Part shown: positions 1-64,000 of the stretch, in pieces
How positions within the stretch are numbered: position 1 is the first letter of the stretch
Layout: each line of letters begins with the position of its first letter
Program-made: the position numbers and the translations under genes
Notes under the pieces: generated by a model
Told to the model about the DNA's origin: nothing
Database searches by the model: none
The model's input: the letters and a program-made list of their open reading frames with translations, nothing else
From: Cytauxzoon felis
Lineage: Eukaryota; Apicomplexa; Aconoidasida; Piroplasmida; Theileriidae
Assembly: GCA_020283715.1 (NCBI GenBank)
Contig: JAIQCW010000093.1
Coordinates: 1 to 64,000, forward strand
Direction of reading: 5' to 3'
DNA length: 64,000 bases

Positions 1-957
1 TTTAACTATGGGTGTTTTAATGTTAATTTTGTCAACATATATTGATGGCATTGTGGGAGGATTAACATTTTTTATACCATCCATGCTGTTATCATTGGAC
101 GAATCACTCAAATCCACATTATTCCGATCAATTCCTGACTTTCTAATACGTTCCAACATTCTTTTACGCTTCAAACCTAATCCAGGTTTTCTCTTTTTGT
201 TTCCTTTCTTTCTCCTTGTTCTATTTACTTTACCATTTGTACTCTCTTCACTAGCGCCTTGTTTATTTTTAGATAAAGATAGTATGTCAACTTCCAAATC
301 ATGTTTTCTTCTCCTTCGCCTATTTTTTCCTCTCCCACTCTTATTTTTTTTGCCAGAATTACTAATATTAATAGTTGTTTCAACATCTCGGTTGTTGTGA
401 GCATCATTTTTGACAGCATTAGCTCTACCTTCACCTTGGAGAGTATGAGAAGCATTACTCGCCACATCGTTATCTCCAAAATGGGTTATACTTGATTGAT
501 CTAATGTTGAATTATCTTCTCCGACAAGTACATTTGAATCTCCAGCCAATGGTCTTTTCATATTTGTCTCATTTCCACCATCATAATTACACCATTCTGT
601 TTGTCGTTCAGTTTCAATAACATAATTAGGACTTGGTTTTGGAACCATCATGCTCTCTACGGTAAGAAATCTCTCATTTTCTTCCCTTGTCATGTCACCT
701 TTTTTATTACTATAGTCTGGAACGTAACCTTTCCTATGTCTACACCACCGTCCACGATGATGCTTATATCTACTATTACAGGCGGTCCATCTGGACCACT
801 CTCCACAGATAACATTGATATCATTTAATACATCCTCTGGTATAATCGTAGAAAATGTATCAATACAGGTTGAAAACAATCCTAAAATCCGTTATTATTA
901 TTGCTATAAAAATCCCTTACCAATTAATAATATCTTATAAACATTAAAAAAATCCAT
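1..957 (-). CDS. Secreted protein with thrombospondin type-1-like motif (3' end beyond window)
   Basis: Exon 1 is 957-921 and exon 2 runs from 881 to the window edge without a stop; the 39-nt intron 920-882 has GT..AG ends and joins the frames. The joined N-terminus (MDFFNVYKILLIGLFSTC...) is a good signal peptide split by the intron. About residues 38-60 carry CGEWSRWTAC followed by a later RGRWC, resembling the WSxWTxC core of a thrombospondin type-1 repeat. The rest is polar and ends in very basic stretches (KKNKSGRGKNRRRRRKH). Apicomplexan TSR proteins are usually secreted adhesins of motile stages. The TSR is short and atypical and no membrane segment is seen before the window ends, so the adhesin role is inference. 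Confidence 0.7.
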
Positions 958-1775
958 TTCCTATATAAAATGTTAAAAATAAATTAATCCAATTGAATAA
1001 AGTATGATTGTTAATAATATAGTACAATTGTAATGATTTTATTACATTAATTTATTTATAATTAATATGTTTTTAAATCTATTTCAAAAACAAAAACCTA
1101 AAAATGACTCATGATTGTGGCAATAAATGCCTGAAATTTGCGAATTTACACGACTAGCGCTCGACATCACCGTATTTTAATGCAAATTTCTAATAAATAT
1201 GCATTAATAACGCATTATACCGATATATGTGCAAGTATATTCGTATAAAATCTGTGGACAATCATAAAATAATTCGTAGAAATATCTACAACGATTTAAA
1301 AACAGTATATTTTATTCCATCGTCTCACCAAAATCCAGATATGTCTAACTCGTGGTCCAATTATTTACTAAAACATAACCTATTACCGATAAAATGAATA
1401 AGCTAGAAGTAGTCATGATACATATGTATGTGTTGTATATGTTTAAGCGTAGTAACAGTAGAATTTATTTAATATCCTAAAAAATAGATTCAACAGTACA
1501 ACAAATCTACAATTTTGTTAAACAAATTAGTATAAAATTAGAAATAATCCATAACAATGGTACATAAAATTGCGTAATTACACCTTTGTATAGATGATCA
1601 AAGAATCACGGCTATGAAACAGATAGTAACTTATGATTATACATATTATTAATTAGAACTCATAATCAATTTATACGATACTATTAGTTTAATTAGGAAT
1701 TGATTATTCTTACCTGCGGCAAATTATAATGGATATGGGTATATCCACACATGTATGTGTATCATTGTATTCAAA
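958..1775. other. Intergenic region between two divergent gene starts
   Basis: This 0.8-kb AT-rich stretch separates the start of the secreted TSP1-like gene (minus) from the start of the small gene at 1776 (plus), so it should hold both promoters. I see no frame with coding character, no tRNA and no repeat in it. Confidence 0.6.
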
Positions 1776-2089
1776 ATGTCGTACAAGCTACAGAAAAAGT
1801 TAGAAGAAGAGCATTCGCACAAAACTGGTCATATATCGTAGGTTTTAACCATGAATAGTATATTATTTTCCAGTCTATCTCAGTGTCTGAATGCTCATGC
1901 TAAAGAATTTGCATCTCGTGCTGTAGAGAAGGGAATGAAGTTAGTTAGACAGAGTTTTAGCTAATGTGTATATACAGAATTGCTCCTGGTAAGGTGATGG
2001 AAGAGTTTGAAGGTGTAGGTACAAAGCCTGAACCCAAAGAGGAAGAGTCAGTATTAGATGAAAAAAAATGTAAATTAGTAAGAGATTAA
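1776..2089 (+). CDS. Small hydrophilic protein of unknown function, 79 aa
   Basis: Three short exons (1776-1837, 1874-1939, 1978-2089) join in frame by GT..AG introns of 36 and 38 nt to give a charged protein starting MSYKLQKKLEEEHSH and ending in a Glu-rich tail and KLVRD. There is no signal peptide or membrane segment. I recognise no family. Support is the matching intron phases and the absence of stops after joining. Its TAA (2087-2089) overlaps the stop of the convergent gene on the other strand (2088-2086). No single exon is long enough to attract ordinary ORF calling. Confidence 0.5.
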
Positions 2090-4773
2090 CTGTCTAGTTT
2101 GATGTGTGGAGGTCCTTTTGATATTGGTCTAAAAAAGTTATATATGTTCGTATCGATTTTGTGTGCTTTTTCGAATTTGTTTTTCTTCAATATTAGATTT
2201 GAGATGATACGGTTAACCTTAGGTTTTGTATATCCGTAATCAGAAATTGAACTAGATACTTTATTTAACATTTTAAACGATAAAAAAGGTAAGATCTTAA
2301 TCAGTCTGTTGTATAACTGTCTTGCTAATATATTTAATTGTACATTTTGGTGTTTGTTACCTAGTGCCAGCACGCAAGTTATAACATCTTCGTCGCTCAG
2401 TTTATTCACGTGCGTAATAGTGTTGAATATTTCAAATCTATCTGGAGGGGATATATTACAATTCTCAATATATCTTTTTAATTTTTCTGTGCCCTTTCCA
2501 TTCCTTATTACACGTAACAAATTTGATATGCACTAAAAAATTATAGTAAGTGGAGAAAGTTACTCAAATATATATATAATTGCCTAATAAACACTTACTT
2601 GTTGATCTAATTCTTGATAATTGATATAGTGATTAATCTTATTGGTGAAATTTTGGATGTTCAGGTAAGTGTATGAATATGTCATCCAAACTGTGGTGAG
2701 TTGTTGGTTATTCATTAATGGAATTTTAGCATAAATTATGGAATATAATGTTGACATAAATGGTTGTCTCTTGAAATTCTTTAAGCACAGTGCTAATGTA
2801 ATCAATTGTTTAAGGTTCATTTCTGTACTTAATTTTACTTCTATACTGTTTACAAATGTTTGAAAGAGTTCAGTGGAAATCCCTTTTATAATATTGTTTT
2901 CCATGTTATTGAAACCATAGATTTTGTTATCAGAAATTGAAGATGTATGAGTACATGCATATAGGCATTGAATAAGATCAGTTAGATTAAATTTTTTTAT
3001 GTCTCTTTGTATAATATTCTTCGCACAATTTAATGGTGGAGGATATTTCAATACTTTAAATGTATATAAAGTGTATGATAGATTCATTGGATCCATAGAA
3101 ATAACGTTTTCTCTAACGTATTTTAAAAAAAATTTGTATAGTGAGTAATCTGAGATACCGAAATTCTTAAAAATCAACATTGATCTAGATATATCCATAG
3201 GTAACATATTCTTAATGTTGCTGAGGAACTTATCTCTGAGTTGGTATAATAAAATTTTGGAAATATTTCCAACATTGGAGTAATAAAAAAGGATGCTATA
3301 TATTTCATACCCCTCAAACTCTGTAATATATAATAAGCATTGAGATTCCAATAATTGTGATATATCATAATGAATCGAATTATTAATTTCTTTTCTATAA
3401 TCGCCAATAATTGAGAAGGAAGTTCCATATATTCTATCACTGTCTTGTATACTTGTTCCATCTATTACAACCTCTGTTCCACTAGGCGTTCCACCTGAGG
3501 TTACAACCTTGACTTCCTCTTGCAGAGAGCTTCTTCTATTCACCTTCCCCTCCGCTTCCCTGAGATCAGCTGCGGGTAGTCCACTTGAGGTTACATCACT
3601 AATATCCTTAGAACCATCTTCCATCATTCCCATGATGGATGATCCATCACTAACTTCACCACGATCTCCGGGAGTGGCTATAGTCTTTAGAGGGAGGTAA
3701 TTTGAAGAGCTGACGGCAGGACTAACCTCGGGTGGAGAAGCCACCACGGCGGGTGGATAAGGCGAATCTTCGATGGAGGTCAACTTCGATTGAAAAGTAA
3801 TTGGCAGGACATAATGATCATTTTTACCAAGAGCTTTAATTAAATCAATAAGTTCATTTTTAGATAGTTTCGAAACATTTGGTATTATATAATTAATAAT
3901 TTCATATTTAAGATCGTTTCTATCGCCAATACACTTAAGGAAATTAATACAGCTCTTTAACGTTATGTTAAATTTCTCAACAGATTTCCATATTTCCCAG
4001 AGCCCCAAATTAACATGTAATCCTTCTCTCTTCGCCAAATTCCACAACAAACAAATGTATCTAATTACTGTTTCTGGTACTTTCATTGAGTCCAAATTCT
4101 TTTGTAGTACGCTTACAGAGTGTAATATGAAACCATCAATAACTTTCTTTAGTCTATAATATATCCTTAGAGCAGTTAGAGATGTCTTAATCGAATCATG
4201 ATAGGTGATACAATTTATTTCGTGACTGAGATATTTCCTCAATATTTCTTCAATATAATCACTATCTAGTTCATCAAATGTGCACAAAATACATGTTAAT
4301 ATATCATCCAAATTGAAAAGATTCTGTTCATCCATTATATATTCGATTAAATTTCCATGAAGTGTCTTTATCAACGGTGATCCAGGAGTAAATGCAATGG
4401 TATACATTCTTAATATCTTTGTTACAATGTCACATGGCATAAATGATAGATCATATATAAAATTAGGAAGTATAGTCATCAATCCCTCTTGATCACTTAG
4501 GTCATATAATATTTCAACTACCTTTAAAATATCAGAATCATTATATTTAGCATCACTGAATCCATTCTTAAGTTCAATCAATGCATTCTGAACTCTATAA
4601 TCAAGTACAAAAGAGTTGTCCCTAACTAGTTCATGAATTATATTCAGTCTTTGATTTACATTCATGCCGCTATTTTCCAACATATCCAGTTTTGACGTAC
4701 TTTGAGTAGTACACATAGACCTTATTCTCCTATTATAAAGCGAAAGCCAAAGTACATTACGATTATATCTCAT
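2086..4773 (-). CDS. Helical-repeat (HPR/FASTK-like) probable mitochondrial RNA-binding protein, 873 aa
   Basis: Exon 1 4773-2599 and exon 2 2532-2086 are joined by a 66-nt phase-0 intron with a GTAAGT donor. The N-terminus (MRYNRNVLWLSLYNRRIRS) is basic, amphipathic and free of acidic residues, as in a mitochondrial presequence. The body is made of about 35-residue alpha-helical units rich in Leu, Ile and Ser, the texture of apicomplexan heptatricopeptide/FASTK-like proteins that bind mitochondrial RNA. I see no C-terminal RAP domain. A Pro/Ser/Gly-rich segment coded at about 3470-3790 interrupts the helices and is much richer in GC than the flanks. The start codon lies one base after the stop of CstF-64. 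Family assignment rests on texture, not on a diagnostic motif. Confidence 0.65.
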
Positions 4774-4774
4774 T

Positions 4775-5666
4775 TTAATTTATAAAGAAGTAATCACAAA
4801 GAGTTTTTGGTTCACAGGGTTTTGTACTATTCAATAACTTATCGTCGCTGGACCCGAGCAACAATTTTGCATGAATTAGGGCCTTACACATATTCATATT
4901 AGTAGATAGTATACATCGTGCATTGTTCGGTGATTTATAGACTAAAGCGTCAATTTTCATAACCAAATTATATACATCATGCATAGTCATTTCTTTTATA
5001 ACACTTAACAGATCTCTACTAACCAATTTACCCGAATCATCAACTAAAATTTCGCCAACACTTAGAACACGCTTAACTTCAGGAGGAGATGCTACTGGGG
5101 GAATAAATTGAGGATACGCCATTATAGGCGGAACCATGGCAATTTGCGCGGGTGTATGAACAGGATATATAGGTTGTACCTCAGGTATAGCCACCGATGG
5201 CGGAACAGTCTGTTGAGGCTGTTTATAAAAAGCTGCAGCTGCAGCTGCCATTAACTCAGGGTATTTTTCCCTATATATATCATCACACCAATCAACCTTT
5301 AGTGGCCTCCCTAAAAGTATGTTTTTCATAACTTGAAAAAGTAACTAACCCCGTATCTCTTTTCCAACTAGAGCTTTAAACGCTTCTACGCACTCACGTT
5401 CGTGCCTATACTCAATATGAGCATAACCCTTACTCTTATTTGTCTGAGCATTCTTTCTAACACTAATACGTATAATATATAAATTTAATGGAAATATAAA
5501 TAATAAACTCACATTATAAACCTTATTTGACCGCAACCAAACAGCAAACTACGCAAATCATCCTCCGTAGCGTCAAAAGGCAAATTGCCAACTAAACAAA
5601 AAGATAATTGAAACAATAAATATTAAACCAACCATAAAGCTTAATATTTCGGACACGTTCACTCAT
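4775..5666 (-). CDS. CSTF2: Cleavage stimulation factor subunit CstF-64 (RRM plus hinge), 257 aa
   Basis: Four exons (5666-5633, 5591-5522, 5462-5350, 5331-4775) with introns of 41, 59 and only 18 nt. The N-terminal RRM begins KLYVGNLPFDATEDDL (RNP2 VGNLPF) and has RNP1 KSKGYAHIEY, ending RPLKVDW. An Ala/Pro/Gln-rich linker follows, then an acidic-hydrophobic helical region (VIKEMTMHDVYNLVMKID...) that fits the CstF-64 hinge, which binds CstF-77. CstF-64 binds the GU-rich element downstream of poly(A) sites in nuclear pre-mRNA. The protein is shorter than animal CstF-64 and I see no separate C-terminal three-helix domain, as in other reduced protists. An RRM protein of another class is possible but the hinge argues against it. 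Confidence 0.75.
5332..5349 (-). other. 18-nt intron in CstF-64
   Basis: Intron 3 of CstF-64, starting GTTAGT and ending TTCAAG. Removing it restores the frame from KEIR to VMKNILLGRPLKVDW, the end of the RRM. At 18 nt it is near the lower size limit known for spliceosomal introns. Confidence 0.7.
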
Positions 5667-6202
5667 GTGTCCTTGAAATTTCGGATTCCATTACATTTCG
5701 CCATAAAAATAAAGAGATGGGAAAAAGATGTAATAAAAATAAATTAAAGTAAACAGTGACAGACAAGTTAAAAACAACAGCTTGTATTATTTAAAAACAC
5801 TTTAAAACAAGTTCCACAGTTATTTATTTACTTAAAATTTATTGTGCTCGCATTAAAAATGAAAGTAATTAATCAACAAATAATATAAACTGTCTATTCG
5901 CAATAAAATTTCCCGCCTGTGAAACATCAGTATATTTATTTCATCCATTAATTAGAACTTCACTTTAATTTGATGCTATTTATATATATATATATATATA
6001 TATTCAATGGCATTATGCTGTAAATTCCGGTTTACGATAAATAGGTTATCAATCTAAAAAATGAAATCATCAGTAGTTTCACGTAACGTTCACCTAATAC
6101 TTAGAAGATACAACTATTACTCAATAAAGATGATGTTTATATTTTGGATGTGTTGTGTATAGTTAATGTGTAAATACATATTTATACAGCGTCATTTACA
6201 AA
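5667..6202. other. Intergenic region between divergent genes, with (TA)n tract
   Basis: AT-rich DNA between the starts of CstF-64 (minus) and the RAP gene (plus). It contains a TA dinucleotide microsatellite of about 20 bases near 5982-6002. No coding frame or RNA gene is evident. Confidence 0.6.
5982..6002. repeat. (TA)n microsatellite
   Basis: About ten TA dinucleotides in the intergenic region between CstF-64 and the RAP gene. A simple-sequence tract, common in AT-rich genomes. Confidence 0.8.
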
Positions 6203-7964
6203 ATGTCGCTGCTTAGATCGAGGGAACAGGCAATACAGCGTGGAATCAAACAGGAAGCCTTAATTAGGAGGATTGGTAGACGTGTACACAAACGTTTTCG
6301 TTCATGGTCTCAACAGAGGTAACCACCAAAATCGTCATCAATACAAACCATTATGTAGAACAAGAAAATTCTGGTTACCTGAGAATGTATCACTGCATAG
6401 TCCTGTAGAATTGATGGATGAGTGGATATTGGCTGCGGCAGTTCAGAAAGCTGCCACCATAAGGAAACATGATTTGAACCTATGGTACAATGAACAACGA
6501 CTTTCATCTTGAATGTTTATAGGTTTGGTTTTGCTAAGAGATACACTGAATTAGCTACAACTTTATCTGGTCAACAGCTTGGTTATATTTATTATGGGTT
6601 TGTATATTTTCATCTCTTGATTCCTAATAATCTCTAGATTTGGCAAAAGTCGATTTTTATACGAACCTTTATACAACGATATGATGAAATATACTGAAAC
6701 AATGTTGCCAAAATTGAACAGTCATGGTTTAATGTGTGTTGTATGGACTCTAGGAAGATTGCAAATACGCAACGAGACATTTTTATCAAAGGTATGTTAT
6801 ATTAAAAAAGTATTTTATGATGAACCTATTAAAAATCTTCCATCTGTTAACTTCCACTTAATACCGATATTCAATATATTCTATAATTATCGTAACAGTA
6901 TTCTGCCGAAGTTGCTGCAAGATTCGATGAGATACGTGTTACAGACCTAATAAAAATATGCAACTCCTTAGCCAAACTTGTAAGTAATTATTTATATTCA
7001 ATTTACAACAATAAAAGGATATATGTGTTGCAATGTTAAAAGAAAAGATATCCAACAATATGATAAATAGGTTGGAAACAATTTATGCACAAGACTTTAG
7101 AAATGCAATAAATACAGTCGCCATGGTACACCTTTACGATGATAAGACCCAGGCTTATATATTCTCCAGATTTTCAAAGTATGTAATTAAAACATGAATA
7201 TTTGTATAACGAATCCCTTGTTACATTCAATATTTAAACTAATTATATATATCTTAGGATTTTTATATGTGCTAGACCACAACATCTACAACAGGCTTAT
7301 GTTAGTGCTGTTGCTGCAAGAGTTTTGTTACAAAATGTTTGGACCCAATTAGATAAGTCCGTTAAAGCATACTTTACACGATTAAGGTGCTTATAATATT
7401 GTTTATTTAAAAATTCTATACAGTATGAGAAATATTCAACAGACTTTAAGGAGACCTTCTCGATTTCAATGGGATGTTTCTGACTGCTTAGCTAAAATGG
7501 GAATTAGTCATCGCAATACATTTTATTGGGGCTGCTATTGGATAGATATTGGGGAAGTAAATGATAAGTCGAATTGTTGGTTCATCGATGGGCCATGTTG
7601 TTTTTACACATATTCCACACAATATACCAATAAGGTAAAACTCCAACACAGAATACTTGAAAATCTCGGATGGAACATAAGAAGAGTACCTTGGTTTAAA
7701 TGGGCCCTGATGCTAAACAAACCTCAAGAAAAAATCAATTACCTAAGGTTAGCTGACAGTTACTTTGATAGTGATCATTGAATCATATATGCCATATTCG
7801 TTTTTACATTATATAAATAAATACATCTACGATCATTTAGGAAATTGAGGGACTCTGGGTCTCAAGGAGAATATTTGTCCGATGTTGAAATATTGTCATC
7901 ATCCGAGATACGTAATCGCTTGAGAATGGTTAAGGAATATTACAAAGAAAATGAATCTAATTAA
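6203..7964 (+). CDS. RAP-domain organellar RNA-binding protein, 429 aa
   Basis: Nine exons: 6203-6318, 6359-6484, 6523-6597, 6638-6791, 6899-6979, 7018-7178, 7258-7386, 7424-7747, 7841-7964; all junctions are GT..AG and keep frame. The N-terminus (MSLLRSREQAIQRGIKQEAL) is basic and could be a transit peptide. The middle has helical repeats of the HPR/FASTK type. The C-terminus carries a clear RAP domain coded at about 7600-7745, with the hallmark RILENLGWNIRRVPWFKW followed by NKPQEKINYLR. RAP proteins act in organellar RNA processing or ribosome assembly and are expanded in Apicomplexa. Target RNA and organelle cannot be told from sequence, although mitochondrial is most likely. Confidence 0.85.
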
Positions 7965-8076
7965 TTATTTAACTAATGAAGTCATATATATATTAATTAT
8001 CTGTGTCTCGTGTTTCCCCATGATCGTTGTTTGTCTATGTGCTTGATAATTAAAGTGTAATTAATGGACTCAAAAT

Positions 8077-9228
8077 ATGTTCGCCAGTAGGTAAGCAAAT
8101 TGAAACTATTAATTATTTATTTAAATAATAGTTATAGGAGTGAATATGACCGTGGTGTTAATACTTTTTCACCGGAAGGTCGCCTATTCCAGGTGGAATA
8201 TGCATTGGGGGCTATGAAACTAGGCAGTACCGCGATCGCTATAGCTGTTAAAGACGGTGTAGTATTTGCATCTGAAAGAAGAACTTCTTCACCCCTATTG
8301 GAATTTCTATCTTTGGAAAAAATTATGGAAATTGACGGACATATTGCTTGTGCCATGAGCGGTTTTATAGCCGATGCTAAAACTCTTGTAGATCACGCCA
8401 GGTCCGAATGTGTAAATCATACATTTGTATATAATGAAAAGATGGGTATAAGATCATGTGTAGAGGCCATAGCAGATTTGGCATTGGAGTTCTCTGGTAC
8501 GTAGAAAATAGATTTTATTTTTCTCAACATAGTCATCAACTGAAAATACTATCTAACACAAATTTTTATTTTAATATTTAGATGTATTTGATACCAAGAA
8601 GAAGAAGACGATGAGTAGACCATTTGGAGTCGCATTATTGGTTGGTGGTATAGATGTTGAAGGCCCTGTCGTATGGTGTGTAGATCCTTCTGGAACGATC
8701 ATAAAATACAAAGCGGCTGCTATTGGATCCGCACAAGAGGGAGCAGAATCGATGCTACTACAGAGGTACACTGATGATATGTCATTCAAAGGTATGTAAA
8801 GATTTAATCCATTGCCAATAATGGGTCTTACTCCTTTCCTCAGCTCATTTAACAAATCTCATACAATTACCTTAATTTTTTCCAAACATCGGAATTGTGA
8901 GCTCCCTTCTCCCAGATATTTATCCACCAAATTTTACGGGCTATTGATAATAAGTCATAAGAAATCTCTCGGGCATGATATATACTTTATCTTCATTACT
9001 ATAAAAATTACACTGGTTATATATCCGAATCTTACTATTAATTTTACAGATGCGGAGTTGCTTATACTAGAAGTGCTGCGTCAGGTGATGGAAGATAAGA
9101 TGACGAGTAAGAACGTTGAAATGGCAGCAATCAGAACCGAGGATTCTAAATATTTTGAATACGATCAAGACCATCTAGATCTGTTGATTTCATCGCTGCC
9201 TGAAGTAAATGATCAGGAAATGGAATAA
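8077..9228 (+). CDS. PSMA5: 20S proteasome subunit alpha type 5, 253 aa
   Basis: Four exons (8077-8090, 8138-8496, 8582-8791, 9050-9228). The first exon encodes only MFAS plus part of Arg; splicing gives the family N-terminus [20 protein letters not shown], which includes the alpha-subunit signature, followed by [14 protein letters not shown] and the alpha-5-typical [13 protein letters not shown] and [11 protein letters not shown]. As an alpha subunit it forms the gated outer ring of the proteasome core in cytosol and nucleus and has no catalytic Thr. Length is close to the usual 241 residues. The third intron (8792-9049, 258 nt) is about five times longer than its neighbours. Confidence 0.95.
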
Positions 9229-9342
9229 TAGCGGTTGTACATGGTTCCATCCACCGAGACGCCAATGTACTAGGATATATTCGAGATCATACAATATTTA
9301 AACATTAAACACATATAAATCTTTGTAATCTGTATTTTAAAT

Positions 9343-11458
9343 ATGGGATGCGGTTTATCTAAAGGTAGAAGTTGTACCCCGTCGGATGCGGAAACACATG
9401 TTATTACTGCGACCAAAATAGAAAAGACTACCAAAATGTAAGTGAACATAAATATTTACAGCGCATAATGGCATATTGCCTATTAACTTATGTGAGAATA
9501 TATAAAACTATTCACATCTTACACAAATACAGTTCCAACTCAAAATCTAAAAAACCTTCCAAAAGAAAAGTATCAGATGGTAAAAAGGTTGAAGATGAGA
9601 AAAGGGATTTAGCTGATAAAACTGATGAGAAAAAGTTGAGCAACAAAAAGAAAGAAGTACCCAGTAAGGGCAAAAAGAATTCAAAGGACAAGAAACTGAA
9701 AGGATTGGACAGCTCATCAATTGACACAAAAAAAGTCGTGCAAATATTTAGCAAACATAATAATGAGGATGAAAGACCAATTTCTCAGCAAAAAAATGTA
9801 TCTCACAAGTCATGGTGGGAAATTGATGATGAGATAAACACAGAAACCAATGAAGATGTAATCGCTATAAACACCAAGGATAATGAAAACTGTATCTTTA
9901 AAAATGAAAAAACTACAGCTATTTCCAAAGGATCATCCTCCCCCAAGGATGCCATTCCATCTAGGATCAGAGATAGACAGATAAGTGAAAAGTACAAACA
10001 AAGTAGAGAAAAATCTCAAATTAACAGAGATAATATACGATCCAACATTTCAGCGGAAGCAGATAAAGAATCATTCCTAAGTATGGAGAGCGTAGAAATC
10101 TCAGACGATGATCTTAAGCTTGGAGGTCTGGATATTAATAAAGAGCAAGAAACAATCGATGAAATATCCGAATCAAACTCATCATCATCCATTTACACTG
10201 ATAATTTTGATAGAGAATATATGGGTAAATTTAAAGGATATGTTCCGAAGAAGGATATGAAAATAAATATAACGGAAAAAAGATATGATTCAATAGGTGG
10301 TTACGTAGAAGTGCTTAACGATAATATCCCTCCAAAATTCGACCATTCAGACAAATTAACCTCGTTTAAAGTTAGTAAAGAATTCATTGAAAAAGACGAA
10401 AATGTTACTTCATCCGTATTTGATACCAATAACAAGAATTTCCCTGGGTCACAGAATAATACAAACCTCGAAGATCGATATCAAGTACAAGAAAATGATT
10501 CAGCAAGTTCTAATTCACATAGATATAATATGCCAAAGAAAAGTAGTGCTATAACATCGTCAGCTATACCAAGGCCGAAATTCAAGAGACCGTTGCCTTT
10601 AAAAAGAGGTTCTCGTATTCCATTGTCAACACGGGTAATTCTATAATGCTTTGTAATAACAAACTATAGGCTGAACCTGCAATACCTACAGTAACTACTA
10701 TTACCAGCGTAATGAACAAACTAATTAATTTACCAGACACAGCTTGGAATCAGCATGTTAAAACACATACGGAACTGATGAACATGTCAAGGAAGTATCC
10801 AGATCTATTAATTCAGTGTGATCTGCAGACATTAATGTCTACTGCAAAATCTTTGATAGAACAAGCTAATAGTGGTCGTTCGAATTTATCAAACAGTGCC
10901 TTGGCTTGCCTTGGAGAATTGTTCAAAACTTGTGGTCATCTTTTAACACCCATAATAAACGACGCATTTTCAGTTTGCATTAGGAAATCACTGCCCACTT
11001 CACCCGATTTTATAAGAAATACTGCCAATATTGCCCTATATAGAATTTGCGACACTTCATCAGAGCCAAAAATATTTCAATCTCTATTGTTACAGCTAAG
11101 GGGGTAGGCTCAAATATCCAATTAAATTTATTTCTCCAGAAACAAATCTTATCAAGCTACAGTGTTATCATGTATGATATTAACATCAAATAGAATGGGT
11201 TGTGAAATAAGTAAATTAAAAATTTTGCCAGATATAATTGAACTAGCTTGTAAAAGCTTAACAGTTGGAAGCATAGAAATAAGAAAGAACGCTAAAATAT
11301 TAGTCGGTATAGTTGAAGAGAATACTAGTTGTATACAGAAAATTGTGTCTAAACTTAAGGACGGTAACCGATTATCAGTATCAGCCTCACAGGCGCTTAA
11401 AAAATATGACCCAGTGGAAAAGGACGAATACATCAGGAAGTTAACTCCGCCATGTTAA
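9343..11458 (+). CDS. N-terminally acylated protein with TOG-like HEAT domain, 649 aa
   Basis: Four exons (9343-9437, 9533-10634, 10670-11103, 11140-11458). The first exon starts MGCGLSKGRS, a typical N-myristoylation site with an adjacent Cys for palmitoylation. Residues about 35-385 are low-complexity, Lys/Ser/Glu-rich and probably disordered. The last 240 residues form HEAT-type helices with NSALACLGELFKTCG, PDFIRNTANIALYRI and IEIRKNAKILVGI, the pattern of TOG domains of the CLASP/TOGARAM group, which bind tubulin. Inference: a membrane-anchored microtubule-binding protein, perhaps linking pellicle membranes to subpellicular microtubules. The HEAT call is firm; tubulin binding is not proved by sequence. 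Confidence 0.7.
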
Positions 11459-11481
11459 ATTATATGACTCTAAGCCATATA

Positions 11482-13413
11482 CTAACTTGTTTCAGCTGTA
11501 ATTATAGATTTGAACAATGTATACCCAAGTTTTATCTCAATTGAATGCCACCTTTCAGAAACTGAATTATTTTGTAATAAATTATTATCACTTCCAATTG
11601 TTATAGGCTTGAATAAGAATTTGTTAAATTCTACAACAATATTCCGTATTAATGGGTTATTTTCGTCATAAATGTAGTGTAAAATAGGATTCGTTTTGAT
11701 TAAACAATGTATATGATCAGGCAAAATACCGCATAACTCATTATTTATTTTTGATTTAATATAGTACAATAAAGGAAACAGTAAGTTATTATCGTATTTA
11801 ATATTCTTTAGTATGTAAGATATCCATGCCTTGTAACCGCATAAATAATCTATGTTATTTGTAGCCGCCCCGTTAGAATACAACACAATACTAAATAGCA
11901 AATATTCTAACAAGTCACTTGGAGTTGTAGATAACACATTTCTATATATCCTGGATGTATTTAAATGGTTATTACTATCAGTACTCGAGTTTAAAAATTC
12001 TTTATCCCCTAATACAAATCTAAACTTATTTAGTAAATTTTCATTTGTTATTCCTTTTACAAATGAAATAGAAACAATACGGATAATAGAATATAAATTT
12101 AATTTATTCAAATCCAACAAAGTTTTATTTAATAATTCGTCCAATAAATTGCTATTTGTGTGATGTATTCTATATATAAACTCTACTAAATCATCTACGG
12201 AATAATGTTGATAATTATCCAATGCATATTTAAAAACGAATTCCGGAAATGTTGGATGAAAAATGTTAGAATCTATAATATAACCCAATATATTTAACAA
12301 ATAGAGAGAATCATTAACGTTAATTAATTTATCGGTAAACATTTTCAAATGGTCCAGGGACTTGATCCATAACATATTTTCATTTACATCATAATCATGA
12401 TGTGCATGCCTTTCGTGTAATATATTGAAAAAAACCTCGAGTTCATACAAATGTTCTACCCTAGTCAAAGTGTATGTCAATGTATCAGATGATATATTCG
12501 ATCCAATTTTAGTCGCATTAAGTAAGAACGACAATAGTTCTCCAATAGATAAATTTTTTGAATCTTCAAATATTATTGGAACTAAAAACATATCAAAAAT
12601 ATCTTTAATATCTGTAGGTTTAAAAAATGATAAATATCTTGCAAAATGTATCAACTCCTTACTTCTAAACTGGCTGCCAATGTTTCTAAACCTATGATAT
12701 AACGCAGAAATAGCTACATTATCAATATATTTTAATTTATACAACGAGTAAAATATGGAAAATAATTCTTTACTGTTCAATAGTGTAGAAAACGATACAA
12801 TTTTGTTAAGGAGATGGCATAAAATTGTTTCATTGTTAATATTAAAAGTTGCGATAGATTCGAGTAGAGAAATTGTATCAAACTTATCAGATTGCGATAT
12901 AATATCAGTATTCTTTAATATCAGTGTCTCTATGACGTCGCCATTTGTGTGATTAGAGCTTGCAAGAGTGCGAACAATAGCCGAAAAAGATCTGGATGTT
13001 TGTTTAAGTTGCTTCCTATTTATTCTTTTGATTATCAAATCACATAATGTTCTATTTAACTGGTTTAAAATTAATACAGACTGAGAAATCATGACCATTT
13101 GTTTAGCGTTCATATACTCTAGCAATTTTATTACATTGTCTATGTATTTATATGAGATATCTCGTATAGACAGTGGCCCTCGGGTATCTTTAGTTACTTT
13201 ACATTTATAATTAACTAGTAATGATGATATATCTTTATTTAAAGCGCCCTTTGCCAGTGAATAATAGAGTAAACACATATCCTTTATGGTATGTTTCTCT
13301 CCACATCTCCTATCTATATTAACAAGTAACTCATGCCACTTAGAAATATCGTATACTTCAGCTTTCGCTAGTGAATATAAACTGTGAAATACGTTTGGAA
13401 TCCTAGTCATCAT
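11482..13413 (-). CDS. Helical-repeat (HPR/FASTK-like) probable mitochondrial RNA-binding protein, 643 aa
   Basis: A single exon. The open frame reaches 13473, but that extension begins at TTG and encodes a hydrophobic run; the first ATG gives MMTRIPNVFHSLYSLAKAEV, which fits a mitochondrial presequence. The rest consists of repeated helical units such as KQTSRSFSAIVRTLASSN and KFDTISLLESIATFNI, the same texture as the other HPR-like genes here. No RAP domain is visible at the C-terminus. It is convergent with the TOG gene, 23 nt from its stop. Family assignment is by composition and periodicity. Confidence 0.6.
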   Translation of the reverse strand: MMTRIPNVFHSLYSLAKAEVYDISKWHELLVNIDRRCGEKHTIKDMCLLYYSLAKGALNKDISSLLVNYKCKVTKDTRGPLSIRDISYKYIDNVIKLLEYMNAKQMVMISQSVLILNQLNRTLCDLIIKRINRKQLKQTSRSFSAIVRTLASSNHTNGDVIETLILKNTDIISQSDKFDTISLLESIATFNINNETILCHLLNKIVSFSTLLNSKELFSIFYSLYKLKYIDNVAISALYHRFRNIGSQFRSKELIHFARYLSFFKPTDIKDIFDMFLVPIIFEDSKNLSIGELLSFLLNATKIGSNISSDTLTYTLTRVEHLYELEVFFNILHERHAHHDYDVNENMLWIKSLDHLKMFTDKLINVNDSLYLLNILGYIIDSNIFHPTFPEFVFKYALDNYQHYSVDDLVEFIYRIHHTNSNLLDELLNKTLLDLNKLNLYSIIRIVSISFVKGITNENLLNKFRFVLGDKEFLNSSTDSNNHLNTSRIYRNVLSTTPSDLLEYLLFSIVLYSNGAATNNIDYLCGYKAWISYILKNIKYDNNLLFPLLYYIKSKINNELCGILPDHIHCLIKTNPILHYIYDENNPLIRNIVVEFNKFLFKPITIGSDNNLLQNNSVSERWHSIEIKLGYTLFKSIITAETS

Positions 13414-14002
13414 AAAGAAGAAATCAGTTAATACTAAAAGTATATACAAACAAAATGAAACAATAAATTCCAACTTTTATTCATCTTCTTCATCAAAGAA
13501 TAATTTAAATACTTTGCATTAATTTTTTATATTTATTAATAACTATTTCATCATATATTTTAATGGAATCTCACATGGGACATCAGAGTGTAATGTATTC
13601 CTTTAAACTACTCCACAAATTTAGACAATAAATACTGTATTTAACTACATGACAAAGTATGCAGTGAATTATAATTTTGAAATCACATGTTGTCGTAATG
13701 ATACTAACATACGCATATAGAAGGCTTGCATTAACATAAGAACTTACAAGCCGTCTTCTATAATATCTAACAGGCAGCAGTCATCAAATACTTAGATTTT
13801 ATTATTTTGAACAATATTGAAAGCTAAAATTTTATCCTTAGTTAATTGTCTAAAATCCTAATGCCTATTGGTGCGACATGATGATTCATGATCTTATATA
13901 CCAGAATAAAATACTTTTAATGTGAATTTATAAAGTGTATTGCCAACCATGGAAGAATTGTTATAATGTGTATAATTTTGTTATCATATTATTTGAACAA
14001 GG
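13414..14002. other. Intergenic region between divergent gene starts
   Basis: AT-rich DNA between the HPR-like gene (minus) and the membrane protein gene (plus). I see no gene, RNA or notable repeat; it should contain both promoters. Confidence 0.6.
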
Positions 14003-15388
14003 ATGGTTGATGATATCGAAATACCAATTGGCAATTGTAAATCGAATCGATCAAATAGCACAGATTTAATTAAGGTAATAAAGAGTAGGGAGTTCAGTAG
14101 TGCTAATGGTATAAATGTTAGTGATACGATTTATATGTTTAAACAGTCACAAGAAATACATGCGTCCGATAAAAATTCCATTACCTCATCAATTAATATG
14201 AATGTCATACCTTCCGAGACTTTTTGTGAGTCAAAAACAAATGTTAATATGAGATATAGTTATATACCACTGATTAATAATGATAAATCGCTATATAATA
14301 ACATTAGGGAGTCACAATGTGTGTCTGCCGTATGTACTACCTTTAATCTAGCATTAATGTTTATATCGTTTTCATTACCATTTTCATTACATTTGGTGTT
14401 CCAATTCCGCTTGTATGGATGTATTTTTAATATATCTGAAGAAGTTATCTACGAATTTAACAATTACAGGATCATAATAGAACATTTTAAAGAATTTGAG
14501 TGTTTCTTTATTATCGGTGTTACATTTTATGAGATTATCCAATTTCTAGGGTTCATAAGTACATATAGAAGATTTAAAAGATATTTATTGAGGGTATTCA
14601 AGTTGTCTATCGAGGTAGCGAAGGAACATTTTTTGTATAATAATAAACATGATGCAATTGATAATTTCAGAAATTACTCGAAGATGATTAATACAAATCT
14701 ACCATCTTCATATAAAATTACCGAGGAAAATCTTATAAGAAGTTATGATGAGGCTTCATATTCTTTTAATGACTCTAGGATTGATGATATATGGAATCAG
14801 GCAAAATGCCTTCGATTTAAGTTGCTTGTCATCAAGATATGGTTACCTTTTATTATTCATCTCGTGATATCTATTTGCGCTTCTACATTTATATATGATC
14901 GTAAATCAAAAGTAAACCATGGAGTCCCTCTGGGCCATCCGGGTATTATTACTAGTATGCATTGGTTTGTAGCCCTTCAGTATGAAGGTGTTTGGTGTAT
15001 ACTAGGAATTTACCTTTTTAACGTGATATTATGGTTATATTTATGCCATATTAATCGTCATGATAACTTGTTTTATAATATGGATGTCGCATTACTGGTA
15101 ACACAAGAAGTTCTCGAAGGTTATGCCTGTGAACTATCCAATAAGATTTGGAACGAACAAATGTTACTGTTTACAACAACTGCATATGCAAACACCAATG
15201 TAATTGTTAATAAAAATTCATTTAGTCAAATTAATATTGGAGGTAACAAAAATAATAAATCATGTTTGTGCAAGTATATTTCGACTAGTGATTGTGACGA
15301 AAGGTCTCCCAGAGACAAAGTAGCCATTGATGAATTAAAAATTTCACTTGTTGATGGAAAGATGAAGAGCATTTATAGGAATTTGTAA
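14003..15388 (+). CDS. Multi-pass membrane protein of unknown function, 461 aa
   Basis: One intact exon. The first 105 residues are hydrophilic and Ser/Asn-rich. Four hydrophobic segments follow at about residues 108-135 (ALMFISFSLPFSLHLVFQF), 165-185 (FFIIGVTFYEIIQFLGFI), 275-298 (IWLPFIIHLVISICASTF) and 325-350 (ILGIYLFNVILWLYLC), with long loops and a polar C-terminal tail containing a Cys-rich patch (KSCLCKY). No transporter, receptor or enzyme motif is recognised. The uninterrupted frame and clean hydrophobic blocks support a real integral membrane protein. Confidence 0.6.
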   Translation: MVDDIEIPIGNCKSNRSNSTDLIKVIKSREFSSANGINVSDTIYMFKQSQEIHASDKNSITSSINMNVIPSETFCESKTNVNMRYSYIPLINNDKSLYNNIRESQCVSAVCTTFNLALMFISFSLPFSLHLVFQFRLYGCIFNISEEVIYEFNNYRIIIEHFKEFECFFIIGVTFYEIIQFLGFISTYRRFKRYLLRVFKLSIEVAKEHFLYNNKHDAIDNFRNYSKMINTNLPSSYKITEENLIRSYDEASYSFNDSRIDDIWNQAKCLRFKLLVIKIWLPFIIHLVISICASTFIYDRKSKVNHGVPLGHPGIITSMHWFVALQYEGVWCILGIYLFNVILWLYLCHINRHDNLFYNMDVALLVTQEVLEGYACELSNKIWNEQMLLFTTTAYANTNVIVNKNSFSQINIGGNKNNKSCLCKYISTSDCDERSPRDKVAIDELKISLVDGKMKSIYRNL

Positions 15389-15412
15389 TAATGAAGCCAA
15401 TAATAGGTGTTA

Positions 15413-15835
15413 TTAACTCATTCTAGGTGTGACTTTACCTCTGGAATCAACCAGCCTTTGGTAAGCTCGATCAAAGGCATTATATCTTCCATATTCGTAT
15501 GCCCGTTGTATTCTGGAAATTAATGGTTGCATATTTTTAGATTTCCCAGTAAGCCTAGCATATTTAGCGGAATGCTCAGATGCAACCGTTTTGTTTAATC
15601 CAGATCCAGCCACATTAGTTTGATAGAACATTCTAATATAATTAATTTACTATAAATATATAACTAACATATGTTTATCGATCCTCGGATCATATTTTCT
15701 AAGGGCCATGCGATATTTAGACTTTAATGGTGACACGCGAGTGAGATAGAAGTAACCACTTTGTACACTACTGTTTAGACGTACTGGTAGTCTCTTGCTA
15801 TTGTTACGGCATAAATGTCTAGACAAAAACAGCAT
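15413..15835 (-). CDS. Small basic, probably mitochondrial protein, 128 aa
   Basis: Two exons (15835-15669 and 15632-15413) with a 36-nt intron. The N-terminus MLFLSRHLCRNNSKRLPVRL lacks acidic residues and is rich in Arg and Leu, a typical mitochondrial presequence. The remainder is strongly basic with helical segments (PLISRIQRAYEYGRYNAF) and ends GKVTPRMS. Size and charge would suit a mitochondrial ribosomal or ATP-synthase-associated subunit, but I recognise no family. It ends 24 nt from the stop of the convergent membrane protein gene. Confidence 0.55.
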
Positions 15836-15976
15836 TGTGTACTAAATAAGCATAGGTGGATTTCACTATATGTTGCCCTCTATAAAAAGGTGCTTCATTT
15901 GTTGTAGTGATAATCAGTTGTATAAATGCCGGTTAATCATGTAAATTAGTATGTGTATTCACAATTTGTGTAAAGA

Positions 15977-18571
15977 ATGCAAATGTCTAATAGCTTTGTA
16001 TCGCATAAACGTAATAATAAAAATATTGTAAAATGTTTATTTTGTTTAACTTTGTTTTTCTTGTTTTTACGTAACTTGACACTTATTACATATAAAAGTA
16101 ACAATTTAACTAATGTAAAGAATAAATCATCCAATGTGTTTTTGTACAATAAGGCTAGAGGTGTACCATATAATCCTATTTCCTATTCATTAAAAGTCGA
16201 TTTTGCGTCGGAAGAATCGGGTACAAAGATCGTCGCACAATCTTCATCACTAACACAATTGTCTAACATACAAACATCTGATCGTAATACCTATATGCTT
16301 GCTCCATGTCAAACTACCGATTGGTATGTTTTATCCTTTCAAGAAAGTATTTTGGTTGAACAAATTTGCTTCTTATCATACGAGTATTATGCATCGACCT
16401 ATAGGTAATTTCATTTGTGTTGATATATTTAATGCTTGGTACAGACATATAAGAATATCTGCGTCTGATGTGTTTCCGGCTACTAAGTGGAGATTATTAG
16501 CTAACATAGAAACAAAATCTAATATTAATGAAATATTCAACATATCTCAATTGTGTAAGAATAATAACAGTGATTGTTGGACAAAATTTATGAAAGTAGA
16601 ACTCTTAGACTACCACACTGTAGAGGATAACTATTACTGTTCTATAACTACTATGGAAGTATATGGTAAAACTGCTGTTGAGGTTTTAGAAAATGAAATT
16701 ACAAATGACAATGATGAATTGAGCAGTGATACAAAGGCTGTGAACCGAAAGAATTATAATTCTTTACATCCTGATATATCTTTTTCGCCTCCGTCTACAT
16801 CATTACAAGCATCAACATCCTCCGCATTAGAACTAAAAAGTTGTAAAATATTCCATCCGACTTTTATTTATGATATGAAAATGATGATAAATGAGTCTTT
16901 GTTAAAATTATTGTTTAATATAGCCTTTAAAAGTGACCCATTGAATGTAAACAAAAGTATTTTATTTAGAGTCGTAAAGATTACTAGGATTAAAAGATTA
17001 TATATATGTAAAAATAGATTACATTTTAAATGTATAATTAAAATACTGTTATTTGCTTCTAAAAACCCTTTTCTTTACACTCATATTTTACACGGGGTAA
17101 TGTTACCTATTAACCACACATGGTTTGATAGTATTATCTATCGTTTTATAAGAGGTACATACAATTCGACACACAATTTAACATCCAAAGTGGGCATAAA
17201 GGAGGCCCCAATATTAATTTGTCTTCAGTCAAAAGGTTTCATTAGTAAATATGCGTGTTATTCTTACTCTAATCTTAAATCATTTCCTAGATTAATATAT
17301 AATAAATTTATGATAGGATTCAATATAAATACGTTATATTACGTTGAAATATTCCATTTGATGTATGTAAATGGTAAAAAAACTGTTAAATCTCCGAGAC
17401 AAAAGAATATAAACGCTGGGAAAAAATATTCCATGGAACGAAAATATCACATTATTGACGATAATATATCTTCAATTGTAGTAAAGGGGAATAACCTCAC
17501 AGTATTTTTTGGTAAATCTGACGTTGGTCGTGCTCATAGGTCACTAAAATCTCTGTTTAAATCCAACGATTTCATAACTACAATATCAAAATACATTGCC
17601 ACGCAACTAAAAGGTTTACCATCTAGAAAAGACGGTAATGCAAAGTTATTTACTGGATCTAATGTATTTATAAATGAAACCTGCTTGGAAGAAGATGAGG
17701 AAGATGGAGAAATAGATAGAACAAATGTGCGTCAATCCAATGGACGTAGCGGACACGTGCTAATTAAAATATCCGAACGAATAAAATTACTTGAATTAAT
17801 CACAAATCAATTGAGTGGAAAGTTATATGAGAATGATAAGTTATTAAATTCGTATTTTGCACATTCCGTAGACGGAAGTTTTCATCCTAAACATTTGGAT
17901 ACGATTCCAAACACAATTGTGAGTTTATTTTTTAATAACTCCTTACTCTTTTATTATTGGAATTTTCATTTTGACTTTTAATTATATATAAAATTGTGTA
18001 GGATGAATGGAAGACTGCTATGAGAGAGATGCACGAAACTATTTCGATGTTAGGTATTCAACGCAAAGTTATTATCTTCAGAAGGAATCACAAGATCGAC
18101 CCACGTTACGAAACATTCCTTGCTAGAGATTTGAATAATAAATATACGTCTAGAATTCTATACAACAATGACAAACTTAATAATGTGTGTAATTTAATGG
18201 ATTGTAGTCACAATTTCAAAAGACTTAAATTAAGTAAGACTAATAGAATGTTGAATAGGTTTTTATTGCTGGACTATTGCTCAATACACGGCTGCAGTTG
18301 CACTAAAAAGATCCGCAGGCTTAATACACTATTGCTTTGGATGCCGCACTTTTCTAAACGGAGGAAACCTGTTTTATTTGATACAATTCGAGCACTATCA
18401 TTATATATATTAAGTGTCGCTTCATTAATAATAAATCTTGTTTTTAACACATGTACACTGATGATAGTCTTTACTTCTATACAATGGTATTGGTTCATAC
18501 GTTATAAATTGTTGGAAAGAAGACTAAAATTTATCGAACAGAAGCTTGACGCAAAGTTTGAAACAAAATAG
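15977..18571 (+). CDS. SUN-like (SLP1/SUCO-type) membrane protein, 823 aa
   Basis: Three exons (15977-16404, 16445-17918, 18002-18571) with introns of 40 and 83 nt. A membrane anchor lies near residues 20-40 (CLFCLTLFFLFLRNLTLITY). Residues about 70-225 match the Sad1/UNC-like domain: VDFASEESGTKIVAQSSS, RNTYMLAPC, FYxSTxR-like YYASTYRHIRISASD, WRLLANI, and CSITTMEVYG at the end. A long polar region follows, then a hydrophobic segment near the C-terminus (SLYILSVASLIINLVFNTC). The central SUN position and C-terminal anchor resemble the ER SLP1/SUCO/EMP65 group more than nuclear-envelope LINC SUN proteins, whose SUN domain is C-terminal. In that family the role is protection and folding of ER membrane proteins. 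Confidence 0.8.
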
Positions 18572-18688
18572 AACTATGTAACTTGTTTTATCACAATTGT
18601 CACCTCCCTATCATGTATTAGTAGTGTAGGTGATGATAGTATAACTTTGATTACAATGTTTCCTCTAATATTATGCGATAGTTTTAGC

Positions 18689-21600
18689 CTATATAAAGTT
18701 GTACATTAGAATTCTTTCAGAATACCTAAACTTGTAATTTCCAGACCTAGTAATCTTTTTGAAACCATAAATAACGTTTGTACGTTCATTTACAAGAAGT
18801 ATATAATGTATATTTGATATATCCTCTAATATACCATTGATTGATACATGAATGTCTAGATCTACTTCGTCTCTTTTATTAAAGATTACAGAGTCATCTA
18901 AGTTAACTATGAATTCAGTCCAAGAATTAAACAAACTTATGAATTTTGACTTCATGAAATGTTTTTTGAGAGGATTGTAAACATTTATTATTATACCGAT
19001 TGATGTATCAAATGTGAGATTCAAATTCAGAGGGTTCAATCCACATGATAGACACTTGTATAATAATAATAGGTATTGAACGTTTTTGAAATTGCGACAA
19101 ATAGCAAATATGTCAACGAAAGCCTGTAAATAAAAGAATAGGATAACCTCAATAGACAAACTTGTATAATACGTGGCACCTGATCCAGTATAGATTTAGT
19201 ATCGTTATGATAATCAAATACAGGCATTTTTATGTCAAATAATCTGGCTTGAATTAACAAGAAAGTTTTAGCATGTGGATCAGAGCCATCATCGATAGGA
19301 AATGGCGAACGATCAGATAATTGAATGTTATAAATATCTTCATTATGCCTTATTGGAACTTGGTTAAACTCAGTGGCGTTAGATAATGCATTAATAATCT
19401 TGAAAAATGATAAGTTATCGACCCTTTCAATTTCACTAGCAATTTTTGAGAATTTATGAACAGTGTCACACGATATATAATACTGAGATGCAACCAAACC
19501 GGATAATGTCGGAATAAGTACGCCATAATCCAATTGCTCAATGACATCATATTTAATGGATACACAGGATAATTTAATAAGCTTACTAATGGTATCAGTT
19601 ATAATGGCATTCGAAATTTCATTAATATCCCCCTCGCTTACAACTTTACTTATCGATGGGACATTCAAATAATATTGGGGATTCGTTTGCAATCTTTTGT
19701 AAAAAAATGTACTTGATAAATATAGAATAGCACGCTTTTTGCTAGAAACACTGCCAGTTGCTATCTCGGAATTCAAAAAATCCAATATACGTTCATGAAA
19801 ACACGATTCAGTAGGAAATGGAGAAAACATAAACTCCTTATAAAATCCAACCTTTCGTAGCTCTGTATAAATATAAGCAAAGGCATCTCCTTCCTCGATG
19901 CTTCTACCTGCTCGACCAATCATCTAAAATATATGAGAGTCAATATAAAATATGCAAACCTGCATTATATCACATATCGAGTAATCAACGTACTTTTTGA
20001 ATCGCCCATCATAATACTCGGTACCCTGAAAAATTATCAAAATAAAAATAATAATTGCCTTTTGTATCCGAATCTTAAGGTCAATATGAATGTCCATTGG
20101 AAGTTAGTATACACCCAACGATTTAAAGTTGATATTATAAAATGACCACAAATATATAAAGGCAAATAAAGAGTTGACATACCTTGACAATAACAATTTT
20201 AGCTGGTAAATTAACACCCCAAGCTAATGTTGAAGTAGCAATAAGTATTTTTATGTGACCTTTCATAAACAAATCCTCAACGCAGCGCCTATCGGATTCA
20301 TCTAGTCCAGCATGATGAATAGCGATACCATACTCAACAAATTTATTGAGATACTCATCCTTAAATTTTGGATAATTATAGTCACTGGACCAATTGATAG
20401 AATTCAACTGCAACAATCCCACAAAATCATGTGCAGTCATTCTAGTCTGTCTACGCGATGAAACGAATATTAAAATAGATGCACTGGGATCGTGCCGTAA
20501 AATAGTGTCAAAACAAGGCTTATTCATAGAATTCATTCTTGGGCAATAAGGTTTAATAGGAAATCCATCAATAAACAAGTTGCATTTGACTGGTCTTATG
20601 GCAGGCGAAAAATTAAATGTTTTGCAAGGATTAACAGATAACCATTCACTGATCTGCTGAGGATTAGCTAAAGCGGTTGACATGCATACAATACGAATTT
20701 GCTTCTTTGTGTATTCCTCCATGAACCTTAACCTCGTAACAATAGATTCAAGTACGGCACCCCTAGGTTCTCCAAGTAAGTGTACTTCGTCAATGATTAT
20801 AAGGCCAACGTCACGTACGAATGTACGCCTTTTCCAATATCTCGAAATTCCGTCCCATTTTTCAGGTGTTGTTATAATAATGTCAGAATTAATTAGATCA
20901 TTATAATTGGTATGAGAATCTCCTGATATCTCAATAATTTTTTTGAATGATTTAAACTTTTTGGACCAATCATTCAATCTTTCATAAGCCAGCGCTTTTA
21001 ATGGTGCAATGTAAACGGCCTTTGAATCACTAGTGTCGAACAGTCTATACAACGCCAATTCGGCAATCAATGTCTTACCAGAACCTGTAGGAGCGCCAAC
21101 AAGTATATTGTCATCACTCAAGAAACAATAAGGAAAAAGTTGTGTTTGTAATGGGTTAAAATATTTAAATTTATATACGCTTTCATATTTACCTAAAACT
21201 GATGTAGACAATGGAACTAAATTCTTTAAATCTGTGTATCCATCGAACCCCAAATTGGTTCCGATCACTTTCAACTGTTCTTCAAATATCAGTCCAATCC
21301 ACGACGAAGAAAAGAGTCTCAATGTTAATATTTCGTCTACACCAAATAATGGTATATAAAATTCACTGACTTCAATACATGCCTTAGAAAATGTGATTAT
21401 AGAATTTGATATTAACCTTGTCCTTGAACATACCCACAGGTAAAAAGATTCACTCATACCATTCCATCGTTTACTCCACTCATTGTTTAACTCAACATGA
21501 ACGTAAATTCTACCTATTTTGTTAGTTATTGGTTGAAAATGAACACTAAATTTTGGATACGGAATATATCTTAGATACTTGTATATCTTTAGTGCCTCAG

Positions 21601-24600
21601 ACTTAGATCTAACAACATTGGCTATTTCATCAACTGTTAAATCCATTAATGATTCAATTTTAAACATATTATCCAATCTGGACACAGTTCTCTCGGACAA
21701 CAATTTCGCATTATTAGCTTGGGATGATTGTATAGCATGATATGGGTAACAAAAATGTTTGAGAACGTTTATACAATTTAACTTTACATTCCATATTTGA
21801 CGTTCAAACATCAACACCCAATTATATATTATGTCTCCTATTGGCGGTCCGGAAACCGTTTCACATATGGACACTTCATAGTATGAACGTAGTAATCTAC
21901 CTGTATTCTGAGCAATAAAATTTAAGTCAGATACCAAGCTTGGAGTATTTATAAAGACCCGACTTATATGCATCTGTATCAATATGGAAACCTTACTTTT
22001 AACGTGATTTATTCCACTAGTAGGTATATAATAGCATTCATTAATTAATTTTGTCAGTTCTTCACACTCCTCATTGCGATAGAGTAGCCCCTCAAATTCC
22101 TTACACTCACACAACTTGTCTAATATATATTCCTCAGTTATATAATTTCCACATGTTGTATTAACTCTATTAGCTATTACATCTTGGGAATAAAGCAATG
22201 GATTTATTGATGCAGCGAAGTTATGTATGGTTTCATAGTCTACATAGTATTTTGCGGCAATCCGCCCTAAATCCGTAGCGAAAAATTCTCCTGTAACCTT
22301 CGAGTATCTAATCAACTTAGATTTATCTAAATTTTTAGCAGTTTCCTTTATCAGGTTTTGTCTATATTTTAGCAAAGCACTGTCATCGTCACTTGTAATA
22401 CCATAAAACAATGGGCTCTTAATCATTCTGACATATAAATAAGTGTATTGCAACCACAAATATGCTTCACTTTCATTATTTATAGTACCTAGTGCTATTT
22501 CAGCGTTTAGGGAATTTTCTAAATGACGGTGTAACTGGGATTCTATTGGCACTCGTTCTGTTTGCATTCTGAGGTAGGTATGGAGATTCTTATGTTCTGT
22601 TATTAATACACCACGGCCAATAGTGTCGTATTGTGGACGCCCTGCTCGTCCCATTATTTGTGTTAATTCCAAATTATTTATATTCCTATCAACACCTACA
22701 CCACCTATAAATGTGCCATGGATTATAACACAGTGAGCAGGTAAATTAACACCCCAAGCCAATGTAGATGTTGATACTAATACCTTTATCAATCCCAAAC
22801 GAAACATGTCACTAGCCATGGTTCTGTCATGTTTTGAAAGGCCCGCATGATGTATGCAGAAACAATAATCTACCAACTGTTTCAAATTAACAAATTTATT
22901 TTTGGATAGTTGCTGGTGAAATCTCTTGTATAGGGTGGTGTCAGGAACGAACAAATTAGCTTTATTGTCCATTTGTATTAGTTCTATTAATTTTGTGGCT
23001 ATTGCAAGTGTCTCATTACGAGAATGGACAAACACCATACACTGCTTTCCGTTCATTACTGTTTCGATAATGTTTTCATAACATATCTCCAACATTACAG
23101 TCTTAACATCATTCTGTTGTTTTACGCTATAAAATAATAAATTATTATAAATTTGTGAAATTCCCCAATAAAATCACAATTGATAAAGTTGAGTTGTTAA
23201 AATATAAAACATACCCATAAAATACTTGCTCGAGTGGAACATGTCTATATTCCCTACCAAAATAATATGCATGCTCCGGAGATACACGCAAAAATTGTGC
23301 AACATCGTTCCAGTTAGGTAGTGTAGCTGATATGCCAACAACCCTCCTATTAACCTGTGTAGATTCAATAAGCCTAAAATATATGATAAAAACTAAAAAG
23401 GAATACCTGAACAATCGAGCAACTACAGTCTCAATAACCGGTCCACGCTCATCGTTTAACAGATGTATTTCATCTATTATAAGGCAACTAATTTTAGACA
23501 TATACGAATCGTCAGACTGCGTTCCAGTTGTAAACGAATTCCTAGTAACGACATCGCATTTTTCAGGCGTTGTAACCATAATATCTATATCTTCAAGCTC
23601 ATACTTAGCATAGTGAAAATCTCCCGTAACTTCTTTAACAGTTAGTCCATATTGTGATAATGCTTTGATGTACTTTTCCGATACTTCAGATGCCAAAGCT
23701 TTCATAGGTGCTACATAAATCACCTTGCCACACTTTATTCCATCTTCAATAAATGGCTTAAAATTTTTTAATATACATAACAGTGCAATATTAGTTTTGC
23801 CGCAACCTATATTTGTTTCTAATGTTCGATATCCACCAACCTGTTGGAGCCGATATTAAAATATTTTGGTATGTGTTAAATGCACTGTGAAACACTTTAG
23901 ACTGAATGTTATTGAGTGTATCTATGCCTTCGAATGCCTTTTGTGCCCATATTGGTAGTGAAGAAACGGCAATTAAGTCATCAGGATCCTGTTTTTACGT
24001 TTATAAGTTAATGAAGATGTTAAACTAACCACTACTATTTTATCTTCTGAAACTGGAACAGTAATCTTTTCGTATAATTCGTGATCTTCTTTAACTATAT
24101 TCAATACAACTCTCGGTTGTATATTTATTGGTACCGATTTGCGATCATTTTTTAATTCCAATCCAACGAAACAGAATAAATCTTCAGGTGGTATTCTATT
24201 TAGAACAGATTCAAGGTTACTTCTATGTCTGGACAATTCTTTCCCAGTTCGTCTAAGTACTATCTTATTTAATATTTCATAATTATCATTATCCAATTTG
24301 TTAGAGTTGACTTTAGTGGTCAATTTATTGAGCATTATTTGCCATTGTCTAGTGAGATTTAGCCTAAAATCAATTAATTTAGAGATGAAATATAAATGCC
24401 CATAGCCTAAAATATCACATAGAGATGAAGCAATTATTTCGGGCTCAGAATCATTCAATATCTTGAGTATATCACTCATCAACTTCTTTGGTGATAAGTG
24501 TGTAGCGCTTTCACATATTCTAGCGCAGTTACGAAGACAATACGTAAATGTGCCCGCATCATCAGCATCTACAAGACTACATTCAATAGCATCTGAGATT

Positions 24601-24772
24601 TTTTGATCAATTCCAGAAACACATTTCTCAGGATCTACAGGGAATTTAGTGTAGAAGAAATATGAATACCTTTGGATATTGCACGTTTTTTAATTTGATA
24701 CTTTAATAGATAGCCATCCCATGGAATCTTAAAATCGTAAGTGCCTTTAACATAGTCGGTCACATTAATCAT
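18689..24772 (-). CDS. ASCC3: ASCC3/Slh1-like double-cassette Ski2 helicase, 1873 aa
   Basis: Nine exons: 24772-24670, 24634-24030, 23988-23841, 23806-23407, 23373-23215, 23126-20183, 20025-19960, 19923-19162, 19123-18689. Cassette 1 has Walker A APTGCGKTN (split by an intron), DEIHLLNDERGPVIE, STLAWGVNLPAH and QIMGRAGRPQYDT, followed by a Sec63 domain. Cassette 2 has APTGSGKTLIAELAL, DEVHLLGEPRGAV, STLAWGVNLPAK and QMIGRAGR, followed by a second Sec63 domain. The sequences KGTEYYDGRF, YVDYSICDIMQ and FYKEFMFSPFPTES favour ASCC3/Slh1 over the spliceosomal Brr2, which has similar architecture. ASCC3/Slh1 splits collided ribosomes in quality control. Both Walker motifs are intact, so both cassettes look able to bind ATP. 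Confidence 0.85.
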
Positions 24773-25692
24773 TTCGGTAACTCCATGTTATAGAGGTCAT
24801 ATATGAACATATTTATAAGATAAATGATTACAAAAGTGCGTAAGAACTCTCATATGTAATATTAAATACTACTAATTAAAACATTTAAATCGTTGATAAT
24901 AACAATCTAGGAATCTATTTATTATATCATTATAAATGGACAAAGCTTAGAGGAGGTAGTTTTAGTAGATAATTCAACCCACACAACTAAGTAAACCCGT
25001 CTATACCCAGAAAAGTATATGTAATACTATTCATTGATCAGAAAGTTCCTAAATAATAAGGATCAAATAACAGTTAATGTAGAAATAACCATATTTAGTA
25101 ATGAAATTGTTTCACTGTCCAACTAGATAATAAAGTATTATGGTCATCCACATAACACATCAATAAATTAAACCATTATAATTAGTTATCTGTGGATCTA
25201 ATTAATGCTAAGTTACAATACAATGATAACGTAACATCATAGTTTAGTAGAAGTTTAAATAATTGTATGATCAAGGGACGAAAATTCGTATTACGAATAT
25301 TATATGTACAAACAGTTTGAATCATGTATAAATATAAAATTTTAGTGTGTGAGATAAATAAAAACAGTAATAAGTAAGAGATGTTACATTTATGATATAA
25401 CGTGTATATATGATGTCTAAGACATATCATCACAAAACGAATTATATGCATTGATAAACTTTAAAATAAATAATAACCACGTAAAGGAACACTAATCAGT
25501 AAATAACACAATTTTATGATATTTTATATTTTAAAATCCTGACATGTTGTGCCTACCATGAGGCGTAACCAATACAAATTCGCATGTGTCTTTTACAATA
25601 GAATAATTGTAAATATGATATTCATATTACATTTTGCTGATTAGCTTGGTGTTCTAATAGTAGGGCCGCCAAATTCACTTAACTGTTTAATG
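24773..25692. other. Intergenic region between divergent gene starts
   Basis: A 0.9-kb AT-rich gap between the starts of the ASCC3-like gene (minus) and the NF-YC gene (plus). Open frames inside it have no coding texture. No RNA gene is apparent. Confidence 0.6.
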
Positions 25693-26807
25693 ATGTCCGA
25701 GGCGGGTGTAGGTGAGCTCAAGGAAGAGCTGTTTGATGTGTCATCTAGTTTTTTGAGTGAGTTATTGTTCAGTTAAAAATCTTTTAATATAACATTACTT
25801 AGGTGAAGAATCTGACCAAACGAAGGGCAGTCACTTGCCTATAGCCAGAGTTAAAAAGATTATGAAGGAAGGGGAGCACACCGGGGTATTTTATTGTCCT
25901 CACTCATATCAGTTACTGTGTAGATGATATCAGCGGACGCACCAGTAATATTAGCAAAGGCGTGTGAGATGTTGATTAAAGAGCTAACTTTAAAGTCTTG
26001 GGACTGTACATTATTAACAAGAAGGTGTACACTTCAAGTTAGTTTAATATATATTACATACAAAACATTCAACTTGTAGAAGCAGGATGTAACATCAGCT
26101 ATCTTTAAAAACAGTTCTTATAATTTTCTTATTGATATACTGACCCCTGAAGAATTGAAACCCAGAATGGAATCCTCTATCGTTGTATGTTTATTATAGT
26201 ATTTTATATAACTTATCATAAGGGTACCAGAAGAGCACTAGATTTAGGTAATGGATACAAATATATGCATATGCCAATTAATGGATTGAAAAATGGTAAC
26301 AATATAAATCTGCCACAAATACGTTATTACCGTGACGTTCCACCCAAGAGGTTAATACATCAACATCAAGTTCACCCATATCAGGGTTACAACAAACACC
26401 CACTTCAACATATAAATAATATGTTGTCACCTCGTTACTTATATGGTCAAATTGATAATGTAAACACGAGCACACCAACCAACGGTAACAACCAGCCACT
26501 TGTGAATGGATCCAATCAACTGATTAGTAGTCGAACCAATAATGGCTTGCCATTATCAATGAGTATCTCAGGGAACAGTATTAATAGTAGTAACAGCACA
26601 AGTAGCAATGGAAACAGTACAAAGCACAAATTACCAATACTTCAGTTCGGCAGAAATAGTCAAAACTATGGAAACAACTCAAACACACAAACAAATGGCA
26701 CACAAAATGTCTACCAATCGCAAACACTCTTCAACAATCCGCGATTTAACGGGCAAAGCGATGTCACAAACACAAACGTGTACAGCGGCCATTATAGGCA
26801 ACAATGA
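25693..26807 (+). CDS. NFYC: CCAAT-binding factor subunit NF-YC/HAP5, 316 aa
   Basis: Five exons: 25693-25756, 25803-25885, 25924-26037, 26080-26184, 26223-26807. After joining, residues about 30-120 form a histone fold with the NF-YC hallmarks LPIARVKKIMKEGE, MISADAPVILAKACEMLIKE, LTLKSWDCTLL, RRCTLQKQDVTSAI and YNFLIDI. NF-YC pairs with NF-YB in the nucleus and with NF-YA binds CCAAT boxes. The related DR1/DRAP1 and CHRAC folds are less like it. The last 195 residues, from one exon, are rich in Asn, Gln, Ser and Thr and probably disordered. The histone fold is spread over four tiny exons and would be missed without splicing. Confidence 0.85.
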
Positions 26808-26882
26808 TGTTTTTTTATGTAGATTTAAAAATATTATAATTTTAACTTGTACTATGACTGTACTAATATATTAATTGTTAAA

Positions 26883-27569
26883 TTATTTACTTATCCATAA
26901 TATCCCATTTCCTAAGGTGGACATATTAACATATGCTAATAGACGTACTTGATAGCGTTTTTCAACATTCTTGTGCAAGGTGGACTCATATTCTGGACAG
27001 TCCACAAAATATTTGGGGGCGCTTAACACAAACGGAAATCTTCCGTAGTGCTTTTCACGTCTTGGACGAAATGCTAAGTAAATATTATCAATTAATATTA
27101 TAATCATACCAAATGCAGAATCCTGTGAATAATCATGCTCGTTGTCAACCAATGATCCAGTAAACTTCAACGAATAATTCCTTTATGGTGTAGTTAGCAA
27201 TTTAATAAGTGAAAACTACCTTAATGAATGGTTAAAAAAAGGTATGGCATGAGCGTATAGCATATGGCGATCGGGGAGCTGAAGTCTTAAATGACGTGAT
27301 CTTCCACTAATTTAATAATATTTTATAACTAAATTATATATAATAACATACGTAACATCAGGGTTGCCCATGAGTTCATGAAAACTTGCCACTAATGTAA
27401 CTCCAACCGTCAGATAGCTTAGGAAATAATATACGTATTGAGTAGGATCGTTAAACCAAAGACGATATGTGCGTTGAAAAAAATAGTCCTGTAATCTTTT
27501 ATCGGTACCACAATTCGTTATGTTTTTACATATTTGACGAAGGTGATGTACATCCTTAAATATCGCCAT
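26883..27569 (-). CDS. Small membrane protein, possibly cytochrome c oxidase subunit 6A-like, about 188-200 aa
   Basis: Exons 27569-27352, 27306-27220 and 27180-26883, with an optional further 36-nt in-frame intron at 27109-27074 that has GT..AG ends. The protein starts MAIFKDVHHLRQICKN, has a single membrane segment (YVYYFLSYLTVGVTLVASF), then HELMGNPDV, RHLRLQLPDRHM and IPFFNH. A membrane helix followed by HE, HLR and a terminal F-N-H resembles COX6A, a nuclear-coded inner-membrane subunit of complex IV, but several usual residues, including the WGDG motif, are absent. The COX6A idea is tentative; a small mitochondrial membrane protein is the safer statement. Confidence 0.45.
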
Positions 27570-27969
27570 AGTTAAAATATATTTTGTTGGCAAGCGAGAA
27601 AATTTTTGACAAAATATATCTTTAAACTAGTAAAGTGAAATCATATGATGAAATAATCCATTTTTAATATTAGTGAAATGATGAGTACAAAATATTGTGT
27701 GGTCATTTCATGTCACAAGTTGAGTGTTCAAGGAACATAATAACCACAAAATAAACATATGGCCATTTCATTATAAACACGTATTATATAACTTGTTATA
27801 TACATTATATGCACTCAATTAAGTGTCTAACAACATTATATACTGATATATAATCATATTATTTGTTGCCATGATCTGTACAGTTTTCACTCAAATTTTG
27901 CTTTAGCTTAAGGAACATAGTTTATTGTCTAACATTTATATAATTAAAAAACTACATATAGTGCCAAAA
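27570..27969. other. Intergenic region between divergent gene starts
   Basis: AT-rich gap of 400 bases between the COX6A-like gene (minus) and the kinase gene (plus). No gene or RNA is seen. An in-frame TTG-initiated extension of the kinase to 27925 was not accepted because a good ATG lies at 27970. Confidence 0.55.
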
Positions 27970-29475
27970 ATGCAGAAAATTTTAAAATCTATCGCACCTG
28001 ATGATATATCTCCTTTTTCCCTATCTTTGGCAAAGAGACTGAACACCTGCAACATAAAAGTTACTGAGAATTGCACCTATTGGAAACCTGCGGCTGTAAT
28101 AAGTGATAATGAATACTACATTGGGCGCGCCATTAATCAATACTTCGTCCAAGAAAAGATAACCAGTACGACTAATTCCACTATTTGGTTATCTTATGAT
28201 ATAATAAAGAACGAGCTTTGTTGTATGAAGGTTTACTATATTGTGGCCTGTATGAAGGAACGTTCCGTACGTTTTTTCAAGGAAGATACAGAAGTAATAA
28301 CATTATTAGACAAGATTATAGACGAAATGTTATATCATTGTTCATTGTACAAATGTCCGGGTGTTTCAAAAGTTAATGAAATTATAGTTAACTTGAACCA
28401 AGATATTATATACTTCATCATGTCATATTATCCATCGCAGTTATTATATTATGATTGCCATGACCAGTGTTACTATGGGCCATGTAGTAAGAGTCTATAC
28501 AATGAGTTAGGTGCAAAGCATATATTAAAAGAACTTATATATACAGTAAAATATCTACATGATAATGGTATCATTCACAAAGACATTAAGCCTGAAAATA
28601 TATTATTAAAAAAAATTGAATATAATCTTTTTGATATTCAATCCAGCGATCAATCCTCCAAAAATAATTCGTATAGCAGTACAATTATTAAAAAGTTACC
28701 ATCTAATGATGTAAATGCAGTTAAATTGTGTAAAAGAAATTATGATTTTATAACTAATTTGGAGCCGCCCTTGTTGAATACGTTGGATGAATATTTACTC
28801 AAACACTTCCCATACAATCCTTTAATTACTTCAGATTTCGACTGGAATTTGTGGGATGATGTAGATTTAACTTGTGATTGGATAACATCAGAAAATTCTA
28901 TACAAATTGGAAGAAATTCATATAACTATGCAAATCATCTTTACAATATATCAATAGATTCATGTTTTGATGTTTTTAATTACTTTATAAGCGAAACCTG
29001 TCCAATACCCTACAGAATTAATCCTAAGTTTGTTAAAAATAGCGAATTGGATGATACTGAATACAAATACCCCACCAACGAATTTGTTGTTATAACCGAC
29101 TTTGGTGTAACGAGTTTGGCATATACCGAAGACGGAGACGTAGAAAAACTTGCAATATATGATTCTGAAGGGACTTTAGCATTTATAAGTCCAGAAAGCC
29201 TAAAATACATGGATGGTAGTATATCGGCTAGGGAGCATGACGTATACTCTCTGGGTGTCACTCTATATTGTATGATATATGGTAAACTACCATATTATGG
29301 CAATAATTCAATTCAACTTCTTGTCAATATGTTAGAGGAACCGCTAAACTTTGGATCTAATCGCATTATATCGCCAGAACTTAAATCTTTGCTGTCAGAA
29401 ATGTTGGATATGAATTATAAAAATCGCATATCACTAGACGAAATACTTAGGCATCCGTGGATGATTAATACTTAA
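27970..29475 (+). CDS. CAMKK/SNF1-activating-type serine/threonine kinase, 501 aa
   Basis: Single exon. Kinase landmarks in order: the ATP-site lysine in CCMKVY, catalytic loop IIHKDIKPENILL (HRD as HKD), then a long low-complexity insert of roughly 150 residues, then DFGVTSLAYTEDGD, the activation-loop end GTLAFISPESLKY, DVYSLGVTLYCMIYGKLPYY and a final HPWM. The DFGV, GTxAFxSPES and GVTLYC strings match the calmodulin-dependent kinase kinase / Elm1-Tos3 group, upstream activators of SNF1/AMPK-like kinases. I see no calmodulin-binding segment. The Gly-rich loop is poor. It is probably active, since the Lys, HxD Asp and DFG Asp are all present. Its stop is 4 nt from that of the convergent gene. 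Confidence 0.8.
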   Translation: MQKILKSIAPDDISPFSLSLAKRLNTCNIKVTENCTYWKPAAVISDNEYYIGRAINQYFVQEKITSTTNSTIWLSYDIIKNELCCMKVYYIVACMKERSVRFFKEDTEVITLLDKIIDEMLYHCSLYKCPGVSKVNEIIVNLNQDIIYFIMSYYPSQLLYYDCHDQCYYGPCSKSLYNELGAKHILKELIYTVKYLHDNGIIHKDIKPENILLKKIEYNLFDIQSSDQSSKNNSYSSTIIKKLPSNDVNAVKLCKRNYDFITNLEPPLLNTLDEYLLKHFPYNPLITSDFDWNLWDDVDLTCDWITSENSIQIGRNSYNYANHLYNISIDSCFDVFNYFISETCPIPYRINPKFVKNSELDDTEYKYPTNEFVVITDFGVTSLAYTEDGDVEKLAIYDSEGTLAFISPESLKYMDGSISAREHDVYSLGVTLYCMIYGKLPYYGNNSIQLLVNMLEEPLNFGSNRIISPELKSLLSEMLDMNYKNRISLDEILRHPWMINT

Positions 29476-29479
29476 AAAA

Positions 29480-31099
29480 TTATAAAATTTTATTTTTAAA
29501 GTCTCTAAACTCCAAATTTGGTGAATGTTCAAATTCTGGTCCAGGTTGTCTTGTTTTCTTTTCTATCTTCCCCACTACAGGCTTTGATAACATCGTTACT
29601 ATTACTAGTACATTATTTAGGTCCTTATATCCTGCTGTCGCAGACATTGCATCTAGTATCACTGTCCCGGTATCTTCCAAATCATAACTTGCACAATTTG
29701 GTGTATTCAACCATATCCTTCTCAAATTTTTTCGAATTGTTTTGGCCATTACCACTCGTTCTTCCCTAGGCAATGATAGTGCGTCATCCGTTACGCCATT
29801 TGTATTTTCATACAATTTCACAGTGTCTATGGATCTTTTTTCTAACTCCACCTTCAATTTTGGGTTTAAATATGTCATGTCAGAGAAAAGTTCCATCCTA
29901 ACCTGCCTATAGATATGTAGTGGTGCACCCAATACCTTTCTATTTATCAATTCACGTAAGATATCCCACAATATCATTTCATCACTTGGTAAATTTACTT
30001 CATGCCTTATACGTTTATAAACACCTCTAGCGCGATTAACCGGCATTACTTTATGGCCAGAACCCAAATGACGTTTAATGAGACCGGATAAATATGGTAC
30101 AGTAACTAATATGTCTAAAGCGTCACCTTGAGATTTTGGGGGTGTGTTCAAATTTCCGTATAATTTGGCGGCTCTTCTCAAAAATGTATCCGATATATAC
30201 TCTTCTTTTAATCTGGATACAAATGACCTGGCTCCTCGCGAATTAAAATCAGTATTTAAACAAAATGAAGTAATAAGCTCGCGTTCACATTTATATCCAG
30301 CGGCGAATGCAACATTTTTAACAATCTGTAGTGCGTACTTAGGATATAGAGCAGCGGACATAAACACTATTTTAGCCTTTGTAGTATTAGATAGGTGTTG
30401 ATGTATACGTGAGTCAATTAATTTGGACGGAGACCAATGTTGATCTTTATTTTCATCTAATATTTCATAAAACAAGTCATCAGAGTATGGATATCCTTGC
30501 ATTTTAAAATCTATACGCTCGGGGTATGTCTGTTTTAATGGATTGTTCAAATCATCTTCGTAATCGATTTGATTGCACGTCATATCAAATGCATATGCCA
30601 AATTGGTGTGCCTTAATATATCAGATAGGTAACGTAAGCGTATTTCTGGTGGTATTCCTAATCTTATATAACGTAGCAGGAACATCAATGTGTAGCGTAC
30701 CAATTTCATACCTAGTAAAGTGTAGACATTGAATTTAATCCTTCTCAAACATAGTACGTCAGCCCTTAATGATCTGTTATATTCGTTATCTGTAAACCTT
30801 ATATGGTTAAAATATAGATGTTATACCTTCAGGTGTTAATATATTAATGCCAAAATGTCCTGTCAATGCACCAACCTCTCGTACTAAGATCCTAGGCGTT
30901 ATCTTCATGTGAAATGCGATCCTTCTATATATTTCAACAAATTCCTCTGATGCTTTAAAAATATTAGACAATAACTACAAAATAACTTACCATAATTGTG
31001 TAATACATAACGGTGAATGAATTTGTTATAGATGCCACCTTCAGTAACTGGCTTTATCAAAGCTCCTCTATTGTCCACGAAAACTTTATCCCTGTCCAT
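29480..31099 (-). CDS. Conserved-looking protein of unknown function, 514 aa
   Basis: Three exons (31099-30991, 30952-30827, 30789-29480), introns of 38 and 37 nt. The protein starts MDRDKVFVDNRGALIKPV and is mixed alpha-helical and basic, with stretches such as RILVREVGALTGHFGINIL, VFMSAALYPKYALQIVKN and TVPYLSGLIKRHLGSGHK. No signal peptide, membrane segment or catalytic motif is recognised. The unbroken 436-codon last exon and clean splicing make it a real gene. I cannot assign a function. Confidence 0.6.
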
Positions 31100-31145
31100 T
31101 GTAGCAAGAAACTCTTTTCGCTACACAAAATATTACATAATAATG

Positions 31146-31592
31146 TTATAAACAAACCCGTTTTGTCATATTTGGATTGGTAGGCCATAACCAATCGTAT
31201 ATTTCTTGACCACCATCACCCAAATCAATACCAAATTTATCTAATAGATCATTTTTAGGAGATTCATGTACATATTTTGTATTCTTCCTGCGTTTGTATG
31301 CGATACGCTTTCGTGATTTTACATTGGCCTTTATTTTAGATACCTTTTCTATCCTGTGAGGTATCATTTTCTGATTCCTTCTCGTAAATGACTGTACCTT
31401 CCTAGAAGAAACCATATTACCTCGAAATGATCTAGCATTTTTAATGTTGTAAAGCTGCGATTTCAAGTAACATATATAGCACTTTTCTAGCGACTGTGAA
31501 TTTACATAATATCCACCCACACCTGCAAGTATTGCGATAAAGTAAATCAGTAAGGAAATTCCCGATATATAAAATATTTTAACTAATATCAT
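31146..31592 (-). CDS. Small membrane-anchored basic protein of unknown function, 148 aa
   Basis: One exon. The N-terminus (ISGISLLIYFIAILAGVGGY) is a signal peptide or anchor; the rest is strongly basic (SRKRIAYKRRKNTKY) and ends with an acidic and aromatic patch (DLGDGGQEIYDWLWPTNPN). No family is recognised. A secreted or type II membrane protein is likely from the hydrophobic start and charge pattern. Confidence 0.5.
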   Translation of the reverse strand: MILVKIFYISGISLLIYFIAILAGVGGYYVNSQSLEKCYICYLKSQLYNIKNARSFRGNMVSSRKVQSFTRRNQKMIPHRIEKVSKIKANVKSRKRIAYKRRKNTKYVHESPKNDLLDKFGIDLGDGGQEIYDWLWPTNPNMTKRVCL

Positions 31593-32194
31593 CGAACATT
31601 ATCGAACTATGTAATCTCAAATGTGGCCGTTAGAGTAAATCAAAATAAATGTACAATGTAGTATAAGACATAGTATCCGGTATACAGTTACAAAGAATGA
31701 CATAATATTTATTGTACATTATCTAAGGGAATAAAGGGAATATAATTGTGTTCTACCATAGGATCAATTTTAAATAAAATTATTCGTAGAATCATTGTAT
31801 TATTAGACATTTGCGAATAGCCATAAAACTTTGTAAGTTTGATATTAAATAAACATATAAATAGTATAGAATGTATAAAAAATAATGGAAATATTAAAAA
31901 TTCTGCAAAAGTCAAGGCCGAGATCTATTTCGTTCTATAATAGAGTTGACAAGAATTGAATTAATACACATTCACAATAATTGAAAATATACATAGATGA
32001 TTATTAAGAGTGGTTGTAAAAGATAATTAGAATGTAATAAATATAGAAATTAATGCTTGGTCTAAATTATAACATATTCATTCCCCATAGTTGTCCACTA
32101 TGATGCGTTGCCAAATCCTTTGAAAATAAACTTTATCGAAAATGCTTTGTAAATGTATGAAATTATTACAAACACGATAGTATAATTGGTTGGA
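31593..32194. other. Intergenic region between divergent gene starts
   Basis: AT-rich gap of 0.6 kb between the basic membrane protein (minus) and the Cys-rich protein (plus). I see no coding frame or RNA gene. Confidence 0.55.
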
Positions 32195-32561
32195 ATGTCA
32201 GCAAACATTTCGGATATAACAAATCCTAAGGATTTACAATTTTTTGAATCATATGATCATTATACACTGAGCAACCCTCATGCAGGCGTACGTTTTCTTT
32301 GATCTTTAGATTTTTTTGAGTTTGATTTGAATTTAGGACCCGCGTTGCCTACAATCAAACGCTTGGACTTATTGTAAACTAAGGTATACATTGTACTGTC
32401 GATGTTGTAGGGAACTTGGAGAGGATGATCCTCGTTGCAAGTGTGTTTTTTGTGTAAATATGTGTATAAAAAACTTCAGGTACCAGTATTATAGAACTGA
32501 AATAGCTTGTACGCAAGATTTCCTCGATGTAGTTAATAAGCATAGAGAACAAGGTTTGTAA
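32195..32561 (+). CDS. Small protein with CxCxxC...C cluster, unknown function, 103 aa (or 127 aa)
   Basis: Exons 32195-32291, 32310-32373 and 32411-32561 join in frame; the first intron is only 18 nt and the second 37 nt. The protein starts MSANISDITNPKDLQFFESY and has DDPRCKCVFCVNMC, a Cys cluster that could bind zinc, followed by a basic aromatic helix region. An alternative last intron (32554-32572, 19 nt) would replace the stop at 32559-32561 and extend the frame to a TAA at 32650-32652, giving 127 residues. I recognise no family. Support comes from frame, phase and composition only. Confidence 0.45.
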
Positions 32562-32661
32562 TTGTGCAATAGGCACATGTTTTATAATAAACATAGGAAC
32601 TTGCTCTATGGATACGTTACCTAGTCATCAGTTACATAATATGCGCCATTAATTTACAAAT

Positions 32662-33199
32662 ATGACCAGGTTAAATTTCTGTAAAAAGAAATTTAAGATA
32701 CCTAAGTTTGATTCTTGCGACTGGTAGTAATTATTATATTTGTAACCTAATAAATATAGGCATATACCTACGCAAGCTTTACAAGATGAAATAGTTGATT
32801 TATTTAAATGGTAAATTATCCAATAATTAAATTGTTATCGTCTAGTATTTTGGACGATGTTCATTGGAACGACCTGAAGAACTATTTTATATTTGGTATA
32901 AATGATACTACCGAGTCTATCGAACTTGGTACGAAGATATCATCCATAATTTTATTTAAAGGAAATGCGTATGTTAAATAGATTTGTTAAATTTCCTAAT
33001 TACATGTAGGCCTGTTAACATTATACAACACTTGCCATATGCATGTGAAGCAAACAACATTAAGTATGTAACGATATTAAAGAGAGTTAACTTAGGGGAT
33101 AAGATCCCTACAAAGTGCATTAGTTGTGTTGCCGTAGTAAATTGCGCTGGAAATGATAAAATATCTAAGTTAAATGACACCATCTCTAGACATTTTTAA
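32662..33199 (+). CDS. L7Ae/Rpp38-like RNA-binding protein (possible RNase P/MRP subunit), 141 aa
   Basis: Four exons: 32662-32723, 32760-32810, 32846-32968, 33010-33199, with introns of 35-41 nt. The joined protein has an L7Ae-type fold: FGINDTTESIELGTKIS, LPYACEANNIKYVTI and a leucine-glycine turn (RVNLGDKIPTKC) in the expected order. The basic N-terminus and weak match to ribosomal eL8 or NHP2 suggest the Rpp38/Pop3 branch, which binds K-turn RNA in RNase P and RNase MRP. The last 30 bases overlap the 3' coding end of the PPR gene on the other strand. The branch within the family is uncertain. Confidence 0.6.
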
Positions 33200-35395
33200 T
33201 GAATGTTCATCTAGATATGTCTGTATCATTTTTTGTTCTCTAATTTTTTCCTCAAATGTAACTTTTCTTTGCAGAGTAACTAAATTATTAATCATTAAAT
33301 TTATTTGCGTAATGTGTTTGCCAGCTTCATACAATTTCTTTATAAGTGATGGTGTGGGAAATATTTTCGCCAGATACATTTCGTTTAATACCTCTAGGGT
33401 TCTCTTAGCAGATTTAGATAAAATTGCCATCTCTAATGCCATGCACATCAGTGTGTTTCTCGGTGTTATTTTTTCTTTTAATGCATTCCACAACAAAAAA
33501 AATCTACCAGGATCTTTCAACTTCGGTCCCAACATTCTGAATTAATAATATTGACGATTATATTATAATACCTTAATAATATAAAATATGTCATATAATC
33601 TGGTTCAACATTGAATAAATCAAAATGTTTCAATACGTCCAATGCATGATCGTAATACTTCCCACTATCATAAACAAATATTATGGCATTCAACAATTTA
33701 GTGGTAACATTAACTTTCTTATTGATCATAGAATTAACTATTTGCCAAACTTTACGTATACAACCAATTTTTTCACTCTCCGTCATATCTGCACGGGCAA
33801 TCTGCTTTGCCAAGACCTTTATCAATGTTATGTACATTTCATCGTCTATTATAATATCCAATCTCTCTGCTTCTGATAGCAATTCCTTAGCTTTACGTAT
33901 GTTACCAGATATCTCGCATGACTGAATGTTATAATTAAAAGATATCATTACTAGTAAGCGTACTTTCAAAAGATGCAAAATCAGTTGAGAAGTTACCTTA
34001 TAACCTTCGGCCTTCAATTGTGTATATAGTTGGAAGCACTTATGAAAATACTCACGCCTATAAGATAAACAATTTATTAACTCTTTATAAGTATGATATG
34101 TAGGATGCTTATTTAAAAGAAGCATTTCATCGTAAATATTTATGGCCCTTTCAGCATTACGCATGGGTATGCAACTCTTTATCATCGTTGTAAACAGAAC
34201 TTCATCTGGTTCTATTAACCTCCACGTTCTCATATAATTATATAATCTCCATGCATTAGAAAATTGTTTCTTCGTTACTAATCCATCAATTAATATGGTG
34301 TATACAACTAAATCTGCCTTTAAACCATCTCTTTCCATTTTTCTATATAACGAAAAAGCACTAGAAACATCATCTGATACTATGTGAATCTTAATCATTA
34401 ATGCGTAAGTTCTTAAATCTGGTGAAATTGAATCTGATCTCATAGATAAATATAAATATCTAGAAGTTTTTGCATCCTTTAACTTCATACAACCAATCAA
34501 TATATTATTGTATGTTTCTGTACTTATCTCTATACCATATTGCTTCATTTCAGACAAAATTGATAAACACTCTTTTAATTTACCGCGTAAACCGCGCTCT
34601 TTTATCAAATTATTTATGTTATTGGATATAGAAACACCCTTTTCGATAATAGATTTAACCGTCCGATCTCTATAAATGGAAAGATGGGCATATCTACCAT
34701 CTAATATGCTATCTAAAAACTTGTAATCAAAATATAACATATTCCTACCGTTTATAATTGATGCAGTTTTGGGATCCTCGGGGATTGTCGGTTTTTCACT
34801 GTCTAAATGAATATATTTAAATAAATTTTAAACTTACTATAATCTTCATGCACACAAATAATGTTTTTAATGCTATCCAGTCGATCTTTAGGTCTCAACG
34901 ATGGATAAAGGATTTGACTTTTGGGGAGGCTTTTACAAATGTCAAGAAAATTTGTATAAGTTTTATCATCACCGATATTATTTTCAAATGAAGAGTTCAA
35001 TGAACAAGTATCATTATTACTAACAGATTTGACAGATGAAATATTCTTAATAAATTCAGATTTGTCCACGGGAAATCTCCATTTGCTTGGATCTTTAATT
35101 CTCTTTAGAGCTATCGTTTCTTGTTTCCATAAACCAACTACCATTGACTTAAAATCTGTCTTTTTTTTGGTATTTAAACAATCAAAAAGGTCTCTTAAAT
35201 AGCCCTTATTCGGAGACTGTGGTTCTGAGACGGTAATACTTCGATCATCACCTTAGTAAATAGAATATTATTTCAATAACTATAATTACAATCAATACCT
35301 GGTAATATAGAACGTTTTTGAATGTCTAACAAAACATTGGTGTAAGGAATTGACAAAGACTTGGTTGGACGCTTACACAAACTTGGCGTTCTCAT
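33170..35395 (-). CDS. Pentatricopeptide-repeat (PPR) protein, 688 aa
   Basis: Five exons: 35395-35299, 35251-34838, 34802-33964, 33921-33572, 33536-33170. The 42-nt intron 33963-33922 is a multiple of three and free of stops, so unspliced RNA would stay in frame. The middle holds a run of 35-residue PPR motifs, for example STETYNNILIGCMKLKD, DLRTYALMIKIHIVSDD, DLVVYTILIDGLVTKK and DEVLFTTMIKSCIPMRN. PPR proteins bind single-stranded organellar RNA sequence-specifically. The N-terminus (MRTPSLCKRPTKSLSIPY) is basic and could be a mitochondrial transit peptide. The last residues overlap the L7Ae-like gene in antisense. Confidence 0.85.
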
Positions 35396-35846
35396 GCAGT
35401 TTGTTTAAAATAATAATGGACAAAATTCTAAATTAGAAGCCAAATGTGTATATATAGAACAATTTCGGTTATATGATACATTCATTTTAAAGTAATGTGA
35501 TTTATTAAGACTTAAGAAGTCGGCCATTTCAATAATGTATATTAATAGGATAATCTGTTGTCCTCCGTCATATTTTACAATGGACTCAAAACTGGTAAAA
35601 TAACAAATTCATATAATAAAAATATTACGCGAGAATAATGTTTAATTTCCTAGGTCTGTGGCACCATGTATGTTGAGTAACTTAAATAAGATTACAACAC
35701 AAAATTGTATATTGTTACTTCAAAAGGCAAAAAATTAAAATATTTACAGTAGCGATGATTTGAAATAGATTTTAGTTTATTGTTTTGACCAAGTTAATGT
35801 GCTAGGTAAATTTCTATTGGAAATTTACATATTTTTATCTAAATGT
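35396..35846. other. Intergenic region between the COG4 3' end and the PPR gene start
   Basis: AT-rich gap of 450 bases; both flanking genes are on the minus strand, so it should hold the 3' end of COG4 and the promoter of the PPR gene. No other feature is seen. Confidence 0.5.
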
Positions 35847-38306
35847 TCATAAATCTATACGCAATAGAGCATATTTTTCAACATCAAATCCTTTGTTTTC
35901 ATCTAATATTGTTAATATATCGTTGAAGATATAAATTACCCTTTAGTAAGATCAATTCTGTCTTGCTATTGACATTTAATACATCAATTATTTGAAACAG
36001 CAAGTTGAACTAAATTCTTTCATATAATTTAAATTTAAAATCTAACCTGTTTACGTATTTGTGGATCTAAACTAGAACATGTGGAAAATAATGATCTAAT
36101 TATAATATCTAAACGAATTGCGCCATAAATTGTAAATTGCCTAGTAGTTATAGAGGATTCTATATATTGACAAATCTGTAGAGTATAATTAAATGAATTT
36201 ATTTTTACTAACCCTTTCTACAAGTCTTGTTATGCACATCAAACCAATAGATGGAGCATAATTATGATCAATATGTTTAAATACAATTTCTAATATGCGT
36301 ACAAGTTCAACTATGAATTCATCATCCTATTACGGGTAAATTCATAACCAATAATATAATACCTGGTAAGAAGAATAACTTTCTTCATCCAAGCAGAAGT
36401 CTATTCTAGAAAAGGAATTTAGAGGTTCAGTTATATGTTCCTGAACATTGACATTTCATTTAACGAACTGTTTACCTTTAAAATGTTTAGTGCATACTTA
36501 CACGTAGTGTCCCGTATATCCTCATATTCGTTTCTAACTAAATCAAGAGTTTGTATAGTGTTTTCAATTAAAAGAGTTTTGTTGTGTCTTCCTATAACAG
36601 ATATAGCAAATAAATATTGAATTACCTCTAGCAAACTCATTTTTAAAGTACTCGTTCATTTCATCTTGAAATTTTACCAATAAATTTAAACATTCTTCAA
36701 CATTATTTAAACAATGAATGAAACTATATCTAGAATCTATATATCAATTAATAACGTTATTAAAAAAGGTTATATACACGAACCAACTGTTTCGGGTAAT
36801 GGTTGCTTCATATTTTTAAAGTGGTCTTCAAGCATATCATACCATCCATGATTAAGATTCTCCAGGTTCTAATATTTAATGATGAACATGATAATTAAAA
36901 GTACAAACTCTAGTCCATTTTTCATAAATTTTTTGACTTTCAATTAGATTATGCATTAATATCGACCTTAAATCATTACTAATTACACTGGCAACTTGAT
37001 TAAATGTAGCACAAGCAGCCTGTATATCTCCAGTACCAATGGCACGAAGCTGCGATTTTTGTAAAACAAAAAAAATGTCATCAACAACTGTACTAGTAGG
37101 ATTATGATATAGTTCGTCAGGACTCAGGTATATAGTGTCTGCAACCTCTACAGCTTGATGTACAGCCTTTGTAACCAGAGTATGCTCTAGTTTGACATAT
37201 ATACTAAACAAAGATTGTAAAAGTTTTGTGGCAGAACTAAGCTTAGTCAAGCCATCATCACCGAATTTATCACGGTCTTCATTTTTAATAAACAGAGTTT
37301 TATAAACAGGTTTTGTAACTTCACTTAATGCAGCTTCAAAATCCAACCACAATGAGCTTATACCAGCAATATCATCTAAAACGGCCTCAAGTTTAGTCAT
37401 ATCACTGATGTTAACGTTTTTCACACTAGAATTCTGCAAAAATCTCTCTATATCTGTGATTGAATTGTCATTGTAGATGTCATTTATAAAAGGGGAAATC
37501 TTTGATTTAATAAACCCAATGAATATGCGAGTTGCATCGATTGATGCTGAATTGTGTATCTCCCTGCAAATCTTTATATAATAAACTCCACCCAACTCCA
37601 GGTGTACGACTGCTGCTTGACCAAGGAGTAAATTACGTGCGTTTTCAGTAACTCTTCTTAAGGCACTGTGTTCTCCACCTGCCACTATATTGTACCTGTC
37701 CGTATCCAAAATAGAACCGGTTTCTATTCGTATGGATGATAAATAAGTATCGTAAACCTCCTTTTCAGCACCAAGCGCCATTGCTAATCTGGTTAAAATA
37801 TGCGATTGATGCGAATCCATATTTGACCTCAGTTTGTCAAGAGTTATTTGACGTAAAGAAGCTAAATCTTTACCTATGTAACCGTTAGATAATACTCTCA
37901 AAATATCATCCCAGTGACCAGATGATTTGGACAATTCGGTGGCGTGTATGTACCTTTCTATTTCACCAGATATATCATGATAATTGTCATTTTTAAAAAA
38001 AGATATTAATTTAATAGCAGAATCATGTATGATTCTCAGGTTTTCTACTATTTTTACAGCTGATTTAAGGTTGTTTAAGGCATAGTCACTAGAATCCGCT
38101 GACGTTTTTAATTCCTGCCAAAATGACTCAACTTCTTTGAAGTCTTTATTTGTGTTTATATGTACATCATATAGAGGTAGTTGTTTCAAAAGTTTGGTTG
38201 TATTTTGTAATTGCCGTAAGACTGTAGCATCATAACTCCCTAACTCATTTAATATATTTTGTTCTATCTCAGATAAACAATTATACACATGTTTTATAGA
38301 AGACAT
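35847..38306 (-). CDS. COG4: Conserved oligomeric Golgi complex subunit 4, about 715 aa
   Basis: A large first exon (38306-36909) is followed by about eight small exons down to the TGA at 35849-35847; the exact donor of the second exon near 36780 is ambiguous. The protein is helical throughout, with COG4 landmarks TSTVVDDIFFVLQKSQLRA, a following helix ending FNQVASVISNDL, then FIHCLNNVEECLNLL and a terminal YALLRIDL. COG4 is part of lobe A of the COG tether that recycles Golgi vesicles and binds SNAREs. The size is slightly below the animal protein (about 785 residues). Confidence 0.75.
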
Positions 38307-38444
38307 AATCGGTCAAACAATATTCATAATTGTAATCATAAGAGAGTGTGTCATGAAAAATCGTCGCGGCACCCCGACACCGTAACATATAAATTTTGCC
38401 GATATATATATTTAAATTTATATAGATAATAAAGTAATCTGATA

Positions 38445-40673
38445 TTATAGGTCGTCATATTTAACACTAGGTCTACAATACTCGTCATTGGCGAATGTAA
38501 CGATTTGATCCTACAAAAAAGTGTAAATATACTAATCAAATACGTACTCTTTTAACCTGAGGTTTATCAAAATCATAATACTCTCTACGCTTGCGCTTAT
38601 TAGAATTTCCTAAATAGAATATGTCATAGACATTTAACCAAAAACATACCCATTCTGTTAAACTGATCACCAACTCTTTTATAAAAATCACTAGTTGTAG
38701 TATCAAAATCAGATACTGGCTTCTGTAATACCGGTATTGATACTAACCTCTCAAACGGGTTACACTTGGTATCTCTATGTGCATTGAAAAATAGTTCCCT
38801 CATCTGAGGTAAACCACATTCAACGACGATTTTGTCGTACGAATCAGAATGCTTTAATTTAAGATGCTTCCATACGAATTTTGGATCGTTGAATAATTTC
38901 TTACATAATTTGCACCTAAACCTCTCTGGGCCATCTATGACTGAGTTCAAATTACAAAATTGTTTCCACCTTTCTTCAATAAGTTGACTATCTTCAACAT
39001 ATTGAGGGGGTGCCAAATCACTATTCAATATATGTAGCGCAAATGATTCGACATCTTTCAACCACTGAATTTGTGCGTATGATACTTTAAATGCGCTAGT
39101 CAATTCCTCTTCCCAATCGTTTGCCTGATTATTCAAATGGTCTTTATCATTGGATATTATGTCTTTGGAGTTGTCCCAGGACGCAAACTTCACATTTACA
39201 TTATCACTCGTTAGACCATCCTCATTATCAAACAATTCATTCGTTAAATCAACTCTAACGTGACCAGCACCACCCATGTCCCATAACTCAATGTAATTTT
39301 GAGCTTTCTAATTAATATATTAATTATTATATTAAGTAAACATACAATTCTACCATAATAACAATAACTATGTACCATCCGTAAATAAATTAAATACAAA
39401 TCCAAACGACTATAATATATAATAAAAAATGTGTAATCACTAACAATTTAATATCTAAGTCCTCGGGTAACAGATCAACTAATGTATTGTCAGTTCTACC
39501 AAGTTCAGCATCTATAATAATTATAAACCTTTAAAAATGCTTAACATACCAAGCTTCTTTATCAATTTGCCAGTTAATGTCAAGTCCCTCATTATTACTA
39601 TGGGATGAGAACATATAGGAGGGCATATTCTCATTATGCATCGTTCTTTTGGTGGATTACAAGGCTCAAAACGCAAAAGAAAATCTTGAACTCTAAAAAA
39701 TAGCAAGGGTTAAATGATATACATACGTTAAATGATCCATATTCAAATCGTCACATAATTTTTTAATGTTTTCGTTCTCTGGCACAGTTACAAACACAGT
39801 TCTAACCAAATCATCCTTTTCGGCGACATAAAATATAGAATCGCCAACACGATGCTACATAAAAATATATTAAACTGCTTCTAATATAATACCTTTACAG
39901 CATTTATAACTTCAAACTTGAATACCCTTTCAGGTACATCTACCAATAATACAGAATTAAGAGGTGTACTGAATGATTTTCAATAAGAATACGAAAATAA
40001 AAAACTAACGTCAACGGTAGTCTATTACATAAACTATCGTCCTTAGGATATTCTAGTGGTATTTCATAAGCCCAATCATTATAAGTATATGATACGTCCG
40101 AAGAATTTTGGAACTCATCGGAGATACGAGACACTCCATATAAGCGCTTGAAACTAATTTCTAACAATAAATCTTTGTATTTTCCCGATTCATAATCCTG
40201 TATCATCATAGGATAATCAAATATAACACGTACTGCAATAAATTGCGAACTCCTAGCCAAAAATGCATTCTTAGTCACCAAATAATCCTCTCTCAAGTAA
40301 TATGGATGAAACTTTTCACGAAAAAATGTACGATGCTATAATAATTTATATTATTTATTACATATATTTAAATACTAACTTCATATTTATCATAATATAA
40401 TGTAATTTCATTATTGAGAAATTCATAAAGGTATTCGCTATATTCTTCAGCAGCCTTTTCGGGTGAAATTTCATCATCCTATATTAAATATTACAAAATA
40501 CAACAATAAATTAACGAACTTTAAGTGAGACGAATTGCTTAAAATTTAATACGCGGTGCTTTTCATTCCCATAACCATAGTATTTCCTAAATCCATAGTA
40601 ATATCAATAGCACAACAAACCTTTTCCGTTGTAGTGGACGCATAGCGATTTTACCCATCTTATTCATAGCCAT
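38445..40673 (-). CDS. SRRT: ARS2/SERRATE homologue, about 590 aa
   Basis: About eleven exons. The start is MAMNKMGKIAMRPLQRK. The early exons give the SERRATE/Ars2 N-terminal region (SEYLYEFLNNEITLYYDKYE, then FFREKFHPYY). The middle has the divergent RRM-like part, and the long exon 39277 to about 38650 contains the C2H2 zinc finger RFRCKLCKKLFNDPKFVWKH with LKLKH, followed by the conserved LFFNAHRD. The C-terminus is short (KYDDL). ARS2 links the nuclear cap-binding complex to RNA processing and decay. The domain order and the zinc finger make the assignment good even though the sequence is reduced compared with animals. Confidence 0.8.
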
Positions 40674-41500
40674 AACTAAATGATTATGATTCCAAATTAT
40701 GCGATTATTTAATATGACAGTGTTATTTGCGAAATATATCTAACACAAGATCCAATTAATTCAGATACTCTTATTATAACTTTTTAGAATTAGCATCTCT
40801 ACATATTAACCCGTTTATAATCAAAAATTAAGATCATTATCCAGATTCATACTATACTGATTGAATTTATCAATTGAAAGACTACCAAACTAAATTAGAA
40901 ACTCCAGAAGAACAATGAATATTATATTCCCAAAATACATCTCCTATGATTGATATGATAATATTTCAGCAATAAGATAAAATTGGATAATCGTGGAGAG
41001 TGTTTATCTACATCTATTATAGACGGTGGGGGACACCAATCGTTTCGACTGCTAGAATATTTGTTATTATAGTTTATAACTAATCCCATATTAATAAAAG
41101 AACGTGTATATATTTCTCTTTTAGTCTATGTATAATATGTGATTTTTCCTTTATTATTCCATTTACATGTTATGGGTGATGTAAACAATTATAAATACCT
41201 TTCTTCTACAGTTGATTATAAAAAATAAATGTCGTTAATCCTATAAAATTGTTGTTTTGATGTAATGAGTATTTGTTTTAATTTAAAATATGATCTCATC
41301 TAATACACTATCTAACCGGATAAACATTAATTATTTAATCGCATTTAATTATATATCGCACTTATAAACGATTTCAAAAATGTTTTATTAATGATATCTA
41401 TTATATTTAGCTTTATCCGGCCTCTATATATTTATAATCGTAGAGTTATATCACTGTTGGTCGTGATTCTCAAAAAGGCTAAAAACTGGAAACTTTGATA
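40674..41500. other. Intergenic region between divergent gene starts
   Basis: AT-rich DNA of 0.8 kb between the starts of ARS2 (minus) and IF-1 (plus). No gene or RNA is seen. Confidence 0.6.
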
Positions 41501-41955
41501 ATGCTAATTAGTATATTTATTTTTATTATTTTTAATATGATGGTTAATGAGCCTATTATATCTAATTCCTTAATGTATGTCATGGGCGGTAGCTATCCTA
41601 CTTTATTCATACAAATGCTAAATCGCAACAAAATCTTGTTAGACAGAACCAGCTACAAGACTAGGGTTTTAAGTGTAATAAACGACAAACTTATTGAATC
41701 GTCAAAAATATTCAAAAAAGGAACCGTTGTTGACTACAAAGGTGGTACTACATTCGTGGTCAAACTCGACGCATGTGATAAAAGGGTAACTTATATTTTA
41801 TAATTAACACTGTATATTCACAGCTATTATGTGACCTGGCTGGCAGGCTTGTAAAGAGAAGAGTACGAATAAGTATTAATACCAAGGTTAAAATAGAGCT
41901 TAATCTGTTATTTCCAGAACGTGGTAGAATTGTGGAAAGGTATAGTATAAGATAA
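41501..41955 (+). CDS. infA: Bacterial-type translation initiation factor IF-1, probably apicoplast-targeted, 138 aa
   Basis: Two exons (41501-41785 and 41824-41955) with a 38-nt phase-0 intron splitting the S1/OB fold. The mature part has GTVVDYKGGTTFVVKLD, RVRISINTKVKIEL and GRIVERY, matching the first, fourth and last strands of IF-1; the final GRIVxRY is the family hallmark. The first 20 residues (MLISIFIFIIFNMMVNEPII) form a hydrophobic signal peptide and the next 45 are basic, as in a bipartite apicoplast leader. Eukaryotic eIF1A also has this fold but is cytosolic and longer, with different ends. IF-1 fills the ribosomal A site during initiation in the plastid. Confidence 0.85.
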
Positions 41956-42140
41956 GATCAATATAAATAGAGATCATCATATTTTTGCCTTTGAATAACA
42001 TGTAGGTATAAGGGTTATATTCATTATTCAATTTATTGTTGGTCTATATTGAAAATATACAAAATCAGCAATAATTACATTAAATACTATTTTGCCATTA
42101 AAAACTTTTTTGTGCTGATATATTAAAATTAAAATTTGAA

Positions 42141-42918
42141 TCAGGTACTATTATAGTTGGAATACATTTTTAGAATACGCATAACCGTTATAAATGGGTC
42201 GTTATTTCCTAATTTCTCTACGAGCAAAATTGTATGTACAATATCAGAATTGCTCATGTGCTATATATGTCGGTAAATAACATTTAGTTTGTATTCTTAC
42301 TTCGATTAATACAAAACGATCCTTTTCAGACATTGTTAGTTGTTTAATTGTTTTGTTGTTCTGTATAGATTATGTTATTATCTCTCATGTACATACCAAA
42401 ATGAAATCATACTTTATATCATCGGATAGATCATCAAGACTGTACACTCCTTCAACCTTGATTGTGTAATTTACAAGATAAATGGGAAATAACTTACATG
42501 CGCTAATTGTATATCCTTAAGACTATCACCCATTTTAATAGTCAATGTCTGTAATTAATGGAAATGATAAAATTAGATTAAAGTACATTTAACATATTAT
42601 CTAATTTGTACATCGCGGAACGCTTCGTGTTCGATTCTATGATAGTACATGGAATGTAACTCTGTGCAGCTTCGGCGAATATACCAACCTGTAGGTTATA
42701 TAAAACCTTTTAGATAAAGTATAATACCAATTGCTTTAACTCTTCCTTTCTGTATTCGTCGTCACCCTTTAAGCAATCACTTATAGACTAGAATATAAGT
42801 CTAATTTTAAAAAAAATACCTCGTCATCATCATGATTACGCTTAAAAACACAGCTACCGAATATCATATCAACTGTCTTTGCTAATTTGTCCATAAACAA
42901 ACTAGTACAACTATCCAT
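42141..42918 (-). CDS. Seven-exon helical protein of unknown function, 183 aa
   Basis: Exons 42918-42820, 42787-42728, 42688-42587, 42548-42498, 42456-42397, 42360-42301 and 42260-42141; every exon is a multiple of three and every intron is phase 0, 27-41 nt, with GT..AG ends. The joined protein starts MDSCTSLFMDKLAKTVDMIF and contains helical acidic and hydrophobic stretches such as LKDIQLAHVEG, MSEKDRFVLIEHM and TILLVEKLGNND. No signal peptide, membrane span or known motif is seen. It could be a small subunit of a nuclear complex, but that is a guess. The regular splicing is the main evidence for a gene. Confidence 0.55.
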
Positions 42919-43809
42919 AATTACACTAAAATTGATTTATATTATACATCAAATAAAATAATAAGTATGTGTTAGAATATAGTCCATATATTTTGGGAAC
43001 AAAAAATATTAACCTTATAATACAATGTGCATCAAATAAATTCCATCGAATAAACAAATTACAAAACGAATGTGTTACGAAATAAATTGAAATCTAATAT
43101 GCAATCCAACAACCTCATACCCAAAAAAGAACGTTTGTCTTATCTATTACATTTCTTATTTATTTTTAATTAAAAGCTAAATAAATAATTAAATATACTT
43201 ATATCCATTTAAACAAATATCTGTATTATGCTTATAAACCTGTCATGTGTTGATTAAATTTACACATCTACTTTCCATAGTACAATAATACTAGTTTTTG
43301 ACCATAATTATTGTTACTTGATACGATTTTATACAAACTAAGTCTATTGTATTTTAGTCATCAGTGTTACCCTTGCCACGATCATAACTTATATTCATTC
43401 TGAAGGTAAAAATATTTTCTTTAATCATTCACATGGTTTAAATTACTGTCTAATATCAAAAAAAATAGTAGTAGAAGTCGATGAAAATTATCAGAAAATA
43501 TGAACCGATCTTTTTACGTGTTCACCTTGTTTATGTATGATATTCGTCTGTGCTCTGATAATAATATAAGTCACCAATACATCCAAAATTGGTTTGAATA
43601 CATTGTTAACCATCCATAATTACTATATATGTCGATATATATTCATTAATTTGTGTTTTACTTGTAACTTAGGGTTAAAAGTAGACGTGATATTGATATA
43701 TGTTTTACACAAATCCCTCATTATATTCATCGTGTATCTACGATGATTCTAACATTAGTAAGAATAATGTTGTTCTCTTGTTACATGAGCTATATGCTTT
43801 CTGTAAAAA
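42919..43809. other. Intergenic region between divergent gene starts
   Basis: AT-rich gap of 0.9 kb between the seven-exon gene (minus) and the TBC gene (plus). No coding frame or RNA gene is seen. Confidence 0.55.
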
Positions 43810-44902
43810 ATGAAAATTTATTGGATAAACCGTAAACATCAAAAGTATGATTCGATTAGTGAAGTCGATATTCATAAAAAAAATCCTCCACTAATATCAA
43901 ATGAAATTCCAAAACCAATTAACTTGCGTAAACAAATATCGAGAGGAATTTGCGAATATAACCGCGGTCAACTTTGGAAGGATCTGACTAAGGCATCTTA
44001 CTACCGTGGTACGTTTGAAATCATACTATAACTCAAAAAAGTGTAGAATCACTGCCAAACAACATATATGGATGTTTACAACAATCATTTAACAGTGAAA
44101 TAGATGAAGAAATTTTAAAGGATGTTAAAAGGACGTTTACAAACATTAGAGTATTTAGAACTCACACTCTTCAGAGATCTTTGTTTAATGTTCTACGAGC
44201 ATATGCTTCTCTAAACAAAAGCATAGGTAAATTATTATATATAAATGATGTATTAATATAGGATATTGTCAAGGTATGGCATTTATTGTAGGAATGCTAC
44301 TATTATACATGAATGAAGAAGATGCATTTTTTACCATGGTAACATAATTGTTATATATTATATTATTCAAATGTAGATTGGTATACTAGAAAAACACGAT
44401 TTAAAGTCATTATTTTCACCAGAGATGAAATTAATGGAACAGTATTCAAGAGTGTTAAATATACTGGTTAAAAAAAAGTTACCAATGTTTGTTATAATAT
44501 TTATCAATATGAATATCTTAATAATATAGATTATACAACCATTTACAAGTGAATCAAATTTCTGTAGATATATTTTCATTCCAATGGTTTCTAACATTAT
44601 TTACATACAATTTTACCCCTAATGCGGCAGCTCCACTTTGGGATATTTTATTATCTGAGGATAGAGATATACTATTCTTAGTTGCTATAAACATATTGGA
44701 ATCAATAGAGGTAAATCATATTATATTAGTAATAAGTTTATATTTGTAGTCAATATTGATAAATGAAACGCAAAATGGAATATTTGAAGTATTAAATAAT
44801 CTTACAATGTATGTGAACACGTATTCAATTATACGAAATGTTTTAAAGGCCAATAAACTTTCTAATATTAAAAATGTAACTAATAAATATATAAATAAAT
44901 AA
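43810..44902 (+). CDS. TBC-domain Rab GTPase-activating protein, 296 aa
   Basis: Six exons: 43810-44008, 44047-44226, 44262-44338, 44377-44477, 44530-44710, 44750-44902. The joined protein has the TBC landmarks in order: [16 protein letters not shown], the arginine-finger motif IxxDxxR as ILKDVKR, the glutamine finger in [23 protein letters not shown] and the [10 protein letters not shown] motif. With both fingers present it should stimulate GTP hydrolysis on a Rab protein, acting at endomembranes. The TBC domain fills nearly the whole protein. The target Rab is not predictable. The stop is 15 nt from that of the convergent TPS-like gene. Confidence 0.85.
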
Positions 44903-44917
44903 TAAATTAATTACCAA

Positions 44918-47900
44918 TCAACGTTTTGCAAGGTATGATAATAATTCAGAAACTTCAAGATAATCATTTAAATAAAATTTGGCCTTGCTTGGTCTTTTGC
45001 CTACTGTACATGAAATGTAGTTATCTAATTGTTCATCTATCTTAGATTCATCAATTAAACTATCGGATGTGCCATCTTTATTACTAACACGGTTACACAA
45101 AGTATTTAACGCTTTAAACATCTCTTCGTCTGAACGGTCATCACCTATGCATAAAATAAAGTCAAAATCCCCAAATAATACAGAATACTTCTTAACAACA
45201 TTTAAAAATGTGTTACCTTTATTTATACCTTTCAGTTTAACCTCTACACGACCCTTTCCACGGTGAACTTCAACGGGAAATCGAGCCATAACCTCACTAC
45301 ATTTGTTATTAATTAAATTATAATATAAAAAACATACCAAAGTACAGGATATAGTTCATTAGCTTGTATAGTGCCAAATTCTGGATCTGAATTGTGATAT
45401 TGGAATGATACAGCACTACCATCAATATCCAAATAACTTCCAGGTGTACGTTTGGCATATTGCTCAAGTATCTGTGTAGCAGCATCTTTCCATGACTCTG
45501 ACACTACCTCATGAGTACAATACCATTCATTACCAGAAACAGCTGGCAGTTTAATATCATATCCGTGCTCAGCACACATACCAACGTTGTCAAATTCACC
45601 AAACCATGATTCCATGATCTTCTTTACCCTACAGCTAATCAAAACAATAACGTTACGTTTATCAGATGCTAATATCCTCAAACTTTCCAAATTTATTTCT
45701 AATGGAGCACTGTGCAATTTAATCTGTCGCTTCATTTCACTTGTAGAACGCACACGAGCATCAGACAGATTGGGTGACAACGTACCCTCACAGTCTAAAA
45801 ATAATAATCGTCGTTTTGAATTTTCAAAATATTTTAAAACGTATTCAGGATCAAGCAATTGAAAATTGCTAGATACAGAATATGTTTTGTATGTCCTACC
45901 AAAACCCCAAGTTAAATGAATCATATTATCCTTCTTTCTGGCATAAAATAATTCCTTAACAAAGTCCTCAACCCATGTAATAGTATCATATGACATCAAA
46001 TAATCCACATCGCGTCTACAGGACTCAATACTATCCTCCAAACTTCTAGACATGACAGTATCTAAAGCGTCCATAACACTTTCCATGTGCCATGGATTAA
46101 CTCTTACAGCAGACAATAAAGTCTTACTAAATCCTGTAAATTCACTGACAATGGCAGTGGCGGCCATTCCCTTCCTGCAAAAAATGTATTCGAATGCAGC
46201 CAAATTAATACCACCACGAATGGCGGTATCCATAAAACAATCGGCTGCCATGAATAATGCATATTTTTGTTCAGTTGTAATATTACAATTAAAAATAATA
46301 TGAGTGGTCTAAATGTAAATAATTTGTTAACACTGTGACAAACCTGAAAATCTGCATTAATTGCATGTACCAATTCACGGAGCTTTATGAAAATATCTAC
46401 ATTCCCTTCCCATAATGTATCCATAGTACAAGCATGTTGTACTAACAATACTTTACCACGAGCATTCGGATACGCACGTAAAAATCTTCTAAAAGCTTTA
46501 AACTTAAGTACAAGACCAGAAAGACGGGTATCTCGATCAACTGAAGCTATTATAAATCGGTTTGGCCATTTCTTTTTTAGATCTTCTACAAGTTCTGGAA
46601 TACGCGTGTTATCAGCAATTTTTTTCATCAACATGTCAGGTTGTATGTGAGCGTGTGACATTCTGACCATCACCTGTCTTCCATTGTACTCGATACGTAA
46701 TACACCACCAACAGAAAAATTAAATTCCAATCCAAGTAACCTTCTGCACGAAGTCAAAAATTGTCGAGCAAATTCGAAATAATGAAATCCAATCAAATCG
46801 GCACATAACATGCTACGCAATATCTCTTCCCTAACCGCCAAGCATGCAAACAAACTACAAGATGGAAACAAAGCGTGCATAAAAAGTCCTATATTCGCCG
46901 TTCTGGTCTTTCTAGTTATAAAGTGTGGGACCATTAACAATTTATAATCATGTACCCATATATAATCGTTGTCAGATATACATTGTGCAACCACTGATGC
47001 ATAATAATTATTAACCTTCAGGAAAGATTGCCATAAGTCCCAGTTGAATTCTTTCTGCTCTACTATATCCCACAATCCAATGTTATAAAATAAGTTCCAC
47101 ATGTATATTTGACAAAATTTTAGCGACTTCTTCAATTCACCTCTAGGAATAAATACGGGTATGCAATCGTAAGACAAAAGCAATTTACGAATTTCCTCCT
47201 GTTCCTCTTCAGTAAATTCTACTACGTATTGACCATCTTCACTGTTTGTATTTTCCATATTTAGTAAGTCATGGCGTTTTGTGCCACGGTCCACAGAATC
47301 ACCACGCTTGAATGCACGAGAACCACTAAAAGTTTTATCCTCAAAATATTCAGCATACTTAGTATTAGTATTGAAATCATTTTTAGAATCGCTCTCACTT
47401 TCAGCAGTAATCGAGCATGCACCTATAAAGCGCATCCTATTATTATAACGATTACGTAATTCCCACATCATTGACGTAAGAGGTGTATTGCTATCTCTTA
47501 TGCCAAATGTACCATCTGATTGACGAAAAATCTGTATAGGTAGACGTGAAGATACGTAATAAACCATGTCATTTGAGTCCAAATCACACGTGCCCAAATC
47601 TTGTGCAATTCTTAAATGAGCATTTGGGCTCCTCTCGTATGAGCGCAAGCCTGTTGATTGTACCCCTTCTGTATCCTTATCCTTAAAAGTATACTTAGAG
47701 CATTTGTTACGATAATAACCTTCATCATCTTCTACTAGCATTTCATTACCTGTTGGTTCTAGTCTCCGCAAGGATGAGTCACACCATCTCAGGAAATTAC
47801 CCCTATCATCTAATACAGCATACCTATATTCCACCACTTGTTTAAGTGGAAGGTGTACAGGAGTATATGAATTCCATATATCTTCTGCAATGTCACTCAC

Positions 47901-48026
47901 GGCTAATTCGTGAGCATATTTAGTATTCCAATTACCTAACTTGCTGTCTGATCCTACAACAATAAGCCTATTTCCAAATTCCAATTCTGCACGATAGCGA
48001 AAATGTACAGCAGTGTAAAAAACCAT
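44918..48026 (-). CDS. CBM20-TPS-TPP trehalose-6-phosphate synthase/phosphatase-like fusion, 1010 aa
   Basis: Three exons: 48026-46344, 46308-45338, 45296-44918. Residues about 1-95 resemble a starch-binding CBM20 domain (IVVGSDSKLGNWNTKYAHEL, VEYRYAVLDDRG). The GT20 synthase domain follows (VFIPRGELKKSLKFCQIYMW, YIWVHDYKLLMVPHFI), then a HAD phosphatase domain (LLFLDCEGTLSP, EHGYDIKLP, GDDRSDEEMF). Residues essential in OtsA-type synthases look changed: the KG of DRLDYxKG reads SG in SVDRDTRLSGL, and the Asp of LRDGMNLV is Gly in IRGGINLAAFE. HAD motif I is DCEGT instead of DxDGT. The layout matches plant class II TPS proteins, which are mostly regulatory. Synthase activity is unlikely; phosphatase activity is uncertain. 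Confidence 0.85.
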
Positions 48027-48618
48027 TGTCAAACTGGGAGAAATAATTTATAGAATACTGTATCTCAATATCCAAACAAAACAAATGTCCAATGTTTGAT
48101 AGAGCACTGATAAACTCTATTATAAATCCTCTCCAAAATGCTACATTCTAGTGTTATAAAGTTAGTGAGATATGGCGTAAGTCTTTAAAAATATTGAAAT
48201 GATTTAGACTTAAGAATCATCTTCGGGACGAAATATAAATCCCCTTTAGCACTTAGACACCATCCAGATGAAATTAAAAAAGAATAAACTAATGTATTAT
48301 ATTTACATAAACGGTAATATTTAACAAATTTCCAAAATTAAAGTTTCATAATATAGTGGACGATCACCACCAAGAATTTACATAGTTGTGGGATTGCGAA
48401 AGGATTCCCGTATATTATGCTCTATAATTTAATAAATAAAGTGTTATGTTTATAAGTAAGATATGTTAGTTACCACTTATCATTTGGAATGAAATAGTAA
48501 GTATTTACACATATGAGGTCGCTCAATATTATAAATCTATTAACTAATGAAATGATAAGTACTTAATAATAATCTTTATAACATTAATATTGAATATTTC
48601 GCTAATTAGTGTGTAGAA
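48027..48618. other. Intergenic region upstream of the TPS-like gene
   Basis: AT-rich gap of 0.6 kb; both flanking genes read leftward, so it should contain the promoter of the TPS-like gene and the 3' end of the HPR-like gene to its right. No gene or RNA is recognised. Confidence 0.5.
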
Positions 48619-51600
48619 CTATTCAAACCTTCCCTTTACCTTCGAATAATTATAGCATATCTTGGTCATTTGTTCTACCAGCTTTACTTTATATTTTACA
48701 GTTTGTTTTATCCGATATGTTACTGTGCATTTATAACTCCCTGTGCGGAAGTGTTTGTGCAATTGGTTGGAACGTTCGTGATATGTGGGACTTCTATGAT
48801 TTTCTGCATTGTCCTGTTTGGAATGGATTCCATTTATGAACTTCCCAAGTATTTTTGGATTGGTATCCTTTCTACATAAATTTGTGCTTTTATCTTTTAA
48901 TAATTTACTTTTAACAGGTCCTGATGTACCTTTATCAAAGCTGTTTAATTCAGATTCTGTGAATTCAGGTTCAACTTTGTGCTTTTCTATGGTTGGAATC
49001 TTTTCTACTGGAACAGTATGTGTATCTGTTGTTGGATGTGTTCTACGATTGTTCGTGTCTTTCACAACCACATCGTTGATAGCTATGTCCGATGGCGTGT
49101 TGCATTCATTGATGGAATTTATTTTACTACTTATCATTAGTTGAATGATATCATGAATGGAATCTCCGGCTGTAATGTTGTAAATTAAAGTTATGATTTG
49201 AGAACGTGTATGTAGCACGGATGGCCGAGCGGTCAAAGGCGCCAGACTCAAGTTCTGGTGGGCGAGAGTCCTCGTGGGTTCGAATCCCACTTCGTGCAAT
49301 TTATAATCATAATTTCATCATTAATATTTAATTCTTAATTTTATTTGTTTATAATTATTGTTTTAAATATCGATGATTTAATATTTTTAATGTCCGTCTA
49401 TGTTATTGTTAAATGTGTGACTTACCCACTGGCATTGATTCCGATATCTGTTCCCTTATTTTTATGAGTTCATCTATCTGTGAACAATTCGCAATCATAC
49501 ATAAAATATTCTCTGTGTTTAAATTCTCCCTAATTTTGTTTCTTCTTGTTCTGTCACAATCTTCATCATTCTTATATTCCGTCTCATTTGTGCTGATATC
49601 TCCTTTAACATCATGGCATATAATTGTAGATTCCATATCATTTAATATGTCTGTATGAGTTTGCTCTTCTACATCGTTATTCGTAACTTTTATGTGGCAT
49701 TCAGGTATTAGACCTTCAATTAGTAATTCCTTACTTGGATCGTTTTTGTTTCTCGTATATTGTAATATTTCTCTGGCCATTTCGTACTGTCTTTTAAATT
49801 TCGTTGAATCTTCACGGAGAATATTAAGGTGTATGTGACTGCTCCTCTTTCTAGCTTCACCCTTATGCATTAGGACGACCTAGTGATAGTTATAATAATA
49901 ATTTTGTCTGATTATACCTGGTATAATGGCTCTATATCGATGTTTAACGTCATTAAAGAAAATGTTACGTGTTCTATAAATATTGGTTCTAGTTCATCGA
50001 ACGTGTTGCAACAATCCTCAAGAACATTGAGGTAAAATAGTTTGTAACTATTAGAATAAGCTAATTCATTCACATCTATACTCTCATCGTCTCTATTTGA
50101 CATAGTTTTTTGTGATATTGATAATTTAGTCCGTTTTGAATAACGTAATAATGAATTTTTTCCAAATAACATGTCATCATATAACTTATCCGTAGAATTA
50201 TATAATAATGTATCGTACATTATCATCAATAATTCGGTACATTTTGGTCTGTATTTGTTCATTTCTGTCCTTGCTACGAATTCTAAACAATCATAAATGT
50301 GATTACTTAAAGGCTTGTCATATATTCCTAAGATTCTATTATGCAACAAGATGGCATCATCATATTCAAGATTGTTAAGATCATCCAGTAGCCTAACATT
50401 GTTATGAGCAATAGCATATGCGCATCCAATTTCTATCATCATCTTATGATCAAGCAAGTGTAGTTTGCTGATGATCTTGTCTATAAACCTATTGAAATAT
50501 GGTATCGTGTCAAATGGCATTTTCATGATGGTGTTGAATATAATCATAGGATCATTTTGAATCTGCAATTTATCAAAAACTCTAACAATCCTATTAAGTA
50601 TTCTTGTTGTTATATCATAATTGACCATAAAATCAAATTGCATTTCAGTAAATCCAAACAACAAATAAATAGAAGTATACAAGTCCATATCATTAATGTA
50701 ATCGTTTATAACTACAATAATCTTTGATATCAAGCTAGATAGAAATATCCTGGATTCCGGTTTGATAGTATTCAAAATAATTACGATGTCATCTAGTGTC
50801 AATGTTTCAAGAACAGTTATATTATTCAAACTGGTGTTGAGCATCTTTTTAAGTATTTCTTCTGATACAAGATCCATTTTACTGCAAAAAAACAGTGCAT
50901 AAACCAAGTATTGAGTATTTTCATAATGGTATTCAATGAATTCGTTAATCAAAATCTTACATACATTTTGGAACTCAATATAAATATTCATATGATAGAA
51001 TGACCATAATAGTGACAGAATTACAGTTGAATCTATGATATGTAACCCCTTTTTTGCAATCTCTAGTAATTTGTCTCTCCTTTTTGCCTGTGATTTTAAA
51101 ATATCAGAATCTTTAACTTCAGAAGTGATATTGTCTATCAATAATGGAGGTGCACATTCGTATGCCCATAATCCACCCTTGTTTAGATTCGCTGGTATAA
51201 ATCCCTTGAATGAATTAAGTGATATTCTCGATGTATCAGTATGACTTTCGGAATGTTTCCTAAGTCCAGAAACTAGGCCAATAGCCAATGAAATCCCATC
51301 ATTTTTGTTCTTTGAATTTGAAGATTTAATAGAGAAGCCATAAGATAACGTTTGAAGTAAGATGTCATTTTTTGACCATTTTACAACTAGCATATAGTAT
51401 TGAGTCCTGTTTTTATTATCTCTTGACAACTGTACAGGTGATTTACCAGTATTCGGTACCGAGCGAAATACACAGGACGAAAATATATCATTCAAATATC
51501 CCACCAAAACTTGGCCCTTGTTTAATTTATGAAAGCTATAATAATAAAACTTACAGTTAGAAATGTCGGAAGTTTACGTGTTTTATCTGTATTAGAAATA

Positions 51601-51656
51601 TTTGATGATAATTCTTTATTATTACCAGACGGTAACTGCATTTCCTTATCTTTCAT
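48619..51656 (-). CDS. Helical-repeat (HPR/FASTK-like) protein with a tRNA gene inside its last intron, 901 aa
   Basis: Four exons: 51656-51555, 51516-49918, 49879-49426, 49169-48619. Exons 2-3 join by a 38-nt intron at LEPLYQ/VVLMHKG. The last intron (49425-49170, 256 nt, GTAAGT..ACAG) contains tRNA-Leu on the opposite strand. The body has 35-37-residue helical units (VILSLLWSFYHMNIYIEFQ, NTQYLVYALFFCSKMDLVS, QYLVYALFF), as in apicomplexan HPR proteins that bind mitochondrial RNA; the C-terminal 330 residues are polar and probably disordered. No RAP domain is seen. Splitting this into two genes cannot be excluded, but splice phases agree across all joins. Confidence 0.6.
49215..49297 (+). 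tRNA. trnL: tRNA-Leu, anticodon CAA
   Basis: An 83-base cloverleaf: acceptor stem GCACGGA pairs with TTCGTGC; D-arm around GGCCGAGCGGTCAAAGGC; anticodon stem CCAGA/TCTGG with loop CTCAAGT giving anticodon CAA; long variable arm (GGGCGAGAGTCCTC), typical of a type II tRNA; and T-arm GTGGG TTCGAAT CCCAC. The A and B box promoter elements are internal. It reads codon TTG. It lies inside an intron of the HPR-like gene, on the opposite strand. Confidence 0.95.
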
Positions 51657-52700
51657 AGTTCATCGTATGTAACATATCACTTTACAAAATTTGTTGTCAC
51701 GTATCTCACGTAATTTTTAATTATGATATTATAATGTAGTCAAACTGGCAACTAATTTCTCATAAATCTAACAGAAAGTGCGAAATAGGCGTACTCCTCT
51801 AATTGATACAAGACATAAACTGACTACATGAGATTGTCTGTATATACATTTTGAAATTAAATACATTATGATAAATAAGATGAATTAAACAAAACTTAGT
51901 TAGATCTCGCCTATCTACTGTATAATCGTAATTTAGCAGTGATAGACACAAAATTCGGCAAGAAAAAGGATCGAATGGGTTTTGCTGACGTCTCTGAATT
52001 ATAGATTAATTTATAGAGGATGACAGAGTGTATTATGTTGAACGAGGCTAAAAAAGGTATGATGAAGTATAATTAGACCTCTATAAGTTGTACGCGTATA
52101 ACAGAGATAAAAATTGCGGGTCTATTAAACATTGATGCAATTATAATGACTAATTCCATTGAATATAAGTTAAATAAATATGTAGTCACCTAATAACCAA
52201 CTCGGAATCGAATGAACTAACGTGATAAAGTTACTAATGTGGAACCGATTAGCACCAAATTAGCAGTAACAATATGTCTTCCCACTGAAATGGAATAGAA
52301 AATAAATACAATGTTTGTTCTCCTCCAGTTTAATGTAATAATCAGTGGGAGCACAATATATATATATATAGATTCCTAAATAATAAAAAGTCTATTCGAT
52401 GGTTTATAATTTAAACTTTAAGGAAATGAAAAAATATATTTTAGATTCTTGTTTTTTTTATTATGCTCTGAATTGATTAAATAATACATGTGTTTCTTAT
52501 TTTAACTGTTTTCGGTGACTCTCAGTTGTGTTCCGTTGACTAAGTGGCGTACTATTTGATAGAGATGTATATTGACTGTTTAAGTGTTATAGAACAAGAA
52601 TATATAGTATTATCCTTGTTGATGCATTCTATATCTAGTATTTATAGCAATAACGGTGAATCGAAACTTATATGGGAGTATATTGCTGTTAACTCTATAA
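51657..52700. other. Intergenic region between divergent gene starts
   Basis: A 1-kb AT-rich gap, the longest in the window, between the HPR-like gene (minus) and eIF2B-gamma (plus). It holds a short TA-rich run near 52352-52370. I see no gene or structural RNA. Confidence 0.6.
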
Positions 52701-54281
52701 ATGGATGAAAAAAAGTCGTTTTGTGATTCCAACGTACATGATGTACCTGTAATAGTGCTTTCCGGTGGTCTATCTAACAATTTTAGGGCGTTATGTAAGA
52801 CGATACCTAAGGCCTTGTTAAAAGTTGGAGACAAGACTTTGATTTACAACACATTGCATAATTTGTATGTATCCGGATTCCGAGGTTAGATCAAATATTT
52901 ATGTTTAACACTAACTTTAGATATAAGAATTATCACAAATAAGGAATCTGTTGACGCCATAGAAGAACATATTAAATTGGAATTTACCGCTGTGCTTTCT
53001 ATGATATCTAATGTGTCTTTAGATAGGTCACCTAATATTACTGTTTATGGTCTTATAAGTGATGATGTACACTTTGGAACTGTAGATGTGATAAGATACA
53101 TCTCCAATCTCGTGGAAGGTGATTTTCTCATTGTTCCTTGCGATATCCATGGAGTATTTGATTTCAAATGCTTATTAATGGAACATTTGAAAAGTAAAAG
53201 GTTATGTACTGTAGCCCTTATGGATGATGATACATTAGCAAACAAGGGTGATAAATCTAGACTACAGATAGATAAGTTAACTCTTGGAGGAAATGACATG
53301 GTATACTGGAATTATAAATATAGAGTGATAACTACATTGGATGATAACAAAAACCAAATCATGGGACTTTCTCACTCCATAACTATTGAAAGCGGTGATG
53401 ATTATAAAATATTTAAATGGCACCTATTGACGCATCCACAATGTAAGATAAGAAAAGATCTTGTTGACCCTCATATATACATTTTCTCTGATAACATTTT
53501 CAAAATTATCAATAGTTCATCGTTTGAAGGCTCAAGTATTAGGGTTTGTTAATATAGTTTTTTTCATTAATTAATAGTTGGATCTGATACCATACATTAT
53601 AACTATGCAAGAAACACCAAGTATAATCTGTAAGTTGTGAAACCTATAAGTACTCAAGATACATTAGCCTTGATCCGCCCAAATGAGGTCACTGATCTTT
53701 GCCACTCAAATTACTGTCTAGATCAAGATTCGAATGATATCACAAGAGTATTTTACTTTCTAGCCAACGGTTCCAACTTCAAATGTCAGAGAATCAATAG
53801 TATAGACTCTTTATTTTATGCAAATATGTTGTGTGTTAGTCGCACTAGGACATGTTCATCTAAAATCGGCGGGAAGGTACATTTATATTAGTAAACACCA
53901 TATGTTCAGGTTAAAACCACGATTATAGGAAAGAATACTAACATAGATACAAATATAAATATAAAAAATTCAAGTATAGGTACACTTATCATACAAATAA
54001 TAAACATAATGTTACAGGATCTAATGTAATTATCGGAGAGCGGGCTAAAATAACAAATAGTGTTATTATGGATGGATGCATATTGAAGAATGATGTAGTG
54101 ATAGACCGATCCATTATCGGAGACTCGGTTACAATCGGAAATAATACAACGGTATGTACGAATTTATAATTTTACTCATATATTACAGCTTAAAAATACT
54201 ATAGTTTTGTCTAACGCGAATATACAGTGTAATACATATGTAGAGAAGGATTTTATACCACCTTTTATTGATACGCAATGA
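52701..54281 (+). CDS. EIF2B3: Translation initiation factor eIF2B subunit gamma, about 420 aa
   Basis: Seven or so exons; the first is 52701-52884 and the second starts at 52921, and the joins around 53543-53660 are uncertain. The N-terminus has the nucleotidyltransferase start PVIVLSGGLSNNF and IPKALLKVGDKTLIYNTL, the middle contains SIR followed by LDLIPYIITMQ (a gamma-subunit landmark), and the C-terminus has hexapeptide repeats of a left-handed beta helix (TTIIGKNTNI, SNVIIGERAKITNSV, SIIGDSVTIGNN). In eIF2B the gamma subunit pairs with epsilon for guanine exchange on eIF2. The epsilon subunit is excluded because it would carry a C-terminal HEAT domain. Confidence 0.8.
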
Positions 54282-54542
54282 AATTAAACGTTTAACCGTT
54301 ACTATGTCTTGAAATTTTCATCAGTGGTAAATATGTGGTAATCCCTTATGTCTCACATATTTATTAACCATCTAGATAAAACTCCTATTTACACATAATT
54401 ATTCAACACATCGCTACCTTTATATATTATATGAAGTGCGTTCATTACTGGTGGGGGTGATTCCGTTGTGTTGTTAATGTTTTTTCTTTACGCTTTAATT
54501 GAGTTCATATATATTAATTTGTAATTATTTATAACATTTGCC

Positions 54543-55760
54543 ATGTACTCCAATTCTTCGTATCGTCAAAATCGTTTAGATCCCTATAATTCTGAAGTGC
54601 CTCGGGACGATGATGTACGTGAAAGTGTTTCAGTAAACAGAGGGCATAGGGATGATGGATATAGATCTCACAGACGTGGTAGATATCGCTCGTATTCGAG
54701 GGATCGTAATCGCAAAGATCATGATAGATATAGGCATAATTCTAGGGACGTAGATAGGTATAGATCACGATCCAGACACCGTTCCAGGAGTAGGAAAAGA
54801 AACAATCCAGAGGATGATGGATTATTATTGAATAGAGATATTTCTGAAAGTCATGCAAGATCTAGGGCTGCTGAAAGGCGTAGAAGAAAGGCCCAGGCAG
54901 AGTGTATTAGAAGAGCTGGAGGATTTCAAAAATTAGCTGATCAAGAGGGACACCAAACTGTTAGACTTTTTTGGGATGGATTTCAGTGGATTGCTAAAAC
55001 TGGTCAGACGACCATATTAGGAGGTGATCCTGCTTTGATGAATTCTACTAGAAAGTTGAGGAGGTTATATTTTGGCAATTTACCAATCCATATGGGATTA
55101 ACTGAGTCAGGTTTTCAGAATTTGGTATGGAATGAAATGAGAAATCGCAATTTTTGTAATGATCCTAATGTATCTCCTGTATTATATGTATGGTTTGCAA
55201 AAGATAAAGGTAATTATGGGTTTGTAGAGTTTGCTACAGTAGAAGAGACCGAACGAGCTTTAACTATGGATGGTATGAATTGTATGGGTGTTCAGGTACG
55301 TGTTTCTAGACCAAATGATTATTCTGCTACGACAATGAAGAATGTAACACAACAACAACCACAGGCGTCGGTGCCAACTGTATCTGATCCAATGTATGCT
55401 TTGAGTGATACGTTTAAAGGAACGTGTTTAAGACTTGTTCAGGTTGTAGTACCTGAATCTATAGAGGATGAACTTGAATATTTAGATGTATTGGATGATG
55501 TTAGGGAGGAATTCGAAAAGCATGGTAAGACCAAAAGTTCTGCAATTATATTTCCTAAACATAAAGAATTATATAAAGATTTTGAAGTTGGTGATATACT
55601 TTTGGAATTTGTTGATAATGAAGCATTATTATCATCAGTACAGAATATGTCAGGTAGAAAGTATGAGAATAGGCCTATAGAAATGAGACCTTTTGATGAA
55701 CATATTTATAATTCAATTGTCAATGATATTATTAAAGATATAGAGCAAATGGATAAATAA
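54543..55760 (+). CDS. U2AF large subunit-like splicing factor, 405 aa
   Basis: Single exon. The N-terminal 95 residues form an RS-rich domain (RYRSYSRDRNRKDHDRYR, SRSRHRSRSRKRN). Next comes an RRM with RNP2 LYFGNLPI and RNP1 NYGFVEF, a Gln-rich linker, then a C-terminal U2AF-homology-type RRM beginning TCLRLVQVVVPESIED with long acidic helix. U2AF65 binds the polypyrimidine tract and 3' splice site. Compared with the usual three RRMs, only one canonical RRM plus the C-terminal one is seen. It may be a related U2AF-like factor rather than the true orthologue. It lacks introns, unlike most genes here. Confidence 0.75.
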   Translation: MYSNSSYRQNRLDPYNSEVPRDDDVRESVSVNRGHRDDGYRSHRRGRYRSYSRDRNRKDHDRYRHNSRDVDRYRSRSRHRSRSRKRNNPEDDGLLLNRDISESHARSRAAERRRRKAQAECIRRAGGFQKLADQEGHQTVRLFWDGFQWIAKTGQTTILGGDPALMNSTRKLRRLYFGNLPIHMGLTESGFQNLVWNEMRNRNFCNDPNVSPVLYVWFAKDKGNYGFVEFATVEETERALTMDGMNCMGVQVRVSRPNDYSATTMKNVTQQQPQASVPTVSDPMYALSDTFKGTCLRLVQVVVPESIEDELEYLDVLDDVREEFEKHGKTKSSAIIFPKHKELYKDFEVGDILLEFVDNEALLSSVQNMSGRKYENRPIEMRPFDEHIYNSIVNDIIKDIEQMDK

Positions 55761-55921
55761 ATCAAAATAGATTATCAATAATTTATATTTTAATTAAACT
55801 GTTTGAAACTGTATTTATATATTTTTATTTATGAGATCGCGTCTATTGGTGTAAAGAGCATTTGACTTGTAATAAGTACATGTAATATAGCCATGTTGAA
55901 ATATTATTAATGATATCAAAA

Positions 55922-56923
55922 CTAATTTAAAATTGGTAGATTTTGTTGATTTTGTCTCTTTAATTCCCTCTTTCTTCTCACTTTTCTAAATTAAATATTA
56001 ACAAATAAAAGGTATAACATACTTTCTATCTATAATTAAACAATCTATGAATATTCTTCTACATGTTATACCTCTTTCTTCCTCCTCTGAATCAACCTGA
56101 ATTATAATATATTTATTGTTAATAATTATATATATACCAAATTTTTATATCGTTGTACATAATATTCGTATGTTGTAATACCTTTCCATGTTAAATATAA
56201 ATGTAATATTAATATTTGCCATAAAAACACCAAATCAATACAATTTACAACAAAGAATGAATATAATAATGTATAAAATGGAACATTAGTTTCATATCCA
56301 TAATATTCATTCCAAAGTGTCAATGGCGTACCATATAATTGATTATTTATTATAATATGTATACATAGTGCTGTAATTGATGTTACAAATAAGCTTGCAA
56401 CTATTATTAGAGAGAGAAATAACTTATAGTTACTTTTACCTATGCAATTATTCACCCATACGCAATGATGATCAAATCCGATGACACATTTATTACAAAT
56501 ATTACAATGCTTACTTGAAGAATCTACAAATTTACATACATCGCAATAACCTTTTTTGTTATTAACAATTGACAATTCTAAATCTACATTATCCGTTCTT
56601 ACTGAAGTTAAAGTTTTTGAGTCACTATACAAAACATTACGAGAACACCCATCTATTGGATCAACAAACGATACAAATATAAATAATAAAAGTACAAATA
56701 TAAATAATAGAGTAATTAATACTGATATAACGCGATTAACATCATTTATTGATGGGAATAATATTGTCCAGCATGATGTAATAGAATATACTCCAATTAC
56801 ACACGCTAATATTTGATAAATATGTATAGGTAATGAAAATCCATTTTTACGATGATATGAAATGTTAGATTTATCATGTATAACATCTCTTACAGTACAA
56901 AATTTAGCTTTATCCTTATCCAT
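55922..56923 (-). CDS. DHHC-type protein S-acyltransferase, 307 aa
   Basis: Three exons: 56923-56138, 56096-56023, 55985-55922. Two N-terminal membrane spans precede a cysteine-rich domain with CDVCKFVDSSSKHCNICNKC and the catalytic FDHHCVWVNNCIG, then NYKLFLSLIIVASLFVT and a fourth span. This is the standard four-span layout. The last two exons add a charged cytosolic tail (EEEERGITCRR, then KVRRKRELKRQN). DHHC enzymes palmitoylate membrane proteins; a possible substrate type nearby is the MGCG TOG protein, though nothing links them beyond the window. Location (Golgi, inner membrane complex or plasma membrane) cannot be told. Confidence 0.9.
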
Positions 56924-57087
56924 CGCTAAATTGATTTAACATCATTAGAAATGGTACTGATGTGCAATAATGTGTAAAAAATATTAAATGTTACTCTCCC
57001 ATAGATTATGAAAACAATATAATTATTATGTTACACTGAACAGCTTGGATTTATAATGCGTATTGTGGTACTGATACGTCCATAAAG

Positions 57088-60036
<2,949 letters not shown>

Positions 60037-60128
60037 TATATATGGTTAATGTTACACATTCACGTGAACCACACATCACTATTACACTATACATAGATGA
60101 AAACATAATGATATTACTGACAAATTTG

Positions 60129-61358
60129 TTATGTTTTAGATTTACCCAACGTGGTACTGAGTGCCAGAACCAAATGTAAAGCGCCGATAAGGAGACCTAC
60201 AGTACCGACTATCCTGGTGAATGTATCTTTATGTGTAATATTACCCAAATTCCCTATAGGATGCAACATAACATCAGGTAAATTGGAAATATGATGAATC
60301 TCATTGCCAAATTCACGTTGTGATCTCACTTTTGGCTCTTGGCTATGGGTGTACAAAATCTCACCAGTTTCACCGCTTACGAATTTTGTGGTGAATCCTT
60401 CTGAACTCAACTCGTGAAGACAGAAACCTGGAACTTCAGAGAAAAATTTTGAATTCGAAGACCTTAAAACTGGGCGTTTACCGTGGCTACCACCAGATCC
60501 ACAAACAATCAATGTTAAACCTTTGTTATCAAGCAACTCCATTACATGATCATGGCCTGATATATAAGCATCTACATTTGCTTCTTTTAAAAGTGGTAAT
60601 AAAAAGTGTGCCAAATGGGAATCGCCCTTTGATGGGCCTGACGATTGAATTGGTTTATCACCCACTACTATAATGTAGTCTAATATTTTAGGTGCGATTT
60701 CCAAAGTTTTTTTAAGTTCATTCCACGCAGCTTCATTTACATCTTTAAAAGGAAATGCATTTGATAATATCCATGTATCTATGAACACAAATCCTACACT
60801 CATGTCTTTATGTCCACTCTTCAACAGAGATATCGCTGTTAAAATTTATACAATAATATTGATATCACAGAATAACTTACAAGCATTCGTGGCAAAATGT
60901 GTAAAATAATGATACCACCAATTTGGTATTATGAGTCTGGGCTTTCCGCTGGGAACGTTCTTACTATCTGTATCGATCCCTTGGCCAGAAAGATAAATTT
61001 GTTGTGACCTATTTACTTGTGAATTGAAATCGCCAAGCCAATCACCAGAACCTAGAACAGTAAACATTGGAATATCCATTACTCCAGATTCATCTTTATA
61101 AACGGATTCAAATTCAGTCTGCCATTTAACGTCAGACAAACTAGATACTCCATATTCAAAATTGGACCCAGGGGATATCAGAAAGGAAACGTGCTCATTA
61201 GAAACATATAGCTTTAATTTTTCGGCCACCATATGCTGATATTTCGTCCCAGTTCCCCAGTTGCCTAGTGATACAAAAGTTAGCTTACAATATACAACAG
61301 ATATAATTGTTGAGAACATCAACAATATACACGTAATATGCTTCAATAAACTCTCCAT
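60129..61358 (-). CDS. GAP50: Glideosome-associated protein 50 (degenerate purple-acid-phosphatase fold), 394 aa
   Basis: Two exons (61358-60881, 60835-60129), 45-nt intron. A signal peptide (LLMFSTIISVVYC) precedes a metallophosphatase-like domain, and a membrane span lies at the C-terminus (IVGTVGLLIGALHLVLAL) followed by a nine-residue tail. The fold motifs are recognisable but changed: GDWG is GNWG, GDNF is GSNF, GNHD is GSGD, while GHDH is kept. GAP50 anchors the myosin motor complex in the inner membrane complex. Loss of metal ligands fits a structural rather than enzymatic role. A related secreted acid phosphatase is the alternative, but the C-terminal anchor and length favour GAP50. 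Confidence 0.85.
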
Positions 61359-61608
61359 TTTTGATATTTTATATTTATTTAATACACATCAAATATACCA
61401 CCAGTAAATCAATCACATTTATATTGAGGTGTGCACCATACATAATCACCATACCAGAATCACCGATACACAATCACAATTTAAAGTGTCTACAGATGAA
61501 TTCAAAAAATATCTGACCATTTTATGTGGGATTTTCATCTATAGTAGAAAAGTTACAGAAACTAAACGATTATAATAAAGTAACATATATAATTAAAGAT
61601 AATACGAA

Positions 61609-62708
61609 TTACCCTTGAATCTCTATTAAGTTTGATAAACACAATGTTACTGACATTATAATTGCTCCAAGGATATAAAATGTCCATAAAATTACAACGG
61701 GAGATTCGTTGTGTCCAGTATTACCCGTGAAGAGCTCAAACGAAAGATAGATAAAAAAACCTACTGCTAATAATGAAAATACCGTAAACAGAGTTCCACT
61801 CTGAGATGGGACTGAGTAGTATCCGATAAGCATACCAATAGGTACACAAAGTGAGAAGGACAATATACAAAGATTTTTTAAAAGCTCAGACTTCAACAAA
61901 TTCGTTACAGTAGAAGTTATTAACAGGCATTCAGCCCATTTGTGGGCCAATATACCAAATGCCATCGCCCATAATGTTGACCCAGATTCACATCCCAATA
62001 ATGATCCTATATTAAGATGTCAAATGATACACGCAAATATACCTTCTAATATTGAGTGACCATAGAATGACAATAATAAAAATGTTGGTCGTGATGTTAG
62101 AATCTGTTTGAACTTTAGATAGATGATTTCATAATTATCCCATATGTTATTTGGACGACCGTCATGGTCACTGGCAGCTATAGTTCTATTTGTACTATCT
62201 TCAACATCCAAATCGTCTTTAATTGCAACTTTTTCAATTAATAGTGACCTATTTAAGTAAATAATAGTGACATAACGAGTATAAATACCCGTTGTTCAAG
62301 GACTTTATGTCGGACTGTTCTGTGGCCTGGTTACCACAATGATGACCTAAATTTTACTGATACATTAAAAAAATATATAATAATACCTGCAAGAAAATCT
62401 ACAGTAACTAATAATAAAATGGGAACAATTACAATAAAGCCCCGTAAATCGATACATTTATACAAGATAAGATCATCATGTTTATATTGAAAGCCTTCAG
62501 GTAATAAGTGCGTTATAGCAAGAGACAATAGAGCTCCTAGAAAATAAGGAATGAATATCAAAAAAATACCACTAGTAGCATTATTTATGTTTTCAATATT
62601 CAGCCATTTTGTACGGTATTTAGCGAACCGATGTGCGATTTTTGGTGTATAACAGAATATTATTGTCTCCAAAAATATTAATAACGATATTACTATCTTA
62701 GTTAACAT
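61609..62708 (-). CDS. ZIP-family divalent metal transporter, about 326 aa
   Basis: Four exons; the first is 62708-62387. The N-terminal segment is hydrophobic (IVISLLIFLETIIFCY). The transport motifs are present: LGALLSLAITHLLPEGF (fourth span, HxxPE) and, in the next conserved span, GILAHKWAECLL (HxxxE, with His and Glu metal ligands). About eight spans are visible overall, with a short hydrophilic loop (about 60 residues, coded near 62100-62260) between the third and fourth spans that has few histidines. ZIP proteins carry zinc, iron or manganese into the cytosol. Membrane location and metal are not predictable here. Confidence 0.8.
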
Positions 62709-62993
62709 CCTTATTAAAGATATCTACATATATTATGTTGGATTATATCTCAACCAAAACGCCGATCTAATTGTATGAGACTATACGCATTACCAACATG
62801 ACATCATTAGCACAATAACGCTATTACATGTAACATTAAACACTTATAATTTCATAGAATCTGAATTTTTCAAATCATTAAACGTTTCTGACGTTGTTTG
62901 TCCCCCACCAAAAAATGTAAACTGATACAGCCATTACATATACACATTGTTCATATTAAGTGTCATATACATTGAAGAATTAATATATTTTAA

Positions 62994-64000
62994 TCACCTC
63001 AATAATTGTTTTACAGGTGGCTGTAAATCCGTTGTTACAGTTACGTATGTGCCCTTCGCTCCAGCGACCAATCCCTTTACATATAGTAAAGAAGTTTCAG
63101 GATTCATCCCAAGTATTTTCATTTTCCTAAATGTACATCTCTTACATCCCATTCTACCGGCCATTCTCTTCCCGGGCTTTACACATCCGGGCCTTGTCGA
63201 CGAACCAATAGACCCAGGCTTCCTATGGTGTTTGGAACCGTGTGACATCGGACCCCTATTATCAATTTTAATAATGTACATGTTATCAAATAAACCTTTG
63301 AAATCCATAACGTTTGATGACTCCCGCAAATCCTTTTCCCTTACTTATGCTCGTTACCTTGACATGGGTGCATCCAGCAAATGCAGTTGCATCAACGGTT
63401 TGTCCTAATATATAGTCTTGGGGAGGTTGTAACTTGACAGGGTATAATTCGGCGAAATTTGAAGAATTCTTGATCAATGTTCCCATTTTTGTGCGCAGGT
63501 TCCAGCGTCGTTCCCATAGTGGTTTACCTACACAAAAATTAACGTTGTCTATTAATGTATTGAGCATTACCAACCATATGAAACAAGCGCATAACCTAAA
63601 TCCATAAATTCACATATTGTACAGGGTAGTATACGTATTCCAGTGACCGTCACTACCACACCGTCAGGTGACCATATTTGACCTACATCGTATTTTTCAC
63701 CACGTAATTGAACCTGAAGATATATAGACATATTTTAATTAATAGAAACCCTTTTTTCGGTCTCTGGCCACCTTGTTTTCCATAAATAAGGCCTTGGAAG
63801 CTTAGCATCTCGTGCAATTAAGACCTGTTATATAACATTCAATCATATGTTTTCAAATCACCTTTCCTCCTAATGGTAGACCTTCTTCCAAGGAATTTAA
63901 ATTAAATTTGTTACTAATGCATCCGACATTGTGCATACTATTACAATTAAATGCTATATTTTCAATTAAAATGGGATTCTATAAGCAAACCTGCGATAAC
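62994..64000 (-). CDS. rplC: Organellar (bacterial-type) ribosomal protein uL3, N-terminus beyond window
   Basis: Exons within the window: 63978-63862, 63824-63750, 63713-63596, 63527-63296, 63255-62994; the first listed exon begins at an acceptor, so an upstream exon lies past 64000. The C-terminal part has the bacterial uL3 signature: [14 protein letters not shown], then [27 protein letters not shown] and [13 protein letters not shown]. Bacterial-type uL3 works in the large subunit of the mitochondrial or apicoplast ribosome. Without the leader I cannot say which. The mid-part has extra sequence ([15 protein letters not shown]) compared with bacterial L3. Confidence 0.85.

Follow-up and report, generated by a model that had tools for sequence, protein, structure and literature searches.

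A three-exon gene of the piroplasm Cytauxzoon felis, on contig JAIQCW010000093.1 within the 64,000-nucleotide stretch analysed here (the window), on balance seems to encode a regulatory or scaffold protein that would be dead as a T6P synthase and would represent, in piroplasms, the ortholog of a CBM20-TPS-TPP protein of the alveolate type. The gene runs on the minus strand (48026..44918) from an ATG at 48026 to a stop codon ending at 44918, with an open spliced frame of 1010 aa (Table 1), and an earlier sequence-only reading had located it exactly (44918..48026). That reading also described CBM20, GT20 and HAD domains in one protein, and the 1010-aa product does match Pfam CBM_20, Glyco_transf_20 and Trehalose_PPase in this order, each above its cut-off (for CBM20, 48.8 bits against 23.3). 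The protein belongs to GT20 by both sequence family and fold, and the rows matched in the structural comparison span GT20 and HAD and hardly cover CBM20. Both splice junctions are gapless in the alignment to the T. equi ortholog. A frameshift, a pseudogene or a sequencing error is ruled out, since the frame is open and the substitutions are common to 15/15 piroplasm sequences. W33 and W81 are taken here to be the tryptophans of CBM20 binding site 1, and the OtsA numbers and roles that we assume (K267 and D361 catalytic, Y76 and R300 G6P ligands) serve as column labels.

Table 1. Coordinates in the window of the CBM20-GT20-HAD gene and of selected codons and motifs
Feature	Position	Strand	Remarks
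Exon 1	46344..48026	-	Residues 1-561: CBM20, linker, N-terminal two thirds of GT20; spliced model and Pfam
Intron 1	46309..46343	-	35 bp, GT-AG, phase 0
Exon 2	45338..46308	-	Residues 562-884 and two bases of codon 885; GT20 end, HAD start; Pfam
Intron 2	45297..45337	-	41 bp, GT-AG, phase 2
Exon 3	44918..45296	-	HAD domain end and stop codon; spliced model and Pfam
CBM20 domain	47760..48014	-	W33 (47930-47928) and W81 (47786-47784) both present
GT20, first part (exon 1)	46344..47213	-	PF00982 match
GT20, second part (exon 2)	45949..46290	-	PF00982 match
HAD trehalose-phosphatase-like, first match	45331..45693	-	PF02358; extends 7 bases into intron 2
HAD, second match	45095..45307	-	PF02358; starts 11 bases inside intron 2
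Ser503 codon, catalytic-Lys column (OtsA K267)	46518..46520	-	Alignment
Asp536 codon, G6P-phosphate Arg column (OtsA R300)	46419..46421	-	Alignment
Gly593 codon, donor Asp column (OtsA D361)	46213..46215	-	Alignment
Asp588 codon	46228..46230	-	Asp in 94/101 Lys-less and 0/112 Lys-bearing relatives
HAD motif I DCEGT, residues 733-737	45781..45795	-	Nucleophile Asp733 present, second Asp replaced by Glu735
HAD motif IV GDDRSD	45128..45145	-	Intact in the C. felis protein

The query was aligned with all 216 distinct homologs listed (the best 120 of 265 and the best 120 of 1656), giving 217 sequences. The piroplasm set consists of 15 sequences, the query and 14 listed orthologs, among which P0003 and P0004 are both T. 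orientalis, P0011 and P0013 are placed in the Babesia clade by sequence and tree position only, and B. microti is represented by a single listed gene model taken as given. The closest among the matches listed is T. equi (63% identity over 100% of the query), followed by Theileria and Babesia species, and query and T. equi are joined at 97% SH-aLRT in a tree of 64 of the 217 sequences, a quick one made without bootstrap and with the four trait columns excluded and with B. microti on a long branch. By alignment and tree position, the C. felis gene is the ortholog of the gene annotated in Theileria and Babesia as "trehalose-6-phosphate synthase". All 14 of these listed orthologs have Gly at the Asp column, and the annotation implies an activity unsupported by the residues.

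The synthase active site is altered at several columns. The stretch VDRDTRLSGL pairs position by position with VDRLDYIKGV in C. albicans Tps1, which places Ser503 at the catalytic Lys, and AIRGGINLA aligns with STRDGMNLV of the same protein, which places Gly593 at the Asp; both replacements had been read correctly from the sequence alone. Neither the catalytic Lys (K267) nor the Asp (D361) is present in any of the 15 piroplasm sequences, all of which have Ser or Ala at the residue 503 column and Gly at 593; only one more Lys-less row among the 217 (P0137) also has this Gly. Likewise in all 15, the R300 column is Asp, the Y76 column lacks Tyr (its register contains a one-residue gap, and the 14 piroplasm rows compared have Tyr in neither register) and the GG donor loop is changed to TP. 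On the other hand, the columns of R9, D130, H154, R262, N364 and E369 are retained in 15/15, and six retained site columns are, as far as the alignment tells, more than free decay would leave. At the GT20 columns that are near-invariant in a bacterial-type reference set (71 rows, P0049-P0120 minus P0051), the commonest piroplasm residue is the same in 55 and different in 43. Residue 501 was considered as the nearest basic stand-in for the Lys and rejected: it is Arg in 13/15, but T. equi has Ile and B. microti has Lys there, and no substitute is fixed in sequence. Asp588, five residues ahead of the lost Asp and found family-wide, could in principle compensate.

These losses are real, as the sequence-only reading had it, although that reading made too much of them as features of this gene; the Lys loss, like the DxE of HAD motif I, is not peculiar to it. 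Of the 217 aligned sequences, 112 have Lys at the Lys column, 70 have Ser, 31 Ala and 4 some other residue, so that 101/217 have Ser or Ala, and every named alveolate among the matches listed belongs to the latter: piroplasms, Toxoplasma, Neospora, Eimeria, Cyclospora, Cardiosporidium and gregarines as well as Cryptosporidium, Vitrella, Polarella, Perkinsus, Stentor and Blepharisma. Judged from this distribution, the Lys loss is old and no lesion of the C. felis gene in particular. Other columns divide in the same way, as associations among related rows and not as independent events: the R300 column is Arg in 108/112 Lys-bearing and in 6/101 Lys-less (Ser/Ala) sequences, residue 588 is split as given in Table 1, and the second position of HAD motif I is Glu in 98/101 Lys-less and 2/112 Lys-bearing sequences. 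Among the Lys-less TPS-TPP relatives this DxE, which lies at 45787-45795 of the window and was noted in homologs P0014-P0037, is thus a family-wide change of Asp to Glu, with the other HAD motifs mostly retained. The two Lys-bearing sequences with DxEGT (P0164 and P0170) have both CBM20 Trp, and their place in the tree is outside the alveolate group, which suggests that DxE arose before the Lys was lost. On the 64-sequence tree, presence and absence of the Lys take at least 4 changes, and those of the Asp at least 7. At the D361 column, Asp is retained, among the matches listed, in Toxoplasma, Vitrella and 5/6 named Cryptosporidium species; elsewhere the column is Asn in Polarella, Ala or Asn in rows near Polarella, Ser in Perkinsus and Glu in Stentor and Blepharisma. 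The substitutions differ in age, the Lys and DxE changes being old and the change of Asp to Gly fixed in piroplasms.

The sequence-only reading also regarded the DCEGT of HAD motif I as altered. The motif is indeed present, and it is no special lesion, since the nucleophile is kept and DxE is family-wide; it is found in 14/15 piroplasm sequences, B. microti lacking it. The C. felis HAD domain further retains motifs II-IV, and the NCBIfam trehalose-phosphatase model matches the T. equi ortholog above its cut-off (85 bits, cut-off 68.05), which favours a live HAD. In the nine Babesia-clade sequences other than B. microti, GDD of motif IV is changed to GDH (8) or GDS (1). B. microti (P0017) lacks the nucleophile of motif I, the Ser of motif II and the two CBM20 Trp, and the loss of the nucleophile suggests that HAD is dispensable. 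A carbohydrate-binding role, also put forward from the sequence alone, would be plausible for the 14/15 piroplasm sequences that keep both site-1 Trp of CBM20, B. microti having lost them. The sugar-phosphate sensing suggested along with it is weakened by the loss of the canonical G6P ligands. Identity between B. microti and the query is 52% in GT20 263-690, 40% in the N-terminal GT20 part, 31% in HAD and 35% in CBM20, and over the 15 piroplasm sequences invariant columns make up 25% of GT20 263-690, 33% of its N-terminal 52 residues, 21% of CBM20 and 13% of HAD. GT20 is thus the best conserved across piroplasms, which points to its body as the part most needed. The B. microti ortholog, with GT20 kept and the HAD and CBM20 sites gone, offers a natural degradation series for the function of this protein.

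The genome gives this protein little metabolic company. Profile searches of 181 contigs (8.6 Mb) found one gene each for GT20, CBM20 and TPP, all at this same locus, and the idea of a second intact synthase elsewhere in the genome was rejected because these searches found no other GT20 gene. Glycogen phosphorylase, GT5 starch synthase, PPDK_N (dikinase), alpha-amylase and trehalase were not found in profile searches of the genome that recovered hexokinase as a positive control, introns being able to hide weak exons from such searches. As the starch enzymes were not found, CBM20 looks orphan in C. felis. UDP-glucose pyrophosphorylase was not found either, the only UDPGP-family match in the genome being UAP-like and resembling UDP-GlcNAc pyrophosphorylases in 11/11 PDB sequences listed. 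This UDPGP-family ORF (G000:C85:69129-69767; L005:1384-2466) is divergent and short (360 aa) and lies, by eye, beside a Kelch-like ORF. The available part of one paper likewise describes Theileria and Babesia as lacking UGPase and UGGPase, in agreement with the C. felis genome (PMC2935371). With the Lys, Asp, R300, Y76 and GG loop changed in piroplasms and no UDP-glucose pyrophosphorylase found, the description "dead synthase" given from the sequence alone appears justified. A genome search for AMPKBI (AMPK beta-subunit) gave no match, its control being likewise silent, and a degenerate DNA motif search of the window gave none either, with no bearing on the reading.

Among known proteins, Toxoplasma gondii TGME49_297720, annotated as a trehalose-phosphatase, has the same CBM20-TPS-TPP order. 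The listed T. gondii P0121 (1222 aa), equated with it by name and length, has likewise lost the Lys (to Ala), has DCEGT and falls in the same tree group as the C. felis protein. T. gondii keeps D361 and makes amylopectin, whereas piroplasms have lost D361 and starch enzymes were not found in C. felis. In the accessible text of the knock-out study, the Toxoplasma mutant is viable with slower early growth, its clones have higher glycogen/starch and lower starch-degrading enzymes, assays of the recombinant enzyme failed, and the authors emphasise general side effects of the knock-out (PMC12607534). In an excerpted phosphosite study, PAS-positive vacuoles at pH 8.2 make up a smaller share with S1073A and a larger one with S1073D, whereas at pH 7.0 the mutations make no difference (PMC11414933). 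As far as these excerpts go, the knock-out and phosphosite data link the Toxoplasma ortholog to amylopectin (PMC12607534; PMC11414933), and the starch phenotype is not directly transferable to C. felis, where no starch enzymes were found.

Plant class II TPS proteins (AtTPS5-11) are also TPS-TPP fusions with altered synthase residues; in the accessible part of a recent paper they are described as having no T6P synthase activity and as associating with subunits of SnRK1 (PMC12589705). The likeness to them noted from the sequence alone holds in layout and principle and fails in route, as the listed plant rows have R262 changed to Asp (VDD) and keep K267 and DxDGT, whereas the C. felis protein keeps R262 and has lost K267 and D361. 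The comparison with Tps1 and the plant rows thus confirmed the residue columns and set plant class II apart by the residue lost, and plant class II TPS is accordingly an analogy, in which a different residue is lost. CBM20 is also absent from the precomputed Pfam lists of the plant class II rows, unlike in the C. felis protein. In fungi, the Tps2 N-terminal domain and the regulatory subunits Tsl1 and Tps3 are in complex with an active Tps1, whereas no other GT20 gene was found in C. felis. The red-algal isofloridoside-phosphate synthase PhTPS4 resembles the C. felis protein in having an N-terminal CBM20 followed by TPS and TPP, a likeness drawn from its published description, and differs from it in being enzymatically active; the accessible text places it near plant class II (PMC6642608).

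In the favoured reading, that of a T6P-synthase-dead regulator or scaffold, the GT20 module would be a non-catalytic docking or regulatory body, CBM20 could in most species still bind alpha-glucan or maltodextrin, and HAD might, in the Theileria-like branch, retain phosphatase activity in a weak or altered form. The protein would then probably tune carbohydrate or energy metabolism via partner proteins, in keeping with the phenotypes published for the Toxoplasma ortholog and with the SnRK1 association of plant class II TPS. Against this reading count the trehalose of C. parvum oocysts and a cited rescue of yeast tps1 by one plant class II protein (PMC2935371), the activity of a red-algal enzyme with an altered site (PMC6642608), the T. 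equi score above the trehalose-phosphatase cut-off and the six site columns retained in all 15 piroplasm sequences. The main rival is an enzyme with a changed reaction, which would use another donor or acceptor (e.g. glycerol-phosphate, as in the red-algal enzyme) before HAD removes the phosphate. This is unlikely, though altered sites can accompany an altered reaction: in the text available, PhTPS4 is active and makes isofloridoside phosphate with D562 and E570 kept, R464 (R262 equivalent) changed to Asp and R501 (R300 equivalent) deleted (PMC6642608). The alveolate changes also come as a set (the Asp588 and R300 columns), more like remodelling than decay, and HAD motifs II-IV are present in the query. 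However, piroplasms have also lost D361 in 15/15 sequences, which PhTPS4 keeps according to the same text (PMC6642608), no UDP-sugar pyrophosphorylase was found in the genome beyond the UAP-like one, and the HAD site is broken in B. microti (no nucleophile) and in nine Babesia-clade sequences (one motif IV Asp lost).

An improbable alternative, made slightly less so by the T. equi trehalose-phosphatase score, is that the protein acts only as a phosphatase of T6P or another sugar phosphate, with a GT20 module that is dead and purely structural, as it is in fungal Tps2. This is countered by the Glu that replaces the second Asp of motif I in all 14 of the 15 piroplasm sequences that have the motif; moreover, the Babesia clade and B. 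microti break more HAD motifs and GT20 is better conserved, and a source of T6P was not found in the genome. It is very improbable that the database annotation is right and the protein works as a trehalose synthase-phosphatase, fed by host UDP-glucose. The accessible part of one paper lists Theileria and Babesia with a bifunctional gene and suggests host-supplied UDP-glucose, cites a report of one plant class II protein rescuing yeast tps1, and describes a coupled assay that measured trehalose in oocysts of C. parvum (PMC2935371). As the six named Cryptosporidium species listed (C. parvum not among them) all lack the Lys, the oocyst trehalose means that the Lys loss alone may not abolish synthesis (PMC2935371, in part). 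In piroplasms, however, the Lys, Asp, R300, Y76 and GG loop are all altered. T. equi also falls below the NCBIfam models, scoring 220.9 for OtsA (cut-off 564.85) and 376.6 for bifunctional TPS-TPP (cut-off 634), a shortfall of little weight, since Vitrella and Neospora also fall below and the models are bacterial.

The trehalose reading for piroplasms is therefore probably wrong, as judged by the residues and the missing pathway genes. In a search of titles and abstract openings, in which few subscription journals were covered, no published description of the piroplasm TPS as catalytically dead was found. A likely pseudoenzyme is kept in 15/15 piroplasm sequences, in C. felis by a genome in which no starch enzymes were detected, and it would offer a clean system for the role of class II-like TPS proteins without trehalose or starch, where B. 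microti, with its HAD and starch-binding sites lost, shows which part stays conserved. More tentatively, alveolates may possess a separate class of pseudo-trehalose-synthases, which would have begun as a starch-linked regulator and been stripped stepwise in piroplasms, with GT20 kept for a conserved non-catalytic job. The class would be marked by a coordinated set of changes: Ser or Ala instead of the Lys, a missing G6P Arg, an added Asp five residues ahead of the donor Asp column and DxE in HAD. The stripping in piroplasms would have taken the donor site, the HAD site and, in B. microti, starch binding, and the job kept by GT20 might be, for example, to dock a kinase or a phosphatase through which energy or carbon use is controlled.

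Several other features were observed in the window. A tRNA-Leu (CAA) gene lies at 49215-49298 on the plus strand and overlaps an antisense ORF of 226 aa (48619-49299), and this overlap makes the start of the ORF doubtful as part of a gene. A SUN (Sad1/UNC-like) domain is encoded at 16299-17981 and a protein kinase domain at 27925-29475, both on the plus strand. On the minus strand, an ORF of 986 aa (20135-23095) with Sec63, DEAD and SNRNP200 wHTH domains is probably a piece of a Brr2-type spliceosomal helicase, a name inferred from these domains, and another of 560 aa (58354-60036) contains four cyclic-nucleotide-binding stretches and presumably resembles the regulatory part of the apicomplexan cGMP-dependent kinase.
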